From contig JAQGEQ010000110.1 of assembly GCA_034620365.1 (NCBI GenBank), forward strand, positions 186,001-250,000: a stretch of DNA of 64,000 bases, in the 5' to 3' direction. Position 1 is the first letter of the stretch. Each line of letters begins with the position of its first letter. Under the pieces are notes generated by a model, which did no database searches, was not told where the DNA came from, and saw nothing but the letters and a program-made list of their open reading frames with translations. The stretch is from Pegea sp. RAD2-039. Taxonomy: Eukaryota > Chordata > Thaliacea > Salpida > Salpidae. Below are positions 1 through 64,000 of the stretch, piece by piece. The position numbers and the translations under genes were made by a program.

Positions 1-371
1 GATCAAATTAGAAACTTCTTAATTTATGTTTTCTAAGAAATTTTCAAATATAGTAACAGAGATTTTTATAATCAAAATTAATGCTGTTTCCAAAGTTGAT
101 AAGATAAAAACAAAATAAACTGTAATTAATAATTTCGATAAATTGTTATCTAACAGATAACAACTGGTAGATTAATATTCCATCTTGTTTTGATTGATAT
201 CATTTTCTGTTAGTTTCTAAATTAGCCAACACAAAGGTTCAAACTTTAATAAAAGTTAATCATCTGACTTGTAATTAGATGATTATTTTAACATATGATA
301 GTAAAAGTATTTTTATGAAGTTTCTTAAAAATTTTTCAAGGAAGTCTTGAAAGTTAATGATGGACTTTGAC

Positions 372-551
372 CTGCGACTCTTGAATTGTCAAAGTTTCAA
401 GTCCTTCCAAAGCTTTAAGTCTTTTGCTCAAGACCGACTTCTTCTCTTCCGCTTTCTGAGCCGCTTCTCTCTCCAAATCCTCTTTTGCTTTATTAAGCAT
501 CAAGGACTTAAGAGTCATTTTTCTTTGATGACTCATTTTCTTTGATCCAGC
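372..551 (-). CDS. Troponin I-like internal exon (partial gene)
   Basis: A 60-codon open exon is bounded on the minus strand by an acceptor (AG at 553-552) and a donor (GT at 371-370), both at codon boundaries. The peptide has the pattern of the troponin I N-terminal helix: RKMTLKSLML followed by a charged AKEDLEREAAQKAEEKK stretch and a short KALEGLETLTIQE segment, at the place where troponin I has its IT-arm and first troponin C-binding region. Troponin I is the inhibitory subunit of the thin-filament calcium switch in striated muscle. The inhibitory region (LRGKF...) that would settle the identity lies in downstream exons outside the window. The start exon should lie at higher coordinates and was not found. 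A general coiled-coil protein is the alternative. Confidence 0.55.
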
Positions 552-3500
552 CTTAAATACAAAAATACTTTGGATACAAAATATTGCTGATTATGAAAAT
601 ACTTAAAATCACCGATTTTCAAAAATTACAATAAACTCCTTTTCAGTTGCAGCCATGAAAGTGAAGTTTCAACTTAAAACTTGCGTTTCATCGATTAATT
701 AAATCTTTTAAATGTTTTTTTCAAACATTTTAAGATTTCGAACATTAATTAAATATATTTTGCATTAGTTTTTCGTCACTAATATAAACAATATTAAAGT
801 TAAACATAAAACAAGTATACAGCTGAAATATGTTGCTAGGTGAACGAATTATTATTTCTATTGATATTTTTACCATTCTTATATAAAGTATTAATCCTTT
901 AAAGGTTTCTTTCCACTAAAAGAGTCAGATGTATTTTTACATATTTGTAATAACAATAGACTACATGACCTTAAAATACTAAACTTATTGATGAAGAGAT
1001 TATGAGAATCAGAAAACCTAAATGTGGAGATCTTTGCAAAATCGATTAGTAAAAGCTTTTCAATGTTGGTCAATTATGTAACTTTTTAGCTGAATAATAT
1101 TTAAAGAACTTAAAATGATCAATTATATAAAGCGATTTGGAAAAATGTTTATTCAGCCTTTATTCAAAATCAGATTCATTTTCAATTTTGTTAAAATTTC
1201 CGTACTTTAATATAAAAAAAAAACTTTTAAAATAATTTTTAGCTTTTTAATTTATGAATATTTTCAGTGTTCAATATTAGAAACAAAATTCTGATGTCTA
1301 ACTTACAAAAGGTTTCATAAGGATTTCAACCATTAATAAAAATTAAGCTTTTCAGAAATTCATGAAAAATATATGGGTAGAAAAGGATGAAAGCAACGAC
1401 GAGTTGTTGATTATGAGGTTTACTTTAATTGGCAAAAAGTTGTTACTTACCTAACTAGATTTAAAATCACATGAAACTCACATAAAGTTTAAATCAGTCT
1501 ATTTAAGCATTACTTCATATAATTAAAGCCGTTTTTTATCGGATAGTTAAAAATATAAATAATGAGATAAGAAGTTTTATTAATAAAAGAATTATTATTC
1601 GCCTTATTATCTCATCACGTGTTTAGTAAGAAATAGCGTAGGCAACAAACTCGGACTTAAATACAAAATCCATAAAAATATTTAGTTATGTAACAGTGGA
1701 AACAGACAATTATCTAGAAAATATTTTTAAAAGCATATAACGAGGTTTTTAAAGTATATACAAATAATATTCCCACCTCATCAGACATTTCGATCGAATT
1801 TGTTTTTCACAATCAAATAGAAAAATGACCTAAATGCTGTTTCTGTGTCTATTCCTGAAAATCATAACAAAAATGTAATCTTTGTCAAAAGTTTGCTAAA
1901 AAAGTTTGCAAATAAAGTTACACTTTTAATATTTTTATTTAGAACTGTTGATTTAACCGAAATTAGATAATGAAAATGAAAATTTTACTTATAACAGATA
2001 TACATAGTTGAGACAAACAAAATAAACAATTTTACAAAAAAGAAGATTTTGTTTAATCACAAAATATAATTTTAATCTAAAACAACTTTAATTAAATTTA
2101 TAACTTATAAAGCTCAAATCAAAGAAGCTTTACATAAAGTAGCTATGATGATTAGAAAGCAGAAAGCAAAATAAATTCATTTTTTGCAGTTGTTTTTTAA
2201 CCTATGCAAGTTAAGATTGTATCAAAAGCTGCCTGTCGTAATTTGATAGAAAGCAGCTGTTATGACGTCAGAAACTAAAGTGTAGATGACGGTTGGTATC
2301 TTGGGTCATTTACGTCATCATCACTGTTGGTGTTCAGATTAATTTAGCTGGATTGTCATAATGCAATATTTGGTTATATTGAAATTTCAAACAAAGTTTT
2401 TGTAAAATTAACATTTTAAACAAAAGTGTGAATTGAATTCTTAAGTTTCTTCAAAAGTTTTCAACAACGTTTATTCGATTAATTGTTTTTTAGCTTTTTT
2501 CATTTTTGATGATTTAATGGATTTGGTAATTCTGAAACTACAAGATTTTCTCTTTTTCCTTGCTACATGTACTTTGACTAACTAAAAGTTTGTTAAGTTC
2601 GTTGTCAAAAATCCAAGCAATGTAATATTGTATGTAAATTGTATTTCTACATTAGTTTTTACTTTAAAGGTTCCTTTTCATGGCCCGGTAAACAATTTTT
2701 ATTGTTTTCTAATTACTTTTGAAATATTTTCACGCTTGAAATACTTAAAGTTAATTATTTAAATATTTGTACTTTATAAATAGCATTAGAGAAATGTTCT
2801 TCCTGCTTTTCAAGGATTCGAAATAATTTCAGCTTTATTGAAAAACTGACAGGAAATAAATTGAAAGAAATATTTGGGTATTTTTACGTTGAAAGTTCGG
2901 CTTTTGATTTCACTAATAAATGTTCAAATTCATTTTATATTTTATGCTTTCTAATACCATTTTTTAGCTATTCAAAAGTGTTAAAGTTGGTACAAAACAA
3001 AATAATTCTAAATAATTTGTCTTTAAATTAAAATTCAGAAATTGAACAAGCTTTAATTTGATGCCATCATTTTATAGAAATAATTTAATCTTTAATTTTA
3101 ATAATGATACTTGAACTATTATCTAATTAAAAAATTAAACGTGTTTTGATCAAAACATTAATCGTCAGACTGAAATTTTAAAAAATAAAAACATTTTCAG
3201 AACAACATTTTTGTGTTCTATCTTTAAAATGCAACAAGTAATTATCAAGCCAACTTCGAAACGATGTTCTTCTTATTTCCAAGCAAGAAGTACAAAAAAT
3301 TCTCAAAAAAACCTCATTGCCTTCAAGCAATTTTTTGGTTTGCAGTTTTAAAACAAAGCTGCAGTGATTAAATTAGCTTTATGGAATTACTCGACAACTT
3401 TTACAATAATTTTATCAAAAGACTTTAATCATAAATGGTTTTCTTCTTATTAATGCATGCCAACGTCTATGATGCAGATATCGATTGTAGTTTTTGTGAA

Positions 3501-4836
3501 AGTTTAAATTTTTTGGCTAACTTTTAAAAAAGTACTTTTTTAACCATCTAAAATAATGATTTGAAAATATTTTCTTCCATGTCTTAAAAAATATCTTTTT
3601 AAATAATTAAATTCTTGCAGTTTGAAATGTTGATGATATTAAAATAGATTTAGTTGTTAGTTTTTTGGATGTTGTTGTGAGTTTTTTTTCTTGAAAAATG
3701 TTTTTGGCAAGCTTTTCATAAAAGTATTTGTAATAAAACATTAAGAAACACTTCAAATAAGGAATGCATTCTTTAGTTGGAATTTTTTCGCATAAGTCTT
3801 CCCACAAGCTATATTTGTCTATTCATATTTTCTTTGTTATCTTGAAAACATTCATCCTTATCATTTGAAATGTCTAACTCTATATACAGATTATCAACAA
3901 TTTATTAGAAAATTTACAATAATTCACTTTGTAAGATTATCTCGGTTTTAAGCTAATACTTATTATATATAAAATGTAGTAACCTTTCTTCATTAATTGA
4001 TATTTTTCAAAGAATGTGATCTTCAAAAAGTCTTTCCTTCATCAGCGCTTAAAATAATTATTTTTTAAATTTGGAAGAAATATTTCAATTGAAACTATAA
4101 GTTTAAAGAAGCAAACAACAAACTGATATTTTTCTTAAGAACTTAGTTCAAATTGCAGAAAATATTTGTTTTGAAACTCACTATATCAATAAATCTGATA
4201 TTTTAACTTAACATAGAGAAGTTTTCAGTGAACTTTAAAAAGGCTGAGAAAGAATATTTTAATTGAGTTAAATTCCAAGTAAATAAATGACGCCAAATAA
4301 ATTGCAAATTATTTATTTCTTTGTTGAAATATCTGTACAATCAATCAAAATGTGGTTGGTATTGCTATAATAGGTGAGAATATGAAATATTGAGAAATGT
4401 TCTTATATCTGAAAAAAACAAGAATTAAAAAAGAAATATCTTACAGCAAAGTTTTTTGCACCTAAAAGCCACAATTTATCAAATTAGAAAACAAATCTGC
4501 AGATTTGGATGATAAATGGAATTACATGGCAATTTAGTTCACTAAAATAAAATAATAAGAGAATTGACGATTTAGAAAAGAGTAGATAAAGATTGAGACT
4601 TAATTAAACAGTTTATCAGCTTCTATACAAAGATTTTCTGTGTTTTAAAGCTTCAAATGAAATGATTAAAAAGCTGATATGGAGAATAAAACTGCTTCAG
4701 GTGAAATAGAAACTTTCACTGAATGAAAGTTTACTTTGAAATAATTAGAAGTGATAAATATATAGTTTCAACATTTAATTTTGTTTCATAAAAATATATT
4801 AAATCATGTAAAAGCCAACTCACTTTGACAAAACTG
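552..4836. other. AT-rich stretch with no resolved gene
   Basis: No convincing exon was found here. It lies between the troponin I-like exon and the 3' end of the 91-aa membrane protein gene, so it probably holds first exons, introns or upstream DNA of the former. The only notable feature is a cluster of CRE-like motifs near 2.26-2.32 kb, listed separately. Confidence 0.5.
2263..2317. promoter_or_regulatory. CRE/ATF-like motif cluster
   Basis: A perfect palindrome TGACGTCA lies at 2263-2270 and a second half-matching site TACGTCA at 2311-2317, inside a short stretch that is less AT-rich than its surroundings. TGACGTCA is the classical CREB/ATF binding sequence. The position would suit a promoter for the minus-strand troponin I-like gene, but no first exon was found to anchor it. 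Functional use is inference. Confidence 0.25.
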
Positions 4837-4847
4837 TTTATTTTATT
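4837..4847 (-). terminator. Polyadenylation signal of the 91-aa membrane protein gene
   Basis: Two overlapping AATAAA hexamers are read on the minus strand (TTTATT at 4837-4842 and 4842-4847), about 20-30 bp past the TGA stop of the four-exon gene. This gives a very short 3' UTR and supports the chosen end of the gene. Confidence 0.5.
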
Positions 4848-4865
4848 AATTCTATCAATCAATCT

Positions 4866-6608
4866 TCAAACCCCAATTGAATACTAAAAAATAGAAGTGA
4901 AGTTAATGCTTAAGAAAACTACTAAACGTTTTAAAAGAATGAACAAATAACAATTTACCGCATAGTAAAGTATTGTAGCTGCTAGAGACCAGAAAGCGAC
5001 GTATGCAGCTGTTGAAACAGTGAAACCAAATAATGAAACACCCAAGTTCAGCAAATACAGAAGACCAACTGATTGAAAGAAAAACCCATTTTTATTTGCT
5101 CAATAAATTTAGCATCAATTTCATATTAATGCATAAAAGAATTTTTGAAATGTTTAAAATGCAGCTTTTTGAGGTAAAAAACATTTTTAGAAAAATTATA
5201 TGATAAATAAGTTATAGAAAAGATTACATAAAGAAATTATTATGAAGAGGTTGTGAACTACTTGTTTCAAATTGAATTTAATCATATATTTATAAATATT
5301 TCTTCATTATAACTAAATTTTTATCTGACTTATTAAAGTTGATTGATTTTATTTATATTTAAGTAATGCCACTAAAAACTTGATACTAGACTTGGACATG
5401 GAATAAGTGTTAGAGACACTAAAATGATCTCTTTTATTTTTAATTTGCTCTTTGAATTATATTCTAACAGTCAGCATCAAAATAAATGAACCATATTTTG
5501 AGCTTTCAAACTAAATCATGAAAGAGACACCCGAAAGCTTACAAGACTTATTTTGGCAGAAGGAAAATTATGAAACTAATAGTTATATGGTAGATATGAA
5601 GTTACCACACTAAGTTTCAGATGATTTAACCCACAATTTTTCATCACTATCTACAGGACTTGGTTTCTTTTTGATGAAATCTCCCAGTTTTTTATAGATG
5701 ACACCTGCTTACCAGCATTAAGAATAATATGCAAGTGACTTAATAAAGCTAGCTTATTATTTAGAACCGCTCTTTACGCAATCATGTGATTAAAGTTGCT
5801 TTTGCCAGTTTATTTATATTTAGTTTATGGATATATAGATGAACTTGTCTACAGGTGAAAAAAGTTGAAAGAATCACTGTCCTAGAAATATTTCACAATT
5901 TTTCGAGAACTAAGAAATGTAGAGTTTTTTTTCATAGTTTTTCAAGTCAGAATACATCAGTAGTAATCAAGTGACGACTTACGTAGTATAATCACCAACA
6001 AAGTTTTCTGAACATAATGCCTGGTTACCGGATTAGATATTTGCTGCAAAGGGCTAAAAAAATGAATTGATTAATGATAAGTTGTACAAATGCATTCACT
6101 TAAAAAACAGTAATCAAATTGACACATATAGAATTGACTTAATATGATACTCTTTTAAAGTTCAAAACTTATTATTGCTTAAAAAATTGATTAAAGTTCA
6201 CGAAAAATATTTTATAAAATTATTATATTTTCAAATTTGATGGATAATTTTAAAGGTCAATACCATTAAGGCAACCTAAAATATAATAGAAATTAATTTG
6301 CTGAGTATCAATAAACATTTACTAAATAAAAACCAAGAAAGAAAGAATGATAAAATATTAATAATTTTAATAGATTTTAGAAACTATTTAATGTTGATAT
6401 TTTCAATGCCTTTAAATATATAACTGAATAATACTTAACAAAAAATTAAGTTTATTCTAACTTTCAAAACCAACTATTTAACAATAAACACTTTAATTTT
6501 TTTACAATATTAAGAAATAATTTTTTTTTACCCTAGATTATTTAAAGCAGATGCTAACTTCTCAACACAACTTCCAATCATTGATACAACAGTATTTACA
6601 GCTTCCAT
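4866..6608 (-). CDS. Small two-helix membrane protein, 91 aa, family unknown
   Basis: Four exons join in phase: 6608-6532 (ATG at 6608), 6053-5983, 5068-4959 and 4883-4866 (TGA). All introns are GT-AG. The N-terminal ~26 residues are amphipathic (starting MEAVNTVVSMIG), followed by a short polar stretch with QQISNPVTRHYVQ. Two hydrophobic segments follow at about residues 44-60 and 68-86, joined by a tight turn with GFTVSTAAY. There is no signal peptide and no catalytic motif that I recognise. The hairpin-like topology would fit a small membrane-shaping or accessory protein of the ER or mitochondria, but that is inference. A non-coding first exon appears to precede it (see next entry). The exon structure is the main support; the family is not recognised. 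Confidence 0.6.
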
Positions 6609-6918
6609 TTTGAAAATTGATTAATAAAAACTTAATTATACCTGGTGGTCATCAAAAAAGTTGTCAATTAATTAAATAGTTAAGTTTGTTTAAAGAAAAA
6701 TACTTTTACATATAAGTTCTAAACAAAAGCACCAATTATACAAATAATTACTTTTTACACGAAAAAATCTTAATTCAATACTTAAAAAGTTTAATGAATA
6801 AACGCATACTTACATTAGTCTAAATGTTCTAAAATATATCCTAATTACCGCACATACTAAGATAGAAACAACATAATATGCAAAAAAAAATGATTAAGAA
6901 TAATATCTAGGAACTCAC

Positions 6919-7010
6919 CTTTATAAAATTGAGTATCTGATGTTTTATTGAAAATTAGAATTTACAAACATGGCCAAAGTCCATTAAAATGGCTAGCGTA
7001 ACTTGTCTGT
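6919..7010 (-). other. Probable 5' UTR exon with a 9-codon upstream ORF
   Basis: A clean donor (AAAG followed by GTGAGT, exon ending at 6919) faces an acceptor at 6643-6642, 33 bp upstream of the ATG of the 91-aa gene. The exon holds a short upstream frame, MDFGHVCKF then stop, which could dampen translation of the main frame. The 5' edge near 7010 is a guess from base composition. Confidence 0.35.
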
Positions 7011-10000
7011 AAAATTTGAGTCAAAAAATAAAAATCAATCATTTTAGAGTGATTTAAGGTTGTTGGATGGTTTAAACTTCAAGTAATAAAATATTATGAA
7101 AAATAGCTTATGTAAAACTTGCATTTTTAGAATGTTATAAGTTAATATTGGGATAAATAGATAAGCCTTTTTCTAATTAAAGGATATTTACATTTTTATT
7201 TTCTTTATTAAAGTTGTTTTTAAAAACGTAGAAATCATGAATAAATAATAATTATAATAGAAGACTAAAAATCAAGTTTAAAAAAGACTAAAAACTTTGA
7301 TCAGAATTTTCATTTAGACTTAGAAATAAAAAGTACATATTTATGAATAACAGTATTTGAGATAAAACAAATTTTACCAACTTTATAATAGTTTTCTAAA
7401 AATTTGTTTTTAATTCTAAATAATATAAGTAGTGAAAAATTAAAATAAACTTTAACACTTTTTAACAATTTTAATCTTGATAAACACTGCAAATGTATCA
7501 AAACATATCAAGCGATTTGTGGGTAACAAATAAAAATCAGGTAATATTTGAAAAAACTATTTTACAATTAACTAGTTTTTAAGCTCATCATGATTTTAAT
7601 CAATTTTTTTAACAAAGTTAAAAAATTTTGGTGTAACTAGGAAAGGAACTGTTTTGTTAAAGAAAAGTTGTATGTAGTAAAATAAAACTCATAAGAACTA
7701 GTTTTATTAACTATCGAACAACTTAAGATAAATACCCAGCTATATAAGTAATCAGGTGGTTACTAGCTTCAGAAAACATTAGGGTAAAAAAATATTTTCA
7801 AATTCTGATATGGAATTATGACGACACAAATTTAAACGATGCCATGCATAACAAGTTTTTGAAGCGTGAAAGTGTTTTCTTGCCATCTCAAAGTTACATT
7901 ATTGATAATGGTTATTAGAAATAAATACTGGTAAAAAGGCTTATGATATAACTAAAAAACTTTCAGAATTTATATTTATTAGTAAATATTAGTCTTAAAA
8001 AGTAAATTTTTAATTTTTTGATAGCATTCATACAACATATTTCGGTTTACAGTAATTTAATTTTTGATACTTTTTGTAACTTCCTTAATATTTCAAAAAG
8101 ATTTTATAACAATTTCTTAAACAATATGAATATAAAAAATTGGAAGTTATAAAGAGATATTTAGTATTGGGCAACAAATAAATAAATTAAAATTTAAAGT
8201 TTAGTGAAGTACTAGTAGACATTATTTTAAAACAGACGCTCATTACTTAAATTTATTTCAGTTACTTAAATTACGCGTAAACTGACAGACTTATAAAAAT
8301 TAGATAATTTTTTTATAGATGATATAAAAATATTTTTCGAAATAAATGTAATATTCTAAATTTAATTACAAAGAGGATATATATACAGCCATATACCAAA
8401 TAATCCTTCATCGATTTCATCAGTCAAGAAACAAACTAATAAATTTATTTGATTTTGAAATAACAAACAATAAATAAGAAAATATACAAAAAACCCTTGT
8501 AAAATATTTTAAGAATGTTTCATTAAGATAAAAACACTATTTTTGGTTAAGTTATTTTTCTTTAGATATGAGTATGAAAAAATAATTAGCAAATTTTTGA
8601 GCTTTACACATTATTTAAAAACTTGTGATGTTATGTTTATATTACAGATATATTCTTAGCGCCGTAGGCTATCATAAGTAATTATAGAAAAATCTAAGTT
8701 TTAATTAAACAAAATAGTTCTTCTTAAATGATATGCCCCATGCAACTTGAATTATTGAACAGAATATGCCATTGGCAAGAACCAACGAAAATAAAGCTGG
8801 TTCGTTGAATAATTATACATTTTATATTCTTATTTTGTTATATAAAATTGCAATAAATTATTAACTAAAAAGAGTTTTATATTTAGTCTGATAAACTGTT
8901 GAAAGAAATTTATTAAAATGAAAATTAACAATCTAAAAAAGTTTTCTTAGAAATACTTTAAGAGAAATTGTTTTCAATATGTCATTTGTAAATGAAGGTT
9001 GATTATCTGTGACAAATGCCCGATATCCTTTAATCAAATTTCTTGCATTTTATCAATAGGACAAAATTAATCACACTAATTTGTCAATAATAAGCTAAAG
9101 TAAAATATTGTTTTCTTCTATAGATAAACAACTCTTTTTTTGTTATAAATTTTTAAAAACATTATGTCTGGAAGAATATGTTAAATATTAAATTAAAAGT
9201 ATTAATTTTTCATTAACTAATTGATAGTCTTCTTTATTAAAGACTTCTATTAAAGCTCTTTTTTCACTTATTATGGTGTCCAATGTTTCATCTTTAACAG
9301 TGAAGACTCCACCTAGTCTTTATTGTTTATGTATCCTTATCAAAGATTTTGCTGAAAATATTGAAAATCCACATGAAACACTTTTTCATCTTCTAAAAAA
9401 AATATCAAATTGATTAACTAAACTATTGAAAAAATTTATTGCTTTTTGCAAGATATATATTTTTCTAGATTTTCAAACGAAATATTTATCTGTATAATTT
9501 TATTTTTGCTTTAGTATTGTTTGATATTGAATCATTATGGAAAAAAACTCCTAAAATGACTTATCTAAGATTTGATTGAATCTTTGTACTGTAAATTAGA
9601 TTAAAATTATCTTTTCTAGCATTGCAAATCAAAGTTCTTCAATTATGGCAGTGATTTTTAAAACGCAAATATCGCTTGCTACAAAAGTTAAGTTTCAAAA
9701 GTTGTCTGAAACGTTGACGTTGACTCAAAACATATTTAGATATTATAATCTAATGTTTAATTACGCCTTCTTCAGAAAAGTATCACATCTAAATGACTTT
9801 TCATAAACTTCTAAGACACTATTTGAGTGGATGTTTATTTTAGCGTTATTCTACTTGAATGTTTTTTTAAAACAGAAAACCTGCAGCCTTTGAGCTTTAA
9901 AAGATGAAGAATACTTAATATTTATCATATATTAAGTTCAATATAATTGATTAAGTAATTTTATTTTTTTGATTTTATTCATTCTTATCTAACTTATTTT

Positions 10001-13000
10001 ATCTAAGTATGTTTCAAAATGATTCTACCCTCCAGAAAACTTATTTATTTCAAAAAGTTATTTGTTTTTATTATTTAAATTCTTTTAAAATCAAAAGTTT
10101 AACAAAAAATCTTTCTTAAAAACTCGTTTTCAGTCTTCAATAACTCAAACAATTGTTACAAGGTATATGATTTGATGAAGTACATTGGTGTACTTGTCTG
10201 CAGTGTGCACAAAAATAAGTTAGTATGCTTTTTAGGACAACAGCTGAATAAAATAGATAGCTTGTCTAATTTTAAACTTTAACTTGTTAACCTCCTAAAC
10301 TTAAAAAGACCACATAATAGAAATAGAATGGTTGTTTTGATCACTTTAATGGTAGTGTGTGTATTATTTTAGAAAACTTAAAAAGCAAGAATAAATAACA
10401 AAAACGCTGAGATACTTTAGACTATGTATACCACTGTCAAAATAGTTCTTTGTTATATCATCTCCTTTGATAATTTCGAAGCTTAAAGAAAACCAACAAA
10501 ATTAAATTTGTTTGAAATGATTTAAATATACTTTTTGCTACAGCCTTTAAAACTAAAAAATATTCAAGATGTCAAAAAGATTATAAAAACCTAAATTTAA
10601 TCGTAGACCAGAAAGGTCAAAATAGCTGATAACTACTGAAAAACATCAAACTTGGCTTGATCAAGAGTATTTCTTTTTTTAATTTGATTGTGTCACTCAT
10701 CAAATGATTTCAATTTTTAATACAAAATTTCAAGCATCATCGTGAATTTGATGACAGCAAATTTATCAAAACTAATTTGTAGCACTGAAATTTGCAGAAC
10801 AAATGTTTGTTGAATTGGATCATTGATTTAGTGTGACCTCCTCTTCACTGATACAGCTCCTTCGTTGTTGAAGTGATTTTAAAAACTCAATAAATCTGAT
10901 AAAAACAAACAACTAAATCTGTTTTACTCATTTAATAGCATAATCACAAGGTAAATATACTTATTAGAAATTAATTTAGTTGGCTGATTAATAATCAATA
11001 CTGATGCTTAACCGCAGAAGTGAAAATTATAGAAGATTTTGGAAGAGATGATTTTTGAAGAGACAAGAAACTCCACAGTAGTAAATATTTCAAAATGAAA
11101 AATTGTAAAATTTCCGTGTTAATCTTTAAGTCTTGGGAAATTAGTTTGTAAATTTTGTAATCTTTAAAATGTTAAAACAGCTGTTAGAGCTTCAACTCAA
11201 AACTCAATAAAAAGGGAATTTCAATCTAACACGGATGGTCTTATAAGTATTTAAGTAGAAAATCTTTACACAAACTTCAAATGCTTTTATGTCATCTTTA
11301 TTTTTGAATATATTAAGCTGTTGACAAACAATTTTTTTAAATTTCTTTAATAATATGAAATCTTGCCAAAGAAGTGAACACTTGATTCAAATTTACGTAG
11401 CAATCAAATTATATGCTGCAACTTATATAGCTTCTCGTGAGCTAATAATAATAATAATATAACGATAATATAATTGCTTGTAATAAACGATCATAAAAGC
11501 TCACAAGACTGTTTTATAATCATCTTTATATAAACTCAATTCAATAATTACAAAAATAGTAAGTTAAATATAACAAGCATAGCTAATGAAACTATAACTA
11601 ATGACCTAAAACTTATATATAAAAAATCTCATCAATTCTATTTTCGATTTAGTTGGAGTAACAATTTTTTAATGTCTCCTGCTACATATTTTTCCTAGAA
11701 TATTTTTCTTTCTGAATTCCATTTGCATCAAACAAAAGATGTTTAATTACTGTTTTTTATTCTGCACCTGAATAAAGAACTGAAACTCACGTAAAATAAC
11801 TTTTGGACAATTTTCTTTTTTATTTACTTGAATGATTAATCATTTTATTAATCAATATAATTTATCGTTGACTTTTCTTAAAGTTTTAATAATATTTCAA
11901 ATAACCAAGACTGGTAGACTTCCACTTACAAAACTTCAAAAGTTTGTTATTATTGAGTGAAATTTCATAAATATTTTAGAGACGACTGTCTTGAATATGA
12001 AGCTAAAGTAGATGACAGTTACAAACTTACGTTAACAAAATGCAATCTAAACAAAACTTAACTGGTATAATTTATTTGATAATTAGTAAGTTAAAACTTC
12101 ACTGAGATTTTATTAGGTTTTAGTTAGAATTATTTAATTTATTATGAATAAACTCATTAAAATTTTTATTGATTTATTAGGTTTTTTCGCGATATCGATT
12201 TATTTTTAAAAAGTATGTTTTTTTAACCAATAATTTGAGAAATTTATCTAACCATCACATAATTTAAGTATAAGTCAATAAAACAAAGTTTAATAATTAG
12301 AATATTTAAAAAAATCACTTAAATTGAAACATTTATAACGATACAAAGATATATGCAAAATATTAAATCCAGATTAAATTTTTATGCATTAAAAGTAATT
12401 ATTTTAAGTTTGATTTGTATGATAGATTACTTACAAAGTAAAAGAATTAGTTGAAATTTACTTTTTGCTAACAAATTGTAACAAAAGAAAAAATACCCAA
12501 ATAGCTTTAAGTAAAACTTTTGAAATAAAAAAATATTGATTAAAAAGTTAATTTGATTAAATCATAAAAAAATAGAAAATGAATCGATATATTTTTTGTA
12601 TTCTATAAAAACAACCTTTCCGTTATATATTCAAGAAACTACAACATTCTATTTATAATATTTGAGTTATGATGAAAGTAATTCTTCAATCTAGTAGTTT
12701 TTAAATGAACAAATAAAAACTCAACTTGTCATGGTGGTTTTTATTAGTAACGTAGTTATAGACACATAATTATTAATAAAATATCTGAATGAATTTACTC
12801 AACGTTTTAAGAGACGAATACCATTAAAATTGTTAACAAAAGGTATAGTTGAATTATGAACAAAATTAGTTTTACTAACTCAAAAGATAAATCAATAGCT
12901 ATTTAGATATTTTCTTTTATATTATTTCAAAAGATTTAGCTAAAGAGTTATTGATTTTCTTAAGTTTTTAAATCTTAACTATTAAACAATCGATTTTTTA

Positions 13001-14894
13001 GATTAAAAGGATTTTTGTTGTCAAAGCAATAAAAGAAAAGTCAATTTTTTTTGCTTAGAGCTGTTTTTTGGACAAATTAACCTGAATATTAATCTATCTG
13101 CTAGCTTTTAAATTATTAAATGTTTGACTGATTTCATCTATGAAAGGATATGAGTAAAGTTTATTTTTTATTGGTTTAATTTCTAAGTAATGTTATTATC
13201 GTGACAGTTGCATTAAAACAAAAATAAACGTTATCTTTTTATGTATTTACTTACTTTGAGGTTATTAACTTAACTAAAATACTACATTTACAGAAGAGAG
13301 AAAATACAATAGAATATGATGTTTATTCAAAGATATAAAGAAACAAATGTTTTAATATAAAGAATTAGTGAGCAGATATTGAAACAACTTTTTTCAACTT
13401 CCAAATTGCCTGGTTAACAAGCTAAACATTTTATAGTTTCTTATAATACTATTAGCTTCATTTCAAATATTATAAACACTGAATTAGTTTCATAGAAATA
13501 TATACAGTGAAAAATGCTTTAAGTCATAAACGGAACTAATTTAGCTAGAAAAATGTTCCATCTGGCCAAACGGTAAAGTCAGTTTCCTGTTAAAGTTTAT
13601 TCAAATGTGAAAGTTTCTATGTTCGAAATTCTATTAGTGGTAAAAATATGAAGTTATTTCTACTGAAAGTTTAATAAGGTTTTACAAAAAACTTGTTATA
13701 TCTGAAATTACTAATGGCGGGTTGTTCACTGTAAGCGATAAAAAAAACATCCAACGCAGAGATTTTTTTCTTTTTCAATTTATTTGGCCTAAACAATCAC
13801 AAAAAGGTAAAGATTTTTATGAAATGTTAAAAAACGATACTTTCGATTTGAATGAAAGATAATAAAGAACTCATTAAACTGCTCAAAGGAATGCAGCAAA
13901 GAAACGTGAAAAAGTGAACGTTTTAAATAGAAAAAGAAATTTCAAAGAATTGCCAACAAAGAAGTGAAAACACTATTAACAGAAAACTATTATTTACAAT
14001 TAAATAGGTGTAAGATTGAAAAGTTTTAAACAACTAGCGCGATATGCAATGACTAAAATAAAAATATTTGAAATAAAAATTGCCTGAATGCAAAAAGCAA
14101 GTTTGAATCAGATTCTTACTGAGTACAATCCATAATTAGCAAAAACATGAAAGATGCAAAAAAGATTTTTAAAATAGAAAAACTGATGAAAAGCCTACTT
14201 ACTTTTACTTAGCAAATGGTGTTTATGGCTTCAAATTTCACAGTTATGATTTTATACAAATATCATAAAAGTATTCCAAGTTTCTAAAAGTATATTCTAC
14301 ATGAAAACGAAATAGTGGATGTTGCCACATCTAATTTCAAGGTAGCTAGATTCAACAAATAAATATATTTACAAAAAATTGAAATGAGTCTAACAAGGTG
14401 CAACTTAATCGTAGTAACACAGTTTTATTAAACTACAAAGATAAATCAAGCTAAAGCAAATGCTTGTAGGTTGACTTAAAATATAATAAATGGTCAGGTT
14501 TGCTGTGAGTCAACAAAGAAGCAAGTTAAATAAACTGCCACTTAAAATAGTTGCTTTCATTTGATCATATTCGTTCAGTTCTCTACACAAGTTGTAGTTT
14601 GAAGGTCAATTATAAAGATTTGTGACAAATAATATATAAGGTTTGATTGGAAGACTTGCTGATGATGAGACTTCCACATTTGCTGGTCAATAAATTTACC
14701 GCAAGTTATTTGAAATATAGAAAAGGAAATTTGAAACTGCACTTATTTGAGTAACGAGAGGAATAAATTGTGACAAGTGATTGTTAGTTGCTGATAATTG
14801 TGAATCATTTTCATAGTGCAAATCTACACCACTAAAACTGAACAAAGTTGGTTTCTTCGTAGTTAGAGAAGAATAGAAGCAAGAACAAAAGTGA
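7011..14894. other. Long AT-rich stretch without recognisable genes
   Basis: Nearly 8 kb of very AT-rich DNA was read on both strands. I found no run of exons with consistent phase and no family similarity. A degraded tRNA-like element at about 13.55 kb is listed separately. The last ~0.4 kb probably contains the 3' UTR of DESI2. Confidence 0.5.
13552..13640 (+). repeat. Degraded tRNA-like sequence, possible SINE head
   Basis: The segment has an A-box-like string (TGGCCAAACGG) and, about 50 bp on, a B-box-like string (GTTCGAAATTC), the two internal RNA polymerase III promoter elements of tRNA genes. The wording resembles a Leu/Ser-type tRNA with a long variable arm. A convincing cloverleaf with paired acceptor ends is not visible, so a decayed tRNA-derived SINE is more likely than a working tRNA gene. 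Confidence 0.3.
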
Positions 14895-16781
14895 TCACGT
14901 CCTTCTGTGGTCCACAATTTCATCATATTGATCTTGTTCACCAAGATTATTGGCTAAAGCAACTGGTGTAAGCCACTCTTGAGGTAGACATCTTTGTAGA
15001 AAAGGGATACAAGTACTAACACTGGCAAGTCGATTTATCCACCTGGGAATTTGTCTTCCACACAAGATCTGTTGATAAAAACAATCTTTGTTTGAATATT
15101 TTGATGAAATAAATGACAATTTAGATGAGCTTCAAAATAAAATAGGGGTTTGGAATTAAATCTGAAGCTTTTCAAGAAACAAAACTGAAAAAAATCGATA
15201 CTCGTTTTTTCAGTTTTTCTTCAAAACAGAAGTTCTTGATAATATTTTGAAGCAAGCGTGTCAAAGGTAAATGTTTTGGAATATTTTTACAGTTAAAAAA
15301 AAAGAAAAAGGTATTGAAAGCAAGTCTAATGAAATTAATTTGATGAAATAAAAAAATAAAAAAACAAGATTTTAGCTGGCAAGTAAATCAGAAAACACAA
15401 ATAGAGAAATTCGATTCTGATATCTTTTAAATTAGTTATAAGTGGAACAGACAAAAATAAAGAAAACAAATCTGAGAAGTTTATTCGAATAAGAAGCAAC
15501 CAAGCAATAATTGATTTAAAGGGCGAAGCTTATATTTATTTATGTCATGACCAATATATCTGATATAGATTGAGACCTTTTCGCAGTCATCATGTTGTCA
15601 TGTTCGCTTTAAGAACTTTAAAATTAGTTATCTGTAGCAATCGCTTAAAATATATATATTCAGGATAAATCCACACCAAAATATGTCTAAAATAAAATAG
15701 TGAACATTTTACTTACACTCGTCAAAGCAGATGAGAAGTGATTGCAATTCTTATGCATTAGATGATAAGCACAACCTCTAAACTCTTTGCCAAGTTGATC
15801 AACTATCTTTTCTACATCAGATTGAGTGAAGTCTGTCATCCCAAGTACTATGCTCTCTCTTAAATTCAGTTTCATTTTAGAACAATTACTTAAAGCAAAA
15901 AGTTACAAAGCTAGTCAAAAACAAATTTATATTTAAAACTATGACATTAAACTAAGTTTTATTTGACCAGAATATACAGTTTATAGAAAATTGATAGAAA
16001 ATGTAGATGGTAGAATAGAAGGTAACTCACTTAAACTTAAAAGTTTCGCCTAAATCAGTTGTGTCTCTTGGTGAAATTTCGAAAATTCCACTAAACGGAA
16101 ACTGGTGGCCACCATAGGCAAACTCTGAAAAAGTTTAAGTCTTCTAGCAAAATGATCAACACGAGTGAGGGTTAAAAGAACCTCTGTTAAATACTTCCAC
16201 ACCAGAATGATAAACTCCAATACCGATAGCTGAAGTATATTGATTGATCCAGTACTGGTATCAAAAAAAAGTTTATTTTAGTGATAATTTTGTATTTGAA
16301 TTAAATAGATGGTCATGAAATTAATAAGACTTTAACTTTAATAAACTTTTTAAAATGAGTAGACAAATGCATATTTTGAAAACAAATTTAAATTTAAGCT
16401 AAAAACTTATTAAAAAACTATAAAACAATATTATGTTATAAAATGTTATCAATAAAAAATACCAATTATTATTAATTATAATGCTTTTGATATGTAATAA
16501 ACATCTTTATTAAACATTTAATTTTTATATATAATAATTTCTAACAGATATAATATAATTTGTACAAGATTAGATCATTTTAACAAACTAATCAATAACT
16601 AATGCACTGTTTAATTAACCTTTCTAACAGCTAGGTAATTTTAAATACATTCATATCATACTAGACAAATTAAAGAACATATCAATTATCAATAGTTATA
16701 AAAAGTTTTTTCTATAAATCTATAAATATTTAATAAAAAGCTTACCATATCATAAATGTTTAAAATAACAGGAATACTCAT
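14895..16781 (-). CDS. DESI2: DESI2, PPPDE-family cysteine peptidase, complete, 172 aa
   Basis: Five exons join in phase: 16781-16746, 16254-16182, 16124-16031, 15858-15717 and 15068-14895, all with GT-AG introns. The protein starts [12 protein letters not shown] and carries the PPPDE papain-like fold. The catalytic histidine is H28 (VYHSGVEV) and the catalytic cysteine is C106 in [11 protein letters not shown]. Human DESI2 (194 aa) shows the same blocks: [48 protein letters not shown] and CLP.EWLTP. DESI proteins are described as deSUMOylating isopeptidases, with deubiquitinating and depalmitoylating activity also reported. They are mostly cytoplasmic. The C-terminal tail is shorter than in human and ends in VDHRRT. 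The start fits the family length and leaves no missing N-terminal motif. Confidence 0.95.
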
Positions 16782-19700
16782 TATTACAATAAACTATAAA
16801 TTTTTCTCAACTTATAAAGATAAAAAAATTTCTTGAAATTTGCTATAAAAAGAAAAAAATAAATTTATAAGTAATCTTTTTCTAGTTTTATGCTTTTGCT
16901 CATTAAGAAACCCTTCTTGCTACAACAAACTCATTATAAATAGTATAAACTTTCATAACACTATCACTAAATAAAAATTATATTTGTCAACAATAAGAAT
17001 TATTTATTACAAAATTATATATAGACTATACAAAATAATTTATTAGTATAAATCTTTTATCTTGAAATAAGATCTATGAAAATTTAACATTAAATTAAAA
17101 AATATATTTTCTATGAATGCATAGTTTAAATTTTATAAAAATAAATTAAATATAATATTATTACTAACATACTAAATAAATATTATTGAGAAAATAACAA
17201 TTACACTACAAATAAGAGTTAATAGTTTTAATAAGACTTTTTAAAATATTATTTATAGCTTTTGATAACTTGTGTAAAGCTTTTTTTGCAATATTTGATG
17301 CTTATGATCATGAAGTGGTTGATGTACTATGAAATAGATTTTGTAACAATGAAGAATTTGTAATAATATGAATAGATTTAAAAATCAAAATTTTATAATT
17401 ATTTTCATCATACCAAATATTTTAAAACTTTCTACAACCATTAAAAAGTTGCAAGATATAAAAAAAATTGTTAGTTTACATTTATATTTTTATACTTTAA
17501 TAAATTTGTATATAAAAGAAGTATAGAATGTATAGTTAGTTAATACTAAAATTTTAACAATTTTGTAGGGAACAAAATACATAGGTTTTATTTAATTAAA
17601 TAACAACAAAAGTGAAAATGAGGTTAGATTAAAAAGAATCATTCAATTAACTTGACATATCAGTTAAAAGAAAATTTTATTTTATAAAACATTAATTCTA
17701 AAAAAAGAGTACAGGCTAAACTTGTAGTAAAGATACATTCTCTAAATATTTCACGATAATGCAAATAAAAACTTAAAGCACAAAACCATTTTAATTAAAC
17801 TTTTAATTTTAAGCACTAAACACATTTGTAAATTATTATTGTTTGTAAACAATTTCAAACAGTTTTTAATTCAAATGTGAAAGTTCACAAAACAAAGCTG
17901 AACTTAATTTTCAATGCAATAAGGTATTTGGGAAAAGTTTAAGATTAATAAAAAACTAAAATAATTTATTATTGTATTAACTAATTGTTTATAAGAAAAT
18001 AAAATAGAACGTTTTTAAAATACTATCAAAGCGAAGAAACATTTTAACGATTAAAACAACCTTCAACAGCAAAATAAGTAGGTTTGTGCAATAAACTATT
18101 TTGCAGTAAGACGTATGCATAAAATTAAATAATAGTTAACCATGAGTAGCTTGAGTTAATAAGTGTTTATATAATTCTTACTTTTATCAATATAACTCAT
18201 TACCTTCATAATTTTATATTAATATTTTGCACTTAAAATTTCAAAATAATTAATTTAATAATAAAACGATAACTATTTCGTACAAGTCGTTTTATAAAAC
18301 TTTGAAAACAATATTTCAAAATCCTAATCAGCCAACAATATTTTGTTTAAATACTTCAAGTATCGATCTTGTTATACATTATAATACAAAGATTATGCAA
18401 CAAGTTTTATCACTGCCTTCATAAATATTCGAACTAAAACTGAGTAAAGCAATAATTTGGAGAAAGCTAATTGATTTTAGTTATCACCTAAACATATGAA
18501 ACTTTCTGATTAGCTTTTAACTACAAAGCAGCACTATCTGACAGTGGAGGGTTCAAGTAGTCGCCTTTTAAAGTAGAGCCATAGTACAGATTCACTTCTC
18601 TTTGTTATTAAATGATAGCAAAACATATAATGAATTATCTTACACCGACTATCCTACTTGCTTCATCAGCAAACAAATGTTTTTGAGAAGCTCTCTTTGT
18701 ATATACTTTTCCAAAAATAGCAATTAAACATTCTGAGTAGTAAAATTGATTAGAAAACGGTAGATGCTAAAAACGCATCGACAAATATAAATACATGAAG
18801 TCATATTTTTGTCATTATTTTTATAATAGTTTGTTTGGTAGCTTTGTTCATAACTAAAAGACAAATGAATAAAATACAAATGCAACTTGACGAATAGAAA
18901 AACATATACTCTTAGTTTTAGTTTATAACTTATAGATTATTATAGTACTATGTAGAATGTTTGACTAAAACTTAATAAAGAAAGGAATAAAGATATTAGA
19001 GTAAAAATAAAGCCTTATATAATTTTGAAAGTTGTTGATGTAAGTATGTTGATGTAAGGTTACTAATGTGATTACTAGCACAGTACTGACGTTCCTTTAA
19101 ATCTCACTGTGTTTTGCTTTGTTTTTAACATTATTTGTCATAGCACATCCAGCATTTTTGTTCTCCGCCTGAGTAGATATTACTATTATTATTAATACTT
19201 ACATACAATTTATCCAATCCTAAAAGTTCTTTTCGTATAAAAATAAAATTCTTAATTTGCAGTAAACATTTTTTAATGATGCATTCATATTTTTTATTTA
19301 TTTGTAATAAATTGACTTTTTTAAATTATTTTGTAGCATACGAAGATCATTTTTAATTATCGATAATATTTAATTAAATATTTATTTACATAGGACTACT
19401 TAATGTTTGCTTAAAAAGTTCAAACAGCTTTATATGAACTATTATAAAAAATCATGATAAATCTAAATTGATAAATCAGCCATAAAATTTAACCGTAAGA
19501 TAATATCATTTTACTCATAAAATGTTCAGCCAATGATAAGACTAACCTTGAGTTTACTGGCCATAAGTGCTGCAAATTGAAATACCCGACAAAATACTGA
19601 TAGTATAAACAGTTAAAAATAACTAACTGACTACCTGTAAACTTTGTCTTATCCTTTAATGACCAAATTTGTTTTTTTGTGACCCTTAATCTTAATATTT

Positions 19701-22200
19701 CTACTATTCGGTAATTTCGCTTTCACTCAATATTTATCTATTTCTACTAATCATAATATCACTTCAGCGACAGAACAATTATTTCCTGCTTGACTTTTAA
19801 AGTTAAACGGAACACAGCACACTTTAAAAGCTTTTAGTATAACAGATTTGATTAATGCAAAATGGAAAAGTAATTTTCATTATTTGACCAGTTATTTAAA
19901 TGTAATTTCTTTTCATTATCAAATTATGCATAAATATTGTTACGTTGCTATTTTACTACTAATTATGCTAATTGTTATTTTATCTTAATATCAATATTTT
20001 AAACTGATTCATATTTAAATACCAACTAATCTATTTAATTTTTAAAGGTTTGAGAACAAAAAATATATTAATGAACGATTTTTTTACCAACTTTAAAAAA
20101 AGATTCCACAACTCAAATGAAAAAAGTTAAATTTTCTCCTTACTGGTATTTAAAAAAGTCAAAAGTGTAAAATCATTTACTAAACAAGAAGCATGTATAA
20201 TCAGTAAACTTTCTAAGTGTATGAGCAAATATTTTAAGGATAAAGCTTATTTAGTTCATTTCAAAACAGCAGTGACTGATAAAAATGAAAATTCTGAGAA
20301 ATAGCTGATGCAAAATTTCATAACTTTCTAATGTTTACTAAAATTTGATAACCTTTTTTCTTATTAAATGACGATAAATTGTGATGAAAACTTTTGTCTG
20401 ATAAACATCAAGATAGTTGTTACACTCAAGACGATAAGTAAAAACTGATGTAATATTTCAAGACACACAAAATCAAGACTTGCTTGATGAAATATTTACA
20501 TAGTAAGCCTTATTTTGAGATGTATTTAAACTCACTGATTTGATCAAATCTAATCCAGTAGCAGTGTGCATGGTTCGTATAAATGATAATTTCCTTGACT
20601 AAACAAAACTTTAATCAGCATAGGCATCAGGAGTTGGAATTTAACTATAAACAAAATTTCAGGACAAAGAACTGCAACATTATTTGTTTGTGAACAATTT
20701 TACAAGCCCTAAACACCGATCAGGTTTGGATTTTATATCAATTTTATCGTATTTTTCTGGGTTTAACCAAATTCAATTTCAAACAGAAACATTTTACAAA
20801 TTTGCTGGAGGTTCTTTTTTAATCCAGCTGATCTTATTCTTGATGTCATAAAGAGGTTCTTCAGCAGTTGCTCGCAATGACCTCAATGATGAAATTAAAA
20901 CCTCAGTAATTAATGAAATGAATTTTGAGACAATAATCTCAAAAGCAAATCATTTGTGAAAAAGCTTGAATGTTGTTTCAAGAAATCAAATATCTACAAA
21001 GAAATCAAGAAGAATTTGTTAGAAAGCTCATTCAAAAAAAGAAAATCATAAGAAATACTTTGTTAAACAAGTCTTACATTAAAGTATAGTTTTTGTAATC
21101 AGTTAATATATTAATTAATCATATACTAAACTAGTATAAGACCTTAGCTTAATTTTAAAAAATATAAATATTTTACTTGATATTGTTATTTTGAAAAAGA
21201 TCTAATGTATTTTATAAAAGATTATGCAAAATATAGGTTTCTTTTTGAAGAGCATATTCATTTGAATTTTATGTATTTACTTCTATTTGCGCTGATAATG
21301 ATTAAGAATTTCCCATAAATCAAAACTTATTTATCTGAAATATTTTACTGAAATTTTGAAAATTAATCATTAATTAAATTTCATCCGTTTTTTCAACATT
21401 CTAAATCTCTGGGGCTTTCAACAAAATCTCTTATAGCGATCGTACATATTATAGCTTTATTGTTCTACCTTTTTTCAAATTAAAAAATATATCTTAATGA
21501 AAATAAAAAGCGTTTTATGAGAGCCAGTAAAATATAGAAAATGTTTTTTCAGCTTAAAAAACTATTACTTCGGAAATAATCGTTGTTTGTTTGCAAGAAA
21601 TGAAAAGAGGTATACTTATTATAATCTACCAATTATTTTTTTAAAGTGAAATATTTAATTAAAATATAAAAATAGGAAATATAATAAAAAAGTTACATAA
21701 ATTTGGTTTTTAAATAAGTTTATATTCACAAATTTACAATTTGGGATTTTATTATTTTTGAATTTTTTTGTGATGAGATGCACCATTTAGATTTTCATTT
21801 CCTAACATTTAGTTCGGTTTGAATGATTTGAAATACCTTTAAAAAGCTTTAAATTAAATATTTAATCTAACAGAAATAAGCTTTGTAAAAATAGGTTACC
21901 AGTTACTTCACCAAACTTATTTAATTTCTCCATTCTTATTAAATCTAACAATCTTTTTAGGTGTTATATCATTTTTTAGATACCTTAAATGTAATTGAAA
22001 TTCAATAAAATGTAAACTTATATTATTTAGAACTGTTTTAAAAATGATATATAATTTTTGGTATAGGAGTTAGCACAATTAATTTTTTTGATAAAAATGC
22101 TTTTACATATAGTATTTCAAATTTATATTTTGGTATTTTCTCACTAACTTTACACACTATTTAAAAACAACTTAAAAATAAAGCTTAATATACTTTTTTT
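16782..22200. other. AT-rich intergenic stretch, nothing recognised
   Basis: About 5.4 kb between the divergently oriented DESI2 (-) and peptide transporter (+) genes. I see no phase-consistent exons, RNA genes or clear repeats. It should contain both promoters. Confidence 0.5.
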
Positions 22201-22214
22201 ATAACTTTTTATAG

Positions 22215-22397
22215 GTTCTGTCTCCAAAGTGGAATCATTTGAAATTGAGGGTAAATAATAATTGCTTAAAATTGATGAAATGTAATTTCATTCGGTAGTA
22301 TAGTAATTTGTTTCCCGGCTAGTCTTGAATATTACTTTCAAATGTTTAATTTCTAACCGAATTATTTTTATTTTCAGAAAATGTAAAAGATAAAAAA
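22215..22397 (+). CDS. Two candidate small exons upstream of the peptide transporter (alternative N-terminus?)
   Basis: Segment 22215-22250 (acceptor ATAG before, GTAAAT after) and segment 22378-22397 (TTTTCAG before, GTAAGT after) share a frame across their intron and read SVSKVESFEIEENVKDKK. The second ends at a codon boundary, exactly the phase needed to splice into transporter exon 2 (GFPYHVG...). The start exon of the transporter ends in the similar string KRDKE. This suggests mutually exclusive first exons giving two cytosolic N-termini. The exon carrying the upstream ATG was not found. The alternative is that they belong to a separate small gene or are chance. Confidence 0.35.
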
Positions 22398-22889
22398 GTA
22401 AGTAATCTCTAAAATTATTTCAAAAACTTGATTTATCGTAAAGATAAGTAATTTAAATGAGGCCTTTTTTAACCAAAAAACGACAAAATGTATATCAGCT
22501 TACGATGCCGATATTAATGCGGTAAACATCGAAACGTGGTCGTTATGTTTTGAATTTGTGGTGATTCGTTGTTTACAAGAAATGAACTTATAAGAAATTA
22601 AAAACAAACACATTTTTTATAGTTATGACATTTAAATTATTACATTAATCAGTTGTTAAATTGATTTAAATTTCAGTAAATTTATTAACTTCATTTTCAA
22701 AGTGCTACAAATCCTTTATTAAAAACTAAGATTCTAATGGTGGAATTATAACTTAAAATTAATCTGATTAGCAGCACATATTTTTATATCAAGCGTCACT
22801 TGTTACTTCCGTCTTTTTCATTATCTATTTTTCTTATTTCTACTTTTATTATTTTGTGATACTTATCTCTCTCACGCTTTTTAATTGAT

Positions 22890-25800
22890 ATGGATAATGA
22901 TTTTTATATGGACGACATTTCAAATGAAAAAGAAAAATTACTTGATAATACTGATCAAGTGAAATTAGTTGATAGTAGTAAAAGGGACAAAGAGGTTTTT
23001 TCGATACTTTTAGATTAGTTGATTGATCTTTATAATCTGAAGTTTATGTTTTCAGGGATTTCCATATCATGTTGGATTTATTTTGGGAAATGAATTTTGT
23101 GAAAGATATTCTTATTATGGGATGAGAAGTTAGTTTACATTTGTATTATTAGGAATTTAATTTTGTAATTTTCTTAATCAATTATTTATCAAATGTAACA
23201 AATTTAATGCTGAGAAATTATACAAGTTCTTTTATTTATTTTTATAAAAATTCATTTTTAAATTTTTTATGAACTTATCAATTAATTTGTAGAACTTTTT
23301 TGTTGATATAAATGATTATTTTACTGTTTATTTTCAGCTGTGCTAGTTATTTATTTGACATCAAATTTAATTAGATGGGATGATAATACTGCAACTGCTG
23401 TTTATCATGCCTTCACAGTACTTGCTTATCTCTTCCCTTTGATGGGGGCTATGCTAGCTGATAGTGTATGGGGAAAATACTGGCAAGTTATTTAAATGAT
23501 CAAATACAAACCCCAAACATACTTAAACATACTAAATGATTATTTATAGGACAATCCTGTCTTTATCAGTGGTTTATGCAATCGGATCAGGAATAAATAT
23601 GATGAGTGCAATTAAACCTATTGGTGGTGAAAATTTAGCAGTACATGCGTATGTTGCATCTTATCTATTTTCTAGCTCATTCCACTATTTATTCTTTCTT
23701 GTACTTGTTTTAGAGCATTAGCTTCAACTGGATTATTTGTCATAGCTTTTGGAACTGGTGGTATCAAGCCATGTGTATCAGCATTTGGTGGAGACCAGTT
23801 CACAGCAGACCAGGTAAATTTGGTTATATAAGTGAATCTGGTTTTCAGTCATAAACCTATTCACTTTTCTTTGTTAATTTATTATTTATAATTTCTGTTT
23901 TTCACTTTTAATTATAAATATTTTGTTGAAGTAATTGTGTATTTAGTTTATATCTATCATAACATCATAAAAAACTTCCATTTTTTATATAAATTATTTT
24001 ATAAATGCAGTTTGCAAATATTTCAAATTAACTTGTCAATTTGTTTTTCATTTGTTTTGATAAATTTTATAATATTTATTTTGATTAATTAGTGTTTAAA
24101 CACGTTTCAAAATATTTATTGAAGAATAAAAAATTCAAATTTTTATGTTTTTTAATCCTGATTTTACTTTTTCATAAAATCTTTACTTTTATAGGATAAT
24201 TATCGAAGAGGATTCTTTTCTTTATTTTACTTAGCCATCAATGCAGGGAGCTTGGTATCTACTTTCGTGTCTCCTCTAATCAGAGGTAATTTTTAGCAAA
24301 TTCTCATAAATAGATTTTGAATGTTTGTTTTTAGAGAAAGTTAAGTGTTTTGATGATGATTGTTTTGCATTAGCATTTGGAATCCCCACCGCTTTGATGC
24401 TTATTGCAATCAGTAAGTTGATAAAAGATGTCACTACTTTTGTAGTTGTTGTTAGTTTTAATGTATAAATATTTTAGTTTTGTTTGCAATTGGAACGCCA
24501 TTCTACACTAGACTAGAACCAGAAGGAAATATATTCTATGAAGTTTGCAAAACTATTTATGTGAGCGTTCTGCTTTGTTTACTTCTTATCTAAACACAAT
24601 TTATTGAATAGAGATCCCTCAAACGTCGTTGGAATATTCCAGCAGATGAAAGAAACGAGGAACATTGGCTGGATTATGCAAATGATGGCACAAATGTAAT
24701 TAGTAGCTAGTAGCTGCAACAAATCTGATGTCAGTCTTTATCAGGCTCAATTAATCCAAGACATCAAATATGTTTTGAAAGTCCTGATCATCTACATCCC
24801 ACTCCCTCTCTTTTGGTCACTATTCGACCAGCAAGGGTCTAGGTGGACGCTACAAGCGGTTCGAATGAACGGTCAATTAGTCAGTTTTTTGCATCTTTTA
24901 TCTCTTACTAATCATCGACTAATTACAGGGTAGTGTTGTCATTCTTCCTGACCAAGTCCAGATACTCAATCCTCTTATCATCGTCACTTTAATTCCTTTG
25001 TTTGAAGCCACTCTGTATCCTTGTTTAAGATATTTCAAGCTTAACTTCAGGTGCTCCTAAATTTCCAGCTGATCTTCTAACCGACTTAACTCATTCACAG
25101 CCCTTTAAGAAGAATGGGAGTTGGTATGTGGCTTGCTGGGATTGCATTTGTAGTTGCTGGCGTTATTCATCTGATGATTGAGGTTTATATTTGATCATTT
25201 CTTCATCTTCTCATCTCAAATTTTCCCAGGAAAATCTCACATTGGTCCCTCGTTCAGGAGAATCCACTTTACGAGTAGTTAATGGGGCTGATTGTGATGT
25301 GACAGTTGAAGGAAATCTTTGGGATTGGAATGAGAGTCCGCAAGTGATTCCTCATGGAAATGTATCTGATACATTAGAAAGAAAGACTCCACCTGGCTTC
25401 TATGATCTCAAGTTTCATTGTGGAGGTGGACAGATAAGCAAACAAGTCCATCTGCTTTCCGAGAAATCTTTTGATATTTACATCTATGGCACAGCAAGCA
25501 ACTTGCTTTCGACTGACGCTGTAAGTACCCCTCTTCAAACCCTCTATATCATTTACTCATCTCTTTTTGATGCAGAAAGAACGACAAACCAAGAAATCGG
25601 ACAGTGGACAGGCATTTGTTGGGTAAATTGGGCTAAATTAGCTGGCAATTTGGTTTACTCGTATCTTTTTAGATTAGTTAACTTGCAATTGTCAAATATT
25701 ACCGCTAAACTCTCTGATCAATCAGTGGAAGTAGTTCCTGGTGGACGTCATGAGTTTACGGAGCTGTCTCAAGGAAGGTTTGAGCAATTGATGAGGGAGT

Positions 25801-26560
25801 TGATGACAACTAGCTCAATTAAACTATTTCTTCAGTTACGAGTTGAAAGTTAAGGTTATTGGTGGAGAAGAAAAAGTGGAAAATGTAGAAGTGCTCACCG
25901 GAGCAGCATACACTTATATCTTTACTCCTACTGATGTAACTTGCACAAATATTTGTAATTTAATCTTTAGTCAACTATACATTTTCAGGGCATCGAATCT
26001 TTCAAAGATATATATGAGAATGATGTTAGTATCTTCTGGATGATTCCTCAATATTTTATCATCACTTTAGGTGAAGTTTTTCTATCTGTTACTGGATTAG
26101 AGTTTTCATATTCACAGGTATGTTTTCACAAGCTTCATATCATTCTTATTTTTATAATTTATCTTCTTCATAAACATCTTTTCAATGATCGCATATAGGC
26201 TCCTCAAAGTATGAAGTCTGTTCTCACCTCATTTTGGCTTCTTACTGTGTCTATTGGTAATATCATTGTTCTAATTATTGCTGAGACAAGTTTGATTCCC
26301 AGTCAGGTAATTTACAAAAAGTTACTCACAGAAACTTATTAAAAATAAAATTGTCGGTTTAGGCTGATGAATACTTCTTATTTGCTGGTCTTATAGCCTT
26401 TGCAGCTATAGTCTTCTTATTTCTAGCGATGAGATATAAATATGTTGATGAATCAGTATTCAAAGTAAAACTTGAAAGTGATGACGAGTCAACACATTCA
26501 TCCAGTGATTCAGAACTGGGTAAAGTCAACCCAGTGTTTATCCATAACTCTCAGCTGTAA
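22890..26560 (+). CDS. Proton-coupled oligopeptide transporter, SLC15 (PEPT) family, complete, 724 aa
   Basis: Nineteen exons join in phase: 22890-22994, 23056-23128, 23338-23482, 23550-23648, 23714-23813, 24195-24285, 24335-24412, 24478-24560, 24612-24695, 24745-24879, 24929-25050, 25101-25182, 25230-25520, 25576-25622, 25673-25777, 25836-25935, 25989-26117, 26199-26306 and 26363-26560. The sum, 724 aa, matches human PEPT1/PEPT2 (708/729). Family marks are [13 protein letters not shown] in TM1 (ExxERFxYYG-type), the TM2 histidine in [32 protein letters not shown], and [12 protein letters not shown] in TM7. Exons 13-16 encode the large extracellular loop between TM9 and TM10. The C-terminal tail is acidic and Ser-rich. 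It imports di- and tripeptides with protons at the plasma membrane. Intron 3 is GC-AG; all others are GT-AG. I cannot assign the paralogue. Confidence 0.95.
23483..23549 (+). other. GC-AG intron in the peptide transporter
   Basis: The only reading that keeps the conserved GKYWTILSLS block in frame ends exon 3 after TACTG and starts the intron with GCAAGT, the consensus of GC-AG introns. The intron is 67 bp and ends with TTTATAG. A branch-point-like TACTAAAT lies near its 3' end. Using the nearby GTTATT as donor would break the frame and insert residues absent from the family. Confidence 0.75.
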
Positions 26561-26880
26561 CCAAATATATTTATTGCTATTTTTAATTTATTCATTTTAT
26601 TTTTTGCAATTGGATAATTTTGCAGACTGCTGCTAGTAAATGATTGCAAGCAATTTGTTTAACAAAATGAAGTTTATATACTGAACTAGTCTGCTAAAAC
26701 CATTTCAACAAGTGCAATTCTTTCAAACAACTAACACGCTTATTGCATTTCATTTTATTTATTTGGTAATGTCATTTTGTTTCTTTGAACTATGAACAAA
26801 CCAGTTGTTTGTATGCCACATTTGACCCACAAATATTGATTTGTATCAATATTAACTTACTTATACTTCAATTAAAGCTC

Positions 26881-26886
26881 AATAAA
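26881..26886 (+). terminator. Polyadenylation signal of the peptide transporter
   Basis: First AATAAA after the TAA stop at 26558-26560, about 320 bp downstream, giving a plausible 3' UTR. Confidence 0.45.
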
Positions 26887-26889
26887 GTT

Positions 26890-29790
26890 GCAATTTTATC
26901 ATTGGTGAAAATCAATCTTTGATTAGAGTTCAAACTATTTTTAGCTAGCTATCAAACTTGTTTTAGAAAACATACTTTGACAGAGTTTGGTTGAAAACAA
27001 CTTTTTTACATTTGTTTGAAAACCTTGCTTGTGGTGTTGGTTCACTTTTCAAATTATCGTTTAGTTTTGTGGTTGTACATATATGTTTGTCGGTGAGTAT
27101 TTTGTGTAGACTCACAACAATGTAAACATGTTATTGCGGATATCTTAATTTTTTGTATTTAGATCGTTAAATTTAATGTTATATTGTTTTATGTCGTTTG
27201 TAAATATTATTTTAATTAATAAAGTAATCGAATCTTTGATTAAAAAGCTAAAATAATCATTTGGTTAATGATTTTTTATAATAGTTACTAATTTGGGCAA
27301 ACAGTCTGACACCATCTAGTGGTGACTTTGGAGAAGCAAAGGCTAAAGAGAAACCAAACTGAAAATTTGAAGTGGATAGAAAACTTTGGAATGATGTACT
27401 CTGGGTAGATGTGTCTCATCAGCCCTGGTAGCCAGGTCATGTAGGAGTTTGGAATAAAACCTGTTGACGACAAGATTATTGGGTCGTATCACCAAACATC
27501 TGATCTAATTAGTGAAGATATTTCAGCGCAAATTACTCTCAACTATAATCAAAACTAATGTGCATTATGAGAGAGGTGTGTGTAAGTGAACCTGTAACAA
27601 TCCTATAAAGATAGTAGATGAAGATGATGTCTGGAATCTATAGTTACTATTCTGCTTATGGAATGTATGAGTTGTCTTAACCGTTAGCACCAAGATGATA
27701 GCGGCAGAAAAAGAAAATCTGACAAGTTTTATAAAAACTAAAATTAATCTAGTATGTTAAAACGACTTCAGCTTCGACTAAAGTTGAATTTACTAAAAGC
27801 TTAAAAATGTATTTTTGAGAACAACTTTATAAACAAACTATTTATAAACAAAGATCAGTTGATATAGATTAGTAAAATGATCCAAAATTTGCATTTGTAA
27901 ACTAAGTGGCTATAAAACGTTGAAAAATTTGGTGAAAGTCTGCAGATAAGTTCATAGAAAATTTAAATTGTGTCTAAACAGAAAACTTTCAAATATTTTA
28001 TTAATCTTAATATTACTGAGCTATTACTAATTATTACTGAACCTATTTTTATTATAAACATCAAAATATAGTTTATAAAGTCAAATAAGTTTTGGAAGAT
28101 TATAGAAAGAGTGGCTTGCTATGAACACCAAACCAAACAACATTTTAGAATTATCAGTAGGTTATTGATATGTAAATAACACTAACTTAATTGTTAACTA
28201 CATTTAGTTGCTGACCACAAACATATTTACTTATCAAAAATAGCTCATCAAGTTGCAAAGAATTTATCTTTTATATATTGTGAAACACTATTCGTTCTTC
28301 AAATCAATTTTGACCTATAGCTTAATAGATTACTTATGAATAGATGTGTACATAATACATGTAAACTAATTCAATTTTTTAGGACTTAAAATTCTTTACA
28401 CTTACTTCACATTTATATAATACATAAAAGCTATACAAAATCTATATAAAATATATATAAAATCTTTATGTTTGTTTTATCTTCAAAGTAATCCTTTTTT
28501 CCAAAGTAATCTTTTTTCGTACAGATTTTTTTGAAATTTTATGAAAAGACTTTGCAGATCAAACTCATTATTTTTCGTAAGTTTAAAAAGTTGTTGGAAC
28601 ATTTGGTTTATATCTTTTGTATAATGTACTGAGGGCATTTCTGATAAGTTTCAACTCAGTAAAAGTTAACGCTTTATATAATAACTGTCAATATAACTTC
28701 TCAAAAAGCTAGCTCAAAAAGTAATATATATTTAATTGCTAAAAACAGCAGGATATTACTCGGAAGTTGAGAAACAAAAAGAATATAAAAAGGCGTATAG
28801 ACAAAAGAAACTTTTATGAAATTTCTAAAATTATCAAGATTTCTTTAAGATAAGTTATATTATTAAAGCTTTCAATAATTTGAAAAAAAATAATCAATCA
28901 TTTCTAAGCTATGTTGGTTTTAATCTTTATTTTGTCGATAATCAAGTTAAGAAAGGTTGTGTGAATACGTTATTAACTAATAGAATAACTAAAATTGCAT
29001 TTTATACAAAAAAAATCAATCAGTAAAGTCGATTGACTGCTATTATATTGTTCTTTGAAAGCGTGGGTTCTAATTCCACCTCATCTTCGAAAATATGTCC
29101 TCAGCTTTGGGCAAATAATCTTTGGATGAAGCGGAGTCTCTGGGAGTAAGCCTAGACAAAAAAACTACAACCTGGTGACCCAAATATTATTTTCCCAGAC
29201 CACTGAACCGTATCACCAAAAAACAGATCAAAAGAGATAGATAGTTTGACTCTGTTCTACTCCCGAAAAGTTTTCTTTTTTAGCTTTGTTAATAGTTCCA
29301 TCTAAAGTAAATCAGCTGTGAGTTGAGACAACTGAAAGTTCTTTATACCTTAGAAGAAGATTTTACTAGGTCCTTGCATCGTTTTTTGGGGCACTTCTGT
29401 TTCTACAACCGTTAGTTATAGCATTAATATGTTAACAGTTTTATCGTAGTACATTAAAAAATTCACGTAATTGAAAAATACTTTTTATTTTATTTGTAAA
29501 TGATATTTTATCTCGTAGCCTAAATATGAGTTATCATTGTAACAAGCTTATAATCAAAAAAGGGCAATTTCTTAAAAAAGTGAAAGTAGATATAATTTCA
29601 TAAACTATAGCTAAGTATAATCATTAATTATAATATAACAAAATGTAAATAGACTGTTTTGCTTACTAAGAAAATAATAACTTGTACTTAATTAATTAAT
29701 TAATTTGAATAAATTTCAGGTTATAGGTTATATTCTATTTGAATAAGTGCTTATAAGTTGTCATAAAGATATTTCTAGGAAGTGATTTGT
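26890..29790. other. Intergenic stretch with possible old repeat fragments
   Basis: No gene recognised. Two less AT-rich patches (about 27.29-27.51 kb and 29.03-29.24 kb) share a short string near GTATCACCAAA and look like old SINE-type debris. The second also has a B-box-like GGGTTCTAATTCC near 29.07 kb. The similarity is too short to define a family. Confidence 0.35.
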
Positions 29791-29848
29791 ATATTATATA
29801 TATATTATATATTGTGGTTGGTGACAGCAAAAATCTTTTATAAAAACT

Positions 29849-30103
29849 ATGGAGGATACACATAAAACTACCAAGACCCTACGTTCAAATGTAAAGAAAA
29901 ATCCTGACAAACCGACTTCATCAAAGCAAGCTTGCAATTGCCAATCCTGCAATAAAATTTACTTTGGTGAAGATCCGGCAATAGAATGCTTTAAATGTCT
30001 CTCCTGGTTTCATCTCACCTATAGTGATGTGAGCAAAAAAATTTACGATATATTTGATTACAACCAGATGAAGCAAATGGGATTTAAATTGGTTCTGCAT
30101 TAA
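29849..30103 (+). pseudogene. LINE ORF1, N-terminal part with PHD-like zinc finger
   Basis: 84 residues starting MEDTHKTTKT, with Lys/Thr-rich start and a cysteine/histidine pattern CNCQSC...IECFKC...WFH, as in PHD-type fingers found in ORF1 of several invertebrate LINE groups. The finger is cut off after the histidine by loss of frame. The next open stretch continues in another frame. Confidence 0.6.
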
Positions 30104-30203
30104 ATGTTAAACCATTGACACAACAGCTCCCTCATCTAATTCTAATCAAAACATATTATTCGACCTCAGCAAATCTGTATCTGCTGAATTAGCCAAATTT
30201 AAA

Positions 30204-31433
30204 TTGGAAATTGCAAAGATGTTACCAAAATCAATGAGAAAATTTCTAGTTTGTCTAAATCAATGGATGAACTGGATGCCTCTACGAAGAAACAAGTCAC
30301 ATGGGCCTCGGTGGTCGGTGATCCCGGTTCTAACAAAAATGCTTAGTATGGTGCAGCTTCTTGCTAAGAAGGTCACCGACACGCACAAAAAACTCACTTT
30401 AGACCGTGAGTACAGAGAAAACAATATCACCATCTTTAATATCTCTGAGACTGATAAAGATGATGACAGTAAATTTTTTAATCAAATGTGCTCTCGAAGC
30501 CTTGCTTTTGTGGACGTTTCAAAGGAATCAATGACTAGACTTGGAGCAAAAAGCTCAGATCATCAAAGACCGTTAAAAGTGTCCTTTCAGGAAAATTGGA
30601 ACAAACGCAAGTTTCTTGCCAAGTTGTATAAGCTAAGGCTTGACAAAAAATTCGAGCGCGTTAGAGTAGCACATGATATGTGTGAAGATGATCGCTTAGA
30701 AAATAAGCGTCTTCTAAAAGAAGCGTATAACCGAAATCAGAAGGAACAACCAACTGATTTTAAATACAAAGTTCGAGGTCCACCATGGGCCTTGAGAATT
30801 GTCAAGGTTTTTTTCAAAAAACGGAAGTGGCAAATAACCACTGGATCCACATCTTTTTTTTTCAAACTCTCTCCGCACACAATTATGAATACCCAAGATA
30901 TCAATTTACAGAAGCCCATCATCAAATCTCACAAGCATCAAAAAGACAATTCTTCTATCACATTAGGTATGTTCTTCAACGCACGGTCAATTATTAATAA
31001 AATTTTCCAATTGAAAGCTCTTTTGCATTCCCAAGACTTCACATTTATTTTTATTACTGAAACTTGGTCGAAACCGTTTTATCCTGATTCTTTTCTGGTT
31101 GACGGGAATCTTTTTTGTGTTTTACGTTGTGACAGACTGTATGATAGAGGCGGCGGTGTTTGCGTAATTTACAAAATATCGCTTGCACCCATGATCTCTA
31201 GAATTCAGATCGATACCAATAATTTTCCAGGGTGTGAGATTATCGCTTATGATTTTCATTACTCAAAGTCCAAATTTTCTCGTTTTATATGTACCAATCT
31301 ATCACCCTCTAAGATTAATGATGAAGTTACTGTTAAGGCCTTATTGAAGGTTCTGAAGAGTGTTGTGTGTCCTGAGTTATATACTTTGAGGATTTTAATT
31401 TTAGTAAAATTGATTGGAATAACCCGAATTTAG
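30204..31433 (+). pseudogene. LINE ORF1 C-terminal part running into endonuclease N-terminus
   Basis: A 409-codon open stretch. Residues ~70-200 match the RRM/C-terminal domain of LINE ORF1 proteins: RENNITIFNISE, RLGAKSS..QRPLKVSF and YKVRGPPWAL. An internal ATG at 30885 is a likely ORF2 start. From about 30970 the AP-endonuclease begins with FFNARSIINKI and FIFITETWSKP. The endonuclease is interrupted before its catalytic His near 31.43 kb. ORF1 and ORF2 being in one frame here may be a by-product of frame loss, not a fusion typical of the family. Confidence 0.65.
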
Positions 31434-31534
31434 CATTTATTGGAAAATCGTTTAACTTGGATTAAGATAATACTAATTCACCCTTTCTAAGTCATGCCTT
31501 TGTAAACTTCCTTGATGCCAATAATCTATCTCAG

Positions 31535-33073
31535 ATGGTTACTTTTCCGACCCAAGTTAGAGGTAAAACTTTGGATCTTCTTATCACATCAAAACCCGAG
31601 AACATTATCTATGTTGGTCAAAAAAAACCTTTTGCTCTGACATGCGATCACAACATGATTGAATTCAAGCTCCATCAAACTTTTTTTATGAGCGTTAAAA
31701 TTTCAAGCAAAAGGAATTTTTACTGTGGAAATTATACTGGCATTAACAAGTTTCTATCAGATGTTGACTGGATTTCTGTTTTCAACTCTTCCGAAGACAT
31801 CAATACTATTTACTCAAGGTTTACTAACATCGTTAAAGAGTCAATCGAAAACTTCATACCTTTTTATAGAGCCAACAAAAAACCACATTTACCCAAATAT
31901 TTAAAGAATTTACAACATTTAAAAAACCTCCTATACAAACAAATTAAAACAGACCCTTCCATCAAATCTCTGTACAAAGATCTTTGTATAGTTTACAAGA
32001 AATCTGTTTCTAATTTCTATTTAGGAAGAGAAAGTGCAGTTTTATCTTCACCTAGCAAGAGAACATTTTTTGGTTTCATAAATCGCAAGCTTAAGGCGAG
32101 ATCTCAAATACCTCCCTTACTTGATAACAGCGACCAGCTTGAGATGGAACCAGAAAATAATGCTGAGTTGCTAAACAATCAATTTGATAGCGTTTTTATA
32201 ACCGATGATGGCAATACACCTTCTCTCTCCTACTCCGATATTCTTACAAATGTCTCTGAGATGGTAGATCTTGACATAACGGTCAATATGGTATCTAAGG
32301 CTATTTCTTCTTTAAAATCATCAGTTTCCAACACCCCAGATCAGATCCCAGCTTTATTTTTAAGAAAAACTACTTCCTCCTTATCACTACCTTCATCGCT
32401 TTTCTTTAACATGACTCTGAGGCGAGGAAGAGTTCCACAAAATTGGAAGAAAGCTATTATTACTCTAATTCATAAAAAAGGTCCCAGAAAAACCGCACTT
32501 AACTACAGACCAGTTTCGCTGACTTCAGTTATCTGCAGAACTCACGAGCATATCATTCACAATCATATGACCAGTCATTTGATGGATCACCATCTAATAT
32601 CTGATGTCCAGCATGGCTTTGTGAAACGGAGATCTTCCTTGACTCAACATCTCACTTTTCTTAATGAGCTTACAGCCCATTATGAAAGTAATACTCCTCG
32701 TGACATCATATATCTCGATTTTGCTAAAGCGTTTGATTCTGTTCCACACACTAAGCTCGTTACTGTATTGAAAAACTCAAAAATCAACAGCTTTATCTTA
32801 CATTGGATTGAAGATTACTTATCAGGTAGAACCCAAAGAATTCGTGTAGAAAGATCTTTATCTACTTCTAGTCAAATCACTAGTGGTGTTCCTCAGGGTT
32901 ATGTTCTAGGCCCCCTTCTCTTTTTAGTTTTCATCGAAGACCTCATCAGAAGACTATTAGCAGTAGATGATGTCAGAGTGTTTGTGTATGCAGATGATAT
33001 CAAGCTATTATCTTGTAATCCTTCAAAACTTCAAACTGCGCTACACACTGTAGAAAACTGGTCTACGAATTAA
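31535..33073 (+). pseudogene. LINE ORF2: endonuclease end and reverse transcriptase
   Basis: 512 codons. The start (FPTQVRGKTLDLLITS, then CDHNMIEF) is the end of the AP-endonuclease with the SDH-like catalytic motif replaced by CDH. The RT domain follows with NWKKAIITLIHKKG, NYRPVSLTS, QHGFVKRRSS, IIYLDFAKAFDSVPH, GVPQGYVLGPLLF and VFVYADDIKLLS, the standard non-LTR RT blocks. Similarity is to the CR1/Jockey/Rex1 group. The frame stops just after the catalytic palm, before the thumb. Confidence 0.85.
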
Positions 33074-33292
33074 ATTCCTTGAACCAATACTCCATCAGTA
33101 AATTTATTATTCAACGAGTATCTTCAGTCCTAGACCTTGGCATTACTCTATCATCTGACTTTAAATGACAGAGTTATGTTTCCAAAATCTTTGGAAAGTC
33201 AATCAACCTTGTCTTCCTTATTATAAGGACCTTTAATTCTAAGGACCCATGCTTTTTTACCAATCTTTTCAAATTGTACGTACGTCCAATTC

Positions 33293-33562
33293 TTGAATAC
33301 AATGTTAGTGCATGGATGCAATATCAAGTTGGTGATATCAAAAAACATCGAATCCGTTCAGGCCACATTTACGAGATTAGTATGCAGGAAACTTAATATT
33401 AAATATGATAGTTATAAACATCGTCTCAGTTTCTTCAATTTAGATACTTTGGAAATTCGACGGATTAAATGCGATTTAATTCTTATTTCTAAAATTATCC
33501 ACAATTTAATTGACATTCAGTTTGATGATTTCTTTTATATTAGTCCTTCCCTCAAGTTATAA
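33293..33562 (+). pseudogene. LINE ORF2 C-terminal segment
   Basis: 89 residues with the C-terminal pattern of this LINE group (IESVQATFTRLVCRKL, then RLSFFNLDTLEIRRIKCDLI). It is in a different frame from the RT part. The same segment is found in the truncated copy at 47.46-47.66 kb with a few changes. Confidence 0.65.
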
Positions 33563-33906
33563 CAGCTCAGACGACACACATTACATCTTAATAAGCCTAT
33601 ATCACCCAGTACATTGGTCAGAGCAAATTTTTTCTCATACCGCACAATTAGTATATGGAATCAGCTGCCATCAGACATTGTCATGTCGAAGTCGCTCGCG
33701 TTGTTCAACAAGAAGTTGAACCGTTGTAATATTGCCAACATTGTCATTTCTAAACTGTGTTTTTTTTTTATCTTTTTTATGTTATTAACATTCTATGTAA
33801 TTGTTCACTGTCATATGCTTTGAGTGATATTGAAATGCCATGTGCTACATCTTTTACTTTCTATATTTTTGACTAAATAGATGTTATTTGTGAGAATGTG
33901 TGTTAG

Positions 33907-33934
33907 CGGGAGGTGCTCTTTTCAGGCACCCTCC
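33907..33934 (+). repeat. LINE 3'-terminal stem-loop
   Basis: GGGAGGTGC and GCACCCTCC flank an 8-9 nt loop and can pair with one bulge, forming a GC-rich hairpin just before the 3' end in otherwise AT-rich DNA. The other LINE copy has the same hairpin. In stringent LINE groups such 3' hairpins are what the reverse transcriptase recognises. Confidence 0.55.
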
Positions 33935-33959
33935 TTTGCATTTATCGAAATAAGTAATA

Positions 33960-35221
33960 CATATTATAATATGATCTAAGATTTACAATCAAAAAATTTT
34001 CGAGTAATTTGAAACTGTTAGAACAATTATTAGAATATGTTAATTTTTCAATGGAAAGCCTTTATATTATCATTCAAGCTTTTATAACATTAATTACAAA
34101 GATGAATATTTCTATATTAAAGTAATCTATTAGTATTGGTGGATAATAAATCCAGTACTAATGAACTTACTAATAGTATTTTTTAAAATAAAAATCATTT
34201 GTGAGAATAATTGAGGTTATAAATGAAGACGTGCATAAAGTGTGTATTTAACGTCAGTCTTAAGACGTCATTTCATAATGTTGTCTATAGAATATCAACA
34301 GATGGCTTGTACAGAAATAACAATTTATTTTTACTTTTATTTGAAATACTTTTTATAATAAAAAGAAAAATTTTATATTACAATTGATTTATTTTTTATA
34401 TTTACATGCAGATTTATATGATAAAAAAAGCGAAATTTATTATTGAAGTTAAAAACTGAACTACAAATAATCATAAATTAAATTTTTAATTAAAGACCAT
34501 TTTAATAAACCAAATAATGAATGTTATTTAACTAATTTTTAAGTTACAATAATGTTTTGAATCTATAATTTGTTGAAATAATGTTAAATTATTAATGTAT
34601 TCAAAGAAATTATAGATTTAAGATATAATTTTTTATAAATTTTTTTTTTTCTATAGAATAGACTGTTCAGTTTTTTTTTGTAAAAATTTTATTTCAGAAT
34701 CTCAATTTATTTCTTTGTTTAATTTTTATTTATTATCTGTTAATTTAACATCAAAGTTAAATTAGTTTATTATCAAAGTTAACTTAACATCAAAATCCTA
34801 ATTGATTTAGTTTTATACAAATAGCTGCATGAAATATCTCTTAATATTAACTTTACTATTTTTCTATCATATAACTTTTATATTGTGTTTTAGCACTATT
34901 TATTTAATGTAGCATATTTGTATTTACTTTATTTTATAAATTCTTGATATTTCATTATGTTTATATTTATAATTAATGATAAGTAAGTTCAAACTATGAA
35001 AAATTTTAAACATTTGTTCAAGTTAAACTAAGTTAGATAAAGATAAAACTTTAATTTGCTTTTTTTAAGTTTATTTACTTCAGTTAATAAAATGCTTTTA
35101 AAAATAACATTTATAAGATAGTAAATAGCTTTATAAACCTTATTCTTGTTCAACTATATTTATGATAACTTAGTTTTATTTTTTAAGAGTAAAAAGAAAG
35201 GTTACAAGATTTTAGTAGAAG
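33960..35221. other. AT-rich stretch upstream of ERO1
   Basis: Very AT-rich with no gene seen. A GACGTCA motif lies near 34.27 kb. The ERO1 promoter should be within this stretch or closer to 35.2 kb. Confidence 0.4.
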
Positions 35222-38200
35222 ATGAAATATTTTTTAATCTGTTTTATTATTTGTATGATTGTCAGAGCTGAAGATAAATGCTTTTGTGAGGTAAGATAAT
35301 TTCTATATATTTATTTCATATTTATAATTTTATTTGAAAAATAATAATGTTCAAGCTGACTGGTCAAATTGATGACTGCTTTTGTGATGTGGAGACATTA
35401 GAAGAATTTAATAACGGTGAAGTTTATCCATTATTACAGGAGCTTATTCATAAACCTTTTTTCCATTATTATAAGGTTTGAGCAATTTATATATAGTTTA
35501 TATATTTTCATTTGATTTTATCAATTGAATCAGGTGAATCTATTCAAGAATTGTTTATATTTTGATGGAAATCAAGGCTTATGTGAGAATGAAGGATGTG
35601 GAGTCAAAACTTGTGAACTAGTGATTGATTTTCTTCAATTTAGACAACTTATTTGTGTTTTGATAAATTTTAGCTTCTTTTTCTAGGACTAATGAAATTA
35701 ATACTAAAAATTTTGTTGACTAAAATAATGAAGATAATATTTAAGAAATGTTGAAAATTTTACTTCAATTTTCATTAAATATATCAAATAAATAAAATCT
35801 TAATTTATCTTCAGGATGAACTTCCAATAGGACTTCGAAACTCGTTCAAATCCTCTTCATCAGAATGCTCTTCTTCTGATGATACCACTCTTGGAAATCT
35901 TAATGAAACAATCAGGTCTTTATCAATTTTTATTAAGATTTTTATTAAAGTTGTGATTTTATAGCAACAAGACTCTAAATTTGCTTGATAAATGGGATCA
36001 ACATGATGGAAGCTTGCATCAATTTTGTGATTTAGACGGTTTGGAAGTTTTTAAATATAAACAGGAAGTCTTATAATTGTTACAAGTTTTTCTGAGCAGA
36101 TGAAAAAACAACAAATTTTCAATACGTTGATTTATTAGCAAACCCAGAAAGGTTTACAGGGTACAAGGGTCCCATGGCTGAACGGATTTGGAAAGCGATT
36201 TATGAAGAGAACTGCTTCGCGTAAGTTTCTTGTTTATTTGTTGCGAAATTTGTTGAAATAGTTTTAAGTGTGTTCAAGTGAAATGTTTTATCTTGTTTAA
36301 AAGTCAACTTTTTCGTTTCCGTATTTCAATAGCTAATATTTTTTCAATTTCCACTCTATAAAAAATACAATCATTTGTAGTTTCATGAGAAATGTCATTT
36401 TTTTTAGTCTCATCATAAACTTCTTTCAAAATAATTTTATTACTCACCACTTGATAAAAAGTCAATTTGTAGAATTCTTTAATTTATAATAATTTTAAAG
36501 TAATGTTTTTTTAAACAAAACTTTGATTCTTATTAGGAATTTGTTTATGTTGTAGTTACTTTTAGTACTAATTGATTTATCCAAACTAATAATTTGTAAC
36601 TTTGAGACAAAAACAACTTTAAATAAGCGACAAAAAATTGTAATATGAGTTTTCAAAACAGTTTATAATAACTCAGTAGGAAAGTAAGTTTTAAATGATA
36701 AATAACATATTAGTTGCTTCTTCATTAATGTCTAAACATCTTCATATCTTAACTCTAACCGTAGTCAATGGAATAACGAATATTTGAGGTATGCTGAGGT
36801 TTAGGTGGATCTATATTTGGTGTTCATCAACAATTTTCTTTCAGTTGATTTTAAATTATCATAAATTCAATTTGAAAGTAATAATAAAATGTGGAGAAAT
36901 GTAATTTTGGTGATAGGCTTTTGGTTCGTGTTTTTGCATGTCAATCTGCATCGGCTAATTATTTGTACCCTTACCCAAACAACATTTTCTTTTCAGTTGT
37001 AAACTATCCTGCTTGACTTATTAATTATAAAATTCAGTTTGTATCTAGTAGAAGTATTTCTGTTGAATTGTTGTTCGATTGTTACAGACCAGACGTATCA
37101 ATGAATGATTACTACAACTCGATGTTTGGACGAACTCCAAGAGGTAAGGTTCTTGATCTCAGGATTGCAATTGTTGCTGTTAAATAATTTTGTTTAGATT
37201 TGACTTTTGAGTGTGTTTGATAAAATTAGTTTGCTGTTTAAATAAGAAAAATCAATCAAAACGCTGCTTTATTTCAGCTGCTACATATACTGGTCCAGGT
37301 TTCAATCAATCATCTAGTTTATAGATTTAATATTTAGTGCGTAGCTTATCACTGATATATTAGTACTTGTCAGAATAAACAAATTAATTTGTAATAGTTT
37401 TTGTAGTTTCTATTTTTAAGTTGATTTGTTTTTCTATGTTTGTGGATTGTTTTTAGGAAAATCTCGTAATTCCATACAATATACAAGCGAAGTTGTGAAA
37501 GGTAAATGTTGTTTTATCTTGAGGAGTTCCAACAACTCTTCCGGAAATCCTATTTGCATGCTTTAAACATTTTTTATCGGAAATAAGATAAAACAACTCG
37601 TAATTCCTCTGCAATTAGTCGATAGTTAAACAATTGAGATGAAATAACCAAACTGTAGCTTTTTTAGTTGGTTGTTTTTCAATTGTTTATCTTGAAGCTT
37701 TAAAATAGTTTCTTTGAGAAATCTTCTTCAACAGGAATGTGTCTTGAAAAACGAGTTTTTTATCGAGTAATATCAGGACTTCACACAAGTATCAACATCC
37801 ATGTCTGCGCCATCTACCTCTTTGAAGGTCTTCGAGGATTTCTGATAAAGATGTTTTTATCATTCTTAATCTGAGTAGAAACTTTTGGTAAGCGATGGGG
37901 TCCCAATCTTCAAGAGTTTCAGCGGAGGTTCGATCCACTTCAAACTGATGGTGAAGGTCCTGAGAGACTGAAAAATCTCTACTTCATCTACTTGATCGAG
38001 TTGAGAGCTCTTTCAAAGGTGATGTAGATGTCGTTTGATATCTTTCATTCTTACCAGACCTACCTTGTTCAGGTGGCTGAGTATTTTCAAAGAAATGATG
38101 TGAAGTTGTACACAGGAAACGTGGAAGAAGATACAGAAACTAAATCTCTACTTCTCGAGCTTCTAGAGAAGACTAAGTAGGACTTGATCGTTTGATTTGA

Positions 38201-38780
38201 TCATTTTATCGACGCTTCTTCATCTACAGACGGTTTCCGATGCATTTTGATGAAGGAGTTATGTTTCGGGATGAGAAATCAAAGAAGTTGAAGAAAGAGT
38301 TTGCCCAGAGGTTCCTGAATGTCACAAGAATCATCGATTGTGTTACATGTGAGAAGTGTCGATTGTGGGGCAAGTTACAGGTGATCCTTGCATCCAGTTT
38401 GATCCAGTTTCATGATTCTAAAACAAATCTTCATCTTTAATTAATCTTTTAAATCATATTTTAAGACGCAAGGATTGGGTACAGCTCTAAAGATCTTATT
38501 TTCACAAAAAGAGATTAGCAACGGAAGATCTCAGCTCCCTTTCCAGTTAATCCGACAAGAAATCGTGTCATTAGTGAACGCTTTTGCCAGGTTCTTACTT
38601 TTCCCTTTTATTTGTCGTTTAAATATTTGTTGAACGTAAACATCGTTGTCACGTACTTATTCTCAGCTATTTCATCATTTAATCTTTTTCAGGTTATCAT
38701 CTAGTATTAAATCTTTGGAAATCTTCAGACATCTTCACTCTAAATCGAATCTTAGTATGAATCAGCACTCAGAATTATAA
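35222..38780 (+). CDS. ERO1: ERO1, endoplasmic reticulum oxidoreductin 1, complete, 464 aa
   Basis: Fifteen exons join in phase: 35222-35290, 35356-35475, 35534-35620, 35815-35915, 35965-36038, 36100-36220, 37088-37143, 37278-37298, 37457-37501, 37735-37827, 37879-38018, 38073-38176, 38230-38380, 38466-38590 and 38693-38780. Residues 1-16 form a signal peptide. ERO1 oxidises protein disulfide isomerase in the ER lumen using FAD and O2. The shuttle cysteine pair is in CGVKTC and the FAD-side active pair in CVTCEKC. Further family blocks are [57 protein letters not shown] and [12 protein letters not shown]. The length equals human ERO1A (468). The loop between exons 7 and 9, where vertebrates have RPLNP, is replaced by unrelated residues coded partly by a 21-nt microexon. 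Confidence 0.96.
37278..37298 (+). other. 21-nt microexon in ERO1
   Basis: A seven-codon exon flanked by TTTCAG and GTTTCA, in phase with exons on both sides (A-A-T-Y-T-G-P across the joins). Skipping it keeps the frame, so it may be an optional exon. It lies in the variable loop of ERO1, not in the catalytic core. Confidence 0.55.
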
Positions 38781-38982
38781 CTGCAAATTGTAGACAAGTG
38801 TTCAACTGCCACTAACTTCAATTTTATGGTATAGATGATTACATTGTGTTGAAATACTAATTACTTTCTGTAACAACATCGAATTAAACATATTCTTTCA
38901 CAAACTTCATAATGTTCTTCGAAAAGCATATTCACAAAATTTCCTCACATTTATTTCTTTTTATGCAAGTTTTAAATGTTTT

Positions 38983-38988
38983 AATAAA
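38983..38988 (+). terminator. Polyadenylation signal of ERO1
   Basis: AATAAA about 200 bp after the ERO1 TAA stop, before the convergent SOUL-domain gene. Confidence 0.45.
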
Positions 38989-39095
38989 CTCGTTATACAA
39001 ACTTTCAACAAGTAGAAAACACAACGACAACTGCTAACATCACAAATGTTTTAAGATTTCATCAAATCTGTTCATTGTGAGTAAGATTTCTATAT

Positions 39096-39156
39096 ATAAG
39101 GGCAGAGAACTGTGGGTTGTAAAACCAACGTACTCCCAACTGCGTTACTGATGTCT
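39096..39156 (-). repeat. tRNA 5'-half-like sequence
   Basis: Read on the minus strand it contains AACGCAGTTGGGAGTACG, a good D-arm/A-box match, followed by TTTTACAACC where an anticodon loop would sit. No B box or T arm follows, so it is probably a SINE head or tRNA fragment and not a working tRNA. Confidence 0.3.
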
Positions 39157-39991
39157 CGTTCCTTTCAATATATGTCTCATCAATTTTATTTATTTGTACC
39201 TTTTTTCAAATTATTGTTTATTTACTTTAGATATCATTTTCTTTTCGATATTTTCTTTTAGAATAAATTGATAACAATTTCTTGTTCAAAATACTTTTAA
39301 AATCTTTTGAATAAACCAATCAGCGTAATTTTTTGATAATTAACAAATTTCAAATGAAGATCTCAGTTCGATCTTAGAATATAAATATTATTATAAGATG
39401 TGAATTGAAAAAACAGTTGGTTCAATTTATCAGTAAAAAAGTTGATTTGAATCAGAAAAGTCAGGAGATTTTGGTTATAGAGTTTTTTGAAATTTAGTTT
39501 AGAAATTGACTATCAGGTAAACTGATCCTAGTTATTAGTTTTTTTGCTTAAAGCTTCATGAATTAAAAAAATCAAATCTTACAATCTACTTTAACATTGT
39601 AGATAAACGAGGTGAAGCTCTGTAACTACTAACTGTGTGCTTTTCTAACAGTGTAAGTTATTCAAGATTTTTTAGATTAGCAGCAGGTTGTAGCTGGCAT
39701 ATTTATGATTATTTAATTTAAGAGAAGTTTGCATCAGTTTTTATTTTAATTGTTTACTTTTCAATGTAAATATTAAGACATATGCTATGTTTCAGATGCT
39801 TCTATTTTCATAGTTGGTTTCTCATAAAAAGCAACATTAAAATAAATCTGATTCTGAAAACAAATTTACTTCAATTAATTTCAACTGATTTTATTCTAAC
39901 TCAAAACTCCAGATCAAATTTGAAGTTGTTTTAAGTTTAACTATTTTTGAAATTGATTCAAAACATACTAAAAACTCATTTCAACATAAAG

Positions 39992-39997
39992 TTTATT
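39992..39997 (-). terminator. Polyadenylation signal of the SOUL-domain gene
   Basis: AATAAA on the minus strand about 40 bp past the family-supported stop at 40041-40039. Confidence 0.4.
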
Positions 39998-40038
39998 TAA
40001 AAGCTTTATTCACACAACAAAACCGAATTTTGATTAAA

Positions 40039-40445
40039 TCAAACTTTCAAAATCCAAATTTCATTTCGTCTTTCGTACAAACGCATCGGACTATCATAAC
40101 CAACAGCGTAAAAAAGTCAAGATTTAGTTCACTATCACTAATACCATCAGCATTTAACAAGTCATGAAGCTTAGAAGCTTCTGCTAACCATTCATTACCA
40201 TCCGCAAAACCTCCAAAAGTTCTACGAATAATTTGATAAATACAAGTTTATATGTAAATTAACTCACTTGACATAAATTTGCATCTCTTGAAGATCCACC
40301 AATGAAGTTTCATCTACAGTTGAAGCAGGAGGGCTTGAGATTGAGTTGGATATAAGAAGCATCATTGTGTAGGTATTGTTACAAAAGGAACATGGTCTTG
40401 TTGGAAACTTCATGATAATAGGAGTAGTCATCTCCATTTGCAGGC
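40039..40445 (-). pseudogene. SOUL/heme-binding protein (HEBP-like), two 3' exons with an apparent frameshift
   Basis: Exon 40445-40268 and exon 40221-40039 join in phase. The first encodes LQMEMTTPIIMKF (SOUL MKMEMTxPV motif) through DLQEMQIYVK; the second TFGGFADGNEWLAEASKL, matching the (V/K)xFGGFA block of HEBP1/HEBP2. After DSELNLDFF the family continuation (AVGYDSPMRLYERRNEIW) is in another frame, shifted at a run of six A/T at 40110-40115. In the uninterrupted frame the protein would end in unrelated residues and stop soon after. The rest is well conserved, so either a recent mutation or a homopolymer assembly error is likely. SOUL proteins bind heme/tetrapyrroles. Upstream exons (phase 1 boundary needed) were not resolved between 40.45 and 41 kb. 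Confidence 0.75.
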
Positions 40446-41049
40446 CTACAAGCAACAAAGTTTTACTTTTTATTTGAAATCGTTTTGAAGTTAGTAACGA
40501 GCAGAGAAGTTGTAAAACGGAACACTAAGATATCAAGTGACAAGCAGAATTTATAAGCAGCTTATTTCTGGTTAAGTGATTGGATAGCACCGAGATAATT
40601 AGTCCTTTATTAGAACATCTTAAACCAACTCATTAAAACTCCTTGACGTCGTTTTTCACTGTTTTTAGGAAAGTTAGATCATTTATTTTAGGCTTTGAGA
40701 TTTAAAGATGCATACTTTGAAAAATTTGAAGCTACTTATCGACATTTCATCTTAGGTTTTAAAGGTTGAAGTGATTTTTGATGAATTTGAAGGTGAATTC
40801 CATCGAGAAAATTCAATTAACCTATTCCGTTTGAATCTCATTTTTTCGCCACGTTAGCAGATGAGAGCTTCTGAATTTGATTTTTCAGTTCTTTTATCTA
40901 TAGTTAGAAAAATACCTTCTGCGCGTGATGGCAAGAAGGAGTCTTTGGTGATGACATAATTCAAACTCATTAGGAAATCAGAAGTATTACTTCTTAGTAC
41001 TTGTATACGTTCAAGAAACAAATAAACTCTTGAAATGTAAATTTAGTTT

Positions 41050-41280
41050 CTTTGATTTTCTAGTAGAATATCAAATCTTATTTAGAAATAAAAGTTTTAT
41101 AGGCAGTTAGTTGACAAAATTAAATTAAAGAATAAGAAATCATATTAAACAGTTTCGTGTAATTTATATCAATTTATGTTTATAAAACATACAAGATTGT
41201 GATTGGCTGATTCATTTGCTTAATATTGTCATCAACTTGCAAGCCATTTTAGTCATACACCATAACGGAAACCACTAAGT
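41050..41280 (+). repeat. Dispersed repeat, copy A
   Basis: About 220 bp that recurs in direct orientation at 57.68-57.89 kb. Shared strings include GATTTTCTAGTA, AACAGTTT, TTTATAAAACATACAA, TTGTGATTG and CATCAACTTG, in the same order and spacing with small indels. No coding capacity, A/B boxes or terminal inverted repeats were seen, so it may be a non-autonomous element of unknown type. Confidence 0.55.
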
Positions 41281-41678
41281 TAATTTCGTGAGCCTTTTAA
41301 CCAGTTGTTGCTAAAATTTTAAAGAAAGCAGGAGACGCAACTCAAGAGGTTAGAAGAGATGTAACTAATAATGAATTTCACAAATTTAAATACAGAGGAA
41401 AAGTTTGGAATGTTTAAGTTAAAGAACGGGTAGTCGTTCAAAAAATACATAAACTTAAAAATAACCTGAAAATAAGATTAAAAAGTAAACAGTTTCTTTA
41501 TTGTTCAATTAATATTTTTTAGTGAAAGATACCTTGGAGCCAGAAAGATGTGTAGAGTCATTTATTTTAAAAATAAGTCAACTATCAAAAAATATATGCG
41601 TTAACTAAAATAGACTATGTTTTTATTTACATTTTTTAAAAATGTTATATTTTAAAAATTGTTTTGGGTTTTTGAATT

Positions 41679-41792
41679 GGGTTTGAACCCTTGCATTTTC
41701 GAAAAACTTAAGTTAATTTTTATATTTTCTTCAATTTAAATAATAGTTCGACTGAAGGATAAATAGTTGTTAGTATCTCTACCAAGTTGTCA
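41679..41792 (-). repeat. tRNA-like remnant with A- and B-box-like strings
   Basis: On the minus strand, CAACTTGGTAGAG (41789-41777) resembles a D arm and GGGTTCAAACCC (41690-41679) a B box/T loop. The spacing of almost 90 bp is long for a tRNA. A decayed SINE head is the best guess. Confidence 0.28.
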
Positions 41793-42421
41793 ATTTCTAT
41801 TAAAACTTGTTTTATGAAGACTCTTTCAGCTTTATTTAATGTAAAATGAATAATATTAAAGATTTTAACGATAATCAAAAAATGGTTTTAAGTTTTTAAT
41901 CCTTTAATTACTACTTGGTACATTTACTTATTGATAAGTTCAGATTTTTTCAGAAAGTCGTCAAACGTTTAAAAAACTTCTTGAAAAGAATTTATGTTTG
42001 AATCGTTAATCATCCCAAATAGTAATTATTTCAACTTGTTGAAAGATTTGAACATCTTTCTACTAAACATCAAAAAGAAGTGTAGTTGATATCAAATCAG
42101 GGTGTTTATTTGCGATTAGTTAAAACATTTGAATACTTACATTAAATGATAAAATCAATGATTTTATAATGATTTCTTTACATTGTGCAAAAAATGTCTT
42201 GTAGTCGTACGCTTTTAGATAGTTACCTCAAAATGACATTTTAATCTTTCATCTAAAGAGGTTTAGTTTGTTAAAAATCCTTAAAAAATGGAAAACTCGA
42301 AGAATATGTTCAAAAGCTGAAATATTTTAGTTAGAATATTTTAAATGTAAAAGCTGATAGAAAACTTATTAACAGAATTTATCTGAGTATATAAGCGCTC
42401 TTATAGTAATTTATCTTCAGC

Positions 42422-45400
42422 TTAATTTGCTGAAGTCATCTTCACTCCAGTTGAAGATGAAGATTGTGGGCGTGATTTATTAAACTTTTCCAATATCCAT
42501 TCCTGAACCTTTTTCTGGAAACAGCAATGAAACACAAAAATTGCCAATCCCTGTAAAAGAACAAAGATTACTGATTAGCTATTGCACTTAAAAGTTTCGA
42601 TAGCTAACTTGAAAGGAATTAGTGATTGAAAAGATGACAGCAAACAGCTCTTTTGCTGTTTTGTTCTTTGAAATCAGCATCAAATAGCCGAATATCCAAG
42701 GAATACCAAGAGCAAACAGCATTGAAACCGCCCTCTTCGTAGCGACCATAAACTCATCAAAATTCGATTTTTTACTAAACTTCTAACAAACATTAAGTAA
42801 GATATACAAAAAATCAAAACTTCATCAATTACTCTACTTTTCTAATTGAAGTATATTGTGTTAAAAATCAAGTGAGCCAATTTATATTCTTTAATTAGAT
42901 CTTATAGAAATTACAAACAGTAAAATTTCTTCACTTACTTTTCTTCCACAAGTGATATTATACAAAGAGATAACAAAAACAATGATGTTGAAGATGAGAA
43001 CAATCGCAATCGGAATGACTACAAAGAACAACATAGGAGAAGCAGATAGCCAACAAAATCGCTCACTACGATACTCATTACTAGTCTCAAGAAACACTGC
43101 AGTTGGAACAACAATAATAGCTGGAATCACTGTATAAGAAACAAAAGTCAAATGGTTGAGTGATTTGAAAGTAATCTTCAAAATCAGTTTGTCTATTAGT
43201 GGATGCTGATATTTTGAAGATGCTAATATTTAGATTAATAAATACAAAACATAAATATAAAATTCATTGTCAATAAACTAACAAAAAGTTTAATATTTCA
43301 ATCAACCTTTAATTTTTACTATCTTCATCTAACAACTATCAAGTCTTAAATATTTGAACTTACAGTAACAGCAAGCAGTTGAAATAAAAAGAAACTTTTT
43401 TTCATTAGTTGGAGCAATCTGGATTTTCCTCAAAACGAGGTATCTAAAGAGAAATATTCCTTCCACAAGATGCCACCACCACGACACTAGTAAGAAGTAG
43501 TGCAAGGAAGCAGTAAAGAGTAAACATTGCATGTGATTGTCTTTAGCATCGATGCCAATGAGAAAAATAATGTTGAAAATTAAAAGAGACATTGAGATGT
43601 TGACAAGGATTTGTTGTGGGAGCTTTGATCTGAGCTGTCTGTAAGAAGATTTGAAGATAACTCAGAAGTTTATTGAAAGTTGAACAGAAAATATTTGAAC
43701 AATCAAGTACTGACTTCAAGTAGATGTTAATAACAACCGTCACCAACAAGAAAGCAATTGAAAGCGAACATCCAATGTAAGTGACAATTGATAAGTAATT
43801 AGGAAAATATGTTTCAGTGATATCCTTACAAAAACAAAACTTGAAAATGACTCGTTCAAAATGTCAACTTACCAATATAACAGCAAAATGAGTCATATGT
43901 CGACAATTACAAACTACTTCATCCGGTGTAGCACCTAAACTCAATTCACAACCATCGCTCTTCCAAGAAGATAGCTGAAAATCCCAATAAGAACATCTTT
44001 GTATCTTTTTCCATCTCATATCTCCATCGATGTACTCATCAGAAGACTGCTCTATAAACTTCTTCATCTTCTCGTTCTTTTTTATCAGGATCGAAACCAA
44101 ATTGTTCTCAGGGATTTTATTAATCACTTTAATAGGTGTTTTGAGGTTTGAAACATCTTTACCTTTGACACTAACAGATAAGATATGACTCAAAATCACT
44201 GGCTGGTGAAAGTTCTCGTTTCCTAGCAACCAGTTCTTTTTCTCCAGCTGTTGTGCAGCTTCAAAAATCGATGCATCGTGATAAACTACTGACGTCACAT
44301 TTAACTGGTTGTCAATAGAGCTCTGGTTAGAGAGCTCCTGTAAAAGGTCAACTTCCAAAATTGCATAAGAAGATTTTTTTAACGAGTTGCTTCTAATATT
44401 GTTCTTCCAGATCGTTAGACTTCTTAGATTTGAAACTCTGAGAGCTTGCATTTGAAAGTCTGAATATTTGATCTTATAAGTTCTCTGAAAAGTTGAACAA
44501 ATCGTGAAAATTATTTAAATAGAAAAAGTCGGAAAAAGTTTTTACATTTTCAAAGTTGTAGTTTTCCAAGGAGCACTCAACTATCAGCAAGACTTCATTA
44601 ATCTTTTTCGGATCATTTGCAAGTAGATTTTCGGTTGACGTCATTGAGATATTTTGCATTTTCTGGGCCAAATTATTGAGATCTGTTCCGCATGTTGTAA
44701 CATTTATTGAAAAGTGCCTTACTACTGATCCAAGCAACTTGGAAACTTCTGTACGATTAGTAACTTGAAAAAATAGAAAATTTTCAAATTTCGAATTAAT
44801 TTGGAGGATTTTCTTTTACAAATTTCATATTTGTTTTTAAATTTATTTCTGTACAATTTACCTGTATTTTGACAAATAAAGCATTTTTGTTGTAAGCAAT
44901 ATGCATTTTGCCATTCAGCACCACGCGATAGGTTGATACATAAACCTTCATCTTTATAGGGTTCTTCGCTATCAAAGTTATCATAGCTGCAAGCAATATA
45001 TAGTAGAAGTTGCCTCCTGTAAACTTATCAATACCTTACACCCCTCTTCCACTTAGTTTTATTATTCCATAAACCAGATACCAAAGAATTGTTGTTAAGT
45101 TTCAAACCAATCCATATTCCATCAGAAGCTTTGTCAAAATTGTGTATTTTTTTATTGATAACAAATCTTTTCACTAAAAATTGAGTTTCTCTATTTGTAA
45201 TTTCAGCTAGTTTTGAACCACCTTTGATACAAATAGAAGCTGCTTTATTGTAATTTGCAGCTTTAGAAGATAATCTGAATCGAATATTATTCGATGTAAT
45301 AGAAGCTTTGAAATTGTCATTTGAAATCCATTTTACATCTGAGCAGAACACTAAAAATAGAAATCAATTTCATTTAGAATTCAGTAGCTTTAAAAGTTAA

Positions 45401-45489
45401 TCACAAAATTTACAAAATGTTATTTATGTTGACATACCTCTTGTAAGTTGAAAGTAGATAAAATATGAAAACAAAATTACTTTTTTCAT
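42422..45489 (-). CDS. Adhesion GPCR with C-type lectin domain, copy 1, complete, 733 aa
   Basis: Ten exons, all GT-AG: 45489-45438, 45350-45035, 44986-44862, 44763-44546, 44484-43873, 43824-43715, 43638-43364, 43129-42939, 42782-42609 and 42550-42422. Order: signal peptide (MKKVILFSYFIYFQ); C-type lectin domain in exons 2-3 (WIGLKL, then GLCINL...AEW...CFICQ); GAIN domain in exons 4-5; GPS (SYWDFQLSSWKSDGC...CNCRHMT, cleavage predicted between M434 and T435); seven helices in exons 6-10 (TM6 FALGIPWIFGY, TM7 SFQGLAIFVFHCCF). These are cell-surface receptors with a self-cleaved ectodomain acting as tether for a signalling 7TM part. The ligand is unknown. It faces its twin at 50.6-53.6 kb head to head. 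The lectin part differs strongly from the twin, while the rest is almost the same. No usual EPN/QPD sugar-binding motif is seen. Confidence 0.93.
44862..44986 (-). other. Divergent lectin exon 3 of adhesion GPCR copy 1
   Basis: 125 nt in the same phase as its counterpart at 51087-51211 but with about 17 of 41 residues shared, mainly the fold-defining Cys, Trp and hydrophobic positions (C-I-L, AEW, N, C, FICQ). The flanking introns are also unalike. It codes the long-loop half of the C-type lectin domain, the usual ligand-contact surface. Confidence 0.85.
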
Positions 45490-46282
45490 ACTTAAACGTC
45501 AAACTTAGTCAAGTATTTTGCTAAAAACTTATTTAATAAACTGTAAAATAAGTGGCTTTATTTAACTACTTTAGTAAGCTATGGTAAGGACATAATTAAT
45601 ATAAAAAAGCTTGTTTTATGTTCCAAATAAGACTACTACTTTATATGATACTTTGATAAATTGTTGTGGAGTAATTAGATATCTTGAAATTGAAAAATTT
45701 CACAAAAACTTTTTGGTACAAAACTTCAAATGAATAAAAAGATTTAATATCATGATGCCAGCCTCAAGTATTGTGATATGTACCCTCTACCAGGTACTCA
45801 AAGTACTGAGATGGTGAACAGTTGAAAGTTTTATGCTGATCTGAGCTAGATTTAAGATTCATCTTAAGTTATCTTTTGATACTTTAGAAATCAGAATGCC
45901 AAATATGCTACAAATCAGAACCAAAATTAAAATAGTAAAAGGTTTCTTGGCAATCAGTAGAGACGCAGTCCTTAAGACAGATGAAAACTTACAGCACAAT
46001 TGAATTAAACCTGTCTGGTTACCAATTAATTTCAAAAATAGTAATTAAGCTTCATAAAAACTAGATATAATTTCTTTAAATGAAATAGATCCGAAAAGTG
46101 GTTTCAACAAACTCAAATTCTTCAATTTGTAAATTCATAATGCATTTAACCTGTTTAAGATGAAAACGGAAATGTCGTTTTTTTCATGTGGGACCGTGAA
46201 ATGACAAACTGGTATTACGCAAAAGGTTGCTCTAAATATAATTAGATTAAATAGAAAATTATCTGAAGAAAAACAGAAGAGT

Positions 46283-49200
46283 ATTACGAATGTCATTAAA
46301 AGAAACATGACAACAAACTTGACTCATTTTCTAAACAAACAAATCTAACAAGTTTTAAACTTTTTGCGGTTTAAAAATATTTTAATTCTAAAATGAAAAC
46401 TTTTCAATCTTAATGGAAGGAAGTTTCGAAAATCTGTAAACAATTTTTTGTACTTAGGTATTGTATATTGTAATGATAAAACATAAAAAGTGATTTACTC
46501 ATTTCCTATATATACAGAACTTGATTTAAGTTCAGTTTTGGTTTTATCTTTTAGTTATGATGAGTTTAAAAATTTGTATAATAAAATAATAATAATTTTG
46601 TAATTTTAAATTAATTTCAATTTTGATAAAAAATGAAATCGAGCTTCAGTCTAAACTTTTAAATTACCATCTTCTCCTTTCTTGAAATATTGCTGGATAC
46701 ATATGAGATGTGAAATCTTCATATTAATGACTTCACAGGACTTCTGGGTGACAAAGATAAAAAAGAAGTAATATTACCAAAACAATAGCATTAAGTATCA
46801 TCAATAAACTTTCAAAGTATTAAACTTAACATTGTTAAATTAGGAAACTTTACAAATATTGTTTTGTTTTATATACAATCTAATTTTAACTTTAATACCT
46901 TTAACCTTTAAGACGATGTATCCAAATAGTAGCAAAATTTAGCTAATTCATGATTAGGTTTTTATTGAAAGTTATTCAACTCTGATAAAAACTTTATTTT
47001 ATTCATTTTTATTTACTTATTTCGATAAATGCAAAGGAGGGTGCCTGAAAATAGCACCTCCCGCTAACACACATTCTCACAAATAACATCTATTTAGTCA
47101 AAAATATAGAAAGTAAAAGATGTAGAACTTGGCATTTCAGTAGTCCTCAAAGCATATAGCAGTGAACAATTACATGGAATGTTAATAATATAAAAAAGAG
47201 AAAAAAATCACAGTTTATAAATGACAATGTTGGCAATATTATACCGGATCAACTTCTTTTTGAACAACGCGAGCGACTTCGAGATGACAATGTCTGATGG
47301 CAGCTGGTTCCATGTACTTATTGTGCGGTATGAGAAAAAATCGCTCTGATTAATGTGCCAGGTGATATAGGCTTATTAAGATATAATGAGTGTCATATGA
47401 CTTGAGGGAAGGACTAATGGAAAAAAAACATCAAACTGAAGGTCAATTAAATTGTGGGTAATTTAAAAAATAAGAATTAAGTCGTATTCAATTCGTCGAA
47501 TTTCCAAAGTATCTAAATTGAAGAAGGTGAGACGATGTTTATAACTATTGTATTTAATATTAAGTTTCCTGCATACTAATCTCGTAAATGTGACCTGAAC
47601 GGATTCGATTTTTTTTGATATCACTAACTTGATATGGCATCCATACACTAACATTGTATTCAAGAATTGGACGTACGTACAATTTGAAAAGATTGATAAA
47701 AAAGCATAGGTCCTTAGAATTAAAGGTCCTTATAATAAGGAAGACAAGGTTGATTGACTTTCCAAAGATTTTGGAAACATAACTCTGTCATTTAAAGTCA
47801 GATGATAGAGTAATGCCAAGGTCTAGGACCGAAGATACTCGTTGAATAATATTAACTTTAAAAAATAACATACGAAATCAAAATATCTTTATATATTATA
47901 TTTAATGTAATATTTAAAGGCAAAACCAGCAGCACTAATATTATTTACGGAGTATTTTCTTAAAAGAGTAAATAGAAAAATAAGAGTTTTTAAAAGAGCG
48001 CGTCAATCCAAATGTATTTTTGCAAGAAGAATATTGAGTTATCAAATTGAATTTCTGTGTTCTTGGTAATTTGATTTTTATCTGGAGTTAGTTTTACATA
48101 TCATTTGAAAAGGTTGTTTTAAAATTGACCAAAACATATAAACATAATGTTCTAAATTTTCCAAACTTGAGATAGTTTTAGGTTTTTATATTCTCTTTTC
48201 AATGTTTAGTAACATTTATATGTTAGTTTATAGAAAAATTTAAAGTTTTCAAAAAAATTGTTTACTGATTTTACGGGGTGACTTTTTTACTAAAATACTT
48301 CTCACTTTTTCAATTTGCGAGATTATTTGCTTATTATAAATGTAAATTCTAATTTGAGGATTATATAAGAATATCTTAATAAAAATTATTTAAATAAAAT
48401 TAGTGTAAGTTTCAGAAGACAAAGCCAAAAATTAGAATTATTTAGTCTCAAATCTATTAAAACTCCGTTTTAAGGATTAATCTTTTGAAGACTATAGTTT
48501 TAATTTTCTCTTCGATCGAGCCAAATACAAACTTAAAATAATTTTGTAATACGAGTATTGAATATTTCAAATAATTTTTTGTCTGTTCTATCAAAGGTTT
48601 ATAGAATATATGTTATTCTAAACCATTCTGATTCTTATTTTTCATCACTGCAAAAGCAGCATTAAAGAAATAATCTTTTGCTACTAAACTATTCCAAATG
48701 TTATCTACTCATGCTCTTAGGGTTTTAAAAAATGTGCAACAAAATTAAATCAAAATAATATCAAATAAATATGGTGGTAAAAACTTACTTGGTCTTAAAA
48801 AGGTGATGATAAAGCTTTTATCATGGAACATTTTGGTTTATATTAATGAAAATGATGGCAAGAACCGGTGTTGAAAAGTTGACTAAAAAGGAGTAAATTT
48901 TGTTAATACATGTTTAGCTTGCTGAGGATGAAGCAACGGATTTCAGGTTTTTGTGAAAATATAAATTTGATAAATTTAATTTAGATTTGAAAATATGGTA
49001 AACTAATCTGTTGAAAACGTAATACAGAGTAGTTATTGGAATTTTAAATAAGCATAAAGTACAATAGATTAAAGAACTTAAAAGTACATAAAGATATTGA
49101 TTTTTTTATATAGTCTGTTCAGTTTTCTTTAATATTTTGTTTCAAAATAAAATAATCAAATCAAATTCAGATATAAATTAAATATAGAAGAATATAAGAA

Positions 49201-49795
49201 GAGTTATACATTTATCGGACTATACTCATATAGAAGATATTAGATTTAAAATGCTCATATAACGAATAGCTGTTTTTTTATCTTTTCATAATAAAAGGAT
49301 TGAAATATAACTTGCAGTTATACTGGTTATTACACTAAAAGAGATGTTAATTTATGTTTCTTAACTAAGTTCGTTTTAGACAAATAGCATTTACTTCTAG
49401 CAGAAAGCAATATGAAGTAGTTATTGTTATCATCAATTTGCTTTAAACATTTTTTTTTACTTAATTGAAGCAAATAAATAATAAACGGTTAGACTTTTAT
49501 TAATTAGAAACCGCTTTCTTTTCAGACTTGAATAACTTTAAATAAAGGCATCAATTACTAGAAGTTCATCTACAAACTTAAATAATAACAACTTATTAAA
49601 GTTACATGTAAAAAATTAAATAAAGTATGTATAGAAATTTATAAATATTTCTTATTTATTTGTTTTTTTTTCTTTATTTCAAATATAACAAACTTTATCG
49701 ATTTCAAAACTTTCTTATAAAATGAAATGAAAAGTTTTTCAAATACCCACATGAAGTAAAGATATTAATGAAGAAAATGTGGTAGGAAAAATTAA
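46283..49795. other. Spacer between the inverted repeat arms
   Basis: About 3.5 kb of AT-rich DNA that is not palindromic. It holds the truncated LINE copy at 47.0-47.86 kb. I see no further gene and no leftover lectin exon. Both receptor promoters must be in the arms or at the spacer edges. Confidence 0.6.
47014..47855 (-). mobile_element. 5'-truncated LINE copy, same family as the 29.8-33.96 kb element
   Basis: About 840 bp matching the last part of the first LINE in reverse orientation, from ATTATTCAACGAGTATC to the terminal hairpin and AATAAGTAA end. The fragment MNTMLVYG... is close to the 33.29 kb counterpart, with IESVQ and FNLDTLEIRRI kept. The clean 3' end and missing 5' part are typical of incomplete target-primed reverse transcription. 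Confidence 0.85.
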
Positions 49796-50588
49796 ACTCT
49801 TCTGTTTTTCTTCAGATAATTTTCTATTTAATTTACTTATAATTAAAGCAACCCTCTGCGTAATACCAGTTTGTCATTTCACGGTCTCACATGAAAAAAA
49901 CTACATTTCCGTTTTCATCTTAAACAGGTTAAATGCTTTATGAATTTACAAATTGAAGAAATTGAGTTTGTTGAAACCACTTTTCGGATCTATTTCATTT
50001 AAAGAAATTATATCTAGTTTTTATGAAGCTTAATTACTATTTTTGAAATTAATTGGTAACCAGACAGGTTTAATTCAATTGTGCTGTAAGTTTTCATCTG
50101 TCTTAAGGACTGCGTCTCTACTGATTGCCAAGAAACCTTTTACTATTTTAATTTTGGTTCTGATTTGTAGCATATTTGGCATTCTGATTTCTAAAGTATC
50201 AAAAGATAACTTAAGATGAATCTTAAATCTAGCTCAGATCAGCATAAAACTTTCAACTGTTCACCATCTCAGTACTTTGAGTACCTGGTAGAGGGTACAT
50301 ATCACAATACTTGAGGCTGGCATCATGATATTAAATCTTTTTATTCATTTGAAGTTTTGTACCAAAAAGTTTTTGTGAAAGTTTTCAATTTCAAGATATC
50401 TAATTACTTCACAACAATTTATCAAAGTATCATATAAAGTAGTAGTCTTATTTGGAACATAAAACAAGCTTTTTTATATTAATTATGTCCTTACCATAGC
50501 TTACTAAAGTAGTTAAATAAAGCCACTTATTTTACAGTTTATTAAATAAGTTTTTAGCAAAATACTTGACTAAGTTTGACGTTTAAGT

Positions 50589-53500
50589 ATGAAAAAAGTA
50601 ATTTTGTTTTCATATTTTATCTACTTTCAACTTACAAGAGGTATGTCAACATAAATAACATTTTGTAAATTTTGTGATTAACTTTTAAAGCTACTGAATT
50701 CTAAATGAAATTGATTTCTATTTTTAGTGTTCTGCTCAAATGTAAAATGGAATTCAAATGACAATTTCAAAGCTTCTATTACATCGAATAATATTCGATT
50801 CAGATTATCTTCTAAAGCTGCAAATTACAGTAAAGCAGCTTCTATTTGTATCAAAGATGGTTCAAAACTAGCTGAAATTACAAATAGAGAAACTCAATTT
50901 TTAGTGAAAAGATTGTATCCATATTTAAACCAATCAAATTTAGCAAACACTTGGATTGGTTTGAAACTTAACAACAATTCTTTGGTATCTGGTTTATGGA
51001 ATAATAAAACTAAGTGGAAGAGAGGTGTAAGGTATTTCAGATTGAAAGGTTATTTATTATATCATATTTTGTTGCTTTATCTACAGTTTTCACTATTTTA
51101 CTCATGGGCAGCCTGAACAAAGATTTGGGTCCTGTATTCATCTGTGGGTAAACGCAGAATGGGTTAACAGCCGCTGCAGCTACAAAAAGTATTTTATTTG
51201 TCAAGACAAAAGTAGGTTGATATAAATTATTTTGTTTTAAGATCATGTTTTTAATAGCCAGCATTTATCGGACATAATAATTGATGATTGATTTACAGTC
51301 ATGCGCAAAACTGAAGTTTCCAAGTTGCTTGGATCAGTAGTAAGGCGCTTTTCAATAAATGTTCCAACATCCAGAACAGATCTCAATAACTTGGCCCAGA
51401 AAATGCAAAATATCTCAAAGACGTCAACCGAAAATCTACTTGCAAATGATCCGAAAAAGATTAATGAAGTCTTGCTGATAGTTGAGCGCTCCTTGGAAAA
51501 CTACAACTTTGAAAATGTAAAAACTTTTTCCGACTTTTTCTATTTAAATAATTTTCACGATTTGTTCAACTTTTCAGGGAGCTTATAAGATCAAATATTC
51601 AGACTTTCAAATGCAAGCTCTCAGAGTTTCAAATCTAAGAACTCTAACGATCTGGAAGAACAATATTAGAAGCAATTCGTTAAAAAAATCTTCTTATGCA
51701 ATTTTGGAAGTTGACCTTTTACAGGAGCTCTCTAACCAGAGTTCTATTGACAACCAGTTAAATGTGACGTCAGTAGTTTATCGCGATGCATCGATTTTTG
51801 AAGCTGCACAACAGCTGGAGAAAAAGAACTGGTTGCTAGGAAACGAGAACTTTCACCAGCCAGTGATTTTGAGTCATATCTTATCTGTTAGTGTCAAAGG
51901 TAAAGATGTTTCAAACCTCAAAACACCTATTAAAGTGATTAATAAAATCCCTGAGAACAATTTGGTTTCGATCCTGATAAAAAAGGACGAGAAGATGAAG
52001 AAGTTTATAGAGCAGTCTTCTGATGAGTACATCGATGGAGATATGAGATGGAAAAAGATACAAAGATGTTCTTATTGGGATTTTCAGCTATCTTCTTGGA
52101 AGAGCGATGGTTGTGAATTGAGTTTAGGTGCTACACCGGATGAAGTAGTTTGTAATTGTCGACATATGACTCATTTTGCTGTTATATTGGTAAGTTGACA
52201 TTTTGAACGAGTCATTTTCAAGTTTTGTTTTTGTAAGGATATCACTGAAACATATTTTCCTAATTACTTATCAATTGTCACTTACATTGGATGTTCGCTT
52301 TCAATTGCTTTCTTGTTGGTAACGGTTGTTATTAACATCTACTTGAAGTCAGTACTTGATTGTTCAAATATTTTCTGTTCAACTTTCAATAAACTTCTGA
52401 GTTATCTTCAAATCTTCTTACAGACAGCTCAGATCAAAGCTCCCACAACAAATCCTTGTCAACATCTCAATATCTCTTTTAATTTTCAACATTATTTTTC
52501 TCATTGGCATCGATGCTAAAGACAATCACATGCAATGTTTACTCTTTACTGCTTCCTTGCACTACTTCTTACTAGTATCGTGGTCGTGGCATCTTGTGGA
52601 AGGAATATTTCTCTTTAGATACCTCGTTTTGAGGAAAACCCAGATTGCTCCAACTAATGAAAAAAAGTTTCTTTTTATTTCAACTGCTTGCTGTTACTGT
52701 AAGTTCAAATATTTAAGACTTGATAGTTGTTAGATGAAGATAGTAAAAATTAAAGGTTGATTGAAATATTAAACTTTTTATTAGTTTATTGACAATGAAT
52801 TTTATATTTATGTTTTGTATTTATTAATCTAAATATTAGCATCTTCAAAATATCAGCATCCACTAAAGGACAAACTGATTTTGAAGATTACTTTCAAATC
52901 ACTCAACCATTTGACTTTTGTTTCTTATACAGTGATTCCAGCTATTATTGTTGTTCCAACTGCAGTGTTTCTTGAGACTAGTAATGAGTATCGTAGTGAG
53001 CGATTTTGTTGGCTATCTGCTTCTCCTATGTTGTTCTTTGTAGTCATTCCGATTGCGATTGTTCTCATCTTCAACATCATTGTTTTTGTTATCTCTTTGT
53101 ATAATATCACTTGTGGAAGAAAAGTAAGTGAAGAAATTTTACTGTTTGTAATTTCTATAAGATCTAATTAAAGAATATAAATTGGCTCACTTGATTTTTA
53201 ACACAATATACTTCAATTAGAAAAGTAGAGTAATTGATGAAGTTTTGATTTTTTGTATATCTTACTTAATGTTTGTTAGAAGTTTAGTAAAAAATCGAAT
53301 TTTGATGAGTTTATGGTCGCTACGAAGAGGGCGGTTTCAATGCTGTTTGCTCTTGGTATTCCTTGGATATTCGGCTATTTGATGCTGATTTCAAAGAACC
53401 AAACAGCAAAAGAGCTGTTTGCTGTCATCTTTTCAATCACTAATTCCTTTCAAGTTAGCTATCGAAACTTTTAAGTACAATAGTTGATCAGTAATCTTTG

Positions 53501-53640
53501 TTCTTTTACAGGGATTGGCAATTTTTGTGTTTCATTGCTGTTTCCAGAAAAAGGTTCAGGAATGGATATTGGAAAAGTTTAATAAATCACGCCCACAATC
53601 TTCATCTTCAACTGGAGTGAAGATGACTTCAGCAAATTAA
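50589..53640 (+). CDS. Adhesion GPCR with C-type lectin domain, copy 2, complete, 729 aa
   Basis: Ten exons: 50589-50640, 50728-51031, 51087-51211, 51299-51516, 51578-52189, 52238-52347, 52424-52698, 52933-53123, 53280-53453 and 53512-53640, all GT-AG and in phase. The architecture equals copy 1: signal peptide, C-type lectin domain (exons 2-3), GAIN, GPS with HMT (predicted cut between M430 and T431), 7TM, short Ser-rich tail. The GAIN/GPS exon differs from copy 1 at 3 of 195 compared residues, exon 7 at about 3, and exon 8 at none. Exon 2 holds a 13-residue tract (from LYPYLNQ) where copy 1 has 17 unrelated residues; exon 3 (GSCIHLWVNAEW...YFICQ) is only ~40% identical to copy 1. The frame is open throughout, so both copies look functional. 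An AATAAA lies at 53981-53986. Confidence 0.93.
51087..51211 (+). other. Divergent lectin exon 3 of adhesion GPCR copy 2
   Basis: 125 nt, same length and phases as exon 3 of copy 1 (44986-44862), with conserved lectin-fold residues but otherwise different sequence. The unlike tract runs from the end of exon 2 through this exon and into the next intron, roughly 51032-51310. After that both copies become near-identical again. Confidence 0.85.
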
Positions 53641-53699
53641 GCTGAAGATAAATTACTATAAGAGCGCTTATATACTCAGGTATATTAAGATGATTACAT

Positions 53700-54960
53700 A
53701 TAAAGAAGAAGTGATTTATTTGTTATGGTTTTTGGTTCAATTTTTTTGGGGGTTTTCTTGAAAGGGTTTACGCTTATGGCTATCATTGAAATGTTAATCC
53801 ATAAAAACAAACAACTTTACTTTCTCTAATAATAATTTCTAATAATAATTACTTTCAAATTAAATATTAATGATAACTTTATGTCACATTTAAGTTGTGA
53901 ATGAGATCAAGTTTTAATTAAAGTATTCTCTCTAAAACATCAACAACATTATCTGTGTATATTCAAAATTCAGTAATTAAAATAAAAGAAGGAAATATTT
54001 TGTTTTTGGTTTGTAATTGTTGTTTGCATGAAACATGAAAATCGAATACTACTGATAGTCCGTTGTTTCCAATTTTTTATCAGTTTAGAAATATTTGAAT
54101 AATACATTCTTCTAAAGTAAAATTATAATATATATATATATATATAACAATATCGTTATAACTATTTATTACATCAATAAAATTCTTGGATTTTAAATAA
54201 ACTTAGATTCGCTGGCCTTGTGTTGGTTTGGTTGAAAAACTTATTCTAGTTTTTTTCATTGATTTTTTTAAATCTTTAAAGACTTTTTTCTTCAATAATC
54301 TCTTTTCTTCCAACTTTAAACCTTTTTCTTTCAATAATTTTTCTTGATAATATTGGTGGCTTATAACTGAATCTTGTTATAATAATTTTCATTATTATTT
54401 GATAATTTTTTTCTTATAATTAAATGTTGAGATTAAATTGAAGCGTGAAAATTAAAAACAAATAATCTTATCTATTTAGCTAATTAAAAAAAAGAGTTAA
54501 AGTAAACCTTAATAGCGTCTAAAAAAGTATTAATGAAAAAACAATAAAAAATATTATTTGTTTCAAATGTTTGTATTTCTTTTCTAGTATCTCTTCTATT
54601 TTAAGTCTTAGTTTTGCTGGTTGAGAAAATACAAGTTTTCTGAATAGAAATATATTTAGAGAAACTTTTTAAGTTGCGTAGCTTATAATATCAGTAAAGT
54701 TATAATAAATAATTAGTAGATGCTAGTTGATTTGTTAAAAGTAATTTTATAACTTTGTTATGAGATGATGATGAAGATGAACCTTTAATTTGAAACGTTT
54801 ATTTCATTCTTTAAAATCGAATTGTAAATGTGATAATTTTTTGTGTGTGTAAATTAGAGATTCTATTTTCATTAAAGTGTTAAAAAAGTTTTAAGAAGCA
54901 TTGAGGATACCTCACTGAGATTGTCGATACCTCTGACTATTTTGACAACTAGCTTAGTTG
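53700..54960. other. AT-rich stretch with a TA microsatellite
   Basis: No gene seen. A pure (TA)n run of about 20 bp lies at 54127-54147. The last part is the likely promoter region for the 317-aa orphan. Confidence 0.5.
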
Positions 54961-54976
54961 TTACCCATTCAAATTA

Positions 54977-54984
54977 TGACGTCA
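54977..54984. promoter_or_regulatory. CRE-type palindrome TGACGTCA upstream of orphan gene
   Basis: Perfect TGACGTCA 71 bp before the ATG at 55055. The position fits a proximal promoter element bound by CREB/ATF bZIP factors. Use is inferred from motif and position only. Confidence 0.35.
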
Positions 54985-55054
54985 TTATTAAACATTTCAT
55001 CTTTATACTTTCACCAAGTTTTAACACATATTATCATTAGTATTCGGCACGCAT

Positions 55055-56008
55055 ATGAGCATTTTACGAATTTCTAAAATGAGTCTTTCAGTGAAGCCAA
55101 GTTTGAATGATTATAGAGTCAGCTCTCATTGTAATCGTTTACTCGAAGATAAAACCGAGTTGTGGGAGTTTCTGGCCCTTGAAAAAATTTGTCTTCAGGA
55201 AGATTTTAACATCGACGATGTTGAAAAAATAAACCTGAATCGAGATGGTAATTCTCGACCAGACTCTGCTCCACCCTTGCTGGTGATGAAAAATCATAAA
55301 GAAACTAACTTGCTTCAAAGAAGAAGTTATTCGCTAGAGAACCTTAAAATTGGTTGTAACAAGTCCTACAAACATATTAATGGGCTTCCACCTTTGTGGG
55401 TTTCCACACAGAAACCTACATTTAAAAAATCTAAAAAACGTTCTAAGAAAAATAAAAAGAAGATTCAGTTGAGTAAAAAAAGAAATTTAGCTGTAACAAA
55501 AGCTGAATTTAAGAATCAACTACGAAATCTTAGCATACCACCTTGTATTCCCGAGTTAGTTGAGGAAATTATATCAACTAGCTCTGAAAGTAGTAATACT
55601 TATGGTGCTTGTGATGGAGATGGTGATAGTTTAAAATCCATAGATGAAATAAAAAGCATTGATTCGTTTTATGCTGAAGGTGATGGCAATAACAATGAAA
55701 TAAAAAAGAAAAGTATTGAGCAATTCTATGAATATATGCCATTTAAACAAACCATCAAAACTACACCGATTAAAGCAAGAAGCTCATCTAGTTTTCGTAA
55801 TTTGTTTATGAGGAAGAATCGGGTTTCACCATTAAATATGGCTGTTGAACCTAAACCTCAGAAAAAGTCAATTTGGAAAAGTCTGAAAAACAAACTTAGC
55901 ATTTCTTGCAAAAGCTCCATAATTGACAAAACCTTCTATTATATGGGTGCTGCATCCTCAAAGTTAATATTTCCTTCATTTAACTTTACTTTATTAATTG
56001 CAAAATGA
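55055..56008 (+). CDS. Orphan intronless gene, 317 aa, basic central region
   Basis: A single uninterrupted frame of 317 codons, by far the longest intact single-exon frame outside the LINE and unusual in this intron-rich window. No known domain recognised. Residues ~123-143 are very basic (KKSKKRSKKNKKK), a likely nuclear localisation or nucleic-acid-binding stretch. Residues 174-222 are Ser/Asp/Glu-rich with two related short motifs (SIDSFY and SIEQFY). A second basic Ser-rich part follows (RSSSSFRNLFMRKN, WKSLKNKL). No signal peptide and no clear membrane helix, although the last ~15 residues are hydrophobic. A second in-frame ATG at residue 9 could also be the start. AATAAA signals lie at 56182-56196. 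Likely disordered nuclear or signalling-scaffold protein; function unknown. Confidence 0.65.
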   Translation: MSILRISKMSLSVKPSLNDYRVSSHCNRLLEDKTELWEFLALEKICLQEDFNIDDVEKINLNRDGNSRPDSAPPLLVMKNHKETNLLQRRSYSLENLKIGCNKSYKHINGLPPLWVSTQKPTFKKSKKRSKKNKKKIQLSKKRNLAVTKAEFKNQLRNLSIPPCIPELVEEIISTSSESSNTYGACDGDGDSLKSIDEIKSIDSFYAEGDGNNNEIKKKSIEQFYEYMPFKQTIKTTPIKARSSSSFRNLFMRKNRVSPLNMAVEPKPQKKSIWKSLKNKLSISCKSSIIDKTFYYMGAASSKLIFPSFNFTLLIAK

Positions 56009-56181
56009 AGTTAATTATTGTGGATGCTTCGATAACATCCAAATATCATCAAAATTTTAATGTACGAAGATTTGAGAGAAAGCTCTTCAAATATTTCCAA
56101 AGAAAATGATTTATTCATATTTTTCGACAATTTACTTTGTAATTTGTAGTTATTATTCTTTTACAAACGTTTTGTCAGTTC

Positions 56182-56196
56182 AATAAAACAAATAAA
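56182..56196 (+). terminator. Polyadenylation signals of the 317-aa orphan gene
   Basis: Two AATAAA hexamers (56182-56187 and 56191-56196) about 175 bp after the TGA stop. Confidence 0.5.
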
Positions 56197-56199
56197 GAC

Positions 56200-58140
56200 T
56201 TAACATTTTGATATTATCTTCTCTTATTTTTTCGCTTATTGAAAGATAAAACTTGTTAATTATAAATCGATCAAAGAAATGGTTCAAGTAATAAATGAAT
56301 TAAATCCAATCAGAAAATATCAAGATATTTGCTAAATTATTCATTTAGAAAATTTAGTTCTTTTGCTCGATTCAAATAAAAGCTTTTTGATATTCACAAA
56401 TCTATTTGTTATTAAAACAAGCTCAAAATAACTTTTTCTTTCTTATAGACTTTCTAATATTAAATTCCAATAGATTTTCTAAAAGAGTTATGATTTTAGT
56501 TTTAAATAAGTATTTTGATTTTTCTTTATTCAGTTTTTTAGATAATTGAAGTAACTGGTAATATTATTTATCGTTTATTAAGTAATCTACTTAAATCGTA
56601 TTCTTTAAACAAAATTGTTACAAGAGATGATATAGAGATGAAGTCGGGAAGAAAGTTCCAAACCGTTGTTACTATTTTGATAACACTATCAGTTTACTTA
56701 GTGTTATTAGGCTTGTTGTGTGGGTTAGTTTTGAATAACTAACCTCTAATCTTAAGCCATGATCTTTAAGGTTATTTGAATTAATATGGAAAAAATAATA
56801 ATCTTAAATAGTATTCAAAGAAAAAAGGCGCTGATATTTCAAGGATTTAATATTAAGATTATAGAGACGGTCTTTGTATAAAAGAAAAGATATGCCGCAT
56901 CTAATGAAAACTCTTCTAGTAAAGGATAATCAAGCGATATATATAAATATATATTATATTCAACAAATTTAAAGAATTTACACGATAAGTCGCTCTCGCA
57001 AATTTCACTTTCTCTGTAATCGTGCCGCCTGTTAATTTAAACTTCATATTCTTACACTTAAGATTGTATTTTGCTTTATACAAATTCCTCACCTATTTGC
57101 TGTATAAAAGAGATACTTTTCATTTAGCAATCATTTAATGTGAGGCGGAATTTTGAGTCTTCATTAATCGTGTATTTCTAGATAGATAAGTTAACCTTTT
57201 AAAAGTTGGTTCTATAGAAGTTAGGATATCACTGTTAGGGGCATTTATAGCTGGACTATAAAAGATAAATAACAAATTGGTTGAAGGTAGAAAAGAAAGG
57301 ATATGAACTGAAAAGAATAATAGTTTGTGTTACAAGTAATGATTGTGTTATAATAAATAATAATTTGGTTATTCATTAGGTGTTATAGAATTAAAAATGT
57401 AAAATGTGACCTTCTGAGTATTCTGGGTGTATTGAATTAGAGAGTTTATAGTTGTAGAATTGAGAAAAGTGTTATAGACAGAATGGTCTAAACTTAGAGG
57501 AATAGTTAAATCTATGTTATGACAATTTCCAACAAGTAAAAGGGGTTTATAAGCTTAATCATTTCTTTATTAATTTGTCATTTATAATTTACTGTTCTCC
57601 TAATTTTGTGATTTAGAAATATGAATTTTCAATTTTAGAATAGTTTTAGAATACAAATTCTTGAAATATAAAGTTACTTTGCTCGATTTTCTAGTAAAAA
57701 TATTACATTTTGCTTCTAAACAAAAATTTTAATAGGCATCAGTTGACCAAACTAAATTAAATAGTAAGATATCATGATAAACAGTTTAGTTAAGTTTATA
57801 AAACATACAACATTGTGATTGACTAATTTATTTGTTTAATATTGCCATCAACTTGTGAGCATATTAGTCAAACATCATAAAACTATTTATGTTTTGAAAA
57901 AAAATACAAATCTTTTTTAGTCTGAGTTCAAAGTTTGTTTGAATCATTATTTACTTAAAGTTGATGTTGTTTAAAATAGAGCTTCGATATTCTTCTTTAA
58001 AACAATTTAAACCGTGAGATATACTTTAAGAGAAATAATTTTCTTCAAACAAGAAAGAGCTGCAAAGAAATTTTAAGGCTCTAAATTATTTTGTAATAGA
58101 AAAATCGTTTATTTTTTTTATTTTTTTATTTTTTTTTATA
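56200..58140. other. AT-rich stretch holding one dispersed repeat
   Basis: No gene recognised. It includes copy B of the unnamed repeat (57.68-57.89 kb) and ends in a T-rich low-complexity tract (58.10-58.14 kb) that forms the tail of the SINE. Confidence 0.45.
57680..57890 (+). repeat. Dispersed repeat, copy B
   Basis: Direct partner of 41050-41280. The best block is TTTATAAAACATACAACATT through CATCAACTTG, where both copies align without gaps apart from scattered substitutions. Homology seems to start at GATTTTCTAGTA in both. Confidence 0.55.
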
Positions 58141-58311
58141 TATATAAATGCGAAGGAGGGTGCCTAAAGAGAGCACATCTCACTAACACACATTCTCAGT
58201 AGTTTTTTATTTCTCAGGAGTTTTATATGTCTCTACCTGGGGTCGAACCCGGTACTTCCAAGCTAGATGTACCTTGTAGCTAGGTGTAGTAACCGCTTCG
58301 CCACCAAGCAG
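58141..58311 (-). mobile_element. tRNA-derived SINE with LINE-derived 3' tail
   Basis: Read on the minus strand: a tRNA-like head with A box TGGCGAAGCGG (58303-58293) and B box GGGTTCGACCCC (58250-58239), a short linker, then a 3' part (58198-58146) matching the last ~55 bp of the LINE at 33891-33946. It ends in an A/T-rich tail. The matching part includes GAGAATGTGTGTTAG and AGGCACCCTCCTT. Sharing the 3' end lets a SINE be copied by the LINE's reverse transcriptase. The head resembles a Leu/Ser-type tRNA; exact parent not assigned. Confidence 0.8.
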
Positions 58312-60600
58312 TTTATTAAACTTTTCGACACAAAATATTAAATAAAAAAAAAACAGTAACAGATTTTAGTATAAGTCTACAATTTCAACAAATAATTACC
58401 AAACGATATCAACTTATTTAGCTGTAAATCGATATCTAATCGTTTTCATCATGATTCAATCTGAAGATGTAAATTACACAATATATAATACTAATAGGTA
58501 TCGATGCGCCCTTAATGTATTTGTATGAAATTATTGTCCTTCAAATTATATAAAACAACTTGAAATGAAACAAGTAAAGTAGTTTGTATTTAACATTTTA
58601 AAAACTGGCTGTAATTTATAAATAATTAAAAATGAATTTAATATAAAGTTTAAACCACTCAATACAACAAATTTCACTTTTAATAAATTTTCTAAATCAT
58701 AATTATTTGAGGTTGAAAAATTTAACTAATTAAAAACTGTTTTGAATCGTGGTGATTAGTTCAAACAGATTTAGTCAAAATTAAATTTTTTACTTTTGCT
58801 TTGAAATTTAAACGAAAATGATGACGTCTTACATTATTTAAAAACTATGTTAGAAAAAAAGTATATTTCAGAGTTGTTCCCTATAAAATCGTTTACTTAG
58901 AATTAATACGAGCTGTCGGAAAATGTCTGGATTAAAAAATGTAAAACAAATTTTGTATAACAACTCACTTTATTTGAACTTCCGCTTTGTTTGAAGAAAG
59001 CTGAGTTCTTTTAGAAAACTTTAGAAAAAAAAATTTCTTGTCTTTTTTAAATATAGCTTTGAAATTTTTTTCTAAATCTATGATTCACTTTAAACCGGTT
59101 TAAAAAGTTTAATACTTGATAATTGTTTTATAGTTTTACGTTTTATTTCTAATGTATTAAGTAGCTGGTAATGATTTTAATAATATAAGTTTATCTTAAA
59201 CATTGTGTATATTAAAATTTTCATTTAGTCGATACGCATACTTTTTTTTATTTTATTTTAATATTAATAAACCAAGAAATGTTTATCAAATTTTTAAAAA
59301 TATTTGTAAATTTGATTTCTTATAAAAATAGAACCTATGAGTCAATGACCTCTTCTATTTCTTTACTTAAAATTGTTTTGTTTTATTTCTGTGTTTCTCT
59401 GACAATGCGATATAATCTGTGATTTGTAAACTAAAAGATTCCTTAAAGAATATATGATTTATAAAGGACAGTTTGTTCAGTTTAGAAAAGTTATCTGAAA
59501 GCCTTGAATATTTTCTAGTATATTTATTTCTTATACAATCTATAATATAAGCTGATGAATAATGCTGGTAAAAACTTTTATTTTCAAGTTTTTCTGTGTT
59601 GACAACTTTCAAATAAACTGAAAATTGTGTACTTTGTAAGCCTGATCTAAAATAATTCAATCTAGATTTTTTTCTTCAATTTTATTTTTTCGATAATTTT
59701 CATGGCTTATTTTCAACATTTTTCTACTTTTTCTAATAATTTGTTTAGTTATTTTATGTTTTTGCTTTTTTATAATGTGAAACATTCAGCATAATAGTTA
59801 TCTGTGAAATGTATTATTATTTTCTTTGTGTAAACATTTTCGTAGTCCTAAATTATGTTTATGTGAAATTATGGTATATTTGAGCTCAATGATTTTATTA
59901 TATACCAAAAAATTGTACAGTTACAACTAATTTACAATTTTGAAAATTATTCTATTACTTTACTTGCATTTTAGAATAATAAAGTTAATTTTTTTAGTTA
60001 TTAAAAATATAAGCCTAACTTTGTCTTTTACTTTTATGATTGATTTCTATTCTTTATCGAATTTTTAAACTTTCTAGATAATATTTTTACATCGTTTATT
60101 TCGATCTTTAAAAGTTTCCTAAAATTTTTTATAATTTCGAATTAAATTTTTTTTTTATATCAAAGTTTCATTTTACTTATTAAATAATAAGTTTTTGAAC
60201 TCTTTATTTGATGACATTTTCTAAGAACGCTTCAAGATTTATTTAAGGCAATTGTTTACTTTTTTTATTTATTTATCTTTAAATAGTCTAAAATAACTGT
60301 AAGTCATTTGAAAAATTTTTGATTGTCTTTTTTTTCTGTTAGTTAGTTTTTATCAATTCTTATTCTGTAAAATTTTATAGATCTTATCTAATTTATTTCT
60401 TATTTGTTTCAAACAATTATAAAAAAATTTTACAATCGGTTTTTATTGTTATTTTCCTCAGTTAAGCCATAAGTCCTTAATTTTTAAAAGGAATTTTTTA
60501 AAAGATATTTTTAAATTTTATTAATTTATTTCTATATTTTTTATTATTTTAAAAACTGCTCAAAATTCAGTTTTAAAATCTGAATAAAAATTTAATTTTT
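58312..60600. other. AT-rich stretch, no gene seen
   Basis: Extremely AT-rich, with many homopolymer runs. No phase-consistent exons on either strand. The last part precedes the 150-aa orphan and has a good splice acceptor at 60619-60620. Confidence 0.45.
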
Positions 60601-60633
60601 TTGTTGAAAATTGATATCAGGATTTTTTTGCAA

Positions 60634-61086
60634 ATGGACAATTTAGTTGATAGCTTGAAAATTATAGAAAATGAAACAAAAACTGCTCTTCAAGAAATCA
60701 TTTTTGAACTACAACAAATTTTAAAAAACGACTTTACTGGAATATCATCAGTGACACAAAAAAGAAATAACTCACATCTATCTAATGTCGATTTACTGCG
60801 TCTAGAAGCATATACACGTCTCAGCCGCGATTTAAACTGCTTGAAAAGAGTTGATTTAACCCCTACACGTCGTCTACTAGATTATCATGACGTCATCATC
60901 GCGTTATCTGGTGTAAGTCCGTATAAAAGTGTCCAGGAACAGTTCGATCAAATTGAAGACGCTGGTCGAATGTGTAGTTTTAATCAAGTCTTAGATCGCT
61001 GTAATAAGGTAGAACGGAAAATTGATGAAACTTTAAACAAAGCGAGAAAATGGGGCAGATTGAAAAGTATTTGTCGTCCTTATTAA
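60634..61086 (+). CDS. Orphan helical protein, 150 aa
   Basis: An open frame from ATG 60634 to TAA 61086. A longer reading to an upstream ATG at 60601 is possible but it crosses a likely splice acceptor (GATATCAG at 60613-60620), so the inner ATG is preferred and a non-coding first exon is expected upstream. The protein is predicted largely helical: an N-terminal heptad-like stretch (MDNLVDSLKIIENETKTAL, then EIIFELQQIL), a middle part with LLRLEAYTRLSRDLNCL, and a basic C-terminus (KARKWGRLKSICRPY). Codon use is less AT-rich than the surroundings, which supports coding. No family recognised. An internal TGACGTCA (60886-60893) is probably just coding sequence. Confidence 0.55.
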   Translation: MDNLVDSLKIIENETKTALQEIIFELQQILKNDFTGISSVTQKRNNSHLSNVDLLRLEAYTRLSRDLNCLKRVDLTPTRRLLDYHDVIIALSGVSPYKSVQEQFDQIEDAGRMCSFNQVLDRCNKVERKIDETLNKARKWGRLKSICRPY

Positions 61087-61089
61087 TTT

Positions 61090-63254
61090 GTACTAAAATG
61101 GCTTTTTTTATTTTTTTTTAAATTAGTTATTTTGTCTCTCATTTTGACATTTGTATTAATTTATTCAACCCGTGACTGTGAACTACAAATTCAAAAGCTC
61201 TTGTAGTTTCAGTTTTAAATTTATTTATTTTCCTGTTTCTAATTAAATATAATTGTTTTTAAAAGTCAATTTTTTATACAATTGAGATTTCCTTTGGTAT
61301 TTTTATTAGTAGACAAGTAATTTATGAAAGATTCAATCACAACATTACTGGAAATTTCGAATATTGACAAGCAAATATATCACTAGATAATTGTAAAGAT
61401 ATACTAACAAGAGAACTAATACCAAAATTGACATTCCGACAAAAGGGATAAATAAAAAATCATTAAACACTACCATCAAATTAGGTGCTTTCTAAAACAC
61501 CCTCGACCGCCAAGGAGAAATATATAAAAAGTTTTTATTAAAAGCTTGTAGTCTATATTACATGTAAGCATCCAGATTTTGTAATTGTTTATTAATACTG
61601 ATACAACTGAACATTTATATATTTTAATTAACTTTTTGTAAAAGAAATATTTTAGACAAATAAATCCAAGAACTTTTTGATAAGTTACACAAAAGATTCA
61701 ACCATAACTACCATTTGTATTACTTGCAAAAAAATATTAGAAATTCATTAAATATTTTTCCTTCTATTATGTTTGCAGTGAAAGTATCTTGACAAAATAA
61801 CATTCAATGAATTAACTTATTTATAGAATTAACTTGCGATTAAATTTTTAGATTTAATAAACAAATCCTGGTTTAATTTACAGCATACTAGTCTAATCTT
61901 GTAATAATATATGTTATTTAAATTTGTAAGGTTTGATCATAAGGCTTTTTCATGAAATAGATAATATTGTTTAAGTAAACAATTTCAAATTTGATTTTGA
62001 AAGTTGAACTATAGAATGTGAAAATCATTGTAGTTTTATCATTTTGATTTGAAATATATAATTATAATAAATAAAAAATTTCTAGTACAAATTAAGTTAG
62101 TCGTATGGTCTTCAAAATTATTGGTTTAAGTTACGGAAACTTTTAATCAAATTTTTAAATTGAAAAGTTTTAATTTTGAAACAAAAGGTTTTCCAAATGA
62201 AAACTTGCTCAATTTTTATTTTCTGAGTATATTCTTCTGATAATTTACTTATTAGGAAAAAATTAAATCTTGCTTTTTCTCAATGAATTAAAATATAAAA
62301 ACATTAATTGATTATTTTTATTTATTATCATATCAGTTCACAGTATTTATTTGGGTTATATTTTTAAATCACTTATATATATATTTTTTTTTAATTTTTA
62401 TGTTTTGGTTTAGAAAAATTACAAAGAATAACATTTTGAAAATAAACTTTTAAAATCTTTTTATTTTTAATCTATTTTTTTCCTTAAAATATCTAGTTTA
62501 ATAAAAGATTTATCAAATAATCTTTTAACTAAAAAATTAAATCTTTTTGTCAAGTTTTTTTAAATACATCATTTTAAAAAATGTTGCAGAAAGTAATTAA
62601 TAATTTGCAAAAACCTTTTATTAGTTTATTCTATAAACTGAATAAACTTTTCAAATTAGTTAGTATAGAGATAAAGTGACAAAATTATGATAATTAAAGT
62701 TAGAACTCTCAGTCAGTTTTATCACAAAGTTTTTTTGGTTAGTTGAATAAGCTAAAATAAAATTGAATCATTAAAAGTTTTCATTTTAAAGCAAAATCAT
62801 TTAAACAAATTCGTAATGTATGGAAGGTATTGATGGACATTAAACAAAACCTTTTTTGCTTTTTCTCCAAGTACGTCAATTGCAGTAATTTCAGCAGATT
62901 TCTTTAGGGGTAATTAAGTTTAAAAATGATGAGGAAGTTGTTGATAAAACAGTTTATGGCCAAATATGTATATAGGAAGGTGGCTCATAGGATTTTGTAC
63001 TAGCTTATATTCTGGCAAAGATTACAGTAATACTTAAAAAATAGATTCTAAACTAAAAACTTATTTTTTAAAATAACTTTAGCTTTAGTTGAAATTTATA
63101 CTAAGCATTAAATTTTTGTATTTGTTGACATTAAATAAAAGTTTAATAAACCTAATTGAATTTACATATTTGTTTTTTTGAATTTGTTTTATTTAAACTA
63201 GTTATTTTGAAACTTTATTTAATCAAAAGGAGGTTTGAAAATAAAAACTGAACG
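61090..63254. other. AT-rich intergenic stretch
   Basis: No gene or clear repeat recognised between the 150-aa orphan and the gamma-glutamyltransferase. Confidence 0.45.
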
Positions 63255-64000
63255 ATGGAAATGACACCAAAAGAGGATTCTTTCGAGATCCCGGAAGTTA
63301 CCCTTCCTAAGGTTTTCTGTTTTTTATTGTTCGAGTCTTTTTTAAACTAATTTGAAAATTTTGATTAAAAAGTTTAAAAATACCAAAGAGCAAAATTTGT
63401 TCTAATTTGATTTTTTTGCTTTAGCTCACAAACTTTTTTCTGCTTCAATAAACTACACTTTTTTGGCAGAATTGACTCAGATTAAAAGATGAATATCGAA
63501 AATAAAACTTTCTAAAGTCATATTTTTAATCGACCAATTTGTTAGCAGCGATCAACCCGCAAGTATCTGGTTACTGGCAGCCTAGTGGGAATTTTTTGTG
63601 GAATTGTCCTAGCTTTCACTCTCAGTTATACACTTTTGCATAAAAGTTTTAAAATTTCTACTAAATCCTCAACGCCATCTTCAAATGTATTTCAAAAAGC
63701 GAGTGTTGCCACTGATTCGGGAATGTGCTCCACAATCGGCAAACAGATGTTGGTAAAAGGAGGAAATGCTGCCGATGCAGCGGTGGCCGCCATGTTTTGT
63801 GTCGGGCTCGGCAATAGTCATAGGTAAACTTCTGTAATTTAATCTGTTATTCTGGTCAAATAATAGAATTTTTCCGATGTTAAGTGCTGGTATTGGAGGA
63901 GGACATCTGACTGTTTATTTCGATTCGAAGAAGCAAGAAACAAAGTTTGTAAACGCACGCGAAGCCGCTCCATTGATGGCTCATAAAGACATGTTTCGTA
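63255..64000 (+). CDS. Gamma-glutamyltransferase (GGT), 5' part, truncated by window edge
   Basis: Three exons join in phase: 63255-63311, 63549-63823 and 63867 to the window end (~155 aa seen; the family is ~570). The N-terminus is cytosolic (MEMTPKEDSFEIPEV), followed by a type II signal anchor at about residues 26-47 (LVTGSLVGIFCGIVLAF). The ectodomain then begins with the GGT heavy-chain pattern: ASVATDSGMCSTIGKQ, GGNAADAAVAAMFCVGLGN, MLSAGIGGGHLTVYF and VNAREAAP (the NARE arginine binds the glutamate alpha-carboxylate in GGT). GGT cleaves the gamma-glutamyl bond of glutathione at the cell surface and autoprocesses at a Thr further downstream. Which GGT paralogue this is cannot be told. 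Confidence 0.93.

Follow-up and report, generated by a model that had tools for sequence, protein, structure and literature searches.

Two neighbouring receptor genes of Pegea sp. RAD2-039, A and B, lie in opposite orientation with ten exons each, and are nearly identical except at two islands in the region that encodes a C-type lectin domain. The explanation that best accounts for this mosaic, and to which we give about an even chance of being correct, is that A and B are an old inverted pair homogenised by gene conversion except in two recognition islands, which would be either under selection or blocked from conversion by their heterology. The genes were found in a window of 64,000 nucleotides (the whole stretch of DNA analysed, to which all coordinates refer), which has a GC content of 27% and comes from an assembly of 105.7 Mb.

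A pair of lectin receptors on an inverted repeat

42376..46282, minus strand: left repeat arm, which holds gene A (repeat matches I1, I2 and I3; MAFFT alignment of the arms)
49796..53686, plus strand: right repeat arm, which holds gene B (repeat matches and MAFFT alignment of the arms)
42422..45489, minus strand: gene A, 10 exons, 733 aa, intact open reading frame (gene model, all introns GT..AG)
50589..53640, plus strand: gene B, 10 exons, 729 aa, intact open reading frame, same architecture as gene A (gene model)
46283..49795, no strand: spacer between the arms, 3513 nt (inverted-repeat comparison)

Sequence outside each arm was unrelated in the arm alignment, and a DNA search with the whole left arm found no third copy in the assembly, which appears haploid. 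Part of the spacer (47013-47851) is an inverted match, at 91-95%, to 33105-33957, on the 3' side of an element that is LINE-like by eye and lies some 9 kb away from the left arm.

Gene A encodes, in order, a signal-like N-terminus (by eye), a C-type lectin domain, a GPS and a 7TM region. Pfam matched Lectin_C (1.4e-8 in A, 1e-10 in B), GPS (2.8e-11 in both) and 7tm_2 (1.9e-34 in A, 7.4e-35 in B). The 7tm_2 profile (PF00002), one of the marks of adhesion GPCRs (class B2), is directly preceded in both proteins by the GPS (PF01825; CNCRHMTHFAVIL). The putative cleavage-site triplet is H-M-T in both, the usual GPS consensus being H-L-T/S, and the Pfam search gave no score for the GAIN model in A or B. 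The lectin domains match PF00059 and have the conserved cysteines and WIGL; the conserved Cys and Trp residues are invariant alignment columns, and a lectin profile compared with the PDB matched PLA2R, LY75 and mannose receptors (among the best 60 of 100 matches). On these profile matches, A and B are classed as adhesion GPCRs with a C-type lectin domain. Lectins that bind sugars in a Ca2+-dependent manner carry EPN or QPD, plus WND. These motifs are absent from A, which has EPY and WQN, and from B, which has QPE and WVN; this is compatible with sugar binding by another mode, which may occur.

Amphioxus has adhesion GPCRs with a Lectin C-type domain (PMC2246102). They share with A and B the joining of such a domain to an adhesion-family receptor, but paired mosaic divergence is absent from the passages available from that paper. 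Excerpts of an adhesion-GPCR review and of choanoflagellate and sponge GPCR papers contained no passage on C-type lectins. Judged by titles and the openings of abstracts, none of the papers found on adhesion GPCRs with C-type lectin domains reports this pair, and no paper was found that joined gene conversion, inverted repeats, receptors, lectins and balancing selection; neither search proves absence.

Divergence is concentrated in two islands

45115..45163, minus strand: island 1 of A, in exon 2, 49 nt (arm alignment)
50915..50951, plus strand: island 1 of B, in exon 2, 37 nt (arm alignment)
45030..45114, minus strand: homogenised middle of A, 85 nt (84/85 identical to B)
50952..51036, plus strand: homogenised middle of B, 85 nt (84/85 identical to A)
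44753..45029, minus strand: island 2 of A, 277 nt (alignment and gene model)
51037..51309, plus strand: island 2 of B, 273 nt (alignment and gene model)
44986-44862, minus strand: exon 3 of A, 125 nt, within island 2 (gene model)
51087-51211, plus strand: exon 3 of B, 125 nt, within island 2 (gene model)

The mosaic divergence that a sequence-only reading had described is real: 158 of the 302 aligned bases differ in the pooled islands, against 46 of 3581 outside them (Fisher P about 2e-151). The background, which that reading put at a few per cent, is lower, at about 1.3%. In island 1, 20 of 37 aligned positions differ and there is a 12-nt indel; as had been claimed, ETQFLVKR is followed by unrelated residues, 17 in A and 13 in B. 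Island 2 (138 of 265 aligned positions differ) has the size of about 270 nt first given to it, but had been credited with only part of intron 3, whereas it runs from within intron 2, of which it holds most, through exon 3 and the whole of intron 3 to the 11th nt of exon 4. The near-identical stretch of about 85 nt reported between the tracts was found again, as were the equal length and phase of exon 3 (2 in, 1 out in both genes) and its residue identity of about 40% (16 of 42, 38%). The signalling part is nearly identical while the lectin segments have diverged, in keeping with the proposal of one signalling module with differing recognition domains. The result is a localised divergence peak between near-identical flanks, in a region that is functional by domain homology. 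It was also argued that point mutation alone could not make such islands, and this is supported for mutation since the arms last matched.

The island edges are sharp on most sides. The background is uneven, with differences bunched towards the inner end of the repeat (10/170) and immediately 3' of island 2 (7/121). Overall the residual differences are clustered (scan statistic P 0.004-0.007), which would be expected from conversion if old differences survive near its limits. Tests of distance to the islands, for zones picked post hoc, were uneven (P 0.19 within 60 nt and 0.006 within 90 nt), with most of the excess (7 of 10) on one side, and count against that reading.

The islands are old by sequence comparison

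A comparison of rates between exon 3 and the 7TM exons, which had been proposed as a check, found the synonymous sites of exon 3 saturated (pS 0.98, 21.3/21.8) against a dS of 0.011 in the 7TM exons. As pN is 0.40 against this saturated pS, exon 3 does not appear to call for positive selection. Alignments of introns 2 and 3, which lie in the island, were at the level of shuffled sequence (z 0.07 and 0.86), whereas introns 1, 4 and 5 scored z 12-20 in this shuffle test of introns 1-5; in the count of arm differences, introns 6-9 differ by 0-5%. Exon 3 changes are of every type (A/G 16, C/T 15, A/T 11, A/C 10, C/G 6, G/T 5). Judged by the saturation of exon 3, the shuffle-level introns and a divergence of exon 3 as deep as that of the paralogues, the islands are old and are not a product of recent hypermutation.

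Paralogues and the search for a donor

Other lectin-GPCR paralogues exist, as the sequence-only reading had supposed: one is full, with all ten exons modelled (C97), and another was recognised from exon matches (C293). A third receptor has a weak lectin match (C258, E 0.9), and there is a partial copy (C14). Identity between A and B is 95-100% in exons 1-2, the middle, GAIN and 7TM, segments in which C97 is only 42-58% identical (15/27 aa in the 85-nt middle). At the start of exon 4, A and B are 81% identical. In exon 3, the identity to C97 is 38% for A and 48% for B, compared with 38% between A and B.

No DNA donor for the islands was found besides the twins when the genome was searched with the whole left arm and with each island and its flanks. 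Three protein queries against the same genome yielded no donor either. Taken together, the DNA and protein searches returned A and B themselves, C97, C293 and weakly matching lectins of a general kind. These searches scored the best candidates only and skipped very common words, so absence is not proven. The sole other protein match of exon 3 of A was B (41%), and that of B matched C97 best (48%), then A (41%). The suggestion that lectin segments were swapped between members of the family was not upheld, as no island DNA matched beyond the twins and exon 3 protein matches reached at most 48%; the exon-3 donor sought elsewhere in the genome did not appear. A search of a phage collection gave no match. 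A viral-contig scan returned four loci with only a 33-residue match at 49%, which was taken as chance.

Affinity to C97 was also compared. B and C97 share an exon 2 length of 304 nt, and intron 3 of B is weakly similar to that of C97 (z 2.99, the highest among island-intron comparisons). At island sites B agrees with C97 at 11 and A at 5 (binomial P 0.21). In a tree test of A, B, C97 and C293, the islands slightly favoured B+C97 (AU P 0.19 for the A+B grouping) and the non-islands A+B, and neither set (67 and 90 columns) rejected any of the three topologies. Sites of two-against-one pattern had A=B at 5/21 in islands and 284/294 in flanks (P 3e-16), which restates the mosaic; residues 167-168 of B are in neither of these sets. 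Two more near-identical inverted lectin pairs (C22, C19) were profiled and have no such island.

Origin of the mosaic

If the pair is old, ectopic gene conversion between the close inverted arms would hold the non-island sequence about 99% identical, homogenising the upstream region, exon 1, most of exon 2, the GAIN/GPS region, the 7TM exons and their introns. The two islands, predicted to cover the end of helix alpha-2, the latter half of the long loop and the ligand-site strands, would escape for two reasons: selection would act against loss of their difference, and homologous repair starting in the flanks could not copy across sequence that has come to differ by about 50%. The outcome would be a pair of receptors that share a signalling module and whose two specificities separated long ago. 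The arms would then be alike through conversion rather than recent duplication, the islands would be kept by selection, and the ligands of A and B would probably differ.

Several observations argue for conversion with protected islands, among them the contrast between exon 3 and 7TM synonymous change, the island introns at shuffle level beside well-aligned introns 1, 4 and 5, and an A-B identity that in exon 3, unlike other segments, is no greater than that to C97. The intact reading frames, the retained Cys and Trp and the failure to find a donor are also consistent with it, as, by analogy, are the island-free C22 and C19 pairs and the similar cases of opsin exon 5 and copepod GOT1. Conversion sparing a selected region is the better fit of the two mechanisms first offered. 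Against it, the 85-nt middle is homogenised to the level of the flanks yet sits between two heterologous blocks; its conversion in isolation would take either a very short tract or a history of repeated exchanges. In a neutral variant, named in a passage of PMC3728101, diverged blocks may suppress conversion without selection.

The main rival, which fits nearly as well although we consider it rather unlikely, is that two old alleles of one lectin-GPCR locus, maintained by balancing selection at the recognition exons and kept alike in flanks and middle by recombination, were united by a recent inverted duplication or one later conversion. Repeated recombination between alleles explains the homogenised middle more easily, an apparently haploid assembly with no third arm copy would lack the donor, and the near identity that homologous exchange needs would be present in the flanks of the donor. 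The saturated synonymous sites would demand very old alleles, however, and the cluster of differences at the inner repeat end is not predicted. In a Brachionus, for which a heterozygosity of 0.0016 is reported in one gene (PMC3495898), allelic variation would also fall well short of the 1.3% between the arms.

A recent inverted duplication, followed by import of both segments into one copy from a lectin-GPCR or lectin relative, would suit the mostly sharp edges, and A could be the foreign copy, given that B is somewhat nearer C97 in island sites, exon 2 length and intron 3. That preference is not significant, though, and two separate events around 85 untouched bases would be required. No donor was found in DNA or protein, and the DNA of the other members, about 66-72% identical where aligned at length (a single 46-nt piece reaches 87%), is ill suited to homologous exchange. 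Import from a known member is thus disfavoured, and the reading as a whole is improbable.

It is more doubtful still that two haplotypes or a fold-back read were wrongly joined during assembly. The assembly does hold further near-identical inverted lectin pairs, but fold-back artefacts have no spacer, and here a 3.5 kb spacer and unrelated outer sequence accompany two intact genes; were the copies haplotypes, the islands would stay real and would favour the allelic explanation. C-type lectin folds are classic targets of diversity-generating retroelements, and the LINE-like element and its spacer fragment lie nearby, but diversification of the lectin exon by local hypermutation or a retroelement, as in bacteria, is very improbable, the introns being as diverged as exon 3, the changes neither adenine-directed nor accompanied by a template repeat in genome searches, and synonymous change per site exceeding replacement change.

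Comparison with known systems

Red and green opsin genes are arranged in tandem, whereas A and B are inverted. In primates these opsins, which undergo gene conversion, diverge most in exon 5 (PMC3924837), and they resemble A and B as adjacent GPCR duplicates near identical save in a segment that sets specificity. The opsins differ by few substitutions, whereas the islands of A and B are saturated, with about 50% of nucleotides different and unalignable introns; the specificity segment is in the 7TM region of opsins and the ectodomain of A and B, and two islands around a homogenised 85-nt core have no counterpart in the opsin passages. Inverted duplicates and gene conversion are also mentioned in papers on fish LWS opsins (PMC2732921, PMC2527612).

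Divergence islands amid conversion-homogenised sequence were proposed for Tigriopus californicus GOT1p1 and GOT1p2 (PMC3728101), linked duplicates in which, as in A and B, exon islands persist. GOT1 is an enzyme with population data showing conversion, whereas A and B are receptors known from one assembly. In ruminant CEACAM32 and CEACAM1, conversion tracts avoid the recognition-domain exons (PMC7042247), so that recognition exons of surface receptors are spared as in A and B, but that domain is Ig-like rather than lectin, and the leader exon and introns there convert.

Significance

A speculative extension, which we think unlikely, is that A and B make up a two-specificity recognition locus, in which lectin specificities about as old as the split of the paralogues would be kept together, through balancing selection or through protected conversion, on a homogenised signalling receptor. 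With about 50% difference inside the islands, about 1% outside and a homogenised 85-nt core between, recognition surfaces apparently escape concerted evolution in this pair, which is an unusually extreme and clean example. The islands point to the parts of an adhesion-GPCR lectin where specificity is likely to be set, and A and B form a natural domain-swap pair for ligand finding in a little-studied receptor type.

Genes A and B

The two receptor genes, A and B, stand head to head in an inverted repeat with a spacer of 3513 nt; the window has a GC content of 27% and is part of contig C236 (assembly 105.7 Mb, 387 contigs). The arms were delimited by inverted repeat alignment.

Arms of the inverted repeat
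42376-46282, minus strand: left arm, gene A
49796-53686, plus strand: right arm, gene B

Each arm contains about 0.8 kb of upstream sequence, a complete ten-exon gene and 46 nt past the stop codon. All introns in both gene models are GT..AG and the proteins are intact (733 aa for A, 729 aa for B), and the Pfam domains Lectin_C, GPS and 7tm_2 in each identify them, as judged from sequence, as C-type lectin adhesion GPCRs. As their 7TM parts are identical at 281 of 285 positions and the GPS is the same, A and B should signal alike. Among the few TM differences, one in an SWSW stretch (43477 in A, 52585 in B; W in A, S in B and in C97, the contig with the nearest full paralogue) possibly has a functional effect. 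The spacer carries, at 47013-47851, an inverted copy (91-95%) of the 3' side of a LINE-like element at 30111-33957, itself called by eye from long endonuclease/RT-like ORFs.

Two islands of divergence

The sequence-only reading had described two divergent tracts amid otherwise near-identical twins, separated by about 85 almost identical nucleotides, and both observations were borne out. Mismatches between A and B occupy 158 of 302 aligned island bases versus 46 of 3581 outside, which puts chance or a uniform rate out of the question, and the middle is identical at 84 of 85 bases. Island 1, in exon 2, is 49 nt long in A and 37 nt in B; island 2 is 277 nt and 273 nt, respectively. Intron 2 (minus its first few bases) and exon 3 belong to island 2 as described, whereas the supposed 'part of intron 3' proved to be the whole intron plus the first 11 nt of exon 4.

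Exon 3 was compared with the 7TM exons as proposed: its synonymous sites are saturated between A and B (21.3/21.8) and pN is 0.40, versus dS 0.011 and dN 0.006 in the 7TM exons. Introns 2 and 3 align at the level of shuffled sequence (z 0.07 and 0.86), in contrast to introns 1, 4 and 5, which hardly differ (z 12-20). In exon 3, A shares 16/42 residues with B and as many with C97, and B shares 20/42 with C97; over the GAIN and 7TM segments A and B share 98-99%, and each shares 57-58% with C97. These comparisons indicate that the split between the islands is roughly of the same age as that between the A/B and C97 genes, and that the remaining sequence was last common to A and B recently. The fold's cysteines and tryptophan are retained in exon 3 of A and of B alike. 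The island divergence is old and constrained, and hypermutation or positive selection after a recent duplication is not needed to explain it.

With the lectin domain assigned from profile matches, the islands map to where helix alpha-2 ends and to the C-terminal part of the domain. In sugar-binding relatives the C-terminal part of the domain holds the Ca2+/ligand site; the classical motifs are EPN or QPD, and WND, and the EPN/QPD position separates mannose-type from galactose-type sites. A has EPY...WQN and B has QPE...WVN, so this position differs between them; against these motifs the full Ca2+ set is absent from both, and sugar binding is putative at most. Only part of the ligand face would differ, as the homogenised middle encodes the long loop's first half.

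Paralogues and the search for a donor

The C97 paralogue has ten exons in the same phases as the twins, six of them equal in length to those of B and the other four off by 3-12 nt. Related exons occur on C293 and C258, the C258 lectin match being weak (E 0.9). C14 (stretch L029) holds a rearranged partial copy of the C97 receptor, apparently a pseudogene, whose exon 2, GAIN and TM pieces are very C97-like by eye; the same stretch has a long tandem-repeat open frame of LWVSGCGSVVVGQ-like units (L029 3-710, minus strand).

Exchange of lectin segments with other family members, one of two mechanisms previously proposed, was not supported. The genome has at least 123 Lectin_C matches. It was searched with the left arm and both islands as DNA, and with joined or single-exon proteins; the best candidates scored were the twins, C97, C293 and, more weakly, C-type lectins in general, with no near-identical island donor among them. 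Such a donor would be expected after a recent import, which is therefore disfavoured. The known paralogues are unlikely donors, since their flanks, about 66-72% identical, would be a poor substrate for homologous exchange. If there was a donor, it was more likely a further allele of this gene or a further copy of it. An island tree has too few sites to tell which of the twins, if either, is the native form.

Other lectin gene pairs

Two near-identical inverted lectin gene pairs, on C22 (L036/L037, separated by about 16 kb) and C19 (separated by about 190 kb), were profiled as controls; these control pairs, and those on C30, are not a random sample. Identity across the lectin regions of the C22 and C19 pairs is 96-100% per 100 nt, with no lectin island. 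The inverted or dispersed copies L036/L037 and L038/L039/L040 (C19, C77) are 96-99.5% identical over about 6-8 kb, and assembly duplication is conceivable.

Four pairs were profiled among four related loci on C30 (L041-L044), whose identity is a patchwork of 100-nt windows from unalignable to 100%, which suggests exchange among copies. In three pairs the second-lectin-exon region dips to 73-95% per 100 nt, most windows just upstream being at 90-99%, and similarity is lower still downstream; in the fourth it is at 93-99%. In none of the four is there a saturated island with sharp edges. The window pair may nevertheless not be alone in having divergence close to lectin exons.

Origin of the islands

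Two readings remain after the donor search: an old pair whose islands were protected, or the capture of two old alleles. Mismatches beyond the islands are unevenly spread, and their clustering is significant (scan statistic, P 0.004-0.007). They are dense at the inner end of the repeat (10/170) and immediately 3' of island 2 (7/121), and sparse over most of the rest (2/762 and 22/2256), with 4/187 in the part of exon 2 that precedes island 1 and 1/85 in the middle; the zone limits were chosen post hoc, and a 60-nt distance-to-island test was not significant (P 0.19). This clustering is more in keeping with the limits of conversion than with one recent duplication. Single long conversion tracts do not easily account for the homogenised middle of 85 nt.

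Duplicates that convert each other but keep divergence peaks under selection are an established case in the red/green opsins (PMC3924837) and a proposed one in copepod GOT1, in a paper that also offers a neutral alternative, by which diverged blocks suppress conversion unaided (PMC3728101); the same could apply to the twins. Lectin-type adhesion GPCRs are reported in amphioxus (PMC2246102). In Brachionus, mates are recognised through a glycosylated protein for which males carry a receptor (PMC3495898), one conceivable context for the twins if the animal is a rotifer. The twins are of a kind already known, and their islands are extremely deep and sharp next to the cases compared.
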